Shown in pieces: positions 1 to 48,582 of a DNA stretch of 48,582 nucleotides (its first letter is position 1; the number at the start of each line of letters is the position of its first letter). This stretch comes from Rhodospirillaceae bacterium (lineage in GTDB: Bacteria; Pseudomonadota; Alphaproteobacteria; UBA828). Made by a program: the position numbers and the translations under genes. The notes beneath the pieces are model-generated. The model ran no database searches. It had not been told where the DNA came from and was given only the letters and a program-made list of their open reading frames with translations. Location: NCBI GenBank assembly GCA_018666805.1, contig JABIXB010000115.1, positions 1-48,582 of the forward strand, read 5' to 3'.

Positions 1-160
1 CCTGCGCAGGGAAGTTCTCAATGCTGAGTGGTTCAGTTCAGTCAGACAGGCTGAGGTTGTCATCAAAACTTGGCTGAAACAGTACAATCATATCCGCCCG
101 CATCAGGCTCTGAACATGCGTCCACCAGTGCCCGAGACTCTATCTGGAAGTGGTACATAG
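1..160 (+). mobile_element. 3' end of an IS transposase (integrase-core, IS3-like), cut by window edge
   Basis: The frame starting at base 2 is open from the edge and gives 52 residues before TAG at 158-160. It contains the segments LKQYNHIRPHQALNMRPP and VPETL, typical of the C-terminus of DDE integrase-core transposases of the IS3/IS481 type, just after the catalytic Glu region. The catalytic residues themselves lie outside the window, so intactness cannot be judged. The element ends just beyond the 3' end of a tRNA-Ser gene. A right inverted repeat might lie around 228-241 (GGGGCAGCGCA resembles some IS3 ends), but the left end is not visible and this is a guess. Family assignment is moderately sure; the exact IS group is not. 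Confidence 0.75.
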
Positions 161-307
161 AACGGGGGCTTTACACGCGTCTGCCTGAAGTAAGACTGAA
201 TGGCGATAAAATTGAAATAACCGGACAGGCGGGGCAGCGCAATTCATTCCGGCGATGTATCGATTTCGACGATCAGGGCATAACATATTGAAACAAATAA
301 CAAAAAC

Positions 308-397
308 TGGCGGAGGGGGTGGGATTCGAACCCACGGTACGCTCGCGCGTACAACGGTTTTCGAGACCGCCCCGTTCGACCACTCCGGCACCCCTCC
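308..397 (-). tRNA. tRNA-Ser (anticodon CGA)
   Basis: Read on the minus strand, the sequence begins GGAGGGG and ends CCCCTCC-G-CCA, a perfect seven-pair acceptor stem with encoded CCA. The anticodon loop is CTCGAAA on a CGGT/ACCG stem, giving anticodon CGA, which reads UCG serine codons. A long variable arm (TGTACGCGCGAGCGTACC region) and a GGTTCGAATCC T-arm mark it as a class II serine tRNA of about 90 nt. Confidence 0.95.
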
Positions 398-422
398 GCA
401 CGGGCCCAGCGAGACGAATGAC

Positions 423-451
423 TTCATAGACTACTGGCTTGGCAGCGGCAA
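423..451 (-). promoter_or_regulatory. possible sigma70 promoter of tRNA-Ser
   Basis: On the minus strand TTGCCG (446-451) and TATGAA (423-428) are separated by 17 bases and lie about 26 bases upstream of the tRNA 5' end. Both hexamers are imperfect, so this is a plausible but unproven promoter. Confidence 0.35.
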
Positions 452-503
452 GCGGACTCGGGCGTATTTGCTTAAAAAGGCAGCGAAATCAGAGCGCCTA
501 TTG

Positions 504-531
504 TTGACAGCGCGGCCAGTCGCGCTATAGT
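504..531 (+). promoter_or_regulatory. sigma70-type promoter upstream of rplU
   Basis: A perfect TTGACA at 504-509 is followed after 16 bases by TATAGT at 526-531, about 55 bases before the rplU start codon. This is the best-looking housekeeping promoter in the window and would drive the rplU-rpmA pair. Confidence 0.6.
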
Positions 532-586
532 GCCGCGCCGAGGCTGGAAGAGCCTTAAACAACATTAGTTCCGGAACGAGAAAGCC

Positions 587-1069
587 ATGTTCGCTGTTAT
601 TAAAACCGGCGGGAAGCAATACCGTGTTTCGCCGCAGGATATCATTCGTGTCGAGCGGCTTTCTTCGCCTGCCGGCGAAGTCGTTGAGTTGACCGATGTT
701 CTCGCCATGAGCCGCGAGGATGGCGTCAAGTTGGGCCAGCCCCTGGTTGAGGGTGCGCGCGTTGCCGCCACCGTGCTTGAGCATTGCCGCGACGACAAGA
801 TCATCGTTTTCCGCAAACAACGGCGCAAAAATTACCGCCGCACCAAAGGCCACCGCCAGCATCAAACGGTGCTCAGAATAGAAGAAATTCTGGCCGAAGG
901 CGAAAAGCACACCCCGGTAAAGCCAGCGAGCGAAAAGAAGCCCGCCAAGAAGAAAGCAGCGCCGAAAAAAGCCGCCGCAAAGAAGCCGGCAGCGAAAAAG
1001 AAAGCGCCGGAAGCGGAAGCCGCGGACACGAAAGATAAAGACAGTTCCAGTGCTGAGGAGAAGTCGTAA
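587..1069 (+). CDS. rplU: 50S ribosomal protein L21
   Basis: L21 is a primary 23S rRNA-binding protein of the large ribosomal subunit. The first ~103 residues are the standard L21 fold, beginning [14 protein letters not shown] and including the [17 protein letters not shown] rRNA-binding segment with its basic cluster. Residues ~104-160 form an extra lysine/alanine/proline-rich tail (repeats of KKAA/KKPA type) ending acidic; such extended tails are common in alphaproteobacterial L21. The stop codon overlaps the rpmA start by one base (TAATG), so the two are translated as a coupled pair. Low-complexity tail composition does not suggest a frame error because the tail leads directly into the L27 gene. 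Confidence 0.97.
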
Positions 1070-1326
1070 TGGCGCATAAAAAGGCAGGTGGCAGCTCACG
1101 CAACGGCCGCGATACAGCGGGCCGGCGCCTTGGCATCAAGAAATATGGCGGCGAGGCTGTGCTTCCCGGCAATATTATCGCACGCCAGCGCGGCACCAAA
1201 TGGCATCCCGGCGAAAATGTCGGCATGGGCCGCGACCACACCCTGTTCGCGCTCGCCGAGGGGCGTATTAAATTTGCCCACAAGTCGGGCGGAAAAACCG
1301 TGATCGACATCGAGCCGGCGGGCTAA
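1069..1326 (+). CDS. rpmA: 50S ribosomal protein L27
   Basis: L27 (85 residues) reaches toward the peptidyl-transferase centre with its N-terminus. The start [16 protein letters not shown] is the classic L27 signature, followed by the RLGIKKYGG and [15 protein letters not shown] segments. There is no N-terminal cleavage extension like that of Firmicutes L27. It overlaps rplU by one base and is followed by an intrinsic terminator, so rplU-rpmA appears to be a two-gene operon separate from obgE. Confidence 0.97.
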
Positions 1327-1355
1327 CACCCGTTATCCCGGCGCACAACTGATAG

Positions 1356-1385
1356 AGGGAGCGGCGGGCCGCTCCCTTTTTTCGT
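1356..1385 (+). terminator. intrinsic terminator after rpmA
   Basis: GGGAGCGG (1357-1364) pairs with CCGCTCCC (1369-1376) around a four-base loop, flanked by an A-T pair and followed by six T residues. This is a textbook Rho-independent terminator about 30 bases after the rpmA stop. Confidence 0.85.
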
Positions 1386-1409
1386 TTTAGGGCCGAGTGG
1401 ATTGAATCC

Positions 1410-2471
1410 ATGCGTTTTCTAGATCAAGCCAAAATATTCGTTGCCAGCGGCGCCGGCGGCAATGGTTGCGTCGGCTTCCGGCGTGAGCGCAATGAACCGC
1501 GCGGCGGCCCCGATGGCGGCAATGGCGGGCGCGGCGGCTCTGTTGTGGTGCTCGGCGTGGCCTACCTCAACACCTTGATCGATTTTCGCTACAAGCAGCA
1601 TTTCAAGGCGGCACGCGGCCGCCATGGCCAGGGCTCGCAGCGCACCGGCGCCAACGCCGACGAACTGGTTATTCCGGTGCCGCTCGGCACCCAGTTGTTT
1701 GAGGAAGATCATGAAACCCTGATTGCCGACGTTACCCGGCCCGGGCAACGCATTGTGCTTGCCGCCGGCGGCGGCGGCGGATATGGCAATTGCCATTTCA
1801 AATCCGCCACCAACCGGGCGCCACGGCGCGCCGATTCCGGCGAAGCGGGCGAGGAACGATGGGTCTGGCTGCGCCTCAAGCTGCTCGCCGATGCCGGTAT
1901 CATCGGCCTGCCCAATGCCGGTAAGTCGACCTTTCTCGCCGCCGTCAGCCAGGCCAAACCGAAGATCGCCGATTATCCCTTCACCACCCTAACTCCGCAG
2001 CTCGGCGTGGTGCTGGTCGACGGCCATGATTTCGTCCTCGCCGATATTCCCGGCTTGATCGAGGGCGCGCATGAAGGCTCGGGCCTGGGCGACCGTTTTC
2101 TCGGCCATGTCGAGCGCTGCGCCGTGCTGCTTCATCTCGTCGATGGTACCGAGGAAGATCCCGCTCAGGCCTACCGCACCATCCGCGGCGAACTCGCGGC
2201 CTACGGCGAAGGTCTGGCGGAGAAGCCCGAAATTGTATTTCTCAGCAAGTGCGATGCGCTTGATGCCGATCAACGCAAAACACGGTTGAACGCGCTCGAA
2301 GCGGCTGTCGGCCAACCGGTGGCGGCGATTTCCAGTGCTTCCGGCGCGGGCGTACAAGAGGCATTGCGCGGCCTGTGGCAGGCCGTCGCGGCGAAAAAAC
2401 GCGCCGCCCAGGCAGCCGAGGAAGCGCCGGTGGAGAAGCAGGTTTACGATCCCATGGTGGGGCTCAAATGA
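1410..2471 (+). CDS. obgE: Obg family GTPase (ribosome assembly)
   Basis: ObgE/CgtA is an essential GTPase that acts in 50S subunit maturation and stress signalling. Residues 1-158 form the glycine-rich Obg fold ([10 protein letters not shown] and GGGGGYGN segments). The G domain begins near 160, with the P-loop GLPNAGKST at 166-174, the switch I PFTTL motif and the switch [11 protein letters not shown] motif. The guanine-specificity motif appears as SKCD rather than NKxD, a common variant in this family. The length of 353 aa is normal for alphaproteobacterial Obg without a long C-terminal extension. It starts 24 bases after the terminator behind rpmA, and its stop overlaps the likely proB start (ATGA). 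Confidence 0.97.
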
Positions 2472-3610
2472 GCGGTCGGACTCAAATGACTGGCAGCCTG
2501 CAGCAATCACGCCGCCTGATCATCAAGATGGGCTCTGCCCTTTTGGTCGATGAGGAAAACGGCACCATTCACCATGCCCGTCTCAAAGGGCTGGCCGAGG
2601 ATGTCGCCGCGCTGCGCGCAGGCGGCAGCGAAGTGATGATCGTCACCTCGGGCGCGATCGCCGTCGGGCGGCGCTATCTCGGCCTTGCCGAGGGCGCGCT
2701 CAAGCTCGAGGAAAAACAAGCCGCCGCCGCGTGCGGCCAGATCCGCCTGGCGCATGCCTATCAGCAGGCCCTGGCCGGGCACGATATTACGGTGGCGCAA
2801 ATTCTCCTCACCATCGACGATACCGAAGAACGGCGGCGCTACCTCAATGCGCGCAACACCATCAACACCCTGTTGGCGGCGGGCGCGGTGCCGGTGATCA
2901 ACGAAAACGACACCGTTGCCACGGCGGAAATCCGCTTCGGCGACAATGACCGCCTGGCGGCGCGGGTGGCGGCGATGATGAGCGCCGATACGCTTTTACT
3001 ACTATCCAATATCGACGGTCTCTACAGCGCCGATCCATCGCGCGATGCCAACGCCGAGTGGATCCCCCGGGTCGAGGCGATTACGCCCGAAATCGAAGCG
3101 ATGGCGGGCGCCGCCGTCTCCGCCGATGCGTCGGGCGGCATGGCAACCAAGATCGCGGCGGCGCGTATCGCAATGGCGGCGGGCTGCCATATGGTCATTG
3201 CCAAGGGCGACCTGGACCGCCCCGTCGCGGCGCTCGAAGCGGGTGCGCGCAGCACCTGGTTTGTGCCCAAGGCGACACCGCGCGCGGCGCGCAAGCAATG
3301 GATCGCCGGTAGCCTGCAACCGCGCGGCACGCTCACCATCGACGCCGGCGCCAAAGCCGCCTTGGTGGCCGGGCGCAGCCTTCTGCCGGCCGGTGTTTCC
3401 GCCGTCGAAGGGGACTTTCAGCGCGGCGAAGCGGTGACCGTAAAAGATGCCGCCGGCAGCCTTCTCGGGCGCGGCCTCAGCGCCTATTCGGCCGCCGATG
3501 CGCGCCGTATCAAGGGCCACAAAACGGGTGAAATCGAGGCCATACTCGGCTACCGTGGCCGCGATGCCATAATTCACCGCGACGATCTGGTATTGGAAGA
3601 AAGTTCGTAA
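2468..3610 (+). CDS. proB: glutamate 5-kinase
   Basis: ProB catalyses the first step of proline synthesis, phosphorylating glutamate with ATP to give gamma-glutamyl phosphate. The N-terminal amino-acid kinase domain ([31 protein letters not shown] with catalytic Asp/Asn) is followed from about residue 280 by a PUA domain. The open frame extends upstream, but the ATG at 2468 overlaps the obgE stop as ATGA and gives 380 residues, the usual length; an in-frame ATG at 2486 is another option. proA follows after one base, so ProB and ProA, which channel the unstable acyl phosphate, are co-translated. Confidence 0.95.
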
Positions 3611-3611
3611 T

Positions 3612-4892
3612 ATGAGCGCCGTCAAATCAGTCGAAGCGAATACCCTTGAGGCGCAAATGGCCGAGCTCGGCGCCAATGCGCGCGCTGCGGCGCATGTCCT
3701 TGCGGTCACGCCTGCGGTGCAAAAGCGGCGCGCCATCAAAGCGGCGGCGGATGCGCTTGAGGCCGCGCGTGAAACTATTGTTGCAGCCAACGAAAAAGAC
3801 ATGGCCCAGGCACGCGCCGCCAACCTGAACGCCGCCATGCTTGACCGCCTCGCCCTCGACACGGCACGCATTGACGGCATGATCCAAGGCCTGCGCGAAG
3901 TCGCCGCGCTCGATGATCCGGTCGGGCGAATTTTGGACGAACGCACGCGGCCCAACGGATTGCGCATTCAGCGCGTCTCGGTGCCGGTTGGCGTGATCGG
4001 CATCATTTATGAATCGCGCCCCAACGTCACCGCCGATGCCGGTGCGCTGTGCGTGATGTCAGGTAATGCCGCCATCTTGCGCTGTGGCTCGGAGAGTTTT
4101 CATTCCTCACACGCCATCGCCAGCTGCCTCAGAAGCGGCCTCAAGGCGGCAGAGCTGTCCGAGGATTGTATTCAGATTATTCCGACCACGGACCGCGCGG
4201 CGGTCGGCATCCTGCTCGCCATGGACGGCGACGTCGATATCATCGTGCCGCGCGGCGGACGCTCTTTGATCGAGCGCGTCAAGGAAGGCAGTCATATTCC
4301 CGTGCTGGCCCATCTTGACGGCATCTGCCATGTCTATGTGCATGGCTCAGCCGATCCGGACACGGCGCGCGATGTGACATTCAATGCAAAAATGCGGCGC
4401 ACCGGTGTTTGCGGCGCAACCGAGACATTATTGATCGACCGCCAGGCGGCAACCATGCTGCCCGGCATACTCGCACCCCTGTTCGAAGCGGGCTGCGAAG
4501 TGCGCGGCGACGCCGAAGCCATGGCGCTCGATTCGCGCGTCGTGGCGGCAAGCGAGGTCGATTGGGACACCGAATATCTCGACGCCATCATTTCGGTGCG
4601 CGTGGTCGATGGCCTCGATCAGGCAATTGCGCATGTCAATTCGCACGGCTCGCACCATACCGACGCCATCCTCACCGAGGATGCCGCCGCCGCCGAACGT
4701 TTCCTCGATGAAGTCGATAGCGCCATCGTCGTGCTCAATGCCTCAACCCAATATGCCGATGGCGGTGAATTCGGCATGGGCGCGGAGATCGGCATCTCCA
4801 ACGGCAAATTGCATGCCCGGGGGCCGGTCGGCGTCGAGCAATTGACGACCTATAAATACAAAGTCTTCGGTACGGGTCAGGTGCGCCCCTGA
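3612..4892 (+). CDS. proA: glutamate-5-semialdehyde dehydrogenase (gamma-glutamyl phosphate reductase)
   Basis: ProA reduces gamma-glutamyl phosphate with NADPH to glutamate semialdehyde, which cyclises to pyrroline-5-carboxylate. It belongs to the aldehyde dehydrogenase superfamily; the catalytic cysteine lies in RRTGVCGATETLL, and the YESRPNVTADAGALC and NASTQYADGGEFGMGAEIGIS motifs are family signatures. The length of 426 aa is normal. It begins one base after the proB stop. A cytosolic enzyme with no odd features. Confidence 0.97.
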   Translation: MSAVKSVEANTLEAQMAELGANARAAAHVLAVTPAVQKRRAIKAAADALEAARETIVAANEKDMAQARAANLNAAMLDRLALDTARIDGMIQGLREVAALDDPVGRILDERTRPNGLRIQRVSVPVGVIGIIYESRPNVTADAGALCVMSGNAAILRCGSESFHSSHAIASCLRSGLKAAELSEDCIQIIPTTDRAAVGILLAMDGDVDIIVPRGGRSLIERVKEGSHIPVLAHLDGICHVYVHGSADPDTARDVTFNAKMRRTGVCGATETLLIDRQAATMLPGILAPLFEAGCEVRGDAEAMALDSRVVAASEVDWDTEYLDAIISVRVVDGLDQAIAHVNSHGSHHTDAILTEDAAAAERFLDEVDSAIVVLNASTQYADGGEFGMGAEIGISNGKLHARGPVGVEQLTTYKYKVFGTGQVRP

Positions 4893-4951
4893 AACCCTTG
4901 AAACCCCTGAAGCGCCCGCCCGCCCGCCCGCGACCGGCGCCGGTGAACGAT

Positions 4952-5563
4952 ATGGCGCGGCGAAAAGGCCGGCGCATCGGCCTCTTTGGCGGCTCCTTTA
5001 ACCCGGCCCATGAAGGCCATCTCCATATCAGCCTGCAGGCGATCAAACGGCTCGCACTGGATGAGCTGTGGTGGCTGGTGTCGCCGCAAAATCCGCTTAA
5101 ACCCGAGCGCGGCATGGCGCCCTTCGATGAGCGCCTGGCGGCGGCGCGTCAATTGGCCCGCCACCCGGCGATTAAGGTAAGCGATTGCGAAAGGCGCTTT
5201 CACAGCCGCTACAGCGCCGATACCATCGCCCATCTTCGCCGCCATTATCCGCGCGACCATTTTGTCTGGATCATGGGCGCCGACAATCTCCGCGAATTTA
5301 CCCGTTGGCGCCGTTGGCAGGACATCTTCGAGGCGCTTCCCATTGCGATATTTGACCGCCAGCCCTATGCTCAAAGCGCCTGTGCGAGCAAAGCGCTGCA
5401 ACGCTTCACCGGCCAGCGACTGCCGGAGCGGGCGGCCGATGAATTGGCGTCGCTGAAGCCACCAGCCTGGATATTTCTGCATGGCCGCCTGCATGGCGCG
5501 TCGGCCAGCGCAATTCGTGATAAAGTGACAATCGAGGACAAGCAAAGAGGAGACGACAGATAG
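4952..5563 (+). CDS. nadD: nicotinate-nucleotide adenylyltransferase
   Basis: NadD transfers AMP from ATP to nicotinate mononucleotide in NAD synthesis. The nucleotidyltransferase motif GLFGGSFNPAHEGHLHIS carries the ATP-binding HxGH-type signature, and SASAIRDK near the C-terminus is the SxTxxR-like motif. The start is uncertain: TTG 4898, GTG 4943 and ATG 4952 are all in frame. ATG 4952 is preferred because homologues begin only a few residues before the IGLFGG strand, and because the longer forms would translate a proline/arginine-rich CCCG repeat tract. From 4952 the product is 203 aa, a normal size. The stop TAG overlaps a possible ATA initiator of rsfS. Confidence 0.93.
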   Translation: MARRKGRRIGLFGGSFNPAHEGHLHISLQAIKRLALDELWWLVSPQNPLKPERGMAPFDERLAAARQLARHPAIKVSDCERRFHSRYSADTIAHLRRHYPRDHFVWIMGADNLREFTRWRRWQDIFEALPIAIFDRQPYAQSACASKALQRFTGQRLPERAADELASLKPPAWIFLHGRLHGASASAIRDKVTIEDKQRGDDR

Positions 5564-5613
5564 CCAAGCCGAAAAAGACCGGTTCAGCGAAAAACGACAA
5601 CGCCGCCGAAGAA

Positions 5614-5976
5614 ATGCGCCGCGTTGTCATCCAGGAACTGGAAGACGTCAAGGCCGAGGATATTGTGACCATCGGCCTGAGTGGAAAATCCGACATTGCA
5701 GATTACATGATTGTGGCCTCGGGCCGCTCGCAGCGCCAGGTCGGCGCGGCGGCGGAGCATGTGCGCAAGGCGGCCAAGGCTTTGTCTGGCCGCCCGATCG
5801 CCCTGGAAGGAATGCCAGCCTGCGACTGGGTGTTGATCGACACTGGCGATGTGATCGTCCATATCTTCCGGCCCGAAGTGCGGGAATTCTATAATCTGGA
5901 GAAGATGTGGTCGGCCGAATTGCCGCTCGATCCGATGGACGATGCCTCGGATGACGCGGGAGAGAGTGCGTTATAG
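5614..5976 (+). CDS. rsfS: ribosome silencing factor RsfS (Iojap family)
   Basis: RsfS binds L14 and blocks subunit joining in slow growth. The fold is shown by VKAEDIVTIGLSGKSDIADYMIVASGRS, DWVLIDTGDVIVHIF and FYNLEKMW; 120 aa from ATG 5614 covers the family core. However, the frame stays open upstream to an ATA codon at 5560, which is preceded at six bases by a strong AGGAGA Shine-Dalgarno (5548-5553) and overlaps the nadD stop; it would add 18 residues (IAKPKKTGSAKNDNAAEE), much like natural RsfS N-termini. The ATG at 5614 has no clear ribosome-binding site. Either the gene uses a rare AUA initiator or 5614 is used weakly. Confidence 0.93.
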   Translation: MRRVVIQELEDVKAEDIVTIGLSGKSDIADYMIVASGRSQRQVGAAAEHVRKAAKALSGRPIALEGMPACDWVLIDTGDVIVHIFRPEVREFYNLEKMWSAELPLDPMDDASDDAGESAL

Positions 5977-6010
5977 CGCCAAACCCAAATAGGCCTCGAG
6001 AAACCAGCCA

Positions 6011-6469
6011 ATGCGCGTAGCGGTGCTCGCCATCGGCCGGGCGCGCGACGACCCGGCAAAACGAGTCTATGACGAATATATGACGCGCCTGCATTGGCCG
6101 CACGAACTGAAGGAATTGCAGGAAAATAAGCCCCTGCCGGCGGCCAAACGCAAACAGCGCGAAGCGGAACTGTTGCTCCGCGCCGTGCCGGACGGGGCAA
6201 CCATAGTGGCGCTCGATGGTGGTGGGCGCGCGCTATCGAGTGAGGATTTCGCCCGCCGCATCGGCGCCTGGCGCGATGACGGCGCACCCTGCCTCGCCTT
6301 TCTCCTCGGCGGCGCGGATGGCCACGGCGATGCGGTTTTAAAACGGGCGGATTTGATCCTTTCGTTCGGCCCGATGGTCTGGCCACACCTTTTGGCGCGA
6401 GCCATGTTGGCCGAGCAGTTGTGGCGTGCCGCCAGTATCCTTTCCGGCCACCCCTATCACCGGGCCTGA
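6011..6469 (+). CDS. rlmH: 23S rRNA (pseudouridine1915-N3)-methyltransferase
   Basis: RlmH is a SPOUT-class SAM methyltransferase that methylates pseudouridine 1915 in helix 69 of 23S rRNA. The 152-residue product has the SPOUT knot motif FLLGGADGHG and the conserved C-terminal HLLARAMLAEQLWRAASILSGHPYHR, which holds the catalytic region. It follows rsfS by 34 bases, a common pairing in proteobacteria, and both act on the large subunit. Confidence 0.96.
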   Translation: MRVAVLAIGRARDDPAKRVYDEYMTRLHWPHELKELQENKPLPAAKRKQREAELLLRAVPDGATIVALDGGGRALSSEDFARRIGAWRDDGAPCLAFLLGGADGHGDAVLKRADLILSFGPMVWPHLLARAMLAEQLWRAASILSGHPYHRA

Positions 6470-6514
6470 ATTGCGGGCTTGAATTGCTTGAGTAACAGCG
6501 AGTAACACTGAGAC

Positions 6515-8095
6515 ATGGAAAAACGAAGCACCGCCCGCCCTGTTGTGTTGTGCGTGCTGGATGGCTGGGGACAGCGTAGCGAACGCGCTGATAACGCCAT
6601 TGCCGAAGCACGCACCCCGGTATGGGACGCGCTGGTCGAGAAATATCCGCACGCCCTCTTAAACACCTCAGGTCTTGATGTCGGCCTGCCCGCCGGGCAG
6701 ATGGGAAATTCCGAAGTCGGACACATGAATTTAGGCGCCGGGCGGGCCGTGCTGCAGGATTTGCCGCGCATCGATGCGGCCATTGCCGACGGTTCGTTGG
6801 CGCGCTCGCCCGAACTGACCGATATGATTGAGAAACTGCGGCAAAGTGGCGGGCGCTGCCATCTGATGGGTTTACTGTCGCCGGGCGGCGTACATTCGCA
6901 CCAGGACCATATGGCGGCGTTGATCAATATTTTAAGCGCCGCCGGCGTGGCGGTGACCTTGCACGCCTTTCTCGATGGCCGCGATACGCCGCCTTCATCG
7001 GCAGCCGGCTTTGTCCAGCAGCTTAAGAACGACGTGGCGGGGGCAACGAATTTCTCCTTCGGCACCATTTGCGGGCGCTATTGGGCGATGGACCGCGATC
7101 AACGCTGGGAGCGGCTTGAGCGCGCCTATCTCGCCATCAGCGCGGCCAAGGGTGCAACCGCACCCAACGCCGCGAGCGCCATCGAAGCGGCCTATGCCGC
7201 AGGTGAAAGCGATGAGTTTGTCGCGCCGGTGGTGCTCACCGGCTATGCCGGCATCGCCGATGGCGACGCCATCCTGATGGCCAACTTCCGCGCCGACCGG
7301 GTGCGTCAATTACTGAGCGCATTTCTGGATCCGGCCTTTGAAGGATTTAAACGCCGGCGCAGCCATCGCTTCGCTGCCGCCCTGGGCATGAGCGAATATT
7401 CCAGCGCCCTGAATAAAATGATGACCTGTATGTTTACCCACGGCGCACTCAAGAATGTGTTGGGCGAGACCGTCTCCGCCGCCGGTTTAAAACAATTGCG
7501 CCTGGCCGAGACCGAGAAATACGCCCATGTGACGTTCTTCCTGAACGGCGGCGAAGAACGGGCCTTTGCCGGCGAAGAGCGTATTCTGGTGCCCTCGCCG
7601 AAAGTCGCGACCTATGATTTACAGCCCGAAATGTCGGCCGGCGAGGTAACCGACCGTCTGGTCGAGGCGATTCTCGGACAGACTTTCGATTTGATCGTGG
7701 TCAACTACGCCAACACCGACATGGTCGGCCACACCGGCATTATGGCTGCCGCGATAAGGGCCGTCGAAACGATTGATGCATGCCTCGGCCGGATGATGGC
7801 GGCGCTCGAGAAAACCGGCGGCGCGGCACTCATTACCGCCGATCATGGCAATGCGGAGCAAATGCGGAATTCAGCTGAGAATATCGCCCACACCGCCCAT
7901 ACGACCAATCCCGTACCGGCGATATTGGCCGGTGAAGGGGCGCTCGGTGGACAGTTGCGCGATGGGCTGCTCGCCGATGTGGCGCCGACGCTGCTGCAAT
8001 TGATGGCGCTGCAGAAACCGCCGGAAATGACCGGCCGTTCACTTTTCGACGCGCCCGGCAGTGCAATGAGCGAGCACCGTGCGGCGCGCGCCTAA
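6515..8095 (+). CDS. gpmI: 2,3-bisphosphoglycerate-independent phosphoglycerate mutase
   Basis: GpmI interconverts 3- and 2-phosphoglycerate in glycolysis and gluconeogenesis using two Mn2+ ions. The alkaline-phosphatase-superfamily nucleophile serine lies in QMGNSEVGHMNLGAGR near residue 65, and the metal ligands are seen in DGWGQ, NYANTDMVGHTG, TADHGNAEQM and HTTNPVP. The length of 526 aa is slightly above the usual 510-515. The last 17 bases overlap the start of the EnvC-like gene. Confidence 0.97.
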   Translation: MEKRSTARPVVLCVLDGWGQRSERADNAIAEARTPVWDALVEKYPHALLNTSGLDVGLPAGQMGNSEVGHMNLGAGRAVLQDLPRIDAAIADGSLARSPELTDMIEKLRQSGGRCHLMGLLSPGGVHSHQDHMAALINILSAAGVAVTLHAFLDGRDTPPSSAAGFVQQLKNDVAGATNFSFGTICGRYWAMDRDQRWERLERAYLAISAAKGATAPNAASAIEAAYAAGESDEFVAPVVLTGYAGIADGDAILMANFRADRVRQLLSAFLDPAFEGFKRRRSHRFAAALGMSEYSSALNKMMTCMFTHGALKNVLGETVSAAGLKQLRLAETEKYAHVTFFLNGGEERAFAGEERILVPSPKVATYDLQPEMSAGEVTDRLVEAILGQTFDLIVVNYANTDMVGHTGIMAAAIRAVETIDACLGRMMAALEKTGGAALITADHGNAEQMRNSAENIAHTAHTTNPVPAILAGEGALGGQLRDGLLADVAPTLLQLMALQKPPEMTGRSLFDAPGSAMSEHRAARA

Positions 8096-9548
8096 GGCTA
8101 TTTTATCACTCGGCGCCTTCTGCCGTGCCGGCCTGGCCGGCCTGGTGATTGCTGCGGCGTTTGCTGCTGCCGCGAGGGCCGAGGATTCGGTGACCCTCAA
8201 TATCGATAAAACCGGGGAGGCTCTCAGCCAAACCGAGAACGCACTCGACCAGAGCCGGCGCGCCACCGCTAAGCTCGGCGCGCAAGTAACCGAGATCAGG
8301 CTGGAGGTTCTGCGTATTCGCCGTGAGCTGGTCGCTGGCGCCGCCGAAGCGCAGGATATGGAGGCGCGCATCAGCGCGCTGGAAGATAATCTGCAAGAGC
8401 TCACCCGGCGCCGTGGCGATAAACGCCAAGCCTTGGCGCGGCGCCGCGATGAGCTCACCCAAACCTTTGCCGCGCTGCAGCGTATCAGCCGCACGCCGCC
8501 CGACCTGCTGATATTCATGCCGGCATCGGTGCAGGATATTTCCCGCGCCCGGCTCCTGCTCCGCGCCGTCGCCGGAGAACTCGACACGCGCACCGCCTCG
8601 CTTGGCGATGAACTTCTCGATTTGGCGCGGATGGGCGATGAAATCTCCATCCAGCGCGAATTGATCGATATTGAGATCGGTCACCTGGAGGCACAGCGGC
8701 GGCGCCTCGGTGTTTTGTTGTCGCGCAAGACCGAGACACAGAATCGGACGGAAGCACAACATGACCGCGCCGAAACCCTGGTCAGCCGCCTGGCGGACGA
8801 AGCGGAAACCTTGCAAGACTTGTTGGGCCGGTTGGAACAGCAACGCTTTACCCGGCCGGAGCGGGAAATCGAATTATATCAGGTGCCCGCGCCCGAACAG
8901 GCTGCCAATGACGAACTTGTGCAAGAGGGTATTACGCCTGTTGAGAGCGTACGCAGCGTAACCCTACCGCTCGCACCTTTACCCGCCCCTGCCGAACAAA
9001 CGGAAAACACATCTGAAGTCATTGTCTCGCTCGCGGATGACGCGCCAGCGGTGCCGGCGACCGGCACTGACACGGACAGCGAAAACAGTGAAAACAGCGA
9101 AATCGGGCCGCTGGCGGCGCTGGCGCCGACGCGCCCGCCGGTGAGCGCTTCACGCGGCGCCTTTGCCATGCCGGCACGCGGCCAATTGGTCAGCCGTTTC
9201 GATGAAACCACGGCGCTTGGCCTCTCGACCAAGGGAATTATCATCGAGACACGGGCCAGCGCGCAAATTGTGGCGCCCTTCGATGGCCGCATCGCTTTTG
9301 CCGGCCCTTTTCGCGAATATGGCCTGCTCTTGATCATAGACCATGGCGAGGGATATCATACGCTGCTAGCAGGTATGGGACGGATCGACGCCTTGCTGGA
9401 CCAGCAAGTGCTGGCGGGTGAGCCGGTTGGCGTGATGGATTCGTCCAATAGTGATAAGCCGCGACTTTATGTAGAGTTGCGCAAGAGGGGTCATCCGATT
9501 AATCCGCTGCCATGGTTGGCGGCCGAAAGCATCAAGGTAAGTGGTTGA
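8079..9548 (+). CDS. envC: EnvC-type murein hydrolase activator (degenerate LytM domain)
   Basis: EnvC-like proteins sit in the periplasm at the division site and switch on cell-wall amidases. Residues 1-34 form a signal peptide ending ARAE; residues ~45-265 are heptad-rich coiled coil; a proline/acidic linker with a SENSENSE repeat follows; the LytM/M23 domain occupies ~365-489. The zinc motifs are lost: the HxxxD position reads TKGIIIE, and the HxH position reads LYVELRKRG. The domain is therefore non-hydrolytic, as expected for an activator. The start is a GTG inside the 3' end of gpmI. ctpA follows immediately, an order seen in many alphaproteobacteria. Confidence 0.9.
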   Translation: MRRAPKAILSLGAFCRAGLAGLVIAAAFAAAARAEDSVTLNIDKTGEALSQTENALDQSRRATAKLGAQVTEIRLEVLRIRRELVAGAAEAQDMEARISALEDNLQELTRRRGDKRQALARRRDELTQTFAALQRISRTPPDLLIFMPASVQDISRARLLLRAVAGELDTRTASLGDELLDLARMGDEISIQRELIDIEIGHLEAQRRRLGVLLSRKTETQNRTEAQHDRAETLVSRLADEAETLQDLLGRLEQQRFTRPEREIELYQVPAPEQAANDELVQEGITPVESVRSVTLPLAPLPAPAEQTENTSEVIVSLADDAPAVPATGTDTDSENSENSEIGPLAALAPTRPPVSASRGAFAMPARGQLVSRFDETTALGLSTKGIIIETRASAQIVAPFDGRIAFAGPFREYGLLLIIDHGEGYHTLLAGMGRIDALLDQQVLAGEPVGVMDSSNSDKPRLYVELRKRGHPINPLPWLAAESIKVSG

Positions 9549-9549
9549 T

Positions 9550-10869
9550 ATGCATAGTCGATTATTGGCCGGTCTGACCGGTTTGGTATTGTTTGTTTTT
9601 CCGCTCACACTGCATGCGGAAAATAATGAGACATACCGGCAATTGAATTTGTTCGGCGATGTGTTCGAGCGCGTCCGCGCCGATTATGTCGAAGAGGTGA
9701 GCGATACCGAGCTGATCGAGGCGGCGATCAATGGCATGCTGAGTTCGCTTGATCCGCATTCGCGCTACCTCAACGCCAAGAGTTTTCAGGATATGCAGAC
9801 TCAGACGCGCGGCGAGTTCGGCGGCCTCGGGATCGAAGTGACGATGGACAGTAACGGCTTCGTCAAGGTCATCACACCGATTGACGATACGCCGGCCCAG
9901 CGCGCCGGCCTGCAGCCGGGCGATTTCGTCACCCATTTGGACGGCGAGCCGATCCTCGGGCTGACATTGGCCGAAGCGGTTGAGAAAATGCGCGGCCCGA
10001 TCGATTCCGGCATTGTTCTGACCATCCAACGGCCCGGCGCCGAAGCGCCGATGGATGTCGAAATTATTCGCGCCGTAATCACCATCCGTTCGGTGCGCAC
10101 CCATATGGAAGGCGATGATGTCGCCTATGTGCGGATATCCTCCTTCTCCGAAAAGACGACGCGGGAATTGGAAGCAGCGGTCGAAAAATATTACGAGGAG
10201 TATGGTGAAACCTTGAAAGGCCTGGTGCTGGATTTGCGCAACAATCCCGGCGGTCTGTTGGATCAGGCGGTTTCGGTCTCCGATTCATTTCTCATCCAGG
10301 GTGAGATCGTCTCTACCCGCGGGCGGCGGGCGGATTCGATTCAGCGCTTCAACGCCAAATCCGGCGACCTGATCGACGGCATGCCGATGATCGTATTGAT
10401 CAATGGCGGTTCCGCCTCGGCCTCGGAGATCGTTGCCGGCGCGTTGCAGGATCATCACCGCGCGATCATCCTTGGCACCCGCTCGTTCGGCAAGGCATCG
10501 GTGCAAACCGTCATTCCGCTCGGCGGGCACGGCGCCATGCGCCTCACGACGGCGCGCTATTACACGCCGTCCGGCACATCCATTCAGGCGCGCGGCATCC
10601 ATCCCGATATCGCGGTCGAGCAGGCCAAGGTCGAGCGCGTCAACCAAGGCCGTCGCAGGAGCGAAGCAGACCTACGCGGCAGCCTGACCAACGAACAGGA
10701 TGACAAGCAGGGCGACGCAGCCGATGCACCGGCGGAAGGTGAAGCGAAGAAGACAGAACCAGCCGCAGAAAAATCTGACAAATCCACGGCGCAGGATGAT
10801 TACCAGTTGGCACGTGCCCTGGATTTGCTGCGCGGACTGCAACTATTGTCGAGTACGGTTGTTAATTAA
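9550..10869 (+). CDS. ctpA: C-terminal processing peptidase (S41 family) with PDZ domain
   Basis: CtpA-type proteases degrade or trim periplasmic proteins, including cell-wall enzymes. There is a signal peptide (LLAGLTGLVLFVFPLTLHAE), a PDZ domain around residues 75-165 (GLGIEVT, RAGLQPGDFVTHLDG) and an S41 core. The nucleophile serine is in GGSASASEIVAGAL and the general-base lysine in RSFGKASVQTV. The last ~80 residues are a charged, low-complexity tail. ATG 9550 is chosen; an in-frame GTG at 9541, overlapping the envC stop, is equally possible and adds three residues. Coupling to EnvC suggests shared control of septal peptidoglycan turnover. Confidence 0.95.
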   Translation: MHSRLLAGLTGLVLFVFPLTLHAENNETYRQLNLFGDVFERVRADYVEEVSDTELIEAAINGMLSSLDPHSRYLNAKSFQDMQTQTRGEFGGLGIEVTMDSNGFVKVITPIDDTPAQRAGLQPGDFVTHLDGEPILGLTLAEAVEKMRGPIDSGIVLTIQRPGAEAPMDVEIIRAVITIRSVRTHMEGDDVAYVRISSFSEKTTRELEAAVEKYYEEYGETLKGLVLDLRNNPGGLLDQAVSVSDSFLIQGEIVSTRGRRADSIQRFNAKSGDLIDGMPMIVLINGGSASASEIVAGALQDHHRAIILGTRSFGKASVQTVIPLGGHGAMRLTTARYYTPSGTSIQARGIHPDIAVEQAKVERVNQGRRRSEADLRGSLTNEQDDKQGDAADAPAEGEAKKTEPAAEKSDKSTAQDDYQLARALDLLRGLQLLSSTVVN

Positions 10870-10917
10870 TACCTTGGATGACAACCGTGACCGGCCGAGG
10901 AGGGTAACCTCTCCGTT

Positions 10918-12189
10918 TTGAGCGATCCGTCTGAGCAACCTCCCGAGGAACGCGGTGAAGGCCGTCCGGTAAAGCGGCGCCCGAAACGTTCCGTCAGCCC
11001 GCCGGCATTCGCTGCGGTGCTGCTTGCATTGGCTATCGGCGGGGTGTTGGCATGGCTCGCGGTGAGCGCCGATAAGTCGGCACTGCCAACCGAAGAAGCG
11101 ATAAATGCCACCCTGACCGTTGACCTGGGAGATGAAGATTCCGAGGCGCCGCCCGAGCATGAAGACGCCGAGGATGAGGCCGACAGCGCGGCTAAAAGCG
11201 AGCCTCCTCAATCGGACGAGCACGAAGCGAAGACCGAGACGGCGCATGATGCGGCCGTGCCCTCTGCCAAATCCGCCGCCGATCATGCGGCCACAGCGGA
11301 AGAAGACGAACAGCACGGCGCAAAAGAAGACACGACGGCGACGCTGAAAATTCCGCTCGTCGCGCCGCGTACCATCAAGGAAGTTGTTGCGCTGGCATTG
11401 CCGGACCCGACACTGCTACAGGAAACCAGCCGCGGCGCCTTGCCGATTATTGGCCCCGATGGCCGCGAACCGTGGCGCGAATATGGCCGTAAGATGCCGC
11501 CGGCCGGCGACATGCCGCGCCTCGCCATCATCGTGACCGGCCTTGGCCTGTCGAGCGCCGCGACCGAGACCGCAATCAAGCTCGCCAAGGAGGTCACGCT
11601 CTCCTTTACGCCTTACGGTGCTGATCTGGAAACCGACGTGGCCAAGGCGCGCGGCGCCGGCCATGAGGTATTGCTCGACCTGCCGATGGAGCCGATCTCC
11701 TATCCGGCCGATGACCCCGGCCCGCACACCCTCCTTACCTCGCTCAACCCGAGCGATAATATTGCCCGCCTCGAATGGTTGCTCGGCCGCTTTAAGGGCT
11801 ATGTCGGGGTGATCAATTTTATGGGCTCGCGCTTCACCGTCTCGCCGGAATCGCTCCGGCCCATTCTCCACGCGCTCAAGGAACGCGGCCTGATGTTTGT
11901 CGACAGCCGCTCGACCAGCAAGAGCGTGGCGGCGGGCCTGGCCAAACAGATGGGCTTGCCGCGCGCCCTCAACGACCGTTTTCTCGACCATGAACCGACG
12001 CGCGGCGCCATCGATCAGTCCTTTGCCGAGGCCGAGGGTACGGCGCGCGCGCGCGGCGTGGCGCTGGTCGTGGCGCGCCCCTTCCCGGTGACGCTGGAGC
12101 GCCTCGCAGCGTGGCTGCCGATGCTCGAATCGCGCGGCATTGAAATTATCCCGGTGACAGCGCTCGCCGATATCCAAGTCAATCGATGA
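10918..12189 (+). CDS. divergent polysaccharide deacetylase family protein
   Basis: The C-terminal ~240 residues are the divergent polysaccharide deacetylase fold (PF04748): RLAIIVTGLGLS, SFTPYG, EVLLDLPMEP, NFMGSRFT and MFVDSRST segments are characteristic. Residues ~30-52 are a single hydrophobic anchor, followed by ~100 residues of acidic/alanine-rich low complexity. The likely topology is membrane-anchored with a periplasmic catalytic domain. Its substrate is unknown; the fixed position after envC-ctpA hints at a cell-envelope role. The start is TTG 10918, with AGGAGG about 14 bases upstream, so the exact start is uncertain. The stop overlaps rppH by four bases. Confidence 0.88.
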   Translation: MSDPSEQPPEERGEGRPVKRRPKRSVSPPAFAAVLLALAIGGVLAWLAVSADKSALPTEEAINATLTVDLGDEDSEAPPEHEDAEDEADSAAKSEPPQSDEHEAKTETAHDAAVPSAKSAADHAATAEEDEQHGAKEDTTATLKIPLVAPRTIKEVVALALPDPTLLQETSRGALPIIGPDGREPWREYGRKMPPAGDMPRLAIIVTGLGLSSAATETAIKLAKEVTLSFTPYGADLETDVAKARGAGHEVLLDLPMEPISYPADDPGPHTLLTSLNPSDNIARLEWLLGRFKGYVGVINFMGSRFTVSPESLRPILHALKERGLMFVDSRSTSKSVAAGLAKQMGLPRALNDRFLDHEPTRGAIDQSFAEAEGTARARGVALVVARPFPVTLERLAAWLPMLESRGIEIIPVTALADIQVNR

Positions 12190-12668
12190 ATCAAGCGCCA
12201 GTTGAAGAGAGAGGTTACCGGCCCTGCGCCGGGATCATGCTGCTCAACCCGGCGTGCGAAGTTTGGGTCGGACGCCGGCGCGACATGACAACGCATGCCT
12301 GGCAAATGCCGCAGGGCGGCATCGACCCGGGCGAGACGGCCGAAGCAGCGGCACTGCGGGAGCTTGAGGAAGAGACCGGCATTGCCCCGGCGCTGGCCGA
12401 AATCGTCGCCGCATCGCGCGATTGGCATCAATATGATCTGCCGGCGGAGATGCTCAACAATGCCTGGGGCGGGCGCTACAAGGGGCAGCGCCAGAGATGG
12501 TATGTGATGCGCTTTTTGGGCCGGGACAGCGATATCAATATCGCTACCGACGAACCGGAATTCTCCGAATGGCGCTGGAGCCCAGCATCCGACCTGCCGC
12601 GCCATATCGTGCCTTTCAAGCGCCCGCTCTATGAAGCGCTAATCGACGAATTCGCGGCTTTTTTATAG
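12186..12668 (+). CDS. rppH: RNA pyrophosphohydrolase (Nudix)
   Basis: RppH removes pyrophosphate from 5'-triphosphate mRNA ends, starting RNase E-dependent decay; the same family hydrolyses dinucleoside polyphosphates. The start YRPCAGIMLLN and the Nudix box (GGIDPGETAEAAALRELEEETGI, given in part) are clear, as is KGQRQRWYVMRF, which separates RppH from other Nudix enzymes. The length of 160 aa is normal. It begins inside the stop of the upstream deacetylase gene (ATGA) and ends the plus-strand operon; the convergent M23 gene ends 17 bases later without an obvious terminator between them. Confidence 0.95.
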   Translation: MNQAPVEERGYRPCAGIMLLNPACEVWVGRRRDMTTHAWQMPQGGIDPGETAEAAALRELEEETGIAPALAEIVAASRDWHQYDLPAEMLNNAWGGRYKGQRQRWYVMRFLGRDSDINIATDEPEFSEWRWSPASDLPRHIVPFKRPLYEALIDEFAAFL

Positions 12669-12685
12669 CGCCGTCACGATTTGCA

Positions 12686-13726
12686 TTAACGCAGCGTAAC
12701 CTCGCGCACCGCGCCAATCAGGGCGCGGCGTTCGCCATCAATTTCGCGAAAGAGCAGATATTCACCGCGATAATCGCCGGGCGGCCAGCCCGTTGGTGTG
12801 GGCCGCAAGCGGCCGATCGACTGAAAATGCTGATGCGCCCCATTCTCCAACACCTGCTCGCTTTCCGCCACAACCGTTCCGTCCGGAGCTAGAATGCGGA
12901 AGCGCTCAACGTCTCCCGCCGAGAGGCCGAACATATCGACCCAAAAGACGAGCACCGGCGCGAGCGTGGAGAGCTCCGTCGCGCGATGGCCACCGTCGCG
13001 AACGTCGCGGCGCTCCGTAATCTGCCCGGCGAAACCGGCCAGCAGCACCGCGCCCGGAAGATAATCCAGCTTTTTCTCGGCTGCCGCCGACCATAACGGC
13101 AGACCACCGCGCGCGCACGGCTCGGATGCCGCGCCGCCGCTGAAAGGATCGACGACCTCGCCCGCATGGCGCACGCTGAAATCAAGATGCGGAAACGTGG
13201 AGTTGCCGGAAAGGCCGATCAAACCCAGCGCTTCCCCGGCACGCACGCGCTGGCCCTTCCGAACAATGATACTGCCTTTCATGAGGTGGCTATACTGCGT
13301 CTCCCAACCATCGTCATGCATCAGCACCACAGCATTGCCCGCTTCGCGGCCCTCCAAAGAACGCTCGCTCAGATCAGCGCTGATATCGGGTTCGCCGTCG
13401 CGGATGGCGCGCACCGTGCCGGCAACGGCGGCGCGCACCGCCACACCGCGGCGCATGGCGGGAAGATCGGCGAGACGAAAATCCGTTCCCTTGTGACCGT
13501 CATAGGTCAGTCCGGCGCAGCGGTAATCCGCGATGCCGACGCTCTCATCCCGGTCGACATAGAATTGGATGAAACAGTCGCGGCCGGGTTCACAAGCAAC
13601 CGGAATATCCAAAACCGGCGGTACCGCAGCGGCGCGGCCATTGTCCGCCACCACAACAGACAACAGCGCCAAGCACGACAAAGCGGCAACATAACCGATA
13701 GGCCTAACTGCCTTATGCACCGGCAT
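12686..13726 (-). CDS. M23 family metallopeptidase-like protein, secreted
   Basis: A signal peptide (residues ~8-34, ending GRAAA) precedes an M23 domain. The zinc-site motifs are GHKGTDF (H78, D82), QYSHL (H147) and FPHLDFSVR, where the usual HxH is HxD (H180, D182). Loss of the second histidine could weaken zinc binding, though Asp can ligate zinc. A C-terminal ~120 residues form an additional beta-rich domain of unknown type. The frame is open further upstream, but ATG 13726 gives a proper signal peptide and overlaps the sensor kinase stop by 14 bases. The genetic link to ChvG/ChvI suggests an envelope-stress role. Confidence 0.82.
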   Translation of the reverse strand: MPVHKAVRPIGYVAALSCLALLSVVVADNGRAAAVPPVLDIPVACEPGRDCFIQFYVDRDESVGIADYRCAGLTYDGHKGTDFRLADLPAMRRGVAVRAAVAGTVRAIRDGEPDISADLSERSLEGREAGNAVVLMHDDGWETQYSHLMKGSIIVRKGQRVRAGEALGLIGLSGNSTFPHLDFSVRHAGEVVDPFSGGAASEPCARGGLPLWSAAAEKKLDYLPGAVLLAGFAGQITERRDVRDGGHRATELSTLAPVLVFWVDMFGLSAGDVERFRILAPDGTVVAESEQVLENGAHQHFQSIGRLRPTPTGWPPGDYRGEYLLFREIDGERRALIGAVREVTLR

Positions 13727-15338
13727 CGCCTTCAGGCAAGCGAATGGTAAAACAGGCGCCACGCACCGAACCATCCGGCGCCTGGCGGTTGCGGCAGTAA
13801 ATGGCGCCGCCATGGGCATTGATGATTTGCCGCGAGATGCTGAGGCCAAGGCCCGAATGCGCGCCAAACGATTCATCCTTGGGCCTGAAGGTATGAAATC
13901 TGTCAAATATTGCTTCATACAAATCCTCGGCAACGCCCGGGCCCTGATCCTCAACATCGATATGGATGTCACCACCCGCCCGCGCGACCCGTATCTTGAT
14001 CTCACCGCCTTGCGGGCTGAACGATTGGGCATTGCTCAGTAAATTCTGAAAAACCTGCACCAGCCTGTCATCCACGCCACTGACGATAATAGGCTCCCCG
14101 TCCGCCAGATCGAGCGTGAGATGCAAACCCTCGGCCTGAACGGTGGGGCGCTGCATCTCGACCAGCATGGTCAACAGCGCACCGATATCAACAGGCTCCG
14201 CTGTGGCACGCGACATTTCCGTATCAATGCGCGACGCATCGGCGATCTCGCTCAAAAGACGGTCGAGCCGGGTCACATCCTGGGCGACGATATCAAGCAG
14301 CTTGTCGCGCTGCGCCGGGTCGCGCACGCGGCGTGCCGTCTCGACGGCGTTGCGCACCGAACTTAACGGATTTTTGATTTCATGGGCAACATCGGCGACG
14401 AAAACCTCGATCGCGTCCATGCGCACCCAGAGCGCCAGCGTCATGTCCCGAAGCGCCCGGGAGAGGCCGCCGATTTCGTCGCGCCGCGCGGTAAAGTCAG
14501 GGATTTCGCTCTGCCGCCCGCGCCCCGCACGCACACGCTCCGCCGCTTCCGCGAGGCGGCGCACCGGGCGCGTAATGGTGCCGGCAAAGTAAAGTGTGAG
14601 CAGCACGGTAATGGCGAGCGCAATGGCAAAGGCCTCAAGGATGGCAAAACGCACATCGCGCACACTGAGCGCCACATCCTCCGCCCCGCTCGATATCATC
14701 AACGCGCCCTGAATGCGGCGTAGTGGCTGCACCGGCAACGCGACCACGGCAACGAGCAAGCCCTCTTCGGTTTCACGAATGGAGCGCGCGGCCCCGCCCT
14801 CCAGGGCGCGCGCGGCTTCAGGAAAATCCGCCGCCCGGGCGTGTTCCGGCTCAGCTTGGCGCGGCATGCTGGGGTGCGGCGGCATATGCTCAACAACCCA
14901 ATCATAGACGGTAATTGCGGCCCGGCCGAGGGCGCCACCGGCGGCCGGCGGCGGCAATTCCTTGGTCTGCACTTGGGCGCCCGGCAGCAGCAGCGAATCG
15001 ACAATCAGCGCACCCTCAACATCAAACAGGCGGACCCGTGTCCCGGCCGGAATGGCCAGGCGCTGCACCAGCGGGCCGGCCAACCCGGGATCAAGCCAGC
15101 TCTTCTCGCTGCCGGCAAGCGGCACCACGCTTTCGCCGAGCGCGCCGGCGATCAATGCCCCTTCGCGCGCCAGGCCGGCCAGTTTGGTTTCGAACAAATC
15201 GCTTTGGTAGCGATCAAGATAAAGAAACCCGGCCACGACAATGGCGAGGGCGAGAACATTGATGGCGAGAATTCGTGCCGTTAAGGAGGCGGCGGGAAAT
15301 TGCCACAAGCGCGCGCGGCGCTTCGGCTTGGCCGCCAC
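13713..15338 (-). CDS. chvG: ChvG-type sensor histidine kinase
   Basis: A membrane sensor kinase with TM1 at residues ~21-40, a periplasmic domain of ~190 residues, TM2 at ~230-253, HAMP, then the DHp domain with H319 in VADVAHEIKNPLSSVRNA. The ATPase motifs are QVFQNLLSNAQ (N box), VEDQGPGV (G1) and SGLGLSIS (G2). The VAHEIKNPL wording and HAMP region match the ChvG/ExoS family, which responds to acid and envelope stress in alphaproteobacteria. The open frame runs well into the regulator gene, so the start is inferred: GTG 15338 is the first plausible initiator downstream of the chvI stop and gives 541 aa. hprK, which commonly follows chvG, is absent; an M23 gene takes its place. Confidence 0.85.
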   Translation of the reverse strand: MAAKPKRRARLWQFPAASLTARILAINVLALAIVVAGFLYLDRYQSDLFETKLAGLAREGALIAGALGESVVPLAGSEKSWLDPGLAGPLVQRLAIPAGTRVRLFDVEGALIVDSLLLPGAQVQTKELPPPAAGGALGRAAITVYDWVVEHMPPHPSMPRQAEPEHARAADFPEAARALEGGAARSIRETEEGLLVAVVALPVQPLRRIQGALMISSGAEDVALSVRDVRFAILEAFAIALAITVLLTLYFAGTITRPVRRLAEAAERVRAGRGRQSEIPDFTARRDEIGGLSRALRDMTLALWVRMDAIEVFVADVAHEIKNPLSSVRNAVETARRVRDPAQRDKLLDIVAQDVTRLDRLLSEIADASRIDTEMSRATAEPVDIGALLTMLVEMQRPTVQAEGLHLTLDLADGEPIIVSGVDDRLVQVFQNLLSNAQSFSPQGGEIKIRVARAGGDIHIDVEDQGPGVAEDLYEAIFDRFHTFRPKDESFGAHSGLGLSISRQIINAHGGAIYCRNRQAPDGSVRGACFTIRLPEGDAGA

Positions 15339-15390
15339 ACGCTCGGACGCTTCGCTGTGGTCGCGCGTCGTGCCGCTGGCGCGACGATTC

Positions 15391-16104
15391 TCAGCCTTGG
15401 TTGAATCGATAGCCGACCCCGTAGAGGGTATCGATTTGTGTGAAGGCCGGATCGACGCTGCGGAATTTTTTCCGGATGCGCTTGATGTGGCTGTCGATGG
15501 TTCTGTCGTCGACATAGGTCTGATCGTCATAAGCTGCATCCATCAATTGGTTGTGGCTTTTCACAAGGCCGGGCCTGAGCGCCAGCGATTTGAGCAGCAG
15601 GAACTCGGTTACGGTAAGGATGACTTCGGCGCCGTTCCATGTACAGGTATGCCTCGCCATATCGAGCACCAAGGCACCGCGCTCCAGCGCCGGCTCCAAT
15701 GTCTCGACGGTGGGTGAATTTGGCTCCGTTTCGTTTGGTTGCAGGTTGCGGCGCATGATAGCGCGAATCCGCTCAATCAACAGGCGCAAGGAAAATGGCT
15801 TGGATACATAATCGTCGGCGCCATGACGCAGACCCTCCAACTCATCCGCCTCCTGATCCTTGGACGTGAGAAAAATAACCGGCAGATCGCTTTGCCGGCG
15901 CAATCGGCGCAGCACCTCAAGGCCATCCATGCGTGGCATTTTGATATCGAGAATTGCCAGGTCCGGCGGGCGGCGCAGAATATCCTGCAGGCCCTCAACC
16001 GCATCGCCATGCGCGCGGACGTCAAAGCCCTCCGATTCGAGCGCGATCGTCACCGACGTGAGCAAATTTTGATCATCATCTATTACAGCAATCGTCGGGG
16101 ACAC
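15391..16104 (-). CDS. chvI: ChvI-type response regulator (OmpR family)
   Basis: A two-domain regulator: receiver residues ~4-120 with acidic pocket IDDD, phospho-acceptor D53 in [13 protein letters not shown] and the conserved Lys in YVSKPFS, then a winged-helix DNA-binding domain from ~145 ([32 protein letters not shown]). The [16 protein letters not shown] helix is close to that of ChvI. The start GTG at 16104 sits seven bases after GAGGAG; an earlier GTG at 16110 is too close to that site. The gene precedes the kinase in the same minus-strand unit. Confidence 0.9.
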
Positions 16105-16439
16105 GGCCACGCTCCTCAAATATTCTAAAGCTCCGAGCAACTATAGAATAAATTACGGCAATTTTGCGGCGATTGGCTGAACGCCGCCACAATTGGCGAA
16201 TGACAGCAACACCTGCTTATGACGGCGATGCATCCGAAGCGGCGCGCACGACCAGGGAATCGCCATCGATCACGCGCAACACCGCCGCCTGAACAGGCCC
16301 CGGTAAATAGGTTTTTGATATTATCTTTTACTACCTGTGGGAGATAAAATCCACGTAATTAAGAATAAAACAAGAACATATTGCGCAATAGAAATTTATA
16401 CGCTGCTCAGTTAGCCCGGACTAAATCAGGAACAAATAA
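16105..16439. other. AT-rich intergenic spacer upstream of chvI
   Basis: About 335 bases with no convincing gene. The first ~80 bases form the 5' region of chvI on the minus strand, with a possible TATAGT -10 (16140-16145) but no good -35. Bases 16300-16440 are much more AT-rich than the surroundings. A weak GTGG/CCAC inverted repeat with a ten-base loop lies around 16338-16355. No RNA gene could be recognised. Confidence 0.5.
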
Positions 16440-16637
16440 TTAGAAGTCGACGCAGCGGCCGTTTTTTTCCCAGTCTCCGAAGCGGGTTGGCTCGGGGCCG
16501 TCCCGACCGCCAACTTCGCGTGGCGGCACACTGTCAGTGGCAGCGGCGGGGCTGTGCGGTTTGTCTTTTGGCGCAGCCTTTGTCTTGCCGCTTGCCGCGG
16601 CGGCGGTATTTTTCTTGTCCAGCTTGGATTGTGTCAT
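16440..16637 (-). CDS. DUF1674 / succinate dehydrogenase assembly factor 4 homologue
   Basis: A 65-residue protein whose C-terminus REVGGRDGPEPTRFGDWEKN followed by GRCVDF is the diagnostic SDHAF4/DUF1674 motif. In mitochondria SDHAF4 binds the flavinylated SdhA subunit and aids its assembly with SdhB; the bacterial version is presumed to do the same. The N-terminal half is lysine/alanine-rich and probably disordered. ATG 16637 is chosen over a longer open frame because the upstream part has no resemblance to the family. It is divergent from rsmB, a neighbourhood I recall for this family in alphaproteobacteria. No sdh genes are in the window. Confidence 0.85.
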   Translation of the reverse strand: MTQSKLDKKNTAAAASGKTKAAPKDKPHSPAAATDSVPPREVGGRDGPEPTRFGDWEKNGRCVDF

Positions 16638-16726
16638 GACCCATCCATAGCGCGCTCTTTGTTTTGCCGCCAGAGCAATTACGAAACAAGGCCACTTTTC
16701 TCGATTTATCGGTATAAGCAGGGGAC

Positions 16727-18046
16727 ATGCCGCCTTCCCGAAAATCCCGCCCGCGCGGCACCCCGCCGACAAGCCGCAACATTACCCTGAGCGCGCTCGA
16801 TTCGGTGCTGCGCAAGGGGCGCAATTTGGCCGAATCGCTCGAGGTGCAGCCGGCATTCGCCGCGCTGGCGGGGCGCGACCGCGCCTTCACCCGCCTGCTC
16901 CTGCTCACCACCCTGCGCCGCCTCGGCCAGATCGACGCGGCAATCGACAGCCTGCTGGAAAAACCGCTGCCGGCGCGGCGCGCTGGTGTGCGCGATATTC
17001 TCCGCCTTGGCGCGGCGCAATTGCTGTTCCTCGACACAGCGCCGCATGCGGCGGTGGACAGCGCGGTAAAACAGACAGCCAAATCACCCCACGCGGCGCT
17101 GAAAGGCCTGGTCAATGCGCTGCTGCGCCGCCTGTCGCGGGAAAGCTCCGCTCTTCTTGCCGCCCAGGATGCGGCGCGCCTCAACACACGCGATTGGCTG
17201 TGGCAGAGCTGGAGCGAGAGCTACGGCGAGGACAATTGCCGCGCCATTGCCGAAGCCCATATGGCCGAGCCGGCCATTGATCTCAACTTTAAGCATGATA
17301 TCGAAAATTGGGCCGCGCGCCTCGGCGGAGAGCCCCTGCCGTGCGGCATACTGCGCCTCACACGGGCCGGCGCGGTCGAGGCGCTCGACGGCTATGGTGA
17401 CGGCGCCTGGTGGGTGCAGGATTTTGCCGCCGCCCTGCCGGCGCGGCTGTTGGGCGATGTCTCCGGCCAGACGATTATCGAGATCGGCGCGGCGCCCGGC
17501 GGCAAGACCGCCCAGCTGGCAAGCGCCGGCGCAAAAATGCAGGCACTCGACCGCTCCCCCACCCGCCTCGCCCGCCTGCGCGAAAATATGGCTCGCCTTG
17601 GATTGCAGGCTGAGATTATCGAGGCTGATGGCCAAACATGGCGGCCTTCGACCTTGGCCGACGGCGTCCTCCTCGACGCGCCGTGCAGCGCCACCGGCAC
17701 CATCCGCCGCCATCCTGAGATCATGTGGCGGCGCGCCGCCAAGGACGTCGCAGAGCTTGCCGAAAAGCAGATGCATCTGCTGCACGCGGCGCTCGAGATG
17801 GTGAAGCCGGGCGGCCTGGTGGTCTATGCGGTGTGTTCGCTCGAGCCCGCCGAAGGGCCGGAGCTGATCGAGCAATTCCTAAAGCGCAGCGATAATACGG
17901 AGCGCCTTGCCCTTGGCGCGGACGAAATCGGCGGGCTGGACGAAGCGCTCACACCCGCCGGTGAATTGCGCACCCTGCCCTGTCATTTGGCCGAGCGAGG
18001 CGGCATGGATGGCTTCTACGCCGCGCGCTTGCGGCGCACCTTCTAA
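16727..18046 (+). CDS. rsmB: 16S rRNA m5C methyltransferase RsmB-like
   Basis: RsmB methylates C967 of 16S rRNA using SAM. Residues ~15-150 form the NusB-like RNA-binding domain (ALDSVLRKG, RDRAFTRLLLLTTLRRLGQID). The Rossmann methyltransferase domain contains IIEIGAAPGGKTAQLAS (SAM site) and two cysteine motifs: LLDAPCSATGTIRRHPEI, which carries one catalytic cysteine, and VYAVCSLEPAEGPE, which holds the nucleophile region. The length of 439 aa is normal. AGGGG lies a few bases upstream of ATG 16727. rpe follows after 18 bases. Confidence 0.94.
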   Translation: MPPSRKSRPRGTPPTSRNITLSALDSVLRKGRNLAESLEVQPAFAALAGRDRAFTRLLLLTTLRRLGQIDAAIDSLLEKPLPARRAGVRDILRLGAAQLLFLDTAPHAAVDSAVKQTAKSPHAALKGLVNALLRRLSRESSALLAAQDAARLNTRDWLWQSWSESYGEDNCRAIAEAHMAEPAIDLNFKHDIENWAARLGGEPLPCGILRLTRAGAVEALDGYGDGAWWVQDFAAALPARLLGDVSGQTIIEIGAAPGGKTAQLASAGAKMQALDRSPTRLARLRENMARLGLQAEIIEADGQTWRPSTLADGVLLDAPCSATGTIRRHPEIMWRRAAKDVAELAEKQMHLLHAALEMVKPGGLVVYAVCSLEPAEGPELIEQFLKRSDNTERLALGADEIGGLDEALTPAGELRTLPCHLAERGGMDGFYAARLRRTF

Positions 18047-18064
18047 GCTGGTACGAAACGAGAC

Positions 18065-18733
18065 ATGCAACAGGCCCTCCGGATCGCTCCTTCCATTCTC
18101 TCAGCGGACTTCGCGCGCCTCGGTGAAGAGGTTGGCGCGGTCGACGCGGCCGGTGCGGACTGGATACATATCGATGTGATGGACGGCCATTTTGTGCCCA
18201 ACATCACCATCGGCCCGGAGATCATCCGCGCGCTGCGCCCGCACAGCAAACTGCCCTTTGATGTCCATTTGATGATCTCGCCGGTCGATCCCTATCTCGA
18301 CGCCTTCGCCGAAGCCGGCAGCGATATCATCACCGTTCATGCCGAGGCCGGCGCCCATCTGCACCGCACCGTCCAGCATATCAAGGCGCTCGGGAAAAAG
18401 GCCGGCGTGGCGCTCAACCCCGGCACGCCGGCACAAGCCGTGCAGCCACTCCTCGGCGAGATCGACCTGGTATTAGTGATGTCGGTCAATCCGGGTTTCG
18501 GCGGGCAATCCTTTATCGCCAGCCAGGTCGATAAAATAAAGGAATTGCGAGCCCGCATTGACGCCTCGGGCCGGGCCATCGACTTGGAAGTCGATGGCGG
18601 CATTAACCGCAACAATATGGCGCGGGTCCGGGCGGCGGGTGCCGATGCGGTGGTTGCCGGGTCGGCGACATTCTCAGGCGGCGCCTATGCTGAGAATATC
18701 GCGGCACTCCGCGCCGCCGCTGCGCGGAATTAG
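18065..18733 (+). CDS. rpe: ribulose-phosphate 3-epimerase
   Basis: Rpe interconverts ribulose 5-phosphate and xylulose 5-phosphate in the pentose phosphate pathway. It is a 222-residue TIM barrel with the metal/catalytic motifs [48 protein letters not shown] and LEVDGGIN. No unusual features. It lies between rsmB and the heparinase-family gene, six bases before the latter, in one plus-strand unit. Confidence 0.97.
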
Positions 18734-18738
18734 CTATC

Positions 18739-20433
18739 GTGGCGCGCGGTCGGCGCAAGAACCCTGCCGGAGGTTCAGCCTTAAACAGCGTCGTCGATAA
18801 GCTGAAAGACCTGAGTTACGCCAGCCCGGCTTATCGCCTGTTGCTCGGCGGAAAGACTCCCGACCAACTGCTTATTCAACCGATCGACATGCTGCCCGGC
18901 GATGCCGGGCGGGGCAGTGCGCTATTGGACAATCGCTATCTTTTCGCCGGCCAGGAAGTCACCGCACCAGCGGGTCCCCGACCCGGTGTCAGTCAAGACG
19001 GTCCGCCGTGGCGGCATGACGGCGCCGGCGAAGTTTGGTACCGCGAGCTGCAGAGCTTTGAGTGGCTGCGCGATTTACAAGCCGTCGCGAGCCAGGCAGC
19101 GCGCGCCCGCGCGCGCAAGCTGGTGCTGCACTGGCTTGATCTCCATACCGCGATCGATCCGAGGCCGTGGAGCTCCGGCCTGGTGGGCCGGCGCGTCGCG
19201 GCCTGGCTGTCGCATGGCGAGTTTCTCCTCAAGGATGCGGATGGCTCGTTTTCGAAGCGCTATTTTCAGGGCCTCGCTTTACAGGCGCGCCACCTGTCAC
19301 GCACCGCGCGCAGCGGTGAAGACGGCGCAGAGCGCCTGCTCGCGATCAAGGGCCTGCTTTATAGCGGCCTCTCCCTCCCCGAAGGCGAAAGGCGCGCGCA
19401 ACAGGCGATCAAACTATTGGAAAGCGAGCTCACGCGGCAAATCCTACCGGACGGCGGACATTTCGAGCGCAGCCCCTCGGCCCATCTCGCCGTTCTGCGT
19501 CACCTGATCGATATGCGCGGCTCTCTGATCGCCGCCGGAAAACCATCGCCTGAGGAACTGAACAACGCCATCGACCGCATGGCGCCAATGCTTCGCGCCT
19601 ATCGCCACGGCGACGGCGCGCTTGCCCTGTTTAATGATTCGATCGAGGAAGAAGCCTGGCTGGTCGATCTCGTTCTGGCGCAAAGTGGCGCCAAGGGGCG
19701 CGCCCAGGCTAACGGGCCGCATGTTGGGTTTCGCCGCGTGCAAGCCGGGCGAACGCTGTTAATCAGCGACCAGGGCGCGCCAGCCAAATATGGCCGGCGC
19801 GTTCATGCCGGCTCGCTCAGTTTTGAATTAAGCGCCGGAAAAGAACGTCTGATTGTGAATTGTGGCCCATGGCAGGGTGGTGACGCCACTTGGCGCAAAG
19901 CGCTCCGCGCCACCGCCGCGCACAGCACGCTCACGGTAAACGACACCAATTCGTGCGAATTATTCGATGATGGCTCGATCGGTATCGGCCCCAATCAAAT
20001 AGCCAGCTGGCGCGAGGATCAGGAAGGCGCCGCCTGGCTGGAAGCGAGCCATGACGGCTATCTCGAGCCGTTCGGCCTCACCCACCAGCGGCGCATCTAT
20101 ATTTCGCCCGACGGCACCAACATTCGTGGCGAGGATTCTCTCACCCGCGCCGATGCCGCCAATCGCGGCGGGCGCTCTTTCACGGTGCGCTTCCACCTCC
20201 ACCCCGATGTCCAGACCTCGCTGGTGCAGGACGGCGAATCGGTGCTGCTGCGCCCACCGAGCGGCAATGGCTGGCAAATGCGCGCCGCCGGCGGCGTTAT
20301 CGGACTGAATGAAAGTGTTTATGCGCCAGACGGCTTCCATCGCCGGCGCAGCGAGCAGGTTATTATCACCGGGCCGGTCGAGGCTGAGGAGACAATGATC
20401 AAATGGGTGCTACGCCGAATTCCTAAAAACTAA
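18739..20433 (+). CDS. heparinase II/III family protein
   Basis: A 564-residue protein with an all-alpha toroid-like N-terminal half and a beta-sandwich C-terminal half typical of the heparinase II/III superfamily (PF07940). The signature is the AAHSTLTVNDTNSCELF segment near residue 395, with the preceding YGRRVHAGSLSFEL strand. No obvious signal peptide is present, so it may be cytoplasmic or use another export route. Members near rsmB/rpe in alphaproteobacteria are conserved but their substrate is not established. GTG 18739 is the likely start, six bases after rpe. Its 3' end overlaps the convergent glycosyltransferase gene by four bases. Confidence 0.87.
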   Translation: MARGRRKNPAGGSALNSVVDKLKDLSYASPAYRLLLGGKTPDQLLIQPIDMLPGDAGRGSALLDNRYLFAGQEVTAPAGPRPGVSQDGPPWRHDGAGEVWYRELQSFEWLRDLQAVASQAARARARKLVLHWLDLHTAIDPRPWSSGLVGRRVAAWLSHGEFLLKDADGSFSKRYFQGLALQARHLSRTARSGEDGAERLLAIKGLLYSGLSLPEGERRAQQAIKLLESELTRQILPDGGHFERSPSAHLAVLRHLIDMRGSLIAAGKPSPEELNNAIDRMAPMLRAYRHGDGALALFNDSIEEEAWLVDLVLAQSGAKGRAQANGPHVGFRRVQAGRTLLISDQGAPAKYGRRVHAGSLSFELSAGKERLIVNCGPWQGGDATWRKALRATAAHSTLTVNDTNSCELFDDGSIGIGPNQIASWREDQEGAAWLEASHDGYLEPFGLTHQRRIYISPDGTNIRGEDSLTRADAANRGGRSFTVRFHLHPDVQTSLVQDGESVLLRPPSGNGWQMRAAGGVIGLNESVYAPDGFHRRRSEQVIITGPVEAEETMIKWVLRRIPKN

Positions 20434-21545
20434 GACGCCCGGTTCAGACCGAGCCGCTCCATTTGCCGGGCGATAACCTTGGCCTCATCATAAAGTTCGA
20501 TTGCGCGGGCGCGCCCCGCTTCGCCCATTGACTGACGGCTGGCCGGATCGCCGGCGAGTTGGCGGATCGCATCCGCCAGAGATTTGGCATCGTTGACCGG
20601 CACCAGAAGGCCGGTCTCACCCGCCACCACTTCCTCGCGTGAGCCGCGGATATTAGTGGCGATCACCGGCAGGCCTACCATCATCGCCTCGATGATCGAA
20701 CGCGGCATGCCTTCGCGGTGCGACGGCAGGGTGAAAATATCCGCCGCGCGCAAGAGATCGGGGATGTCCTGGCGGTGGCCGAGCAGGCGCACATTGTCCG
20801 GTATCGCGGCGGCGCTTACCGCCGCGGCATGATCGCTGGCGAGACGATCACCGGCGGCCCAGAGAATAGCATCCTGGCCCGCCATCGCGGCGAACAATTC
20901 AGGATATCCTTTCTCCGCCACCATGCGCCCGGTCATCATGATGACGGTCGCGTTCTCGGGCGTCTCCAATTCGGCGCGCAACCTGCGCCGCGCTTCGCCA
21001 TTGTCCACTGCCGGCAGAAAGCGCGCCGGATCGACGCCATTGCCGATGGCCTCGATCACGCCGCTCCGGCAAAGGCCGAGACGGCGCGCGCTCGCCGCAT
21101 CTTCTTCGGCCTGGGTAAAGAGAACATCGGTATAGCGCCCGCCCCATTTCTCGAGCGCGATAAAGAGCGCGCGCTTCCACAGCGCCATACGCTCATGGAA
21201 ATAAAACCCATGCGCGGTATAGACGATCTTGCCGACCCCGGCGCGGCGCGCCGCAAGCCGGCCCAAGAGTGCCGCGATTGGCGTATGGACATGCACCATG
21301 TCGAAGCGCTCTTCGCGGAAGAGCCGCACCAGGCGGCGGTAACTTGCACGGTGCTGGACCGGGTTGAGGTTACGCGCGATTGGCAGCGCCATGGTGCGGA
21401 GGCCCTCCGCCGATATCTTTTCCATCCACGGGCCATCGGAGCAAACGCCAATCACGTCATGCCCGGCCTCTTGCTCGGCGCGCATCAGCGGCAGAATAAA
21501 ATGGTAGAGGGTGAAGTCGACAGCGCAGAGTTGGCAGATTTTCAT
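20430..21545 (-). CDS. GT4 glycosyltransferase
   Basis: A cytoplasmic GT-B retaining glycosyltransferase of family 4, predicted to add a sugar from a nucleotide donor to a lipid-linked glycan. The N-terminal domain starts MKICQLCAVDFTLYHFILPL, and the YTAHGFYFHE segment resembles undecaprenyl-linked repeat-unit glycosyltransferases of capsule/O-antigen loci. The donor domain has the E-x7-E motif in SHREGMPRSIIEAMMVG. The start ATG 21545 lies four bases after the asnB stop; an earlier in-frame start would overlap asnB needlessly. The product is 371 aa. It is the last gene of the minus-strand glycan island. Confidence 0.9.
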   Translation of the reverse strand: MKICQLCAVDFTLYHFILPLMRAEQEAGHDVIGVCSDGPWMEKISAEGLRTMALPIARNLNPVQHRASYRRLVRLFREERFDMVHVHTPIAALLGRLAARRAGVGKIVYTAHGFYFHERMALWKRALFIALEKWGGRYTDVLFTQAEEDAASARRLGLCRSGVIEAIGNGVDPARFLPAVDNGEARRRLRAELETPENATVIMMTGRMVAEKGYPELFAAMAGQDAILWAAGDRLASDHAAAVSAAAIPDNVRLLGHRQDIPDLLRAADIFTLPSHREGMPRSIIEAMMVGLPVIATNIRGSREEVVAGETGLLVPVNDAKSLADAIRQLAGDPASRQSMGEAGRARAIELYDEAKVIARQMERLGLNRAS

Positions 21546-21549
21546 ATAT

Positions 21550-23448
21550 TTACGCGGCCAGATCAGGACGAAAGTTTTCGCACCAGGCTTGGAAGGCAAT
21601 CAGCGTCCACAGTTTTTCCGATGTGTCGCGCCGTCCCGCCTTGAGATCATCATACCAAAGGCGCGGCAACTCAGGCTGGAATATTCCCTGGCGGCCGAGC
21701 CTGCCCGCATCGATCGAGCGGCGGGTTAAATCCTCGAGCGGGCCGGTGAGCCATTCGGCGGTCGGTATTTCGAATCCCTTCTTCGGCAGGGCAAACACTT
21801 CCGCCGGCAGGCGGTCGGCAAAGGCGCGGCGCAACACCCGCTTGCCTTCGCCCGGCGCCAGTTTAAACGCACTCGGCATGGCGGCGGCGCATTCAACCAC
21901 ACGGTGGTCGAGAAACGGGCAGCGCACTTCGAGACTATTGGCCATGCTCATGCGGTCGCTCTTGACCAGCATATCGCCGGGCAGGCCGAGATGCGTATCG
22001 GCATAGAGCATGGCATTGAGCGGATCCGCATCGCCGCTCTCGTGGCGCAGTGCCGCCACCTTATCGCGCAAGCTCGGCGCGCGATTGGGCTCGGCGAAGA
22101 GCTGGGCCATTTCAGCCTCGCTCATCAGGCGCATCCAGCCGGCCTGGCGGCCAACCGCATCCTCGCCGGCATGCTGGGTAAAGCGGCGCAGGCGCCGCGC
22201 CCGTTCGAGCAGCGGACTCGATTTGCGCTCGGGTAAGAGTGCCACAAAGGGCTCGATCAACCCGCGCCGTAAAAAACGCGGCAGGGCATGATAGCGCGCC
22301 GCCATCAGCTCGCCCTGATATTTGCGGTAACCGCCGAATACTTCATCGGCGCCATCGCCGGAAAGCGCGACGGTGACATGGCGGCGCGTCTCGCGTGCCA
22401 AAAGAAACGTCGGAATGGCCGATGAATCGGCAAACGGTTCGACGAGGCCGATAAATACCGCGTCCAGTGCGTTGCGCGCATCAGCCGGCGATATCTCTAG
22501 CACGGTGTGCTCGGTACCGAGATATTTTGCAACACGCTCAGCGGCGGGGCGTTCTTCATAATAGTCCGCCGCACCGGCGAACCCGACGGTGAAACTGCGC
22601 ACCGCCTCGCCGGCGCGCACCATCGACGCTGCCACCAGAGCCGAATCGATGCCGCCGGAAAGAAACACGCCAAGCGGCACATCGGCGACCAGTCGGCAAC
22701 GCACTGCTTCATCGAAGCGTGCCACCAGATCAGTTTCGGCTTGCAGTGGGTCGCTATAGCTTGGCGGGCGCTCCGTTTGCGCATCGTACCAGCGTTTCAG
22801 CTCGACACCTCCCGCCGTCACCCGGGCCAGATGCCCGCCGGGCAATTTGTGCACACCCTCCAGGATAGAGAGCGGCTCCGGCACGTAGCGGAGCGTGAAC
22901 AGCATGTGCAAAGCCGATGTGTCGAGCGCCGGCGCGCTGTCGAGCAACGTCTCCAGCGCAGCAAGCTCGGAGGCGAAGCTTAGGCGCCCCGCCTCGGCCT
23001 TATAGAGCAGTGGCTTCTTGCCCAAGCGGTCGCGCGCCAGGACAAGCTCGGATTTTGCCGCATCCCAAATGGCGAAGGCGAACATGCCGGCGAGGCGCGG
23101 CAGCAATCCCTCGCCCCAAGCCCGCCAGCCGGCGAGCAACACTTCCGTATCACCGTGGCTGGTGAATTTATGGCCCAGCGCTTCGAGCTCGGCGCGGAGC
23201 TGATGAAAATTGAATATCTCGCCATTATAGGCCACCACCAGCCCGTGCCCGGCCATGGGTAGGGTTGCGGCGGCGCTTAAATCCTGAATGGAAAGCCGCG
23301 TATTGGCCAGAGCACAGCGCTCATCAAGCCAAGTTTCCTGGCTGTCGGGGCCGCGCGGATAGAGGCGCTCGAGCGCGCGCGCGAGGCGCGGCGCCATGGC
23401 AGCAGGGTCAATTCCGGAAAAAGCGATTTGGCCGGCAAAACCACACAT
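21550..23448 (-). CDS. asnB: asparagine synthase (glutamine-hydrolysing), polysaccharide-locus type
   Basis: A class II amidotransferase with the N-terminal nucleophile Cys2 in MCGFAGQ and a synthetase domain with the PP-loop FLSGGIDSALVAAS. Such enzymes in surface-glycan loci can make asparagine or amidate uronic acids. The length of 632 aa is normal. The SGDGADEVFGGYRKY and LPGDMLVKSDRMSMANSLE motifs are conserved, so both half-reactions look intact, unlike the second AsnB-like protein at 34.3-36.2 kb. Sitting with a predicted diacetamido-uronic acid pathway makes uronamide formation a reasonable but unproven role. Confidence 0.9.
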   Translation of the reverse strand: MCGFAGQIAFSGIDPAAMAPRLARALERLYPRGPDSQETWLDERCALANTRLSIQDLSAAATLPMAGHGLVVAYNGEIFNFHQLRAELEALGHKFTSHGDTEVLLAGWRAWGEGLLPRLAGMFAFAIWDAAKSELVLARDRLGKKPLLYKAEAGRLSFASELAALETLLDSAPALDTSALHMLFTLRYVPEPLSILEGVHKLPGGHLARVTAGGVELKRWYDAQTERPPSYSDPLQAETDLVARFDEAVRCRLVADVPLGVFLSGGIDSALVAASMVRAGEAVRSFTVGFAGAADYYEERPAAERVAKYLGTEHTVLEISPADARNALDAVFIGLVEPFADSSAIPTFLLARETRRHVTVALSGDGADEVFGGYRKYQGELMAARYHALPRFLRRGLIEPFVALLPERKSSPLLERARRLRRFTQHAGEDAVGRQAGWMRLMSEAEMAQLFAEPNRAPSLRDKVAALRHESGDADPLNAMLYADTHLGLPGDMLVKSDRMSMANSLEVRCPFLDHRVVECAAAMPSAFKLAPGEGKRVLRRAFADRLPAEVFALPKKGFEIPTAEWLTGPLEDLTRRSIDAGRLGRQGIFQPELPRLWYDDLKAGRRDTSEKLWTLIAFQAWCENFRPDLAA

Positions 23449-23468
23449 CGCTTTAGACCACCTGCCGC

Positions 23469-24578
23469 TCAGACCAAGGACGCATATATCTGCTCATAAT
23501 TCTTGAAATTCTCTGCGATAGAAAACCGCTTTTCGATCAAGGTACGGGCATGCAGTTTGCGCGCCGCACGGAATGTGAGCGGCTCGAAAGCCAGCTCATG
23601 GATCGCCGCTGCCAGCGCATCCATATCGCGCGGCGGCACGATGCGCCCTGAATCACCAACAATGCGCACAGCATCGCCAACATCGGTGGCAATCGCCGGT
23701 AGCCCGGCAGCCATGCCCTCCGCCAAGGCATTGGAAAAACCCTCGCCGTAAGCCGAGCTTGAGACTATCAAATCCGCGGCCGTGAGCAGACGCGCCACAT
23801 CGCTGCGCCGCCCGAGGCCAAAACAGCCAGCACGCCCGTTAAACTGCTCCGTGCCGAGGCCAATTAGCAACAGCGCCACATCGGGAATTTTCTCCATGGC
23901 GCCGAGTAGGGTTTCATAATCCTTCATCGGATCGACGCGCGCGACCTGGGCCACCAGCGGCACGTTGGGATCGATGCCAAGCTCGGCCCGGACTTCAGCG
24001 CGAAGTTCCGTATCGGGACGGTATTTTTGCGTATCAATGCCATTGTCGATAACCCGGCTGCGAAACGGCCGGTAGCCCAATTTATGATGCGCCTCCAAGC
24101 CGGCCTCGGAATTGGCGATAACCACATCCGGCAAATGCGAATAGCGCGCACAGAGACGCACCGTCCATCGTAAGGATCGGCCATAATCCTTGAGGTTCAT
24201 GTCCGAACAACGGATTCCCCAGATCAGCGGCGTTTGCTCCCAGCGGCCCGAAATGCGCAAGGCAAAAAGCGCCATCAGGTCAGCATGATACATCCAGCTC
24301 TGAACCAGATGCGGCTTATAGCGGCGGTAGAGGGCAATCAAGCGCAACAAGGCGCGCAAGCTGGGGCGGCCGCGCGTCATGCCGAGATCATGCACCGGCA
24401 CGCCGGCCCGCTCGAACTGCGTGCGCAAGCTGCCGCCGGCAATCATGCTCACCACCCGGTCATCGGCGCCGGCCTTGCGGCGCGCACCCACCAGATGGAG
24501 CAATTGCGTCTCCGCGCCGCCGGTGTCGAGCCCGGTAATGACATGCATGACGCGCGAGGTCCGTTCGGCTACGGTCAT
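23469..24578 (-). CDS. GT4 glycosyltransferase
   Basis: GT-B glycosyltransferase family 4, 369 aa. The N-terminal segment VMHVITGLDTGGAETQLLHL is the typical GT4 donor-loop start, and the C-terminal motif YGEGFSNALAEGMAAGLPAI carries the E-x7-E signature. WMYHADLMALFALRISGR and IDNGIDTQKYRPD resemble transferases of exopolysaccharide loci. The sugar and acceptor cannot be told from sequence. It is divergent from the methyltransferase gene at 24605, only 26 bases away, so any promoter for either gene must lie inside the other. Confidence 0.9.
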   Translation of the reverse strand: MTVAERTSRVMHVITGLDTGGAETQLLHLVGARRKAGADDRVVSMIAGGSLRTQFERAGVPVHDLGMTRGRPSLRALLRLIALYRRYKPHLVQSWMYHADLMALFALRISGRWEQTPLIWGIRCSDMNLKDYGRSLRWTVRLCARYSHLPDVVIANSEAGLEAHHKLGYRPFRSRVIDNGIDTQKYRPDTELRAEVRAELGIDPNVPLVAQVARVDPMKDYETLLGAMEKIPDVALLLIGLGTEQFNGRAGCFGLGRRSDVARLLTAADLIVSSSAYGEGFSNALAEGMAAGLPAIATDVGDAVRIVGDSGRIVPPRDMDALAAAIHELAFEPLTFRAARKLHARTLIEKRFSIAENFKNYEQIYASLV

Positions 24579-24604
24579 GTCATGCTGTTTGGATTCGCCG
24601 AACC

Positions 24605-25555
24605 ATGAATATGCGCGCCATCATCAAGCGCAGTGTGGCGCTCACTTGCGCCTATTATCTGTTTGACGATTGGCGCGCGCGCCGCCGCCTCGCCAACGGC
24701 CGGCTCGAGACCAGCTCGGGCGCGCGTCATGCTGAGCTTGATATCGATGCCTCGCTCGACTATGTCGAGCGCGTCTATGGCGATTATCTCGCCTATGGCG
24801 GCGTCAAACATTTCAGCGGCAGCGTCGCCGAGATCGGCCCCGGCGACAGTTTCGCCGTCGCCTTGCGCTGCCTTGGCGGTGGCGCCAAACACGTGCATGC
24901 GATCGACCGCTGGGTTTCCGAACGCGATGCGGAAGCGCAGCGCCGCATCTATAGCGCCCTGGCGGAGCGCAACAATCTCGGTCATCTGTTCGATGGCGCG
25001 CCGGGCGAGGACACCATCCGGGGCCTGACCTATCACGCCGGGCAACCGGCCGAGACGTTCTTCCGAACCTGCGGCCTCAGCTTCGACGCCATTCTCAGCC
25101 GCGCGGTGATGGAGCATCTCTACGACCCGCTCGCCGCACTTGACGATATGGCGGCGTGCCTGGCGCCGGGCGGCATCATGATCCACCGCATCGACCTGCG
25201 CGACCATGGCATGTTTGCCGGCCATCACCCGCTGACGCTGCTCACGCTTGGCGACGGCCTGCATCGCCGCATGACGCGCGGTGCCGGACGGCCCAATCGG
25301 GTGCTGATCAACGCCTACCGCGATTGGCTCACCCGTTCCGGCCTGAGCGGAAAATTGACGGTTAGCCGCCTCGCCGGAATTGCCGAAGAAATCGAGCCTG
25401 CGCCCTGGGCAGCGCTCGACAAAAGCGCCACATCGCGCGCCGTCGCTTGCGTACGCGCCATCCGCCCGCGCCTTACCGCCCAATTTAAAGCCATGGCGGA
25501 TGAGGATTTGGCGGTCGCCGGGCTGGTGTTGGTGGCGCGGAAGAACAACACCTAG
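24605..25555 (+). CDS. class I SAM-dependent methyltransferase
   Basis: A 316-residue Rossmann methyltransferase. The SAM-binding motif I is VAEIGPGDSFAVAL; a later strand FDAILSRAVMEHLYDP and the CLAPGGIMIHRIDLRDHGMFAG segment fit methyltransferases acting on sugars in glycan loci. It is the only plus-strand gene inside the minus-strand island, and its stop overlaps the convergent glycosyltransferase stop by four bases. Its substrate is unknown; an O-methyl group on the glycan is the simplest guess. Confidence 0.82.
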   Translation: MNMRAIIKRSVALTCAYYLFDDWRARRRLANGRLETSSGARHAELDIDASLDYVERVYGDYLAYGGVKHFSGSVAEIGPGDSFAVALRCLGGGAKHVHAIDRWVSERDAEAQRRIYSALAERNNLGHLFDGAPGEDTIRGLTYHAGQPAETFFRTCGLSFDAILSRAVMEHLYDPLAALDDMAACLAPGGIMIHRIDLRDHGMFAGHHPLTLLTLGDGLHRRMTRGAGRPNRVLINAYRDWLTRSGLSGKLTVSRLAGIAEEIEPAPWAALDKSATSRAVACVRAIRPRLTAQFKAMADEDLAVAGLVLVARKNNT

Positions 25556-26631
25556 CATATTTGCCTAATAATATTCTCGAAGCGCCGGGCAACAGCAGCG
25601 GGTTCATGACCGGGTGGCAACAGGCTCGGCCTCGGCTTCTCCTCGCCGCCTATGCTAATCTCAGCCATCGCCGCGGCGAAGCCCTCGCCCCAGGACGCCA
25701 CCGTTACGGCGCCAGCAGGCGCAGCCTTGGCAATCTCAGCGATAGCGCCTGATTCGGGCGTGGCGATCACCGGCGTGCCACAGGCCAGCGCCTCCAACGC
25801 CGCATTCGGCATGCCTTCCCAGCGCGACGGCATCAGGAAAGCATCCGCCGCCGCGTAGTGCGGCCAAGGCTTTTGCGCAAATCCCGGCAAATGAATTTTG
25901 TCACTTAGCCCAAGATTGTCACGCATGGCCTCAAGCGCCTTTCGCTCTGGGCCTTCGCCGAGAATTGTGAGGCGGCTTTCACCGGGCAGATTGGCAAACG
26001 TCTCTATCAAACGGTCAAAACCCTTTTGCCGGGTGAGGCGGCCGGCGGCAATGAAACGAACCGAATTCCCATCTTCCGCCGCCAGCGTACCGATCGCGGC
26101 GCGGAGCGCCGGCGCGTCAACCGGGTTGGGCAACAGATGCAGGCGCGTACGCGCCACGCCGATATCGCCCGCCATCTCCCCCATCATCATATGCGAGGTA
26201 CAGATCACGGCATCGGCGCGCGGATAATAGCGCCGGTAGAGCCAGCGCATCAGGCCAGGCCGGGGGCCGCCCGGCAGGCTGAGCGACGGCATGTTCGCCT
26301 CACGCACGATAATCCGCGTGCGCAACGGCAACAGGATACGGCACGCCAGCAGGGCGATATTGACATAACCGAGCGAGGAAACCACCGCGCGCGGGCGCGC
26401 CCGGCGGATCGCGCCGATCAGCGCCGGCAAGGCATGGCGCAGGCGCGGCCGCGCCAAATCGGTGAGTGGCACATCGTTGGGCAATGAAGCGGCGAGCGGC
26501 CCATCGCCATGCATGGCAATGAGAGAGGGTGAAAATTGCGAACGATCCATGCCGGCCAGCAATTGCAGCATTACACGCTCGGCGCCGCCGCCGGCGAAGG
26601 AAGGTAATACGAAGGTGATGCGCGTGCTCAC
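25552..26631 (-). CDS. GT4 glycosyltransferase
   Basis: GT-B family 4 glycosyltransferase. ITFVLPSFAGGGAERVMLQL is the standard GT4 N-terminus; the donor site includes FIAAGRLTRQKGFDRLIE and the E-x7-E motif in SRWEGMPNAALEALACGTPV. The start is uncertain: GTG 26631 begins just before the first beta-strand (359 aa), whereas a TTG at 26673 would add 14 residues. The 3' end overlaps the plus-strand methyltransferase gene by four bases. Confidence 0.88.
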   Translation of the reverse strand: MSTRITFVLPSFAGGGAERVMLQLLAGMDRSQFSPSLIAMHGDGPLAASLPNDVPLTDLARPRLRHALPALIGAIRRARPRAVVSSLGYVNIALLACRILLPLRTRIIVREANMPSLSLPGGPRPGLMRWLYRRYYPRADAVICTSHMMMGEMAGDIGVARTRLHLLPNPVDAPALRAAIGTLAAEDGNSVRFIAAGRLTRQKGFDRLIETFANLPGESRLTILGEGPERKALEAMRDNLGLSDKIHLPGFAQKPWPHYAAADAFLMPSRWEGMPNAALEALACGTPVIATPESGAIAEIAKAAPAGAVTVASWGEGFAAAMAEISIGGEEKPRPSLLPPGHEPAAVARRFENIIRQIC

Positions 26632-26698
26632 GCGAAAGCACTGTGCCTTTTGAACAGGGACACTAAAATGCAACCGATTTCAGGCGGCAAAACGCCTG

Positions 26699-27400
26699 CT
26701 ATCGCCCCTTCTTGAGAATTTCAACGACCTCTTCCGGGCCGATATTCATCAAGGCATCGATAATCGACAGCCTGGGTTCAAACGGAAGCTTTTCCTGTGC
26801 GTATTCTGGAAATTCGATGGACATATATTCAATCGCCACGCCCATATCCGAAAATTTATCGGCATCGAGATGGCGTTGGGAACCCGTTCCCTGCCCCGTC
26901 AGATAAATGGTCGCTCGTGTTTTTTCCAGAATTTCAAAGATGCTCTCGGCCCCTTGCGCCACCAAGTCCATCTCACTGGCCCTGAGAAATGTGCGCCCGT
27001 TCAAGCCAAGAATAGAATTGATTTCCTTGACGAGAGCGCAATTGAGATCGGCGATGTTGGTGTGGTCGCTTTCCATGATTGGTGACAATCGGTCGATTAC
27101 GGCATCGCACCAGGGAGATTTCTGGTAAACGGTCCGCAAGGTCCTAAGGTGTTTTCTGTGCCAAAGTGCATCGGCGATTTTCGCCTCGGCAATGGGTTTG
27201 GTTTCACTGCTTTTCAATACGGGAACCGTCAACCATTGTGGGCCGTTAGACCCCTTGATGCGGTTGCGCGTGACAAAGCTCTTGTTCATCGGCATCTGAA
27301 CATTGTCAAAAAAGATGAAAACATCCGTGCGTAATGCCTTTTCGAAATAGCCCAGCCATGGCAGGTAATTCGGCTGGTGGATGGTGACGCGAATCGTCAA
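26699..27400 (-). CDS. WbqC family protein
   Basis: A 233-residue WbqC-like protein (PF08889). The family hallmarks are IHQPNYLPWLGYFEKALRTD at the N-terminus, FFDNVQM, NRIKG and WLTVPV. WbqC proteins occur in O-antigen and glycolipid loci and are thought to act in modified-sugar transfer or amide formation; the biochemistry is not settled. Here it overlaps the sulfotransferase stop by four bases (ATGA), so it likely works on the same glycan. Codon use is more A/T-rich than in flanking genes. Confidence 0.88.
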   Translation of the reverse strand: MTIRVTIHQPNYLPWLGYFEKALRTDVFIFFDNVQMPMNKSFVTRNRIKGSNGPQWLTVPVLKSSETKPIAEAKIADALWHRKHLRTLRTVYQKSPWCDAVIDRLSPIMESDHTNIADLNCALVKEINSILGLNGRTFLRASEMDLVAQGAESIFEILEKTRATIYLTGQGTGSQRHLDADKFSDMGVAIEYMSIEFPEYAQEKLPFEPRLSIIDALMNIGPEEVVEILKKGR

Positions 27401-28380
27401 TTCACGCTCCTTGTGTATTCCACAAGGGCAAGTTTTTCAGAAAACTTCTTCACCCAGGAATTTTCGCGATCAATGACTTCACGGGGTTTCATTTTTGGCA
27501 CTGTTTCACGGCTCCCGAAATCCTTTCCGGTCAGTGCCACCAGACGTTCGCGAATTCGCTCAAGCGTCATTAAAGGGTTGTCGACAAGATCTTCATAACT
27601 CACATACATGTGGCGAATGGAGTCACCAGCTTCGGCAATCTGATCACGGAAATACCCATTGATGCCGAGGATTTGTCCAATAATCTGATCCTCGACCGGG
27701 GCGCCGATCAACGTTTTTACATTCGGGGGAACCATACTCCACCACATGGCGGAATCTTTAAGAATTCGCTCGCGCGCCTCCAGTATGGATAGGGCTTGGG
27801 GCAAGGGGTCTCGGTCAGTGATGATAAAAACCGAATTGGGAATGTTGCGGCAGACGTCAGCCATGAAATAGGAAGGGTAGTATCCCTTGAACAGGAAGGG
27901 TTTGCTCACCTCCCTTTGCATCTCGGCAATGTGCGCACATATTCTGCCCCAATCGACGTTGCGGGATTGTGGGTCGGAAAAGAGAGAATCGGCGTTGTCC
28001 AATTTGAGCTGTTCCATCCAAAAATAATGGAAGCCGTGGATGTCGCTACCCTCGGTGCGCCCATATTGCGATGAAAAATAACTCTTCCGATCGGCGCCGA
28101 AGGTGGCCTGTGAAAGGCGCAGGCCCGTTACCGGTGCCTGCCAAAATTTAGCGGCGAGATTGTCGATGAAACCGACATCGAGAAACTGACACAAGGCCTG
28201 CGCGGTAATGGTCGTTCCGCTGCGCGGGGAACCGGTGACGAAAAGCACGGGTGCTTCGGGGAGCGCGCCTTTTTCTGGATGTTCCTCAAGTTTATTATTG
28301 ATCAAGTTCAGCCAGGACATGGCGTCTCTATCCGGCCGAAAATCGTCGTTTCGATTTTGATTGTCGCTAATTTTAATCAT
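27397..28380 (-). CDS. sulfotransferase family protein
   Basis: A 327-residue cytosolic sulfotransferase. The PAPS 5'-phosphosulfate loop is VTGSPRSGTTITAQAL (residues ~49-64), and the 3'-phosphate-binding strand-helix is probably FIITDRDPLPQALS; YEDLVDNPLMTLERI is the usual C-terminal helix motif. It would transfer sulfate from PAPS to a hydroxyl of a sugar precursor or glycolipid. It overlaps the upstream glycosyltransferase and the downstream WbqC gene by four bases each. A PAPS-supply gene (ATP sulfurylase fusion) is ~10 kb upstream in the same direction. Confidence 0.87.
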   Translation of the reverse strand: MIKISDNQNRNDDFRPDRDAMSWLNLINNKLEEHPEKGALPEAPVLFVTGSPRSGTTITAQALCQFLDVGFIDNLAAKFWQAPVTGLRLSQATFGADRKSYFSSQYGRTEGSDIHGFHYFWMEQLKLDNADSLFSDPQSRNVDWGRICAHIAEMQREVSKPFLFKGYYPSYFMADVCRNIPNSVFIITDRDPLPQALSILEARERILKDSAMWWSMVPPNVKTLIGAPVEDQIIGQILGINGYFRDQIAEAGDSIRHMYVSYEDLVDNPLMTLERIRERLVALTGKDFGSRETVPKMKPREVIDRENSWVKKFSEKLALVEYTRSVN

Positions 28381-29591
28381 GAAGATTTATCGCAGCCAAG
28401 GGCAGTGTAAATTGCCGCCACCTTGGCGCAGTTGGTCTCGGGATTGAACAGCAAATTTACGCGTTCCAGGGACGCCTCTCCCATGCGTTGGCGCAACTCC
28501 GGTTGATCACGAAGTGCGACCAAATGGCTGGCGATGGTGTCGGCTGAAAAACTGCGCTCGACGAAGCCGTTTACCCCGTTCGACACGAAACCTTCATATT
28601 CGCCGAGCGTCACGATGGGTAAACCCGATAGCATGGCCTCGATTATATCCCGGCCCCATGGGGCCGGCATCAAGCGGGTTAACCTGATAAGTACATCGCA
28701 CTGGGCCAAGGCATCGATCGGGCGGGTCACGTAGCCCGGAAATTGAATCATGTCCTCAAGCTGGCAATCGTGCACCCGTTGACGAAAATTTTCATAATAG
28801 GGATCTTGTCTACCTGAACCGACTTTGGTGTTGGCAGGTTTCCCGCACAGAAAAAAAAGAAAATTTTTCTGGCCCATTTTTTTAAGAGACAAGGCAACAT
28901 CAACAACCTGATCGACACCCCGATTGGGTGAAAAATTACTTAGGGAAATAATATTCAGGGCATCCTCCCTGGTATCGAGTCGCGCAACTTCAACGTCTGA
29001 ATTTGCGCGCTCCCGCCCGGATGCGAAATTGTGAACAATATGAAGCGGTAGGGATTCGGCGGCAATGCCCGTCAGCGCTTCGAAATGACTTTGAACTGGA
29101 TCGGCGATACAGACGATGGCATCCGCCTTGGCGGAAATTTTACGGTAAAGCCAGCGTGCCCAGCTTGTCGGAACAAGCTGGGTCCGAATATGGCAAATCA
29201 ACGGAACGGCCAGCCATTTCGCAACGACCATGCCGAACAGTGAAATATTTTCGTGGTTGGCATGTACCGCAATTACCTGATGTTTGCTCGCAACGGCCAA
29301 TATAGTCTTGCGCAGCCCGCGCGCTTTTCGCATCCGCCACAGAAAGCGCAGGAAGGCGAACCAGATTTTGCGTTGCGCCGGGCGAAAGGTGGGGAGCCCC
29401 GGCACGACGGTAAATTGGATACCTAACTCCCGGTAGGTCTCGATGAGAGGATTCGCCGGCTGGACAATAATGACCGGGTCAAAACCATTTTTCTTGAGTT
29501 CCTGCGCCATGAAACTCAACGAACGGGAGGCGCCGCCGCGTCCGCTATCCCCGTCGAGGAAAAGAATAGCGGGTTTTATCCTGTCGCTCAT
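28377..29591 (-). CDS. GT4 glycosyltransferase
   Basis: A 404-residue GT-B glycosyltransferase. ILFLDGDSGRGGASRSLSFMAQELKKNG is the N-terminal donor loop (quoted parts only), ANHENISLFGMVVAKWLAVPLICHIR precedes the linker, and the donor-site Glu pair is in APWGRDIIEAMLSGLPIV. Together with the next two genes it forms a compact, relatively A/T-rich trio joined by four-base overlaps, which suggests it moved as a unit. Sugar specificity is unknown. Confidence 0.87.
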   Translation of the reverse strand: MSDRIKPAILFLDGDSGRGGASRSLSFMAQELKKNGFDPVIIVQPANPLIETYRELGIQFTVVPGLPTFRPAQRKIWFAFLRFLWRMRKARGLRKTILAVASKHQVIAVHANHENISLFGMVVAKWLAVPLICHIRTQLVPTSWARWLYRKISAKADAIVCIADPVQSHFEALTGIAAESLPLHIVHNFASGRERANSDVEVARLDTREDALNIISLSNFSPNRGVDQVVDVALSLKKMGQKNFLFFLCGKPANTKVGSGRQDPYYENFRQRVHDCQLEDMIQFPGYVTRPIDALAQCDVLIRLTRLMPAPWGRDIIEAMLSGLPIVTLGEYEGFVSNGVNGFVERSFSADTIASHLVALRDQPELRQRMGEASLERVNLLFNPETNCAKVAAIYTALGCDKSS

Positions 29592-29627
29592 GTGCCCATT
29601 TCTAGCACGGCGTTAAGCGTCACGCAT

Positions 29628-30746
29628 TTAAAGATGGCGTGCAATCGCTTCGCAAATTAATCGGCTTGTCGCTTCGTCCATATCTGGATGCATCGGCAGG
29701 CTGAGCACGTGCGCGGCCAGCTTTTCGCTTACCGGAAGCGACCCCGGGCCATCGCCATAGCGGAGATAAGCCGGCTGCAAATGCAGCGGCCGCGGATAGT
29801 GAATAGCGGTCGGAATGCCATCCTCGCGGAGCGCCGCCGCCAGGCTGTCCCGATCCGCCACTTGAATGGTGTATTGCGCCCAGGCGCTGTCACTGCCCGC
29901 CATGCGGCCCGGCCGCACGGCAACGGCAGGTAAATGCTGATCATAATATTGCGCCACCTTTTCGCGCGCTTTAATTTCAGCAGCGAAGCCCGGCAGTTTA
30001 GCCAGCAGAACCGCCGCCTGAAGGGTGTCCAAGCGCGAATTCATGCCGATGCGCACGACATCATATTTAGCGTCGCCGGTGCCATGCCCGCGCAGCGAGC
30101 GCCATAACGCGGCGCGCGCGGCATCATCGCTAAAGAGCGCGCCGCCATCGCCGTAGCAGCCGAGCGGTTTGGCCGGAAAGAAACTACTCACCGTTGCCGG
30201 CGCCAGTGCGCCGACGGCACGGCCGCGATATTGCGCGCCCATGCTTTGCGCGGCATCGGCGAGCAGAAAGAGATCATGCGCCTCGGAAATTTTGGCAAGC
30301 GCCTCGTAGTCCGCCGGCAGGCCGAAGAGATCAACCGGTATAACGGCGCGCGGCGTTAAGCTCCCGGCCGCCTTCACTGCCGCAATCCTGCGCTCCAGAT
30401 CAGCGTGATCGATAAGAAAATTTTCGCCGTCGACATCGACGAACACAGGCTCCGCACCGACCATCAGTACCGTCTCGGCGGTCGCGGTAAACGTAAAACC
30501 CGGAATAAACACGGCATCGCCCGGACCGATATTCTCGCCCATCAAAGCCAGGGTAAGTGCGTCGGTCCCGTTGGCGCAGCTCACCACATGCGCAACGCCG
30601 ACATGCGCCGCCAGTGCCGCTTCAAATTCGCCCACTTCGGGTCCGAGAATAAACCGGCCATGCTCGAGCACGCGCTCAATGCCGGCATCAATTTCCGGCT
30701 TGAGACGCCCATATTGGGCCTTCAGATCAATAAACGGGATGTTCAC
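29628..30746 (-). CDS. wbpE: DegT/DnrJ/EryC1-family sugar aminotransferase (WbpE-like)
   Basis: A PLP-dependent aminotransferase of 372 aa. The start IPFIDLKAQYGRLKPEID and the PLP-lysine motif SSFFPAKPLGCYGDGGALF closely match WbpE/WlbC, which uses glutamate to aminate the 3-keto group of UDP-GlcNAc-3-keto uronate. Neighbouring WbpD-like and WbpB-like genes fit the same pathway to UDP-2,3-diacetamido-2,3-dideoxy-glucuronate. Other DegT substrates cannot be ruled out by sequence alone. It begins five bases after the acetyltransferase stop. Confidence 0.88.
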   Translation of the reverse strand: MNIPFIDLKAQYGRLKPEIDAGIERVLEHGRFILGPEVGEFEAALAAHVGVAHVVSCANGTDALTLALMGENIGPGDAVFIPGFTFTATAETVLMVGAEPVFVDVDGENFLIDHADLERRIAAVKAAGSLTPRAVIPVDLFGLPADYEALAKISEAHDLFLLADAAQSMGAQYRGRAVGALAPATVSSFFPAKPLGCYGDGGALFSDDAARAALWRSLRGHGTGDAKYDVVRIGMNSRLDTLQAAVLLAKLPGFAAEIKAREKVAQYYDQHLPAVAVRPGRMAGSDSAWAQYTIQVADRDSLAAALREDGIPTAIHYPRPLHLQPAYLRYGDGPGSLPVSEKLAAHVLSLPMHPDMDEATSRLICEAIARHL

Positions 30747-30751
30747 TTCAA

Positions 30752-31315
30752 TTATCCTTTGAGAATGAGTTGGCCGTTCGTTTCTTCATACTGTTCGCCG
30801 CTGCGCGGGCACACCAAATCGCTGCCGAGAACTTCGCCCGTGCGCGAAACCCAACCCGTCCGGCGCGCCGGATTGCCGAGTACAAGGGCATGCGGGGAGA
30901 CGTTCTTGGTGACCACCGCACCGGCGCCGATCATGGCGAATTCGCCGATTGTCACACCGCAAATGATCACCGCATTGGCGCCGATAGTGGCACCCTTTTT
31001 CACCAGAATGGGAAGGAACTCGTCCTTTCTCTCGACGAAGGCGCGCGGCGTCAGAACATTGGTGAACACACAAGAGGGACCACAGAAAACATCGTCCTCC
31101 AGAGTAACACCCTTATAAATCGAGACATTGTTTTGAATCTTACAGCCCGCGCCGATGACGACATCGGGCCCGACCATCACGTTCTGGCCAAGTATGCAAT
31201 TATCGCCGATGTGGCTGCCGGAAAGCACGTGCGAGAAATGCCAAACCTTGCAGCCGTATCCGAGTACGGCGCCCGCATCGACGATGGCAGTCGGATGGAT
31301 AAAGATATTTGCCAT
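30752..31315 (-). CDS. wbpD: UDP-sugar N-acetyltransferase (WbpD/WlbB-like, left-handed beta-helix)
   Basis: A 187-residue hexapeptide-repeat acetyltransferase. The HPTAIVDAGAVLGYGCKVWH start, the NVMVGPDVVIGAGCKIQNNV and FCGPSCVFTNVLTPRA segments and the NPARRTGWVSRTGEVL C-terminus are typical of WbpD/WlbB, which acetylates the 3-amino group of UDP-GlcNAc3NA using acetyl-CoA. It would act as a trimer in the cytoplasm. ATG 31315 lies two bases after the stop of the dehydrogenase gene, so the pathway order dehydrogenase, acetyltransferase, aminotransferase is co-translated. Confidence 0.92.
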   Translation of the reverse strand: MANIFIHPTAIVDAGAVLGYGCKVWHFSHVLSGSHIGDNCILGQNVMVGPDVVIGAGCKIQNNVSIYKGVTLEDDVFCGPSCVFTNVLTPRAFVERKDEFLPILVKKGATIGANAVIICGVTIGEFAMIGAGAVVTKNVSPHALVLGNPARRTGWVSRTGEVLGSDLVCPRSGEQYEETNGQLILKG

Positions 31316-31317
31316 CT

Positions 31318-32304
31318 TCAAGCTTCCAAATCTATCGCCGTGCCCTGCAGGATCGAACGCTGGCAAGCCTCGAGCACCTTGAGAACACGAATACCTTCGG
31401 CGGCATCGGAGGGCGGATGCGAAATTCCGTCGATGGCGTCAAGAAATGCCTGACACTCGTTGCGCAGCGGCTCGCTCTCGGAGAAGGCGATGGGCTCGGG
31501 CGCGGCCTTGGAGACAATTGGAATCGCCCCGTCCCAGCCCACCCTGTGCCGGTACAGGAGTAATTTTTCTGCCGCCTCCTTGGTGTCGTCGAAAACGATC
31601 ATCGCCTGTTCGCCGACCACAACAAGCTTCTGTTCCTTAAAGGGATGGAGCCAGGAAACATAGATATGGGCCTGAAGATTGCCGCCCAGTACCAGATGCG
31701 AAAGCGTGGTGTCAGCCACACCGTCGGTCAAATAATGGGCGCCAGTGGCGGTGACCCGCCGGGGTATTGTGCCGGCCAATTGTAATATCATCGAAATATC
31801 ATGCGGCGCGAATGACCATAGCGCGTTTTCCTCGCGCCGTATTTTCCCCAGACTTAAACGGTTAGAGTAGATATAGCGTAGCTCGCCCAAACCCCCGCTC
31901 TTGACGCTTTCCAGGAGAGCCCGAAACGCTGGATGGTAAAGCAGAAGATGCCCGACCATCAGCACCAGTCCCTTTTCATCAGCCAATCTTTTGAGTGTTT
32001 CGGCCTCTGCCACATCGAGGCAAAGCGGCTTTTCGACAAAAACATGCTTGCCCGCATCGAGTGCTTGGCGCGCCAGCGCACCGTGCATTTCGGCCGGCGT
32101 CGCGATAACCACGCTATCGATTTTAAGATCGGAGAACACCGCTTCGGGCTGCTCAAAAACGGCAACATCCGGATATTTCTCGCGCACCATTGCGCGCGAT
32201 TCACCGTCGGGCTCACAAACGCTGGCAAGAACGCCAAGGGCCGAAAAATTCCGCACCAGATTACGGCCCCAATAGCCAACCCCGATAACTGCAATGCGTG
32301 CCAT
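31318..32304 (-). CDS. Gfo/Idh/MocA oxidoreductase (WbpB/WlbA-like)
   Basis: A 328-residue NAD-dependent sugar dehydrogenase. The Rossmann motif IAVIGVGYWGRNLVRNF and the HVFVEKPLCLDVAEAE motif with the conserved EKP lysine define the family. In context it should oxidise C3 of a UDP-N-acetyl uronate to the keto sugar used by the adjacent aminotransferase. ATG 32304 is chosen because it sits right before the Rossmann strand; longer starts would overlap the upstream gene. The UDP-GlcNAc 6-dehydrogenase needed to make the uronate is not in the window. Confidence 0.87.
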   Translation of the reverse strand: MARIAVIGVGYWGRNLVRNFSALGVLASVCEPDGESRAMVREKYPDVAVFEQPEAVFSDLKIDSVVIATPAEMHGALARQALDAGKHVFVEKPLCLDVAEAETLKRLADEKGLVLMVGHLLLYHPAFRALLESVKSGGLGELRYIYSNRLSLGKIRREENALWSFAPHDISMILQLAGTIPRRVTATGAHYLTDGVADTTLSHLVLGGNLQAHIYVSWLHPFKEQKLVVVGEQAMIVFDDTKEAAEKLLLYRHRVGWDGAIPIVSKAAPEPIAFSESEPLRNECQAFLDAIDGISHPPSDAAEGIRVLKVLEACQRSILQGTAIDLEA

Positions 32305-32308
32305 TCTT

Positions 32309-33034
32309 TTATTTGCCCTTCTCATGCGTAATAACAACATTGGCGTTGAGATCGCGCGTCAATTCCTGCTGCCGCCGCTCGAGATAATCGGCCAGCCGCT
32401 CGGCCGGCGAACGATGAGCATCGATCCACCAGGCCGGATGGGTTAATAATTGCAGCGCCGTGCCGGACTTGACTGCATCGTGAGCAAGCGGCGCACCGCG
32501 CCACCAGCCGCCGCGCGAATCCGAGCAATAGCCGATGTTACTAAAATATTTCGGCTGGTAGGTATGCGGCAGCCCGGCAAGGCTTGCCGGATTGTCGATC
32601 CATTTTTGCGCCGGCCGATGAAAGCTCAGCATTGATACCGGAGCACCCGCCAACGCCGACAGATAACGCGCCTCCGAGGCGGCCCGTTCCTCCAGTGGCT
32701 CCACGCATTCGAGCGCCGCATCAAAATGGAGGCCGATTTGGTGGCCGAGCGAGACAATCCGCTGAAGGGCGTCGCGGCCAGCTTGCGTGGCCGGATTATA
32801 CTGTTCGCAGGTGACCAGCACGAAATAATGCGATGCATATCCCAGTGCGTGCTCCGCTTCAGCCAGTTCGACAGCCAGCGTGAGGCTGATATCGACATCG
32901 TGACGCAGCACTAGATGTCGCGACGCCGGGTCAACCGCATCGAAGCCGACGACTTGATATCCCTGCCCGGTTAATTCCGCCAACAAGTTCCGATAGGTGT
33001 CGAGCGAAAACTTCCTGGCGTCGTCGGCGCTCAA
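32309..33034 (-). CDS. polysaccharide deacetylase-like protein (NodB-fold)
   Basis: A 241-residue protein with a carbohydrate-esterase 4-like fold. LVLRHDVDISLTLAVELAEAE carries the HDVD motif, and HQIGLHFDAA and SFHRPAQKW supply other metal/active-site positions. It lacks a signal peptide, so it likely deacetylates a cytoplasmic nucleotide sugar or lipid-linked intermediate, or has another hydrolytic role. It overlaps the preceding, longer deacetylase gene by four bases. Substrate unknown. Confidence 0.78.
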   Translation of the reverse strand: MSADDARKFSLDTYRNLLAELTGQGYQVVGFDAVDPASRHLVLRHDVDISLTLAVELAEAEHALGYASHYFVLVTCEQYNPATQAGRDALQRIVSLGHQIGLHFDAALECVEPLEERAASEARYLSALAGAPVSMLSFHRPAQKWIDNPASLAGLPHTYQPKYFSNIGYCSDSRGGWWRGAPLAHDAVKSGTALQLLTHPAWWIDAHRSPAERLADYLERRQQELTRDLNANVVITHEKGK

Positions 33035-34350
33035 ACCGCCTCCTCGAGCAGATGCTCATAGAAGGTCCTGACAATCGGTGCGGCGACGCCGGTGTGCTGC
33101 AAAATGACAAAGCGGCCCCCATAGCGCCGGCACTCAGCAATTAATGGCCGGCACACGGCGAGTGCCTGCTCGACACTGAGGTCGCGGTATTTTCCGCCGA
33201 ACAAAGCAAATTCCATCACCGCCGTCGCGCATTGATCAACCTTCAGCGCACGTCTGCCGTAAAGGTCGAACGCCTGATAGCGCCGCGTCGAACCGGTGCG
33301 AAATCCCGACACTTCCGGAAAGGACGGCGTGTGATCGACGGCCATGCCGGCATCCGACCAGAGGCGCGGCGTCGTGTCGGCGGCGTAGCGCAGCACATGG
33401 TGGCGGCCCTCTTTGACCTGGCCGCCGATGATGCGCTCTAGGTCGGCCTTCTGGCGCTGCCATTCGTCGGCGTTGTCAAACGACATAAAGCCGGGGTGAA
33501 ATCCGACCTCATGTCCACGCCCGCGTGCGCGCTCCGCCATGCGCCGCATCAATGCCGGCCAATGGCGCGCATAGGTGCTGTCCATCGAGTTATGACTGGG
33601 CGCCATGAAATAAAAATGGCTGATCAGGCCGTGCCGCTCCGAGAGACCCATCAGCCATTCGAAACTGCGCTCGGGCTGGCCGGCGCCATAAGCTTTGAGG
33701 CGGCGCAACCCTTGCACCGGATGGCCACGCTTCAAGGCATCGCCGAGGGCGTATCTGAGCGGTTCATGAAGCCAATGATAGGCCTTTAGCCGATCGACAT
33801 CATGGGTCGGTACGACTTCATAGGTGCTGAGATGGCTTGCCGCAGCCGGGTGTAGCAGCCGGCGCGCGATATCTTCCAGCGCCCGGTCCGCCAGGGGCAC
33901 ACCATGCAGCCCGGCACGCACCGCAAATGTCTCTGCCGCCGGATAGCGGCCATAACGGTCTGGCGCCGGACATTCTCGCTCCTCAATTAGTGACAGCATG
34001 AGAAAGGCCAAACCGATGGCGTCATAGGAAAGGGCACCGCCCGAATCGCCCCGCTCCGGCGCAGGCGGCAACAATCCGCCATCCGCCGCCAGAAAATGCT
34101 CCACCGCGCCCGGCAATAAAAAAATACCATCCGCTTCCCGCACCTCGACAAAGTTTGGAAACAACACACCCGGCACGGCAACATCGGCGCCGTCATCCGC
34201 AGCGCCGTAACGCAACAGCGGCGCGTCGGTTTCTTCCGGGCCGGCCCGGCGTAACGGGTAATAGCGTTCAAGCACCGACAAAACATAATCGATTTCGGGC
34301 TGAAAAGCGGCGGCGCTTGGATCGACGCTGAGACGATAGGCGCGCGTCAT
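33031..34350 (-). CDS. two-domain polysaccharide deacetylase family protein
   Basis: A 439-residue protein. Residues 1-185 form an N-terminal domain of uncertain function (LERYYPLRRA, VPGVLFPNFVEV), and the C-terminal part is NodB-like: PTHDVDRLKAYHWLHEPLRY near residue 190, HEVGFHPGFMSFDNADEW and LRYAADTTPRLWSDAGMAVD. No signal peptide is visible. It overlaps the AsnB-like gene and the shorter deacetylase gene by four bases each, so the three are co-translated. The function on the glycan is inferred only from fold and location. Confidence 0.8.
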   Translation of the reverse strand: MTRAYRLSVDPSAAAFQPEIDYVLSVLERYYPLRRAGPEETDAPLLRYGAADDGADVAVPGVLFPNFVEVREADGIFLLPGAVEHFLAADGGLLPPAPERGDSGGALSYDAIGLAFLMLSLIEERECPAPDRYGRYPAAETFAVRAGLHGVPLADRALEDIARRLLHPAAASHLSTYEVVPTHDVDRLKAYHWLHEPLRYALGDALKRGHPVQGLRRLKAYGAGQPERSFEWLMGLSERHGLISHFYFMAPSHNSMDSTYARHWPALMRRMAERARGRGHEVGFHPGFMSFDNADEWQRQKADLERIIGGQVKEGRHHVLRYAADTTPRLWSDAGMAVDHTPSFPEVSGFRTGSTRRYQAFDLYGRRALKVDQCATAVMEFALFGGKYRDLSVEQALAVCRPLIAECRRYGGRFVILQHTGVAAPIVRTFYEHLLEEAV

Positions 34351-36215
34351 GAGCCCGCCGCCGCAACAGACGAATCGATTTTAAAAGTTCGCACCCAGGC
34401 ATCGTGGGTCAACAACTGACGCAGCAACTTTGTATGCTTTGCTTTGCCGTCAAGGTGCTCGTCAATGCAGGCGCGCATGCCGTCATGATCGAGAACACCG
34501 AACGACAGCCCGTCGAGGCGCTCCCGGATTGCCAAAAAATGCTCCCGGTAAGAGGGCTCCTCCCGGTAGAGCGCTGTTACATTTTGCCAAGACCCCGTTG
34601 ACTGCACCGCGCTCGGTGCCGCCCGGCGCCGCAAGAGGCGAAGCCGGCGAAGCGCCGCTCGGCCCATCAGCGCCGAGACTTCCAGCCACGGATGCAATCC
34701 CGCACGAAAGCCGGTATTAGCATTGGCCATGCGAAAGGCGGCCGGCGAGAGCCGCTCCAGAGCAAGCTGGGTCATCCGTCCACTGCAGCGCCAGGAAGGC
34801 GGCATGCGGAGATATATATCGAATACTTCATTATCGAATGCCGGCATGCGCAGATCGCCGACCGCACGCACGGCCATCATTCCGGTGAAGGCATAATGTT
34901 TGCTCACCGAATGAAGAATAAAACCGTCCCACGCATTGTAGGGGTCATTGGAATTAAGCCAGGGCGCCAGGGTCTCCTCCATGGTTGCTGCCAAACCGTT
35001 CCACCACGCGGCGCGGCGCCCGCCTTGAACAATCCGCTCAATCGTCGAGCGCGGCGGCCCTTGGCGCAAATTGTCGAGCACATCGGCACCCGTCGGGCGG
35101 CTTGAGATGGAACGCAAAGCCGGTAGCCGTGTGCGCGACCCGGCGATTTCGGCAAAGCGGGCCGGCAGATAATAGCCACGCAGCGTATAGTCGAGCCCGT
35201 GACCGGTAAGAATTGAATCGCAGTGCGTGCCGACATCGGGCAGAAAGGCGGACATCGGCGTGGAGGCAGGGTAAAGGCCGCTTGATTCCATGACCGTCTG
35301 ATCCAAGACCTGCAGCGTGTCCTTGGGCTCAACAATGAGCGCGTGATGCTCGGATTCGAACATACCGGCAAGCTCGCGCGCCAGCGCCAATTCGGGATTG
35401 GCGCCGTAACTCGCCGTGGTCCAGGAACTCATTTTCCCTTTATCGGCCGCCGCCAGAACGATGCGCGAATCAACGCCGCCGGACAGCAGCAAACCGACAT
35501 TTGAACCAGAGGTTTGCCGGGCCAAAGCATTGCGAAAGGCGGTGGCCAACAGCTCGGCGCCTTCGCTCAGGGAAAAATCCGGTGCACGCCATTCCAGCGA
35601 CCAATAGCGACGCTCGCGGCTGCCATGGGCGTCAAACTCCATAATGCAGGCGGCCGGCATGGCGCGCACACCGGCGAGTGGCGTGATGCAACCGATCGTA
35701 CGTTGCATGGTAAACAGCTGGGCCAGCGCATCTGCATCAACGCGGCGTGGCACCCGCGCATCCGCCAACAAGGTGAGCAGTTGGGTGGCAAACACCAGTC
35801 CGTCCGAATTCTGCCAATAATGCAGGGGAAATGTCGCCAACCGATCGGTAATCAAGCTGAGACGATGGGCGCCACCATCATGAACCAGAGCACAAAACTG
35901 CCCATTTACGTCGGCAAGCCGGTCGAGCCGATCGGTCTTGGCCAGTTGCAAAATTAGCTGAGCCGCACTCTCAGGTGCCGATTTATCATCAGCAAACTCT
36001 TCAAGATCGAATATTTCACCGCATAGCATGGCCGTTAATTTACCGTCTCGCGCCACGCTACCGCTACGGCCCGGTCCATGGGCAACACGGCCGAACGCCG
36101 CGCCGTCGCCGGCGATTGTCTCGCAGCTAAAACGATCCGGCACGCTCGCCGCCATGGACGATACATCCGCAATCGCTGCCGATTCGGACCGATAGCTACC
36201 GAACAAACCAATCAT
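34347..36215 (-). CDS. asparagine synthase-like protein lacking the glutaminase nucleophile
   Basis: A 622-residue AsnB homologue with an N-terminal Ntn-hydrolase-like domain and a C-terminal ATP-pyrophosphatase domain. The PP-loop is intact (GLLLSGGVDSRIVLAA, residues ~241-256). The N-terminus reads MIGLFGS, with Ile in place of the Cys2 nucleophile that normally hydrolyses glutamine; the ATG is fixed by its position four bases after the FkbM stop. It may therefore use free ammonia or another amine, as beta-lactam synthetase does, to form an amide on an activated carboxylate. Neighbouring deacetylases and FkbM methyltransferase suggest a glycan substrate. Confidence 0.82.
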   Translation of the reverse strand: MIGLFGSYRSESAAIADVSSMAASVPDRFSCETIAGDGAAFGRVAHGPGRSGSVARDGKLTAMLCGEIFDLEEFADDKSAPESAAQLILQLAKTDRLDRLADVNGQFCALVHDGGAHRLSLITDRLATFPLHYWQNSDGLVFATQLLTLLADARVPRRVDADALAQLFTMQRTIGCITPLAGVRAMPAACIMEFDAHGSRERRYWSLEWRAPDFSLSEGAELLATAFRNALARQTSGSNVGLLLSGGVDSRIVLAAADKGKMSSWTTASYGANPELALARELAGMFESEHHALIVEPKDTLQVLDQTVMESSGLYPASTPMSAFLPDVGTHCDSILTGHGLDYTLRGYYLPARFAEIAGSRTRLPALRSISSRPTGADVLDNLRQGPPRSTIERIVQGGRRAAWWNGLAATMEETLAPWLNSNDPYNAWDGFILHSVSKHYAFTGMMAVRAVGDLRMPAFDNEVFDIYLRMPPSWRCSGRMTQLALERLSPAAFRMANANTGFRAGLHPWLEVSALMGRAALRRLRLLRRRAAPSAVQSTGSWQNVTALYREEPSYREHFLAIRERLDGLSFGVLDHDGMRACIDEHLDGKAKHTKLLRQLLTHDAWVRTFKIDSSVAAAGS

Positions 36216-36219
36216 GTGA

Positions 36220-37194
36220 TCAAACCGGCAGCGCCATGGTGTTATTGCGCGGGCCAATGAATACCTGATAGCCGAGCGCTTCGAGCTGATCCTTGGTGAT
36301 GGCGGAAATTTTTCGCCCGCCGCGCGCGTACCAACCAGCCAGTCGGATACGCGGGCGCAGATTGGTCAAGGTCCGCTCGGCGCCCTTGATTGCTTCCACC
36401 TCGGCACCATTCAATGTCAGACTCAGCATGTCCAATTTTTGAATGCTGTGCGCTTCGACAATCGCATCAATGGTAATCGTCCGGACTCGCTCGACTTCTG
36501 CCCCGATATGCACTTCCGACACAAGTGAATTCGCCTGAGCGAAATCGGATTGCAAATCGAGCTCCGTTTCACTGTCCCACACCGCGCGGTGCAGCACCGT
36601 CACATTTTCGATGCCATTGTGTGACATGTTTCGCGAAAGCAGTGCATGGCACGCACGGTCCGCTTCAACAGCAAACATATGACCATCCACCAGCGCCGGT
36701 GCGATGCGTAATTCACCGAACCCTAAAAACGGCCCGCAATCGATGACAACATCATCCGGTCGGGGCACGAATGCCTGTGATAATTTTTCCCGCGCATCCG
36801 CATCGGCAAGATCGGCAATGGCGTCCTTGTGCTGGCCGTGAAATCCAAACATCGCCTCGGTCGCGAATTCGGCCGGCTTCAGATCAGGGCGCATGTGCGG
36901 ATAGACGTAGCGGTTGAGGCAGTCCTTAACCAGCCTGAAATGGCTGAGCGGAATGCTGGGCGGCAAGGCGCCACGTAAGATCCGATAAACTTCGGCATTC
37001 TTAAGCTCAGTTCGAAATCCGAATAGCCGGAGATTTTCCTGCGCCAATTCGATCCAGGGAGTTCCGTCATCCTCGCCATAGGTGAGGCTCGGGGCCAGCG
37101 CTTCCAGCTCGGCTAACATGCAGGCATAGCGCGCGCGCCAACGCGCCCGGTAGCCTGGCAACAGAAGTTTGATATCGAGTGGCAGGGGAATCAT
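36220..37194 (-). CDS. FkbM family methyltransferase
   Basis: A 324-residue protein with a C-terminal FkbM-type Rossmann domain: VVIDCGPFLGFGELRIAPAL (SAM site), FAVEADRACHALLSRNMSHN, and TITIDAIVEAHSIQKLDMLSL with the conserved D-LSL. The first ~130 residues are a distinct helical region. FkbM proteins usually O-methylate sugars or polyketides. The start follows the sulfotransferase-like stop by 13 bases. Confidence 0.87.
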   Translation of the reverse strand: MIPLPLDIKLLLPGYRARWRARYACMLAELEALAPSLTYGEDDGTPWIELAQENLRLFGFRTELKNAEVYRILRGALPPSIPLSHFRLVKDCLNRYVYPHMRPDLKPAEFATEAMFGFHGQHKDAIADLADADAREKLSQAFVPRPDDVVIDCGPFLGFGELRIAPALVDGHMFAVEADRACHALLSRNMSHNGIENVTVLHRAVWDSETELDLQSDFAQANSLVSEVHIGAEVERVRTITIDAIVEAHSIQKLDMLSLTLNGAEVEAIKGAERTLTNLRPRIRLAGWYARGGRKISAITKDQLEALGYQVFIGPRNNTMALPV

Positions 37195-37207
37195 ATGTTA
37201 TCCATTA

Positions 37208-38098
37208 TCAGGCGTGCAGGCGGGCAGGGTCGTAATCTGAAAAATAGGCAATACGGCGCGTCATATCGGCTGAGAGCCGCGCCGTAAAACGCTCAAACAG
37301 GTCAATATCCTGTCGCGCCACGGCAGTCATGCCGTGGCCCTGGGAAATATTGGTGTTGGCTGGCGGGCGGGCAATGACAGGCGAGTGGGTAAGGCCCAAT
37401 TGATCAAACGCTACGTTAATACGCTCCGAATCGTGCAGATGATCGGTGCGTATTTCGACAGACCGGGTGACGTTATGTGCCTCAACGATTTGATCAAAAC
37501 GCAGATACATTTCGCACCATGCCCAGAGATAAAATTCGCCCGGCGCAAAATCGGCGCTGTCGAGGCGAAGAATATTGCTCGCCTGATCCGGCAAATTATT
37601 GTCGAGACGAAAATTCTTACCGCGATTGAGGAAACTGCGCATGTTCAAGAGCGGATCCCGCACCAAGCGAATCAACGAGAATGACGGCAAGATACGCGCG
37701 AATCCCCGATGCAGACCGCGGGCAAAATATTTGCTCACATCAATATAGATATGCGCGTTATGGCGCGCGAGGATGCGTTCGGCCAGGCGGATGCGGCGGC
37801 GGGCAATTTTCTCAAGGTAAACGTCATCGCCCTGGTCAAAAGCGCTTAGCACCCGGCCACGGCCCAACAGTTCGTGTGTTTCAACAAAGCGCCTTCTGAA
37901 TCTGCGTTCATAATTTCCGAGAAAGCCGGGTAGGCGCCGATTGATGCTCGGCTCCTCAAATGCCGGGTAACAGCCCGGAACATGCTGGCGCAGCAGATTG
38001 GTCAGAGATGCCTGGCCACTGCGCCCAGCTGTCACGGTGAAAATGAATTGCCGTTGTGGCCCATTGCCAGCCATGGCGGACGCCGTCAGCTCGCTCAC
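37208..38098 (-). CDS. sulfotransferase-like protein
   Basis: A 296-residue P-loop protein. The N-terminal loop FTVTAGRSGQASLTNLLRQH (residues ~20-39) resembles the PAPS 5'-phosphosulfate loop of sulfotransferases, with GRSG replacing the more common PRSG. LIRLVRDPLLNMRSFLNRG is a good match to the 3'-phosphate-binding segment. It overlaps the pyruvate kinase-ATP sulfurylase gene by four bases, which strongly supports a PAPS-dependent role. Arginine-rich helices and lack of a signal peptide imply a cytosolic acceptor. Confidence 0.82.
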   Translation of the reverse strand: MSELTASAMAGNGPQRQFIFTVTAGRSGQASLTNLLRQHVPGCYPAFEEPSINRRLPGFLGNYERRFRRRFVETHELLGRGRVLSAFDQGDDVYLEKIARRRIRLAERILARHNAHIYIDVSKYFARGLHRGFARILPSFSLIRLVRDPLLNMRSFLNRGKNFRLDNNLPDQASNILRLDSADFAPGEFYLWAWCEMYLRFDQIVEAHNVTRSVEIRTDHLHDSERINVAFDQLGLTHSPVIARPPANTNISQGHGMTAVARQDIDLFERFTARLSADMTRRIAYFSDYDPARLHA

Positions 38099-40260
38099 GC
38101 GCTGACGATCGGCCGGCCGGCCGCAATTTCAGCGCGCAAATAATCCTGGATAATATCGCGCATGAACCATTCCGGCAGCGGCTCATTCCGGGCGATCGCC
38201 TGGCGTGCCTTGGAGCCGCTGATCGCGGTCGGGACACGCGCCTCACTGGCCGGCACATAGGCGTCCGTGGCCGAATCATAGGCGATTTCATCGAAGAATA
38301 CTGGCGCCACGCCGATATCGCCGAGTTGCTCGAACAATGCCCGGCTCTCTTCCGGCTGATAGAAATCACCGACCCCGGTGTGATCGCGACCAACGATAAA
38401 ATGGCTACAGCCGATATTCTTGCGGCACAGTGCCGTAAACACCGCTTCGCGCGGCCCGCTATAGCGCGGGTAAGTGGCAAAGCTGCCGAGCACGACCTTG
38501 CCGGCGGGATAAAGGTGAAAATCGAGCATGATCTGATAGCTCTTTAAAATAGGGCCGGGCAGGAAATCGCCTTGCTTGCGCGGGCCGATAACGGGACTGA
38601 TATAGAGACCGTCAGCCCGGGTCCCCTCCAGCGCCGCAAGTTGGATATGCTCATGCACCCGGTGCGCAACATTGCGGGTATGAAACCCGACCACCCGGCT
38701 CCACCCTTTGCGCGTAAAGAGAAAGCGCGTCTGTGCCGGTGTCAATTCGAACTGCCGGTACTCGGATGTCAAACGCCGCACCAGGGTGACCGCACCAGCG
38801 ACAAACACATCGCCGCGCCCGGCCAAACCCGCAACGCCTGGATGATCCATCGAATCAGTGCCAAACCAGGGCTGCACAATGCGCTCGAATTCGAGCGGGA
38901 ATATTTCTGAAATATCCAGCACCGCGTAAACCACGCCGGCGGCATTTTCAAGCGCCACACGATCGCCCACACCCGCACCGCCGAGTGCTTGGCGGGAAAG
39001 TTGCAGGGTAATCGGCAATGTCCAGACGGTGCCGTCCGGCAAGCGGTGCGTGGCGAGTACCGATTCAAGCGCCGCACTATCCATAAACCCGATGAGCGGT
39101 GAAAACGTGCCGAGGGCAATCTGCTGGCAATCCATCAGGGCGAGGTCGGAGACGCGAACACGCGGCAATTGCGTATCCGCCTCCGGCGCCATGGCCAAGG
39201 CTTCGCGGTGCACCAGATTTCCGCCATGCGGCTCGACCAACAGCGATGCCGGATCGGCAACATAGTGATCCGGTGTGAGCGTGCTGCCCGCTTCGAACGA
39301 GCGGATCAGCTTGACGATCATACTGGCGCAGGCGATGGGATAGGCGCCGATCGCCGTTTCCGCCGCGAGCACCAGGCCATCGACGCCATCCAACAATGTG
39401 TTGTGCACATCATTAACTTCGGCCCGGGTTGGCGCCGGCGCAACGATCATCGATTCGAGTAGATTGGTCGCGACATAGACCTTGCGCTCAACCGCTTTGG
39501 TGCGGCGCGTAATTTGTTTTTGTAGGGCCGGTATATGCTCGACCGGAAATTCGCGGCTGAGATCTCCCCGGTCGATCAAAATGGCATCCGAGCGCGTCGC
39601 GATTTCCTCGAGATTTTCAACGCCGTTGCGGCACTCGATCTTCGAAATCACCCGCGCAGCGTCGCCGGCGTGGCGGCGAATCTCATCAACATCGCTGGGG
39701 AAATTTGCGAACGACAAAGCAACATGATCGATGCCTTTATCGCGGCCGATTTTCAGCGCTGCGATATCCTTTTCGGTGAGCGGCGGCATGGTCAATGCGC
39801 GCTCCACCGTAACCGCCTTGTTGCTGCCGATTTCGCCGCCATTGAGCACGCGCACCGCCACACCTTCCGCACCGGCCTCGATGACCTGCACTAAAACGGC
39901 ATTAAAATCGATGCTGATAAAATCGCCGATTTCGAGTTCGTCCGGAATATAGGCGGGATAGAGATTAAAGCAGCGCGCATTGCCGGGCGCTCGCGCACGG
40001 GGAATTTGAATTATCTCGTTCTCGGCGATCATTACTTTGCCATCGACAAACGCGCCGGTACGCACTTGCGCACCTTCCGTGTCGAGGCAAACCGGCACAT
40101 CGGTATGGCTGCGAATGGTATCGATGACGTCGCTCACATCAGCCAGCGCCGTGTGCGACAAATTGATGCGAAAGAGTGTCGCGCCCAATTCAGCGAGGCG
40201 CCCAATAACATGCCCATTCATCGATGCCGGGCCGAGCGTACAAAAAATATCTTTGCTCAC
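38095..40260 (-). CDS. fused pyruvate kinase core - ATP sulfurylase
   Basis: A 721-residue fusion. Residues 1-325 match the pyruvate kinase A and B domains: CTLGPAS start, R31/N33/S35 in FRINLSH, D60/T61 in LDTEGAQVRTG, K207/E209 in ISKIEC, D233 in RGDL, T265 in ATNLLES and PTRAEVNDV. All catalytic positions I can place are kept, but the C-terminal allosteric domain is absent. From ~340 to the end it is ATP sulfurylase: PHGG (344), TRNVAHRVHEH (528-538), PREAVF, GRDHTGVGDF (624-633) and SGSKAR. The Sat HxGH-like motif reads FHTRNVAH, differing from the usual QTRNPxH. GTG 40260 is chosen, 11 bases after AAAGGG; a longer frame reaches 40305. Sat makes APS from sulfate and ATP; PK could regenerate ATP from ADP. 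No APS kinase domain is present. Confidence 0.93.
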   Translation of the reverse strand: MSKDIFCTLGPASMNGHVIGRLAELGATLFRINLSHTALADVSDVIDTIRSHTDVPVCLDTEGAQVRTGAFVDGKVMIAENEIIQIPRARAPGNARCFNLYPAYIPDELEIGDFISIDFNAVLVQVIEAGAEGVAVRVLNGGEIGSNKAVTVERALTMPPLTEKDIAALKIGRDKGIDHVALSFANFPSDVDEIRRHAGDAARVISKIECRNGVENLEEIATRSDAILIDRGDLSREFPVEHIPALQKQITRRTKAVERKVYVATNLLESMIVAPAPTRAEVNDVHNTLLDGVDGLVLAAETAIGAYPIACASMIVKLIRSFEAGSTLTPDHYVADPASLLVEPHGGNLVHREALAMAPEADTQLPRVRVSDLALMDCQQIALGTFSPLIGFMDSAALESVLATHRLPDGTVWTLPITLQLSRQALGGAGVGDRVALENAAGVVYAVLDISEIFPLEFERIVQPWFGTDSMDHPGVAGLAGRGDVFVAGAVTLVRRLTSEYRQFELTPAQTRFLFTRKGWSRVVGFHTRNVAHRVHEHIQLAALEGTRADGLYISPVIGPRKQGDFLPGPILKSYQIMLDFHLYPAGKVVLGSFATYPRYSGPREAVFTALCRKNIGCSHFIVGRDHTGVGDFYQPEESRALFEQLGDIGVAPVFFDEIAYDSATDAYVPASEARVPTAISGSKARQAIARNEPLPEWFMRDIIQDYLRAEIAAGRPIVSA

Positions 40261-40276
40261 AGTGTCGAAAACCCTT

Positions 40277-41353
40277 TCATGACTGTTCTGGGTGCTCGCC
40301 AGCAACGTCGTCCCAGCTGATCGCGGTGCCGCGCGCGAGATCGCGGGCGGCGCGTCGGCCGAGAAGCGCCGGCAGATACTTCGGCGCGAGACCGTGGCCC
40401 GGGCGAATTGAGCGTAAGTTTTCCACGCTTAACAATTCGCCCGCCTTGATGTTTTGCACTACATATAATGAGCGGCGAAAATTTAAATTTTCAGCCTCGG
40501 ACGGTGTGCGGCTGAATTCGGGCGAGCCGATCGCGCGCCAGGCGATGCCACAGGCTTCCGCCATATCGGCAAATTCATTCGGTTCGAGCGAGAACCCGGC
40601 ATCGGGGCCGCCATCGGCGCGGCGCAGGGCAACATGCTTCTCCACGATGGCGGCACCGCGTGCCACCGCCGAGATAGCCACTGCGGTGCCCAGGGTATGG
40701 TCCGAGAGGCCCACCACCGCATCGAAGCGCGCCGCCAATTGTTCCATCACCGCGAGATTTGCCTCGTCAGGCGGTGTCGGATAGCCGCTCGTGCAATGCA
40801 GCAGGGCAAGCTCGCTGCAGCCCGCACCGCGCGCCGCATCAACCGCTTCGCTGATCTCTTCCGCCGTCGCCAAGCCAGTCGACATGAGGAGCGGCTTACC
40901 GGTCTGTGCCATGCATTCGATCAGCGGCAGATCGATAAGTTCGAACGACGCCACCTTGTAGGCCGGCGCGCCCAGCTGCTGCAAAAGCGCCACCGCCGTC
41001 GGATCGAACGGGCTGGAGAATATCGTCAGGCCAATTTGCCGCGCTTTTTCAAATAACGCCGCATGCCATTCCCACGGCGTGTGCGCCTCCTGATACAAAT
41101 CATAAAGCGTGCGGCCGGCCCAAGGCCCGCCCTCAATGCGAAAATCAGGGCCGTCATGATCGATGGTAATTGTGGCCGCCGTGTAGGTTTGAATTTTGAC
41201 GGCATCCGCACCGGCCCGGCTTACCGCCTCCATCAGATCGAAGGCGCGTTCGATATCGCCTAGATGATTACCGGATAATTCGGCGATGACATAGGGCGGC
41301 TCACCCGCGCCGATGCGCCGCCCGGCAATGGAAAATTTATTCGCCGTATTCAC
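40277..41353 (-). CDS. pseI: pseudaminic acid synthase (PseI, NeuB family)
   Basis: PseI condenses a 2,4-diacetamido-trideoxy hexose with PEP to form the nonulosonic acid. PYVIAELSGNHLGDIERAF and the RTLYDLYQEAHTPWEWHAAL segment are PseI signatures and distinguish it from sialic or legionaminic synthases; a C-terminal SAF/antifreeze-like domain is present (RSLYVVQNIKAGE, RPGHGLAPKYL). GTG 41353 overlaps the upstream stop as GTGA and gives 358 aa. Substitutions such as GNHLGD for the usual GNHNQ make the exact stereochemistry of the product uncertain. Confidence 0.92.
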   Translation of the reverse strand: MNTANKFSIAGRRIGAGEPPYVIAELSGNHLGDIERAFDLMEAVSRAGADAVKIQTYTAATITIDHDGPDFRIEGGPWAGRTLYDLYQEAHTPWEWHAALFEKARQIGLTIFSSPFDPTAVALLQQLGAPAYKVASFELIDLPLIECMAQTGKPLLMSTGLATAEEISEAVDAARGAGCSELALLHCTSGYPTPPDEANLAVMEQLAARFDAVVGLSDHTLGTAVAISAVARGAAIVEKHVALRRADGGPDAGFSLEPNEFADMAEACGIAWRAIGSPEFSRTPSEAENLNFRRSLYVVQNIKAGELLSVENLRSIRPGHGLAPKYLPALLGRRAARDLARGTAISWDDVAGEHPEQS

Positions 41354-42819
41354 GATAAACCGCGCTGACGAAGCCAACCGCTTTGCTCCGCTTCGCTATA
41401 TCCGGCGCGCTCGAACAAGGATCGGCTGGCAATATTATCGCTCGCGACATGGGCCAATAGATCAGCCTCCGGCACCAACTGATGCAGCAATGTGAGAGTG
41501 ATACCGCCGATGCCGAGGCGAAAGTACGCCGGGTCAACAGCGATCGAAACTTCGTAGCCCTCGGGCAGGCGATCAAGCCGCGCCACCCCGGCGGGGGTTT
41601 CGCCGAGCAGGATCAGATTCATAAAACAGCCGGGGTCATAGAGTTTGCCACGCATCCAGCATGTGTGCTCGGCCTGGCTCGGAATATTTCGATTGCGGGC
41701 AAAACGGCGCGTTTCCGGCTTGCGCTGCAATTCAAGCAAGAGGTCGCTATCCTCCGCGGTCACTGGGCGCAAGCGAACCGCCTGCCCATCGCGCGCGCAC
41801 GGCAATTCGCCAACCGCCTGGCTCACCCGAATCGCACCGATGCCGTCGGCCAAGCGCGACGCCGCGCGGGACATGCGCTCAAGCGCGGCGCTATCGCCGG
41901 CCAGTGCATTGATAGCTTCGACCAGTGCATTTGTTTCCGGCTTGACGATTCGCGCCGCACCGGCAGCCGCTAAGGCCTCGGCGTTGGCTCGCTGATTGTC
42001 GGCAATTACCAGCAAAAGCGTCGGCAGACCAAGAGTGCAGCGCTCCCAACTGCTCATCCCGCCGGCGCCCACCGCAATGTCCGCATCGGCCATTAGTTCG
42101 GCCATATTGTCGACATCGACATGGACCCGTCCGCCGGCGCGCTCGGCCCGCGCCGCGAGACGCTCGCCATCGGGCGTATTCCAGGCCAGTACGAGATCGG
42201 GAGCAAGGCGCAGCGATGCCTGTTCAATGGCATCAAGCACCTTGTCCAATACACCCTTCGGGTTCGTTGCGCCGAGCCCCAGCAAAACGCGTTTGGCAGC
42301 ACCGTCATAATTTCGCGGCAGCAAGCGCTGGCGGGTGGCGGCAAAACCGGGCATCAGCAACGCGTAAGCCGGGCCAAGCAGACACAGGGCGTTATCAGGT
42401 ACACACCCGCGATAGTCATCAGCGCTGCCGCCCGGCGCCATGTCCAATAGAAAGTCACAGTCATGCGCGCGTTCGGCAAGATCATCGATGGCCAGGATTG
42501 TGTCGGCCCAGCCCCGGCAGGACGATGCGTAGCCGGCATCGCGCTCATAATGATCGAGTACGAACAAGCGGCAACCGGCGCGCCAATGCGCGCGCATTTG
42601 AGTGACTTCATCTTGATCGGTCGCCAGAACCACAACCTCATCGAAACGTTCGGCGAGACGCGCCGTCATCGCGGCATTATCCGATGCCGTTGCCCAGGCA
42701 CAGCGCCAACCCACATTGTTAAGGGCAGTGGCGAGGGCCGAACAGCGCATGACATGGCCCCAGCCGATGGTTGAGCCCGCATCGGCACGGAAAACGGCAA
42801 GCGGCGCGTCGGCGTTCAT
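41350..42819 (-). CDS. pseG: PseG-type UDP-sugar hydrolase fused to a GNAT acetyltransferase (PseH-like)
   Basis: A 489-residue fusion. Residues 1-335 are PseG-like GT-B fold: FRADAGSTIGWGHVMRCSAL with catalytic His22, and AVGAGGMSSWERCTLGLPTL for UDP binding. Residues ~345-489 are a GNAT domain (VRLRPVTAEDSDLL, VSIAVDPAYFRLGIGGITL, SLFERAGY), likely the PseH activity that N-acylates the 4-amino sugar. One polypeptide would thus do the last two steps before PseI. It overlaps pseI and the SpsF fusion by four bases each. Confidence 0.9.
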   Translation of the reverse strand: MNADAPLAVFRADAGSTIGWGHVMRCSALATALNNVGWRCAWATASDNAAMTARLAERFDEVVVLATDQDEVTQMRAHWRAGCRLFVLDHYERDAGYASSCRGWADTILAIDDLAERAHDCDFLLDMAPGGSADDYRGCVPDNALCLLGPAYALLMPGFAATRQRLLPRNYDGAAKRVLLGLGATNPKGVLDKVLDAIEQASLRLAPDLVLAWNTPDGERLAARAERAGGRVHVDVDNMAELMADADIAVGAGGMSSWERCTLGLPTLLLVIADNQRANAEALAAAGAARIVKPETNALVEAINALAGDSAALERMSRAASRLADGIGAIRVSQAVGELPCARDGQAVRLRPVTAEDSDLLLELQRKPETRRFARNRNIPSQAEHTCWMRGKLYDPGCFMNLILLGETPAGVARLDRLPEGYEVSIAVDPAYFRLGIGGITLTLLHQLVPEADLLAHVASDNIASRSLFERAGYSEAEQSGWLRQRGLS

Positions 42820-44876
42820 CGGACGGCGAACACCGGAACGAGCGGTGGCGTTTTCATTTGCGTTTCGAAATCGCCGCTATCGAGCGCTGCGCGGATTATC
42901 GCGAACGCACCGTCATAGGCGGCTGCCGCGTGGGCCATGTCTTCTTCCGTGTGAGCATAGGAAATATTATGGCTGCCGAGCGAAAGCACACCGCGCGCCG
43001 CCATTTCATAAATCAGCATAGTCTTGATCGCTTGCCCGCTGGCGGCGGGGCCGTCATGCGTTGTCACCAGCATCCATGGCGCAAAGCCTTGCAGGCTGAT
43101 CTGATCTTCGAGATTGTGTGCGGAAATCAGCCCGCGTACGGCTTCGGCCAGTTGTTCGCCGCTACGCCACAGGGTTTCGATCACCGGCTCGCGCCGCATC
43201 TTATCGATTGTGGCGATCGAAGCGGCGAGCGAGAGCGCCTCACCGCCGAAAGTGGACGAAAAGAATATTTCCTCCATCTCCGCCATGATATCGGCGCGGC
43301 CAACAACAGCCGATATCGGCATACCGTTGGCCATGCCCTTGCCGAAAGTCGCCAGGTCGGGGGTCACGCCAAAGAGCGTTTGCGCGCCGCCAAGAGCAAA
43401 GCGGAAACCGGTGATCATCTCGTCAATAATCAGCAAAGCGCCATGCTTATGAAGAAGCTCGCGCAGCGCCGCCAGATAACCCGGCGCCGGCGCGACAATA
43501 TTTGCCGGCTCCATGATCAGGGCGGAGATCTCACCCGGATGTTCTTTTAACAGGCCGGCAACGGCATCAAGATCGTTATAGGGCACGGTATGGGTTAAAG
43601 CGCGCACCGCATCGGGCACGCCTTTGTGGCGTGTGGTCGCACCGATATACCAGTCCTGCCAACCGTGATAGCCACACGAAATGATGCGCTCACGTCCGGT
43701 AAAGGCGCGCGCCAGGCGCACCGCCGCCGATGTTGCATCCGAACCATTTTTGCCGAAACGCACCTTCTCAGCGCAGGGAATACATTCAACCAAGCGCTCC
43801 GCCAATTGCCGCTCGAGGCGAGTGGCGAGCGAAAAACTGATTCCTTCGGCAAGCTGCGCCGCAATTGCCGCGTCCACGTCCGGGTCGCGGTAGCCGAGCG
43901 ATACGCTGAGCAGGCCATTGACGAGATCGACATATTCATTGCCATCGACATCCCACGACCGCCCACCATCGCCATGAGTTAAGAAAAGCGGCGCGGCGCC
44001 GACCGGAAATTGCACCCGGCTCTTGCTGAACGTTTGAGCACCAAGCGGAATTGTTTTCTCAGCCGCGGCAAGCTCCTCGGCCGAAGCATCATAAGACCGT
44101 TGCTCCGGCACCTTTGCGCCGGCGATGCGCTCGTTGCGGAGGGAAATCCACGAACCCTCATTGTGCGACTTGCCTCGGTTGATCTGGCGCAGCTCGGGAT
44201 ATTGCTCCAGCACGCGCAATATCTCGACAAAGCCGGGTGGTCGATCCGTTGGTAAATGTGCCGCCACGGCGCGAAGAAATTGCAGATCTTGCGGCGTGTC
44301 GAGCGCCCAATTTTCGCGCTGAAGCCCGGCGAAGGGGCAAGGCAACCCGCGCACCGAAAAGCGTCGCCGATTATGACGCAGATAAGGCGTGACATGCTCG
44401 CGCTCAAATGGCCGCGAAGCCGCTTCCGCCGCGGCCAGCAGCGCATCGGCCGAGAACACTTCGCAATCGAGCCCATCGGCCCACACCGTCGGGTCGACAT
44501 TGCTCGCATAATCGGCGCCGCTACTTTCGAACAACCACAGCACCTGGCCACAGACGGCAGGGTCGAGAAAAGGTGTGTCTGCGGTGAGGCGCATCACGAT
44601 GCGCGCATCAAGCTGGCGGATTGCGTCTGCGTAGCGGGCCAGTACATCCTGCTCGGAACCGCGTACACAGGCAACACCGGCGCCGGCGCACCATTCGGCG
44701 AGTTGATCATCGCCGGCCGCATCGCTGGTCGCAATCGCGACCTCCTCGATGCCGGGCACCGCCCGCGCCGCGCATACCACCCACTCAAGCGCCGGACGGC
44801 CGCCAAGGTCTTGCAATACCTTACCAGGTAATCTACTCGAGCCCATGCGGGCCTGAATGATGGCAACATTTGTCAC
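42816..44876 (-). CDS. SpsF-like cytidylyltransferase fused to class III aminotransferase
   Basis: A 686-residue fusion. Residues 1-245 are a PseF/SpsF-type nucleotidyltransferase: IIQARMGSSRLPGKVLQDLGG, MRLTADTPFLDP and ENWALDTPQDL, expected to activate a nonulosonic acid with CTP. Residues ~265-686 are a fold-type I class III (glutamate-1-semialdehyde-aminomutase-like) aminotransferase: FGKNGSDATSAAVRLAR, CGYHGWQDWY, LIIDEMITGFR and PLP-lysine K513 in ATFGKGMANGMP. The aminotransferase may add the amino group to a keto-nonulosonate or a related precursor. It is coupled to the PseG fusion by a four-base overlap. Confidence 0.9.
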   Translation of the reverse strand: MTNVAIIQARMGSSRLPGKVLQDLGGRPALEWVVCAARAVPGIEEVAIATSDAAGDDQLAEWCAGAGVACVRGSEQDVLARYADAIRQLDARIVMRLTADTPFLDPAVCGQVLWLFESSGADYASNVDPTVWADGLDCEVFSADALLAAAEAASRPFEREHVTPYLRHNRRRFSVRGLPCPFAGLQRENWALDTPQDLQFLRAVAAHLPTDRPPGFVEILRVLEQYPELRQINRGKSHNEGSWISLRNERIAGAKVPEQRSYDASAEELAAAEKTIPLGAQTFSKSRVQFPVGAAPLFLTHGDGGRSWDVDGNEYVDLVNGLLSVSLGYRDPDVDAAIAAQLAEGISFSLATRLERQLAERLVECIPCAEKVRFGKNGSDATSAAVRLARAFTGRERIISCGYHGWQDWYIGATTRHKGVPDAVRALTHTVPYNDLDAVAGLLKEHPGEISALIMEPANIVAPAPGYLAALRELLHKHGALLIIDEMITGFRFALGGAQTLFGVTPDLATFGKGMANGMPISAVVGRADIMAEMEEIFFSSTFGGEALSLAASIATIDKMRREPVIETLWRSGEQLAEAVRGLISAHNLEDQISLQGFAPWMLVTTHDGPAASGQAIKTMLIYEMAARGVLSLGSHNISYAHTEEDMAHAAAAYDGAFAIIRAALDSGDFETQMKTPPLVPVFAVR

Positions 44877-44898
44877 AATATTGATCCGGGCTGTCGAA

Positions 44899-45588
44899 CT
44901 ATGGGCGGTCTTTGACGAGATAAGCCGTCGGCGTCGGGGTGCGTTCGAACATCCTCAGTTTTGGTGGATGTTCGAGCCCGGCAAGAAACTCATCGGCGGC
45001 ATCCGATTCGCCCCACGCGTCCACCGCATATTGATCGAATACGACCATGCCGCCGACGACAACGCGCGGCCACGCCGCCTCCAACAAATTCTTGGTGGCA
45101 GCGTAAACGTCGAGATCACAATGCAAGAGACTAATGCGAAAACCGGGGCGTTCATCGAGATAGTCCGGTAGGGTTTGCGTGATATCGCCTTTGACCATCT
45201 CCACCCGCGCCGCCAAATCCAGCCGTTCGATCGCTTCGCTTATTTGCTCGTATGCAGATTCCTCGAAAAGCTTGCTGTGGCGCTCGGCGCTCTTTGCCTC
45301 GTCCTCACGCACGCGTGGAAACTTGGCCTCGAAGGTATCAAAACTCACCACCTTGGCTTTCCCGTGCGGTTGATAGATTTTCAAAAAATGCGCCATCTGG
45401 ATCGTGCTGACGCCCTTGAAAGTGCCGGCATCGACAATGTCGCCCGGTACATCAGCCACCCCGCGCACCAAATCGGCCCGAGCCATAAGTTTTTGAAAAC
45501 GATGGGTATCGCAGAGATAGTGGAAGCGGTTGAAGGTCTCCCACATAAGCGCATCATCCGGATCGGAAAGGTGAGGCGCGCCGGTCAT
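44899..45588 (-). CDS. TylF/MycF-family O-methyltransferase
   Basis: A 229-residue SAM- and metal-dependent methyltransferase of the macrocin O-methyltransferase family. DIVDAGTFKGVSTIQMAHFL is the SAM site, VVSFDTFEAKF follows, and LLHCDLDVYAATKNLLEAAW with VVFDQY carries the metal-binding aspartates. Family members O-methylate sugars. Its start overlaps the acyl carrier protein stop (ATGA), which hints that the substrate may be carrier-bound or that the modified group is attached to the nonulosonate next door. Confidence 0.88.
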   Translation of the reverse strand: MTGAPHLSDPDDALMWETFNRFHYLCDTHRFQKLMARADLVRGVADVPGDIVDAGTFKGVSTIQMAHFLKIYQPHGKAKVVSFDTFEAKFPRVREDEAKSAERHSKLFEESAYEQISEAIERLDLAARVEMVKGDITQTLPDYLDERPGFRISLLHCDLDVYAATKNLLEAAWPRVVVGGMVVFDQYAVDAWGESDAADEFLAGLEHPPKLRMFERTPTPTAYLVKDRP

Positions 45589-45839
45589 TGATTTGCTCCC
45601 TGCATGGCTTCCTTCACCACCTCGACGGCCAGGTCGAATGTCAGCATTTCGACCTGCTGCTCCACTGTTAGGTCGACGCCCAAAGTTTCGTTAATCGCAT
45701 TCACCAGATGAATGTGGTGCAGCGAATCCCATTGCTCGCAATCGTCGGGCGACAACTCCAATACCACCTTCTCGGGCGGAAGTTGCAGGATCGCGACGAA
45801 AATCTCGCGAACGCGTTGCTCTATATTCTGTTCGCTCAT
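45585..45839 (-). CDS. acyl carrier protein
   Basis: An 84-residue four-helix carrier protein. The phosphopantetheine serine is S39 in CEQWDSLHHIHLVNAI, a DSL-type motif. It is not the fatty-acid AcpP by its divergent sequence and location. A good AGGAAA ribosome-binding site precedes ATG 45839. Its neighbours, an FkbH-like protein and a MaoC-SDR fusion, imply a dedicated acyl or glyceryl group carried for glycan modification. Confidence 0.9.
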   Translation of the reverse strand: MSEQNIEQRVREIFVAILQLPPEKVVLELSPDDCEQWDSLHHIHLVNAINETLGVDLTVEQQVEMLTFDLAVEVVKEAMQGANQ

Positions 45840-45867
45840 TTTTTTCCTTTCGGCGTCAACTCAACTC

Positions 45868-47679
45868 TCAGCGCCCGCAGCCGATGTCTCGCGGTGTCTC
45901 GATGGCGATGTGCGGCGGTTTTGCAATGCCCCCGTCGGCGAGCTCGCAAACAAAACGCTGGCCCTCTTCCGTGGCGGTCGAGAAACCGAGCCGGCGGAGG
46001 GCCTCCGGCACTTGGCTGTTGCGCGGGCCCGGAACAAAATCAGCAACCAGCGCCGTCGCCCCCTGGGCATGCGCTTGCGCGCTGCTAAATGCCAGAAGCG
46101 AGTCCTCGACCAGACAGCCAAGCGCGCGGCAACTCACCGCCATATTGGCGATACACAACTGGTTGGCTTTCGCATTGAGTTCAAGGGCGGCGATAATGCC
46201 GTAGTCGCCAAAGCGATCGCGGAGCTCAGCACTGTAAATGTGACTGTCTGTGCCCACGCGCCGGCGAATCTCATCAAGGGTCGGGCGGTCAAGAGTCAGG
46301 TTGAACTGGTTCGTCTTATTGAGAAGTTTGTGAATCCGCTCAAGCGTCCGTGCTTCGGCCGGACGAATCGAAAGGCGCAATTTCATGGAGCGGTAAAATG
46401 TATCAAGATTGCCCGCCAACGCCGCGATCTCGCCGCGCTTCTGCTCGTGGCGATAGCTCTCGGCCCGAATCGCATCTTCGCGGGTAACGCGCAGCACGTC
46501 GAACGCCTGGCACGCCAGAAGCTGATCGCTGAACGCCTCCGGCCGCTTGCCAAGCTCGACCACCTCGACCATCGGCAGTGCCTGGCGCACAAGATCACAT
46601 TCTTTCGGACTGTCATCGACGAATACGAAGCTGTCGAGCCCAAGGCCAAGTTCCTCGGCCAGCTCAATCAGATTCTCCGCCTTGTTGCGCCAATTGATCC
46701 GGTAAGCGCTAAAATCGTCCCAGGCGAGAATAATTTCCGGCCGGCGCTCAAACACCGCGCGCGCATCCGCCTCTTCATTCTTGCTGCAAATCGCAAGCAG
46801 AATGCCACTACGGCGCAAATCACGCAGGGTTCGGTGAAACGCCAGATAGGCCGGGCCGGGCCAGACCTCGCCGAGGGCAATGCCATCAACACCGTCCTCA
46901 CCAACGATACCGCCCCACAGCGTGTCGTCGAGATCGACCACCAGAACCTTGCGCCGAGGACGAAAAAGACAGCCGACATGGCGGGCTATGCCGCGTGCGA
47001 CGACGGCCATGCCGCGCCCGGTAAGGAGGGATAAATTGTTGAGATAACCGCGCTCGTCAAACACCTCTGAGTTTTCGCCGCCAAGCCATGCCGGCAGGTC
47101 GAGAAGGTGGACATCGTCAAGCTCGAGCGCCAGCGCGACCAGCGAGTCCTGCGCCATCGCCAGCGCCCGCGGCCGCCCTTCCGCTGGACCTTCGCCCAAG
47201 CTCAAGGCATGACGCGCCGGCGGCTCGGCAAGAAGTCCGATAAACAGGGGAATCGTACTTTGCTGGCGAAATCCGCGCAGCAGATCCACGACCCACCCAA
47301 TGCCGGCCGTGCCGCCATCATCCTCGCTGCCGAGAACGGCATCGCCGTGCAGCAGAACAACGCAAGCTTCGGGCGTCGGCTCACTCAAGCGCTCCGGCGC
47401 GGCCAACGCCGTGCGCCACTCACCATATTGCATAAAGCGCGGCGCAACCCACCAGCCGGCGGTAAAGGCCTCGACATCAAGAAACGGCGCCATAGTCTCG
47501 ACCGTAAACGAGGACAAAACCGCCACTTGGCGGACCGTGTCGGCGGGCGGCAGGCGGCCCAGCCATTGCATGTAATTCATTGTCGTTGGCGCTTCGTCGA
47601 GCACCGAACGCAGGCGCGCCCGCGCCTCGGTCTGGCGCCCCGTATCGCAAAGTAAAGTTTCGAGCGGGCTCGCACTCAT
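45868..47679 (-). CDS. FkbH-like HAD-superfamily protein with C-terminal GNAT-like region
   Basis: A 603-residue protein. The HAD motif VVDLDDTLWGGIVGEDGVDG (D249, D251, T253) and ICSKNEEADARAVFE, KAENLIELAEELGLGLDSFVFVDDSP are classical FkbH features; residues 1-235 are an SGNH-like N-terminal region seen in long FkbH proteins, and residues ~420-600 are GNAT-like (YSAELRDRFGDYGIIAAL, SCRALGCLVEDSLL). FkbH proteins dephosphorylate 1,3-bisphosphoglycerate and load glyceryl onto an ACP in polyketide pathways. The next gene downstream is an ACP. It overlaps the SDR gene by four bases. Confidence 0.9.
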   Translation of the reverse strand: MSASPLETLLCDTGRQTEARARLRSVLDEAPTTMNYMQWLGRLPPADTVRQVAVLSSFTVETMAPFLDVEAFTAGWWVAPRFMQYGEWRTALAAPERLSEPTPEACVVLLHGDAVLGSEDDGGTAGIGWVVDLLRGFRQQSTIPLFIGLLAEPPARHALSLGEGPAEGRPRALAMAQDSLVALALELDDVHLLDLPAWLGGENSEVFDERGYLNNLSLLTGRGMAVVARGIARHVGCLFRPRRKVLVVDLDDTLWGGIVGEDGVDGIALGEVWPGPAYLAFHRTLRDLRRSGILLAICSKNEEADARAVFERRPEIILAWDDFSAYRINWRNKAENLIELAEELGLGLDSFVFVDDSPKECDLVRQALPMVEVVELGKRPEAFSDQLLACQAFDVLRVTREDAIRAESYRHEQKRGEIAALAGNLDTFYRSMKLRLSIRPAEARTLERIHKLLNKTNQFNLTLDRPTLDEIRRRVGTDSHIYSAELRDRFGDYGIIAALELNAKANQLCIANMAVSCRALGCLVEDSLLAFSSAQAHAQGATALVADFVPGPRNSQVPEALRRLGFSTATEEGQRFVCELADGGIAKPPHIAIETPRDIGCGR

Positions 47680-48582
47680 GCCATTGTCCTGCCGCCATCG
47701 ATGACCAGATCGTGGCCGTTGATATAGGCGCTCTGATCACTGGAGAGAAAAGCCACCGCGCCGGACACCTCATCGACCTCGGCCAAACGCCTTAGCGGAC
47801 TTTGCGCCGCCGCAAGCTTGCGCGTCTTGCTCGGCACGCTGGCGGTCAAATCCGTCACCATGAATCCCGGCGAAACAATATTGGCGCGGATACCTTTCGG
47901 CGCCAATTCGAGAGCGATGGACTTGGCGAGCTGTGTCCCCGCCGCCTTGGCCGCCGCATAGGGCGCCATGCCATTTGGCGGCGCGCCATGGGTTGCGGTA
48001 CTGCCGATGTAGATGAACAGCCCGCCACCGCTCTCGATCATCGCGGGAGCGGTGCTCTGTACCAGCCGATGCAGGCCGCCCGCCTGAATTTCGAAATGGC
48101 GGCGAAAGATTTCCCAATCCGTGCTCTCCACCCGGGCATTGGGAAGCGCCGCACTGGCGGCATGTACCACCAAGGTCGGCGCGCCAATCGCGTCGCGTAT
48201 CGTGGCCACAGCATTATTTACCGCCGCCGCGTCGGTCAGGTCGAGCGCGGCGGCAACGGCGTCAACACCGGTCTCGCGCAAATGCTTGGCCGTGGCGGCG
48301 TTGCGTTCGGCACTTCGGCCGCAAAGGGCAAGGGAATATCCGTCACGGGCAAGCGCCGCCGCGATGGCGGAGCCAAGCCCGCCACTGGCGCCGGCGATCA
48401 GTGCAACGCGCCGCGTTCCGCCGGCCACTGGCGCGCGCGCACCGGCGCGCTCGCCAATCTCGGCGCCCGGCAGCACAACCGTGCTTTCCCCTTCCATCAC
48501 CAGGCGTCCATCGGCCGTCACCGCCTCGACCGCAAGCTTGAGCGTCCGTGTCGCCGACACCGCCTCAACCACCTCCGCCGCG
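47676..48582 (-). CDS. MaoC-like hydratase - short-chain reductase fusion, N-terminus cut by window edge
   Basis: The frame is open to the right edge, so the 5' end is missing. The visible first ~45 residues (VSATRTLKLAVEAVTADGRL, then VMEGESTVVLPG) resemble the last strands of a MaoC/hot-dog hydratase. From there a FabG-like SDR follows: LIAGASGGLGSAIAAAL cofactor loop, YIGSTATHG, catalytic PYAAAKAAGTQLAKS and IRANIVSPGFMVTD. It probably reduces and/or dehydrates a 3-oxoacyl/3-hydroxyacyl thioester on the nearby ACP. The fusion inference is less certain than the SDR domain. Confidence 0.82.
   Translation of the reverse strand, partial: AAEVVEAVSATRTLKLAVEAVTADGRLVMEGESTVVLPGAEIGERAGARAPVAGGTRRVALIAGASGGLGSAIAAALARDGYSLALCGRSAERNAATAKHLRETGVDAVAAALDLTDAAAVNNAVATIRDAIGAPTLVVHAASAALPNARVESTDWEIFRRHFEIQAGGLHRLVQSTAPAMIESGGGLFIYIGSTATHGAPPNGMAPYAAAKAAGTQLAKSIALELAPKGIRANIVSPGFMVTDLTASVPSKTRKLAAAQSPLRRLAEVDEVSGAVAFLSSDQSAYINGHDLVIDGGRTMA

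Follow-up and report, generated by a model that had tools for sequence, protein, structure and literature searches.

A single reading frame in a predicted bacterial glycan island joins the catalytic part of a pyruvate kinase (PK) to an ATP sulfurylase (ATPS), and comparative genomics suggests that its product is probably a PEP-fuelled PAPS module, in which the predicted ATPS and PK activities would be coupled in the service of sulfation. From conserved residues and gene context, we infer both activities, ADP as the acceptor of the PK half, the coupling between the halves, and that the molecule sulfated is a glycan. The energetics of sulfate activation are unfavorable, and APS kinase is inhibited by the products it forms. 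An ATPS fused to an ATP-regenerating enzyme would, if the proposed function is true, represent a new natural answer to this problem, by the same device that is employed at the bench. ATPS is already known to occur fused to APS kinase and, in stramenopiles, to pyrophosphatase (PMC13213808); a PK partner would be new. The window analyzed here is the whole 48,582-nucleotide stretch of DNA from Rhodospirillaceae bacterium (GCA_018666805.1 JABIXB010000115.1:1-48582), and its relevant features are collected in Table 1.

Table 1. Features of the fusion gene and its surroundings in the window
Feature	Position	Strand	Evidence or remark
PK-PUA_2-ATPS fusion gene	38095..40260	minus	721 aa from GTG; 736 aa with TTG at 40305
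PK barrel (A) and lid (B) domains	39331..40251	minus	residues 19-325; PF00224, 238.2 bits (cut-off 30)
PUA_2, N-terminal part of ATPS	38776..39234	minus	residues 358-510; PF14306, 124.1 bits
ATPS catalytic domain	38134..38754	minus	residues 518-724; PF01747, 195.5 bits
PHGG motif, start of the ATPS part	39220..39231	minus	sequence motif
HTRNVAHRVH (QxRNxxHxxH with Gln to His at the sulfate site)	38653..38682	minus	alignment
GRDH motif (ribose/GRD loop)	38380..38391	minus	alignment
GTGA overlap of fusion stop and next gene start	38095..38098	minus	sequence
Divergent sulfotransferase-type protein, 296 aa	37208..38098	minus	GRSGQ P-loop, LVRDP..NMRSF
pseI, pseudaminic acid synthase, directly upstream of the fusion	40277..41377	minus	TIGR03586, 465.7 bits (cut-off 340)
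Sulfotransferase of the same island	27397..28380	minus	PF13469, 43.7 bits (cut-off 27)

Domain architecture and predicted fold of the fusion protein

On the minus strand, an uninterrupted frame spans positions 38095-40305 when read from a TTG (736 aa) and 38095-40260 when read from a GTG (721 aa). The sequence AAAGGG lies just 5′ of the GTG, and this codon is the likelier start; residue numbers given here nevertheless refer to the 736-aa form, and 15 is to be subtracted for the 721-aa form. All three Pfam domains (PF00224, PF14306, and PF01747) were detected with scores far above their cut-offs, and a search of the fusion protein for the APS kinase domain PF01583 in Pfam returned nothing. The C-terminal domain of PK is missing, as the initial annotation had stated: the match to the full-length PK equivalog TIGR01064 stops at profile position 335 of 476 and scores 265.5 bits, below the cut-off of 306.4. 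The score against the ATPS equivalog-domain model TIGR00339 (sopT) is likewise below its cut-off (279.8 versus 322.95 bits), and no model for a PK-ATPS fusion came up when the protein was searched against NCBIfam.

An AlphaFold2 model, built from a 55-sequence alignment from which one plasmid-record row was omitted, reached a mean pLDDT of 89.8 and a pTM of 0.85, with a weak linker at residues 346-350. In a fold search, residues 355-736 matched the ATPS structure 8a8g (Z 49.3, rmsd 1.6, 372 residues aligned) and residues ~12-345 matched the A and B domains of the PK structure 5ws9 (Z 34.4, rmsd 2.7, 325 residues); human PAPSS also aligned to the ATPS part. Thus, prediction of the full-length structure, proposed in the initial annotation as a check, recovered the PK A/B and ATPS folds, and the claim of a single PK-ATPS frame is borne out by the open frame, the Pfam domains, and a model containing both folds.

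Distribution of the fusion among bacteria

A scan of GTDB genomes identified 80 loci, 64 of them full length, with 42-65% identity to the fusion. Full-length fusions occur in Pseudomonadota, Myxococcota, Omnitrophota, Planctomycetota, Verrucomicrobiota, and Chloroflexota, as well as in Actinomycetota, KSB1, Elusimicrobiota, Bdellovibrionota, Bacteroidota, and Marinimicrobia; their carriers include Mesorhizobium amorphae, Methyloversatilis universalis, and Ensifer sp. BR816, and several of the loci come from isolates or complete genomes. Within a sample of 385 alphaproteobacterial genomes, three full-length fusions (two of them in the genus of the window) and one short relative were found, corresponding to ~1%. 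The copy from the same genus shares 64% identity and is likewise surrounded by glycan genes, at the end of its contig. A tblastn search of plasmids yielded two further full-length homologs, in Ensifer and Sinorhizobium, with ~55% identity. A phage origin was rejected, as no full-length match came up in phage records. Judged from these genome scans, the fusion is rare yet widespread and patchy, as expected of a mobile accessory function, and this pattern makes it a marker for bacterial sulfation gene clusters in lineages whose sulfated glycans have hardly been studied.

The same data bear on the suspicion that an error in assembly or frame made two genes look like one. The genome of the window is a draft in 317 contigs, which leaves room for such an artefact, but the same architecture recurs in 64 independent loci, including complete genomes, and in a second genome of the same genus, so that an artefact is practically inconceivable. 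The full-length homologous loci also exclude the assembly error that the initial annotation had itself raised, namely a reading frame split into two genes.

A distinct PK subfamily

Alignment of 56 fusions and 13 short PK-only relatives revealed that R46, N48, S50, H51, D75, R82, K163, K222, E224, and T280 are invariant, and that D248 is kept in 55 of the 56 fusions and in all 13 short relatives. The catalytic residues for PEP, metal, and phosphoryl transfer (R46, N48, S50, D75, R82, K222, E224, D248, and T280) are present in the fusion and, together with T76, make up the set named in the initial annotation, every member of which was found in place.

The fusion PKs were compared with three glycolytic PKs, one from the same genome and two from others. 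Glycolytic PKs (PF00224, TIGR01064) have the A/B domains, the fold, and the catalytic residues in common with the fusion PK. In contrast, the fusion PK has no C-terminal domain, carries the fixed subfamily motifs DTEGAQ(V/I)R, DRGDLSR, and ATNL, and falls into a separate clade. The corresponding sequences of glycolytic PKs, judged from the three compared and from the general consensus, are D(T/L)(K/Q)GP(E/K)xR, ARGDLGV, and ATQM. Six substitutions next to the active site (E77, A79, Q80, D245, S250, and N281) are invariant in the subfamily and could shift its acceptor or cation needs. In a phylogenetic tree, the fusions and the short relatives constitute one clade (support 100) on a long branch from the three sampled glycolytic PKs. 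By alignment and tree, the fusion PK domains are a distinct subfamily, set apart from the sampled housekeeping PKs; in addition, the host genome has a separate ordinary pyk, so the fusion PK is not the housekeeping enzyme.

Gene neighborhoods link the fusion to sulfation

The genomic neighborhoods, whose inspection the initial annotation had recommended, were searched with phmmer on all six-frame stretches using Pfam-confirmed seeds (E-value thresholds of 1e-5 for sulfotransferases and 1e-6 for APS kinase). Among 58 dereplicated loci, an APS kinase gene lies within 3 kb of the fusion in 24, a sulfotransferase gene in 25, both in 5, and either in 44; the last count includes the locus of the window by virtue of its divergent sulfotransferase, and becomes 43 of 57 without it. 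These neighbors are nearly always on the same strand as the fusion and often less than 100 bases away. Neither gene was found within 3 kb in the other 14 loci, 4 of which are cut by contig ends. The chance of finding cysC within 3 kb of a gene is ~0.2%, by a rough estimate that assumes one cysC per 4 Mb; the sulfotransferase half of the adjacency statistic is weaker, since sulfotransferases are commoner in glycan islands. The adjacent sulfotransferases belong to several unrelated Pfam groups (PF13469, PF00685, and NKWYS-like), and 11 of 17 short PK-only relatives likewise have an APS kinase or a sulfotransferase nearby. Natural fusions extend this association: an Omnitrophota protein of 549 aa (L078) joins a PK of the same subfamily to APS kinase, and a KSB1 protein of 1069 aa (L070) has the order sulfotransferase-PK-PUA_2-ATPS. 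Taken together, the neighborhoods tie the fusion to PAPS-dependent sulfation.

Another gene often seen near the fusions encodes a Na/H-exchanger-type transporter (PF00999). The initial annotation had further connected the fusion to PseI next door through their shared use of PEP; this connection does not generalize, as NeuB-type synthases were found in only 9 of the clustered fusion loci.

APS kinase was present in 48 of the 49 fusion-host genomes searched, compared with 11 of 14 ordinary control genomes. Given its frequency in the controls, presence in the genome is weak evidence for a functional link, whereas adjacency is strong. The occurrence in 48 of 49 genomes disfavors the idea that the PK replaces an absent APS kinase. 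It also weighs against a more specific proposal, in which the PK-like domain would itself be a PEP-dependent APS kinase that transfers the phosphate of PEP to the 3′-hydroxyl of APS, making the fusion a PAPS synthase without CysC. This proposal would fit the location of the PK N-terminal to ATPS, which is the position of APS kinase in animal PAPS synthases, the fixed residues peculiar to the subfamily at the PEP/nucleotide site, and the 20 fusions among the 58 loci that have a sulfotransferase without an APS kinase nearby. However, APS kinase adjoins 24 of the 58 fusions, L078 joins it to a PK of this very subfamily, and H51, R82, K163, and K222 of ordinary PK are retained, rendering a PEP-dependent APS kinase distinctly unlikely.

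Conservation and degeneration of the ATPS half

Stand-alone Sat proteins (8a8d, 1v47) have in common with the fusion the PUA_2 and catalytic domains and the RN..H..H, GPREA, and GRDH motifs. R544, N545, H548, H551, GPREA, and GRDH are retained in most of the 56 fusions. In contrast to the stand-alone enzymes, His replaces the Gln of QxRN in 50 of the 56 fusions (all five ordinary Sats compared have Gln) and the ATPS half is degenerate in 8 fusions. In A. vinosum ATPS, Gln199 and Arg201 bind the sulfate of APS (PMC3779200). The fusion of the window carries the QxRNxxHxxH, GPREA, and GRDH motifs with this Gln-to-His exchange, at H542, as its one departure. Thus, the ATPS motifs cited in the initial annotation (PHGG, TRN..H..H, PREA, and GRDH) are all present, but its reading of TRN..H..H overlooked the substitution at the sulfate-binding position.

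Several ATPS motifs are degenerate in 8 of the 56 fusions (L020, L035, L043, L046, L047, L053 from Thauera, L062, and L066), and all eight retain the PK residues. On the PK tree, in which many branches are weakly supported, this degeneration requires at least 6 changes, which, should the tree be correct, implies repeated origins. Plain decay of ATPS in genomes with no other source of the activity was rejected, as another ATPS (Sat or CysN) is encoded in seven of the eight genomes; in the remaining, possibly incomplete, genome (L066), no other Sat, CysN, or APS kinase was found. Since ATPS motifs degenerate while the PK stays intact, PK may be the essential part of the protein, and the pattern across the alignment says that it is the part most strictly kept by selection. 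Inactive ATPS-like domains are retained as structural parts in E. histolytica and T. denitrificans (PMC13213808).

Two alternative functions for the PK half have to be weighed against this pattern. In one, PK would be mainly a PEP sensor or scaffold with little catalytic flux, either regulating ATPS or assembling a PAPS-sulfotransferase complex. Sulfate activation offers precedents for catalytically dead partners, among them the APS kinase-like domain of P. chrysogenum and the ATPS-like domains of E. histolytica and T. denitrificans (PMC13213808), and absence of the C-terminal PK domain would also be in agreement with such a role. However, the PK catalytic set is invariant and ATPS is the half that decays in some lineages; moreover, the phosphoryl-transfer Lys and the proton-donor Thr, needless for a pure sensor, are found in every member. 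A sensor or scaffold role is therefore unlikely.

In the other alternative, the PK-like domain would be a new sulfate-activation phosphotransferase rather than a glycolytic PK, forming the conserved core to which ATPS is added as a replaceable part; its substrate may be a nucleotide on APS kinase or ATPS, or APS with PEP as the donor. Consistent with this, ATPS appears degenerate in several lineages at least and is absent from the short relatives, and in SAR11 its place in the operon may have been taken by a tiny NMNAT-like nucleotidyltransferase of 117 aa (L085). A candidate homology between this SAR11 protein and ATPS was dropped, as hhalign gave a probability of 1.9 and thus no support; its nearest relatives are NMN adenylyltransferases. 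We consider a new phosphotransferase of this kind improbable, and the PEP-fuelled PAPS module, with PK acting on ADP, is the reading developed below.

Proposed mechanism and relation to known systems

In the proposed module, the ATPS half (PUA_2 and ATPS) would convert ATP and sulfate to APS and PPi. APS kinase, whose gene cysC lies next to the fusion in many relatives and whose counterpart in the host of the window is most likely a CysNC protein encoded elsewhere, would then convert APS and ATP to PAPS and ADP. The PK half would use PEP to turn this ADP back into ATP with release of pyruvate, thereby sparing ATP and freeing APS kinase from the dead-end ADP-APS complex. PAPS would pass to local sulfotransferases and yield a sulfated cell-surface glycan or another sulfated target. 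The net reaction would be sulfate + ATP + PEP to PAPS + PPi + pyruvate.

The initial annotation had proposed that a tethered, PEP-driven ATP regeneration pulls sulfate activation. Comparative genomics lends strong independent support to a tethered regeneration that serves sulfate activation (through the neighboring genes, the L078 and L070 fusions, and the presence of APS kinase in nearly all hosts). The pull on ATPS itself needs correcting: ATPS releases PPi, which PK cannot use, so PK cannot pull this step directly and would help at the APS kinase step, from which the ADP originates. In vitro, human PAPSS1 made little PAPS until PK and PEP cleared the ADP, and the benefit came from releasing APS kinase from its dead-end complex with ADP and APS (PMC9885120). 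This bench system for PAPS regeneration recycles the ADP of APS kinase and relieves inhibition in the way proposed for the fusion; however, separate commercial PK/LDH was added to PAPSS1, whereas in the fusion PK is natively joined to ATPS.

Animal PAPSS1/2 and the bacterial bifunctional sat-cysC proteins resemble the fusion in combining ATPS with a second enzyme of PAPS supply in one chain. There, the partner of ATPS is APS kinase; in the fusion, the partner is PK, and APS kinase is a separate gene. Stramenopiles have trifunctional ATPS-APS kinase-pyrophosphatase fusions, as described by Bradley et al. (2009) according to the citation in PMC13213808. These proteins, too, carry an auxiliary enzyme by which sulfate activation is driven or sustained, with the difference that theirs removes PPi, whereas the PK of the present fusion would recycle ADP with PEP. 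The initial annotation knew of no characterized enzyme with a PK-ATPS layout, and a full-text literature search found no paper on such a fusion, an absence that is not proof, since most subscription papers and preprints lie outside the scope of that search. Domain databases may carry this architecture as an uncommented entry. The fusion is a possible ready-made catalyst for PAPS production, and it opens a direct test of how tethered, PEP-driven removal of ADP affects PAPS flux.

The glycan island and the host genome

In the window, pseI directly precedes the fusion, its identity being secured by a TIGR03586 score well above the cut-off, and is itself preceded by genes for a PseG-acetyltransferase protein and a cytidylyltransferase-aminotransferase protein. 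By its gene content, the surrounding region is a nonulosonic-acid (pseudaminic-type) island. On the other side, the fusion and the following gene overlap at stop and start codon, an arrangement that suggests translational coupling. The product of this following gene had been described as sulfotransferase-like. It stands as a divergent family member by profile comparison, with its family profile aligning to true sulfotransferases at an hhalign probability of 76.8% (E 2e-5) and 3 of 13 family members matching PF13469; the protein itself has no Pfam match, PF13469 and PF00685 included. A PDB sequence search with this protein found nothing, and its single-sequence AlphaFold2 model reached a pLDDT of only 32. 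Relatives occur in 13 other genomes of the 385-genome alphaproteobacterial sample, none of which showed a fusion when that sample was scanned, so the link between the two genes is local.

No APS kinase gene is located within the window. The clear APS kinase of the host is the C-terminal part of CysNC, encoded on another contig, and a separate, dissimilatory-type sat is also encoded on another contig, beside a membrane redox gene, which suggests that the host may oxidize sulfur. This arrangement raises the possibility that the ATPS half runs backwards, making ATP from APS and PPi as its counterparts in sulfur oxidizers do, in which case both halves of the fusion would make ATP. However, the separate sat already fills the sulfur-oxidation role, and across hosts with many different lifestyles the fusion is accompanied by sulfotransferases and APS kinases, making reverse operation very unlikely. 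With an ordinary pyk, sat, and CysNC encoded elsewhere in the genome, the fusion would be an extra, dedicated set and, by gene content, is the third sulfate-activating set of its host.

Genomic context of the fusion and its short relatives

In the SAR11 loci L085, L082, and L086, genes for an APS kinase, an NMNAT-like nucleotidyltransferase (117-129 aa; motifs GRFQPFHDGHK...ISATNIRKK), and a short pyruvate kinase (PK) that lacks an ATP sulfurylase part are arranged head-to-tail. The run in L082 is followed by a sulfotransferase and TauE/SafE. L086 encodes the nucleotidyltransferase and a P-loop kinase as one fused protein. Neither Sat nor CysN was found in these three SAR11 genomes, and homology between the nucleotidyltransferase and ATP sulfurylase was not detectable. 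The nucleotidyltransferase is a candidate for an unrecognized ATP sulfurylase occupying the same operon slot. Three other short PKs from the PK subfamily of the fusion (L074, L075, and L077), found in two Thermoplasmata archaea and one bacterium, have neither an APS kinase nor a sulfotransferase within 3 kb.

In many lineages, a PF00999 Na/H-exchanger-type transporter adjoins the PK-ATP sulfurylase fusion or its cysC (L005 and 16 other loci). A conserved rhizobial cluster, comprising a P-loop protein, a Tat-signal beta-helix protein, a PqqD/kinase-like protein, and an NTP_transf_5 protein, surrounds the fusion and cysC in L004, L005, and rhizobial relatives. In the window's own genome (L002, G000:C229), the separate sat lies immediately ahead of a gene of membrane redox type, an arrangement that hints at oxidation or respiration of sulfur compounds by the host.

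Other proteins of the glycan island

The 489-aa protein exceeds the TIGR03590 cut-off for PseG and is apparently a PseG-PseH on a single chain. The aminotransferase half of the 686-aa protein is related to glutamate-1-semialdehyde aminomutase. The DUF7033 protein scored 83 bits against the VimE sugar deacetylase model, below its 440-bit cut-off.

Coordinates of the clusters and proteins discussed
Feature	Location	Length
APS kinase/nucleotidyltransferase/short PK	L085:9079-10969	
APS kinase/nucleotidyltransferase/short PK	L082:9157-12749	
APS kinase/nucleotidyltransferase/short PK	L086:9983-11727	
PF00999 transporter	L005:14815-16071	
PseF-type cytidylyltransferase (PF02348) + class-III aminotransferase	window 42816-44876	686 aa
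PseG + GNAT acetyltransferase	window 41350-42819	489 aa
DUF7033 protein	window 33031-34350

Follow-up and report, generated by a model that had tools for sequence, protein, structure and literature searches.

Bacterial surface sugars often bear hydroxyacyl, glyceryl or lactyl groups, the donors of which are seldom known, and FkbH/ACP modules have long been attributed to polyketide assembly. Polyketide loading modules of the bryostatin type, which give D-lactyl-ACP, combine FkbH, a dehydratase, a ketoreductase and an ACP. For FkbH loading modules the reaction of 1,3-bisphosphoglycerate with ACP to D-lactate-ACP is listed (PMC7901079), and in the methoxymalonyl-ACP and tetronate pathways (FK520, tetromadurin, RK-682) FkbH forms glyceryl-ACP (PMC7489565). 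The flagellar locus of C. jejuni (Cj1295, Cj1302) includes an fkbH-domain gene within a Pse locus, and the product of that locus bears a substituent of the glyceric acid type (PMC7099621, PMC3068675); in a partial full-text literature search, PMC7099621 was the only paper found that links FkbH to pseudaminic acid, and none was found that links it to O-antigen. Flagellin glycosylation islands of Aeromonas and Enterobacteriaceae carry an ACP and a 3-oxoacyl-ACP reductase between pse genes, and some island groups also carry class III aminotransferase and Gfo/Idh/MocA genes (PMC7874193, PMC4875605).

The window, the whole stretch of 48,582 nucleotides analysed here, is overlapped end to end at its edge by contig C288 (L003) from the same genome (317 bp, 3 mismatches). 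The joined operon (Table 1) resembles the methoxymalonyl and tetronate systems in pairing FkbH with a stand-alone ACP, 1,3-bisphosphoglycerate being the expected substrate (PMC7489565), but here FkbH and the ACP share a surface-sugar operon with a MaoC-SDR fusion and a GNAT. Pfam searches of the operon genes scanned found no FkbI-type acyl-CoA dehydrogenase or FkbK-type 3-hydroxyacyl-CoA dehydrogenase next to FkbH, and neither the window nor C288 gave a match to a FabH-like or KAS III enzyme. Domain and motif searches found no PKS or NRPS in the joined operon, including the adjoining upstream contig, where such genes would, by the initial annotation, have meant that the module serves another product. 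FkbH, an ACP and an O-methyltransferase are common to methoxymalonyl-ACP and tetronate clusters, and a polyketide precursor module serving a PKS elsewhere would explain them; given these absences, and a ketosynthase motif in just 1 of 80 related loci by motif search, we regard this as extremely improbable.

The locus shares its enzyme set with the D-lactyl loading modules, but here the proteins are discrete and small, a MaoC-type hydratase replaces the PKS DH domain, and the proposed recipient of the product is an N-acyltransferase instead of a ketosynthase. It differs from the C. jejuni locus in its MaoC-SDR fusion and linked GNAT, and searches of the window and C288 gave no DUF2172 protein of the Cj1295 type. 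In the Aeromonas and Enterobacteriaceae islands, by contrast, FkbH is unmentioned and acyl activation is by LuxE or an AMP-dependent synthetase (PMC7874193, PMC4875605).

Organization of the cassette and its operon

Table 1. Positions of the cassette genes and of neighbouring operon genes, in window coordinates unless contig C288 is named.
Feature	Position	Strand	Evidence
GNAT directly upstream of MaoC-SDR	C288, L003 9569-10219		
MaoC-SDR, N-terminal MaoC domain	C288, L003 10216-10822		PF01575 E 8e-19
MaoC-SDR fusion, C-terminal ~3/4 (MaoC end and whole SDR)	47676..48582	-	Pfam adh_short_C2 E 5e-49
SDR part of MaoC-SDR	48581-47676	-	Pfam adh_short_C2 E 5e-49
FkbH, HAD-IIIC glyceryl-loading family, 603 aa	45868..47679	-	TIGR01686 287.7 vs cut-off 146.65 bits
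Dedicated ACP, 84 aa, phosphopantetheine Ser39 in WDSL	45585..45839	-	profile matches
TylF-family O-methyltransferase	44899..45588	-	PF05711 2.9e-18
SpsF-type cytidylyltransferase and class III (GSA-like) aminotransferase fusion	42816..44876	-	PF02348 8.8e-31, PF00202 1.3e-50
PseG-GNAT fusion	41350..42819	-	TIGR03590 222.8 vs 153.55 bits
PseI, pseudaminic acid synthase	40277..41377	-	TIGR03586 465.7 vs 340.25 bits
Pyruvate kinase barrel and ATP sulfurylase fusion, same operon	38095..40305	-	PF00224 1.7e-70, PF01747 9.6e-58

The window contains only about 45 residues of the MaoC domain, the remainder being on C288; the joined MaoC-SDR protein (398 aa, MaoC N-terminal) has single-gene orthologues in genomes G005 and G006. 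Its MaoC domain is closest to R-specific enoyl-CoA hydratases and its SDR to the FabG family. FkbH scores above the curated family cut-off and has the HAD motifs DxDxT, (C)SKN and DD, with D249, D251, S299, K300, D355, D356 and C517 invariant among six aligned FkbH proteins. The ACP matches the NCBIfam ACP profile (E 7e-7) and, slightly below the 20.8 cut-off, Pfam PP-binding (E 7.6e-4, 20.1 bits), and its WDSL block (WDSLxH) is invariant across seven aligned carriers. Overlaps of 4 bp join GNAT to MaoC-SDR, MaoC-SDR to FkbH and ACP to TylF, and 28 bp separate FkbH from the ACP, which bears out the initial description of a closely joined hydratase-reductase fusion, FkbH and ACP with a DSL serine. 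The complete set for loading a lactyl-ACP, with intact motifs (DDNPLH in MaoC for the hydratase, YAAAK in the SDR), is thus found in one operon. The model of the upstream GNAT has a clear GNAT fold that matches the sugar N-acyltransferases PseH (Z 20.3) and FdhC (Z 20.6); since numerous other GNATs reach similar scores, a fold search cannot tell the substrate class. This GNAT resembles CoA-dependent enzymes, and its donor may be bound to ACP or to CoA.

Upstream, C288 encodes CapS1, an ABC transporter, a cupin, a CBS-epimerase, PseC, CapS2, Gfo, the GNAT and MaoC-SDR, in that order; the AlphaFold model of CapS2 (L003 6723-8582) was of low confidence (pLDDT 43, two sequences) and was left without interpretation. 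Downstream, a 22-bp gap separates TylF from the SpsF-aminotransferase fusion, which overlaps PseG-GNAT by 4 bp, and the pyruvate kinase-ATP sulfurylase fusion has a 65% identical counterpart in G003. PseC (501.9 against 423.5 bits), PseG and PseI all exceed their equivalog cut-offs, and the placing of an FkbH/ACP acyl-donor module inside a nonulosonic acid locus is supported. The best PseB match in the source genome (G000, a 317-contig draft) reached 174.4 against a cut-off of 407.75; a CBS-epimerase fusion occupies that position there and in G003, and PseB is present in G006.

Cassette and core in related genomes

The same-genus genome G003 has a syntenic locus, CapS1-ABC-cupin-CBS-epimerase-PseC followed by TylF-PseG/GNAT-PseI, from which CapS2, Gfo, GNAT, MaoC-SDR, FkbH, ACP and the class III aminotransferase are missing, and FkbH has no match anywhere in that genome. 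What appears to be a removable cassette comprises GNAT, MaoC-SDR, FkbH and ACP, plus CapS2 and Gfo in the source genome. Its GC and GC3 agree with the rest of the operon, which speaks against recently acquired foreign DNA. The order GNAT, MaoC-SDR, FkbH, ACP is kept in G006, which also has the aminotransferase, and partly in G005, so the arrangement is not due to chance; a SAR116 locus (L098) has the order GNAT, FkbH, ACP, MaoC-SDR.

TylF and the PseG-fused GNAT belong to the core, since G003 has both without the cassette, and this comparison speaks against the roles first proposed for them. TylF had been counted in the module, but its orthologue in G003 (57% identical) stands without FkbH or ACP, and the solved structures nearest to it are sugar methyltransferases: CalS11 (a TDP-rhamnose 3'-O-methyltransferase), MycF and NovP. 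The TylF gene (44,899-45,588) falls just outside the interval 45,585-48,582 to which the initial annotation had assigned the module. The PseG-GNAT fusion, kept in both G001 and G003, which lack FkbH, is part of the core Pse pathway, probably with the PseH function, and is disfavoured as the receiving enzyme; its GNAT domain had no match among solved structures in a structure search. A GNAT-type N-acyltransferase is probably still what the module feeds, but the likelier one is the separate upstream GNAT, which is present together with the module in G005, G006 and the SAR116 genome.

If FkbH made glyceryl-ACP that a methyltransferase then capped, as is presumed for the di-O-methylglyceryl Pse of Campylobacter, the donor would be glyceryl or O-methylglyceryl and MaoC-SDR would serve something else. 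C. jejuni 11168 bears di-O-methylglyceryl Pse, and its locus for flagellar glycosylation includes cj1302, a gene with an fkbH domain (PMC7099621, PMC3068675); the FkbH/methyltransferase/sulfotransferase protein DysB has been linked to a sulfated glyceric acid (PMC6520454). The 4-bp overlap of TylF with the ACP gene, and its position after the ACP in G006, would also fit. The independence of TylF in G003 and its affinity to sugar O-methyltransferases argue otherwise, however, as does G005, in which the part retained with FkbH is MaoC-SDR and not TylF, and as does the DUF2172 protein going undetected in the window and C288; we consider a glyceryl donor unlikely.

The genomic setting also bears on the acceptor. 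Both in the window and in G006, pseC lies on one side of the module and the pseG/pseI genes on the other. In G005, an 86%-complete draft, it adjoins Wlb-like genes (Gfo, hexapeptide acetyltransferase, DegT, WbqC) and no PseI was above cut-off, which leaves room for an acceptor other than a nonulosonic acid; a comparable gene set occurs in the window at ~26.7-32.3 kb. Modification of a different sugar within this surface glycan, such as a Wlb-type 2,3-diamino sugar, seems somewhat unlikely in view of the placement between pse genes and of three loci from other phyla (L074, L099, L148) that pair FkbH/ACP with PseI-like genes. For the source genome, we lean slightly towards a nonulosonic acid as the acceptor, judging from gene context.

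FkbH loci across phyla

A survey covered 80 FkbH loci from many phyla (655 kb). An ACP lies within 2.5 kb of FkbH in 68 of them and a MaoC in 24, with no MaoC match beyond 4 kb in the 655 kb; the FkbH tree indicates that the MaoC association was gained or lost repeatedly. The MaoC/SDR pair is missing within 3 kb of FkbH in 64 of the 80 loci, a majority that favours the glyceryl alternative and in which glyceryl itself may be the end product. Sugar-type N-acyltransferases (PF02522 or GNAT) stand beside or near FkbH in L075, L148, L074 and L137, and L061 encodes both a fusion of FkbH with a sugar N-acyltransferase and a single MaoC-SDR-ACP polypeptide. Two fusions, together with conserved gene order, link FkbH/ACP modules to sugar N-acyltransferases. 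L061 and L137 also contain DUF2172/DUF4910 alongside FkbH and MaoC-SDR.

A 3-hydroxybutyryl or longer 3-hydroxyacyl donor, built on the ACP by SDR and MaoC, would suit the family affinities of both domains, and 3-hydroxybutyryl is a frequent substituent of bacterial amino sugars, nonulosonic acids among them (PMC3210612). Bacteroidales do have FkbH clusters with KAS III, but the Bacteroidales group that accounts for most KAS III-FkbH pairings has no MaoC, and KAS III adjoins just one of 16 MaoC+SDR loci. Neither the window nor C288 nor the G005 and G006 stretches examined gave a KAS III match, and no ketosynthase, thiolase or acyl ligase was found among the operon genes examined, leaving this donor, which the initial annotation had put forward, with no evident carbon source and FkbH without explanation; we judge it very unlikely. 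Because KAS III is missing here and nearly absent from MaoC+SDR loci, the substrate of MaoC and SDR would be the FkbH-loaded unit.

A proposed route to a C3 acyl donor

We propose that the cassette supplies a thioester acyl donor for amino sugar N-acylation in the nonulosonic acid or surface glycan operon. FkbH, from its family and intact motifs, would load glyceryl from 1,3-bisphosphoglycerate onto the dedicated ACP. MaoC could then dehydrate 2,3-dihydroxypropionyl-ACP to an enol-pyruvyl and so pyruvoyl-ACP, which the fused SDR would reduce to lactyl-ACP; we infer this action on glyceryl-ACP from gene content. A lactyl made by MaoC and SDR from FkbH-loaded glyceryl had been left unconsidered in the initial annotation. 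The directly upstream GNAT, by its linkage, would move the acyl group to a sugar amine, either the 4-amine from PseC or an additional amine from the class III aminotransferase, and TylF may methylate a hydroxyl of the sugar (or acyl group), outside the module.

The load-and-transfer logic of the cassette has good support and is probably right. That the upstream GNAT attaches an FkbH-loaded, MaoC/SDR-processed C3 acyl to an amino sugar is an evenly balanced proposition, and the chance that lactyl is the unit transferred approaches even. More tentatively, bacteria and perhaps archaea may widely use FkbH-ACP-MaoC-SDR as a stand-alone route from 1,3-bisphosphoglycerate to lactyl-ACP or another C3 acyl-ACP related to it; the route would serve solely surface amino sugar N-acylation, and the genes, with an N-acyltransferase of their own, would move as a cassette from one glycan locus to another.

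The glyceryl source of the di-O-methylglyceryl pseudaminic acid of Campylobacter counts among the seldom-known donors of surface-sugar groups. A glycolytic C3 donor route is known in antibiotic assembly lines and hardly described for surface sugars, and the hypothesis is easy to assay as a mass shift of the ACP of +88, then +72. If correct, it could account for N-acyl diversity in surface glycans across many phyla, and such genes could then be annotated correctly and not as secondary metabolism.

Structure of the operon

The draft genome (317 contigs, 98.3% complete) encodes a compact minus-strand operon at the right edge of the window (contig C12), in which genes overlap or are separated by a few tens of bases. 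The initial annotation described an ACP with a DSL serine, an FkbH protein and a hydratase-reductase fusion as closely joined, and both the coordinates and the intact motifs agree; the WDSL block is invariant in 7 of 7 aligned carriers.

Genes of the operon in the window, in transcription order
Feature	Coordinates	Strand	Remarks
MaoC-SDR fusion, C-terminal three quarters	48581-47676	minus	Right edge of window
FkbH	47679-45868	minus	287.7 bits (cut-off 146.65)
ACP	45839-45585	minus	WDSL with Ser39; weak by Pfam
TylF	45588-44899	minus	Follows ACP
SpsF-type cytidylyltransferase fused to GSA-like class III aminotransferase	44876-42816	minus	
PseG-GNAT fusion	42819-41350	minus	PseG above equivalog cut-off
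PseI	41377-40277	minus	Above equivalog cut-off
Pyruvate kinase barrel-ATP sulfurylase fusion	40305-38095	minus	Same operon as PseI
Possible sulfotransferase, 296 aa	38098-37208	minus	Directly follows PK-ATP sulfurylase gene

The operon continues on a second contig of the same genome, C288 (10,822 b), which overlaps the last 317 bases of the window end to end with 3 mismatches, the pattern expected of an assembly break. The join is independently supported because MaoC-SDR is a single gene, in the same order, in a genome of the same family (G006) and one of the same genus (G005), and because a second congener (G003) has the C288 gene order adjoining the gene set of the window. The mismatches in the overlap (window 48266-48582) suggest a strain mixture in the assembly. 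From upstream to downstream, C288 encodes CapS1, an ABC transporter, a cupin, a CBS-domain/epimerase fusion, PseC (501.9 bits; cut-off 423.5), CapS2 (619 aa, no Pfam match), a Gfo/Idh/MocA oxidoreductase, a GNAT and the MaoC domain. Polyketide or NRPS genes upstream of the edge, which in the initial annotation would have assigned the module to another product, were absent from the C288 genes.

At the downstream end, the PK-ATP sulfurylase fusion is 65% identical in G003, and the 296-aa protein, which had no significant Pfam match, carries the sulfotransferase-like motifs TAGRSGQASL and LVRDP. Together with an APS kinase domain on contig C160 of this genome, the latter protein suggests a sulfated glycan.

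Extent of the module

The locus in G006 reads PseB, PseC, CapS2-like, GNAT, MaoC-SDR, FkbH, ACP, TylF, a 500-aa protein, PseG, PseI, SpsF and GNAT-aminotransferase, and G005 has only GNAT, MaoC-SDR, FkbH and ACP, adjoining Gfo, hexapeptide, DegT, WbqC and radical SAM genes. The G003 locus (CapS1, ABC, cupin, CBS-epimerase, PseC, SpsF, PK-ATP sulfurylase, a 689-aa frame, TylF, PseG-GNAT, PseI and AsnB) is without FkbH, ACP, MaoC-SDR and the upstream GNAT, and FkbH had no match anywhere in that genome. The removable part is therefore CapS2-Gfo-GNAT-MaoC/SDR-FkbH-ACP. TylF and the PseG-fused GNAT remain in G003 where this cassette is absent, contradicting the earlier proposals that TylF belongs to the acyl module and that the PseG-fused GNAT receives its acyl group. 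Homologues of the GNAT directly upstream of MaoC-SDR adjoin the module in G005, G006 and one SAR116 genome, which points to this protein as the module's transferase. A related locus in another genome, G002 (L176, 10577-10828, minus strand), has an orphan ACP, 72% identical to the module ACP of G005 and possibly the remnant of a lost module; no FkbH match was found in the G002 genome.

FkbH loci across genomes

When 84,980 species genomes were scanned, 80 named FkbH loci were recovered. Neighbour models built from relatives placed an ACP within 2.5 kb of FkbH and on the same strand in 68 of the 80, MaoC in 24 and an SDR in 21; MaoC matches numbered 24 in 367 kb near FkbH versus 0 in 655 kb at >4 kb. 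Mapped onto a 96-row FkbH tree, the MaoC/SDR label has to change many times, with at least 9 changes for MaoC+SDR forced by well-supported branches, and the association has therefore been gained or lost repeatedly. A ketosynthase motif occurred at one FkbH locus (Streptomyces); KAS III is a neighbour of FkbH in a group of Bacteroidales that lacks MaoC, but was present in only 1 of the 16 loci having both MaoC and SDR.

Fusions tie the set to N-acyltransferases. At locus L061, which also has PseI-like, SpsF, TylF and DUF2172/DUF4910 genes, an AAC(3)-type N-acyltransferase is fused to FkbH (PF02522, E 1e-26), and MaoC-SDR-ACP is a single protein, with a carrier domain bearing WDSL at its end. 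N-acyltransferases also lie beside or near FkbH or ACP at L075, L148, L074 and L137. The one at L137 (5080-7239), near FkbH and MaoC-SDR, is AAC(3)-type and fused to DUF4910/DUF2172 (Cj1295 family, M28 peptidase-like), an architecture suggesting that an amino sugar may be deacylated and then re-acylated. FkbH/ACP adjoins PseI-like genes at L074 (Paludibaculum), L099 (Melioribacter) and L148. FkbH-ACP-MaoC sets were also seen in Nitrososphaerota (thaumarchaea; L089, L116, L142, L147), with a NeuB-like frame nearby on the opposite strand at L089 and L142.

Predicted chemistry and acceptor

Glyceryl-ACP formation from 1,3-bisphosphoglycerate is assigned to FkbH family enzymes (PMC7489565), and PKS FkbH loading modules have already been modelled as yielding D-lactate-ACP (PMC7901079). 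Glyceryl loading is established for the FkbH family, as are hydratase and SDR chemistry in general for theirs. As the cassette has one ACP and no other loading enzyme, the simplest view is that MaoC and SDR act on the FkbH-loaded unit: FkbH would load glyceryl from 1,3-bisphosphoglycerate onto the cassette ACP, MaoC would dehydrate 2,3-dihydroxypropionyl-ACP to enol-pyruvyl/pyruvoyl-ACP, and the SDR would reduce this to lactyl-ACP. We infer a lactyl product, with the ACP as donor for the upstream GNAT, which would then acylate an amine. The predicted structure of this GNAT (pLDDT 83) has a standard GNAT fold consistent with a sugar N-acyltransferase role but not discriminating, PseH and the sugar GNAT FdhC being among many near-equal matches.

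The acceptor may be a nonulosonic acid; the main caution is that no PseB exceeded the cut-off in this genome and no PseI did in G005, where the module is present. A CBS-domain/GalE-like epimerase fusion occupies the expected place of PseB before PseC here (C288 4045-5469) and in G003. One candidate amine is that made by PseC, on which the PseG-fused GNAT may already act; another is a third amine from the class III aminotransferase. This enzyme is encoded here and in G006, fused there to a GNAT domain versus a cytidylyltransferase in the window, and is absent from the G003 locus. An extra amine and an N-hydroxyacyl group both exist in nature, since a nonulosonic acid of Flexibacter maritimus has an 8-amino and an N-3-hydroxybutyryl group (PMC3210612). 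TylF, closest to the sugar O-methyltransferases CalS11, MycF and NovP, probably methylates a sugar hydroxyl. Two more NeuB/PseI-type synthases, under the PseI cut-off, were found on contigs C77 (L172) and C199 (L173), and three pathways to nonulosonic acids may be present in this genome.

There are precedents for carrier-protein chemistry at nonulosonic acid loci: ACP, FabG and LuxC/E genes occur in such loci in Aeromonas and Enterobacteriaceae islands (PMC7874193, PMC4875605), and Campylobacter has an fkbH-domain gene within a di-O-methylglyceryl Pse locus (PMC7099621, PMC3068675). FkbH with a dehydratase and a reductase is likewise known from polyketide loading. What appears new, within the literature searched, is a recurrent FkbH-ACP-MaoC-SDR set that behaves as a cassette and is tied by gene order and fusion to sugar N-acyltransferases.
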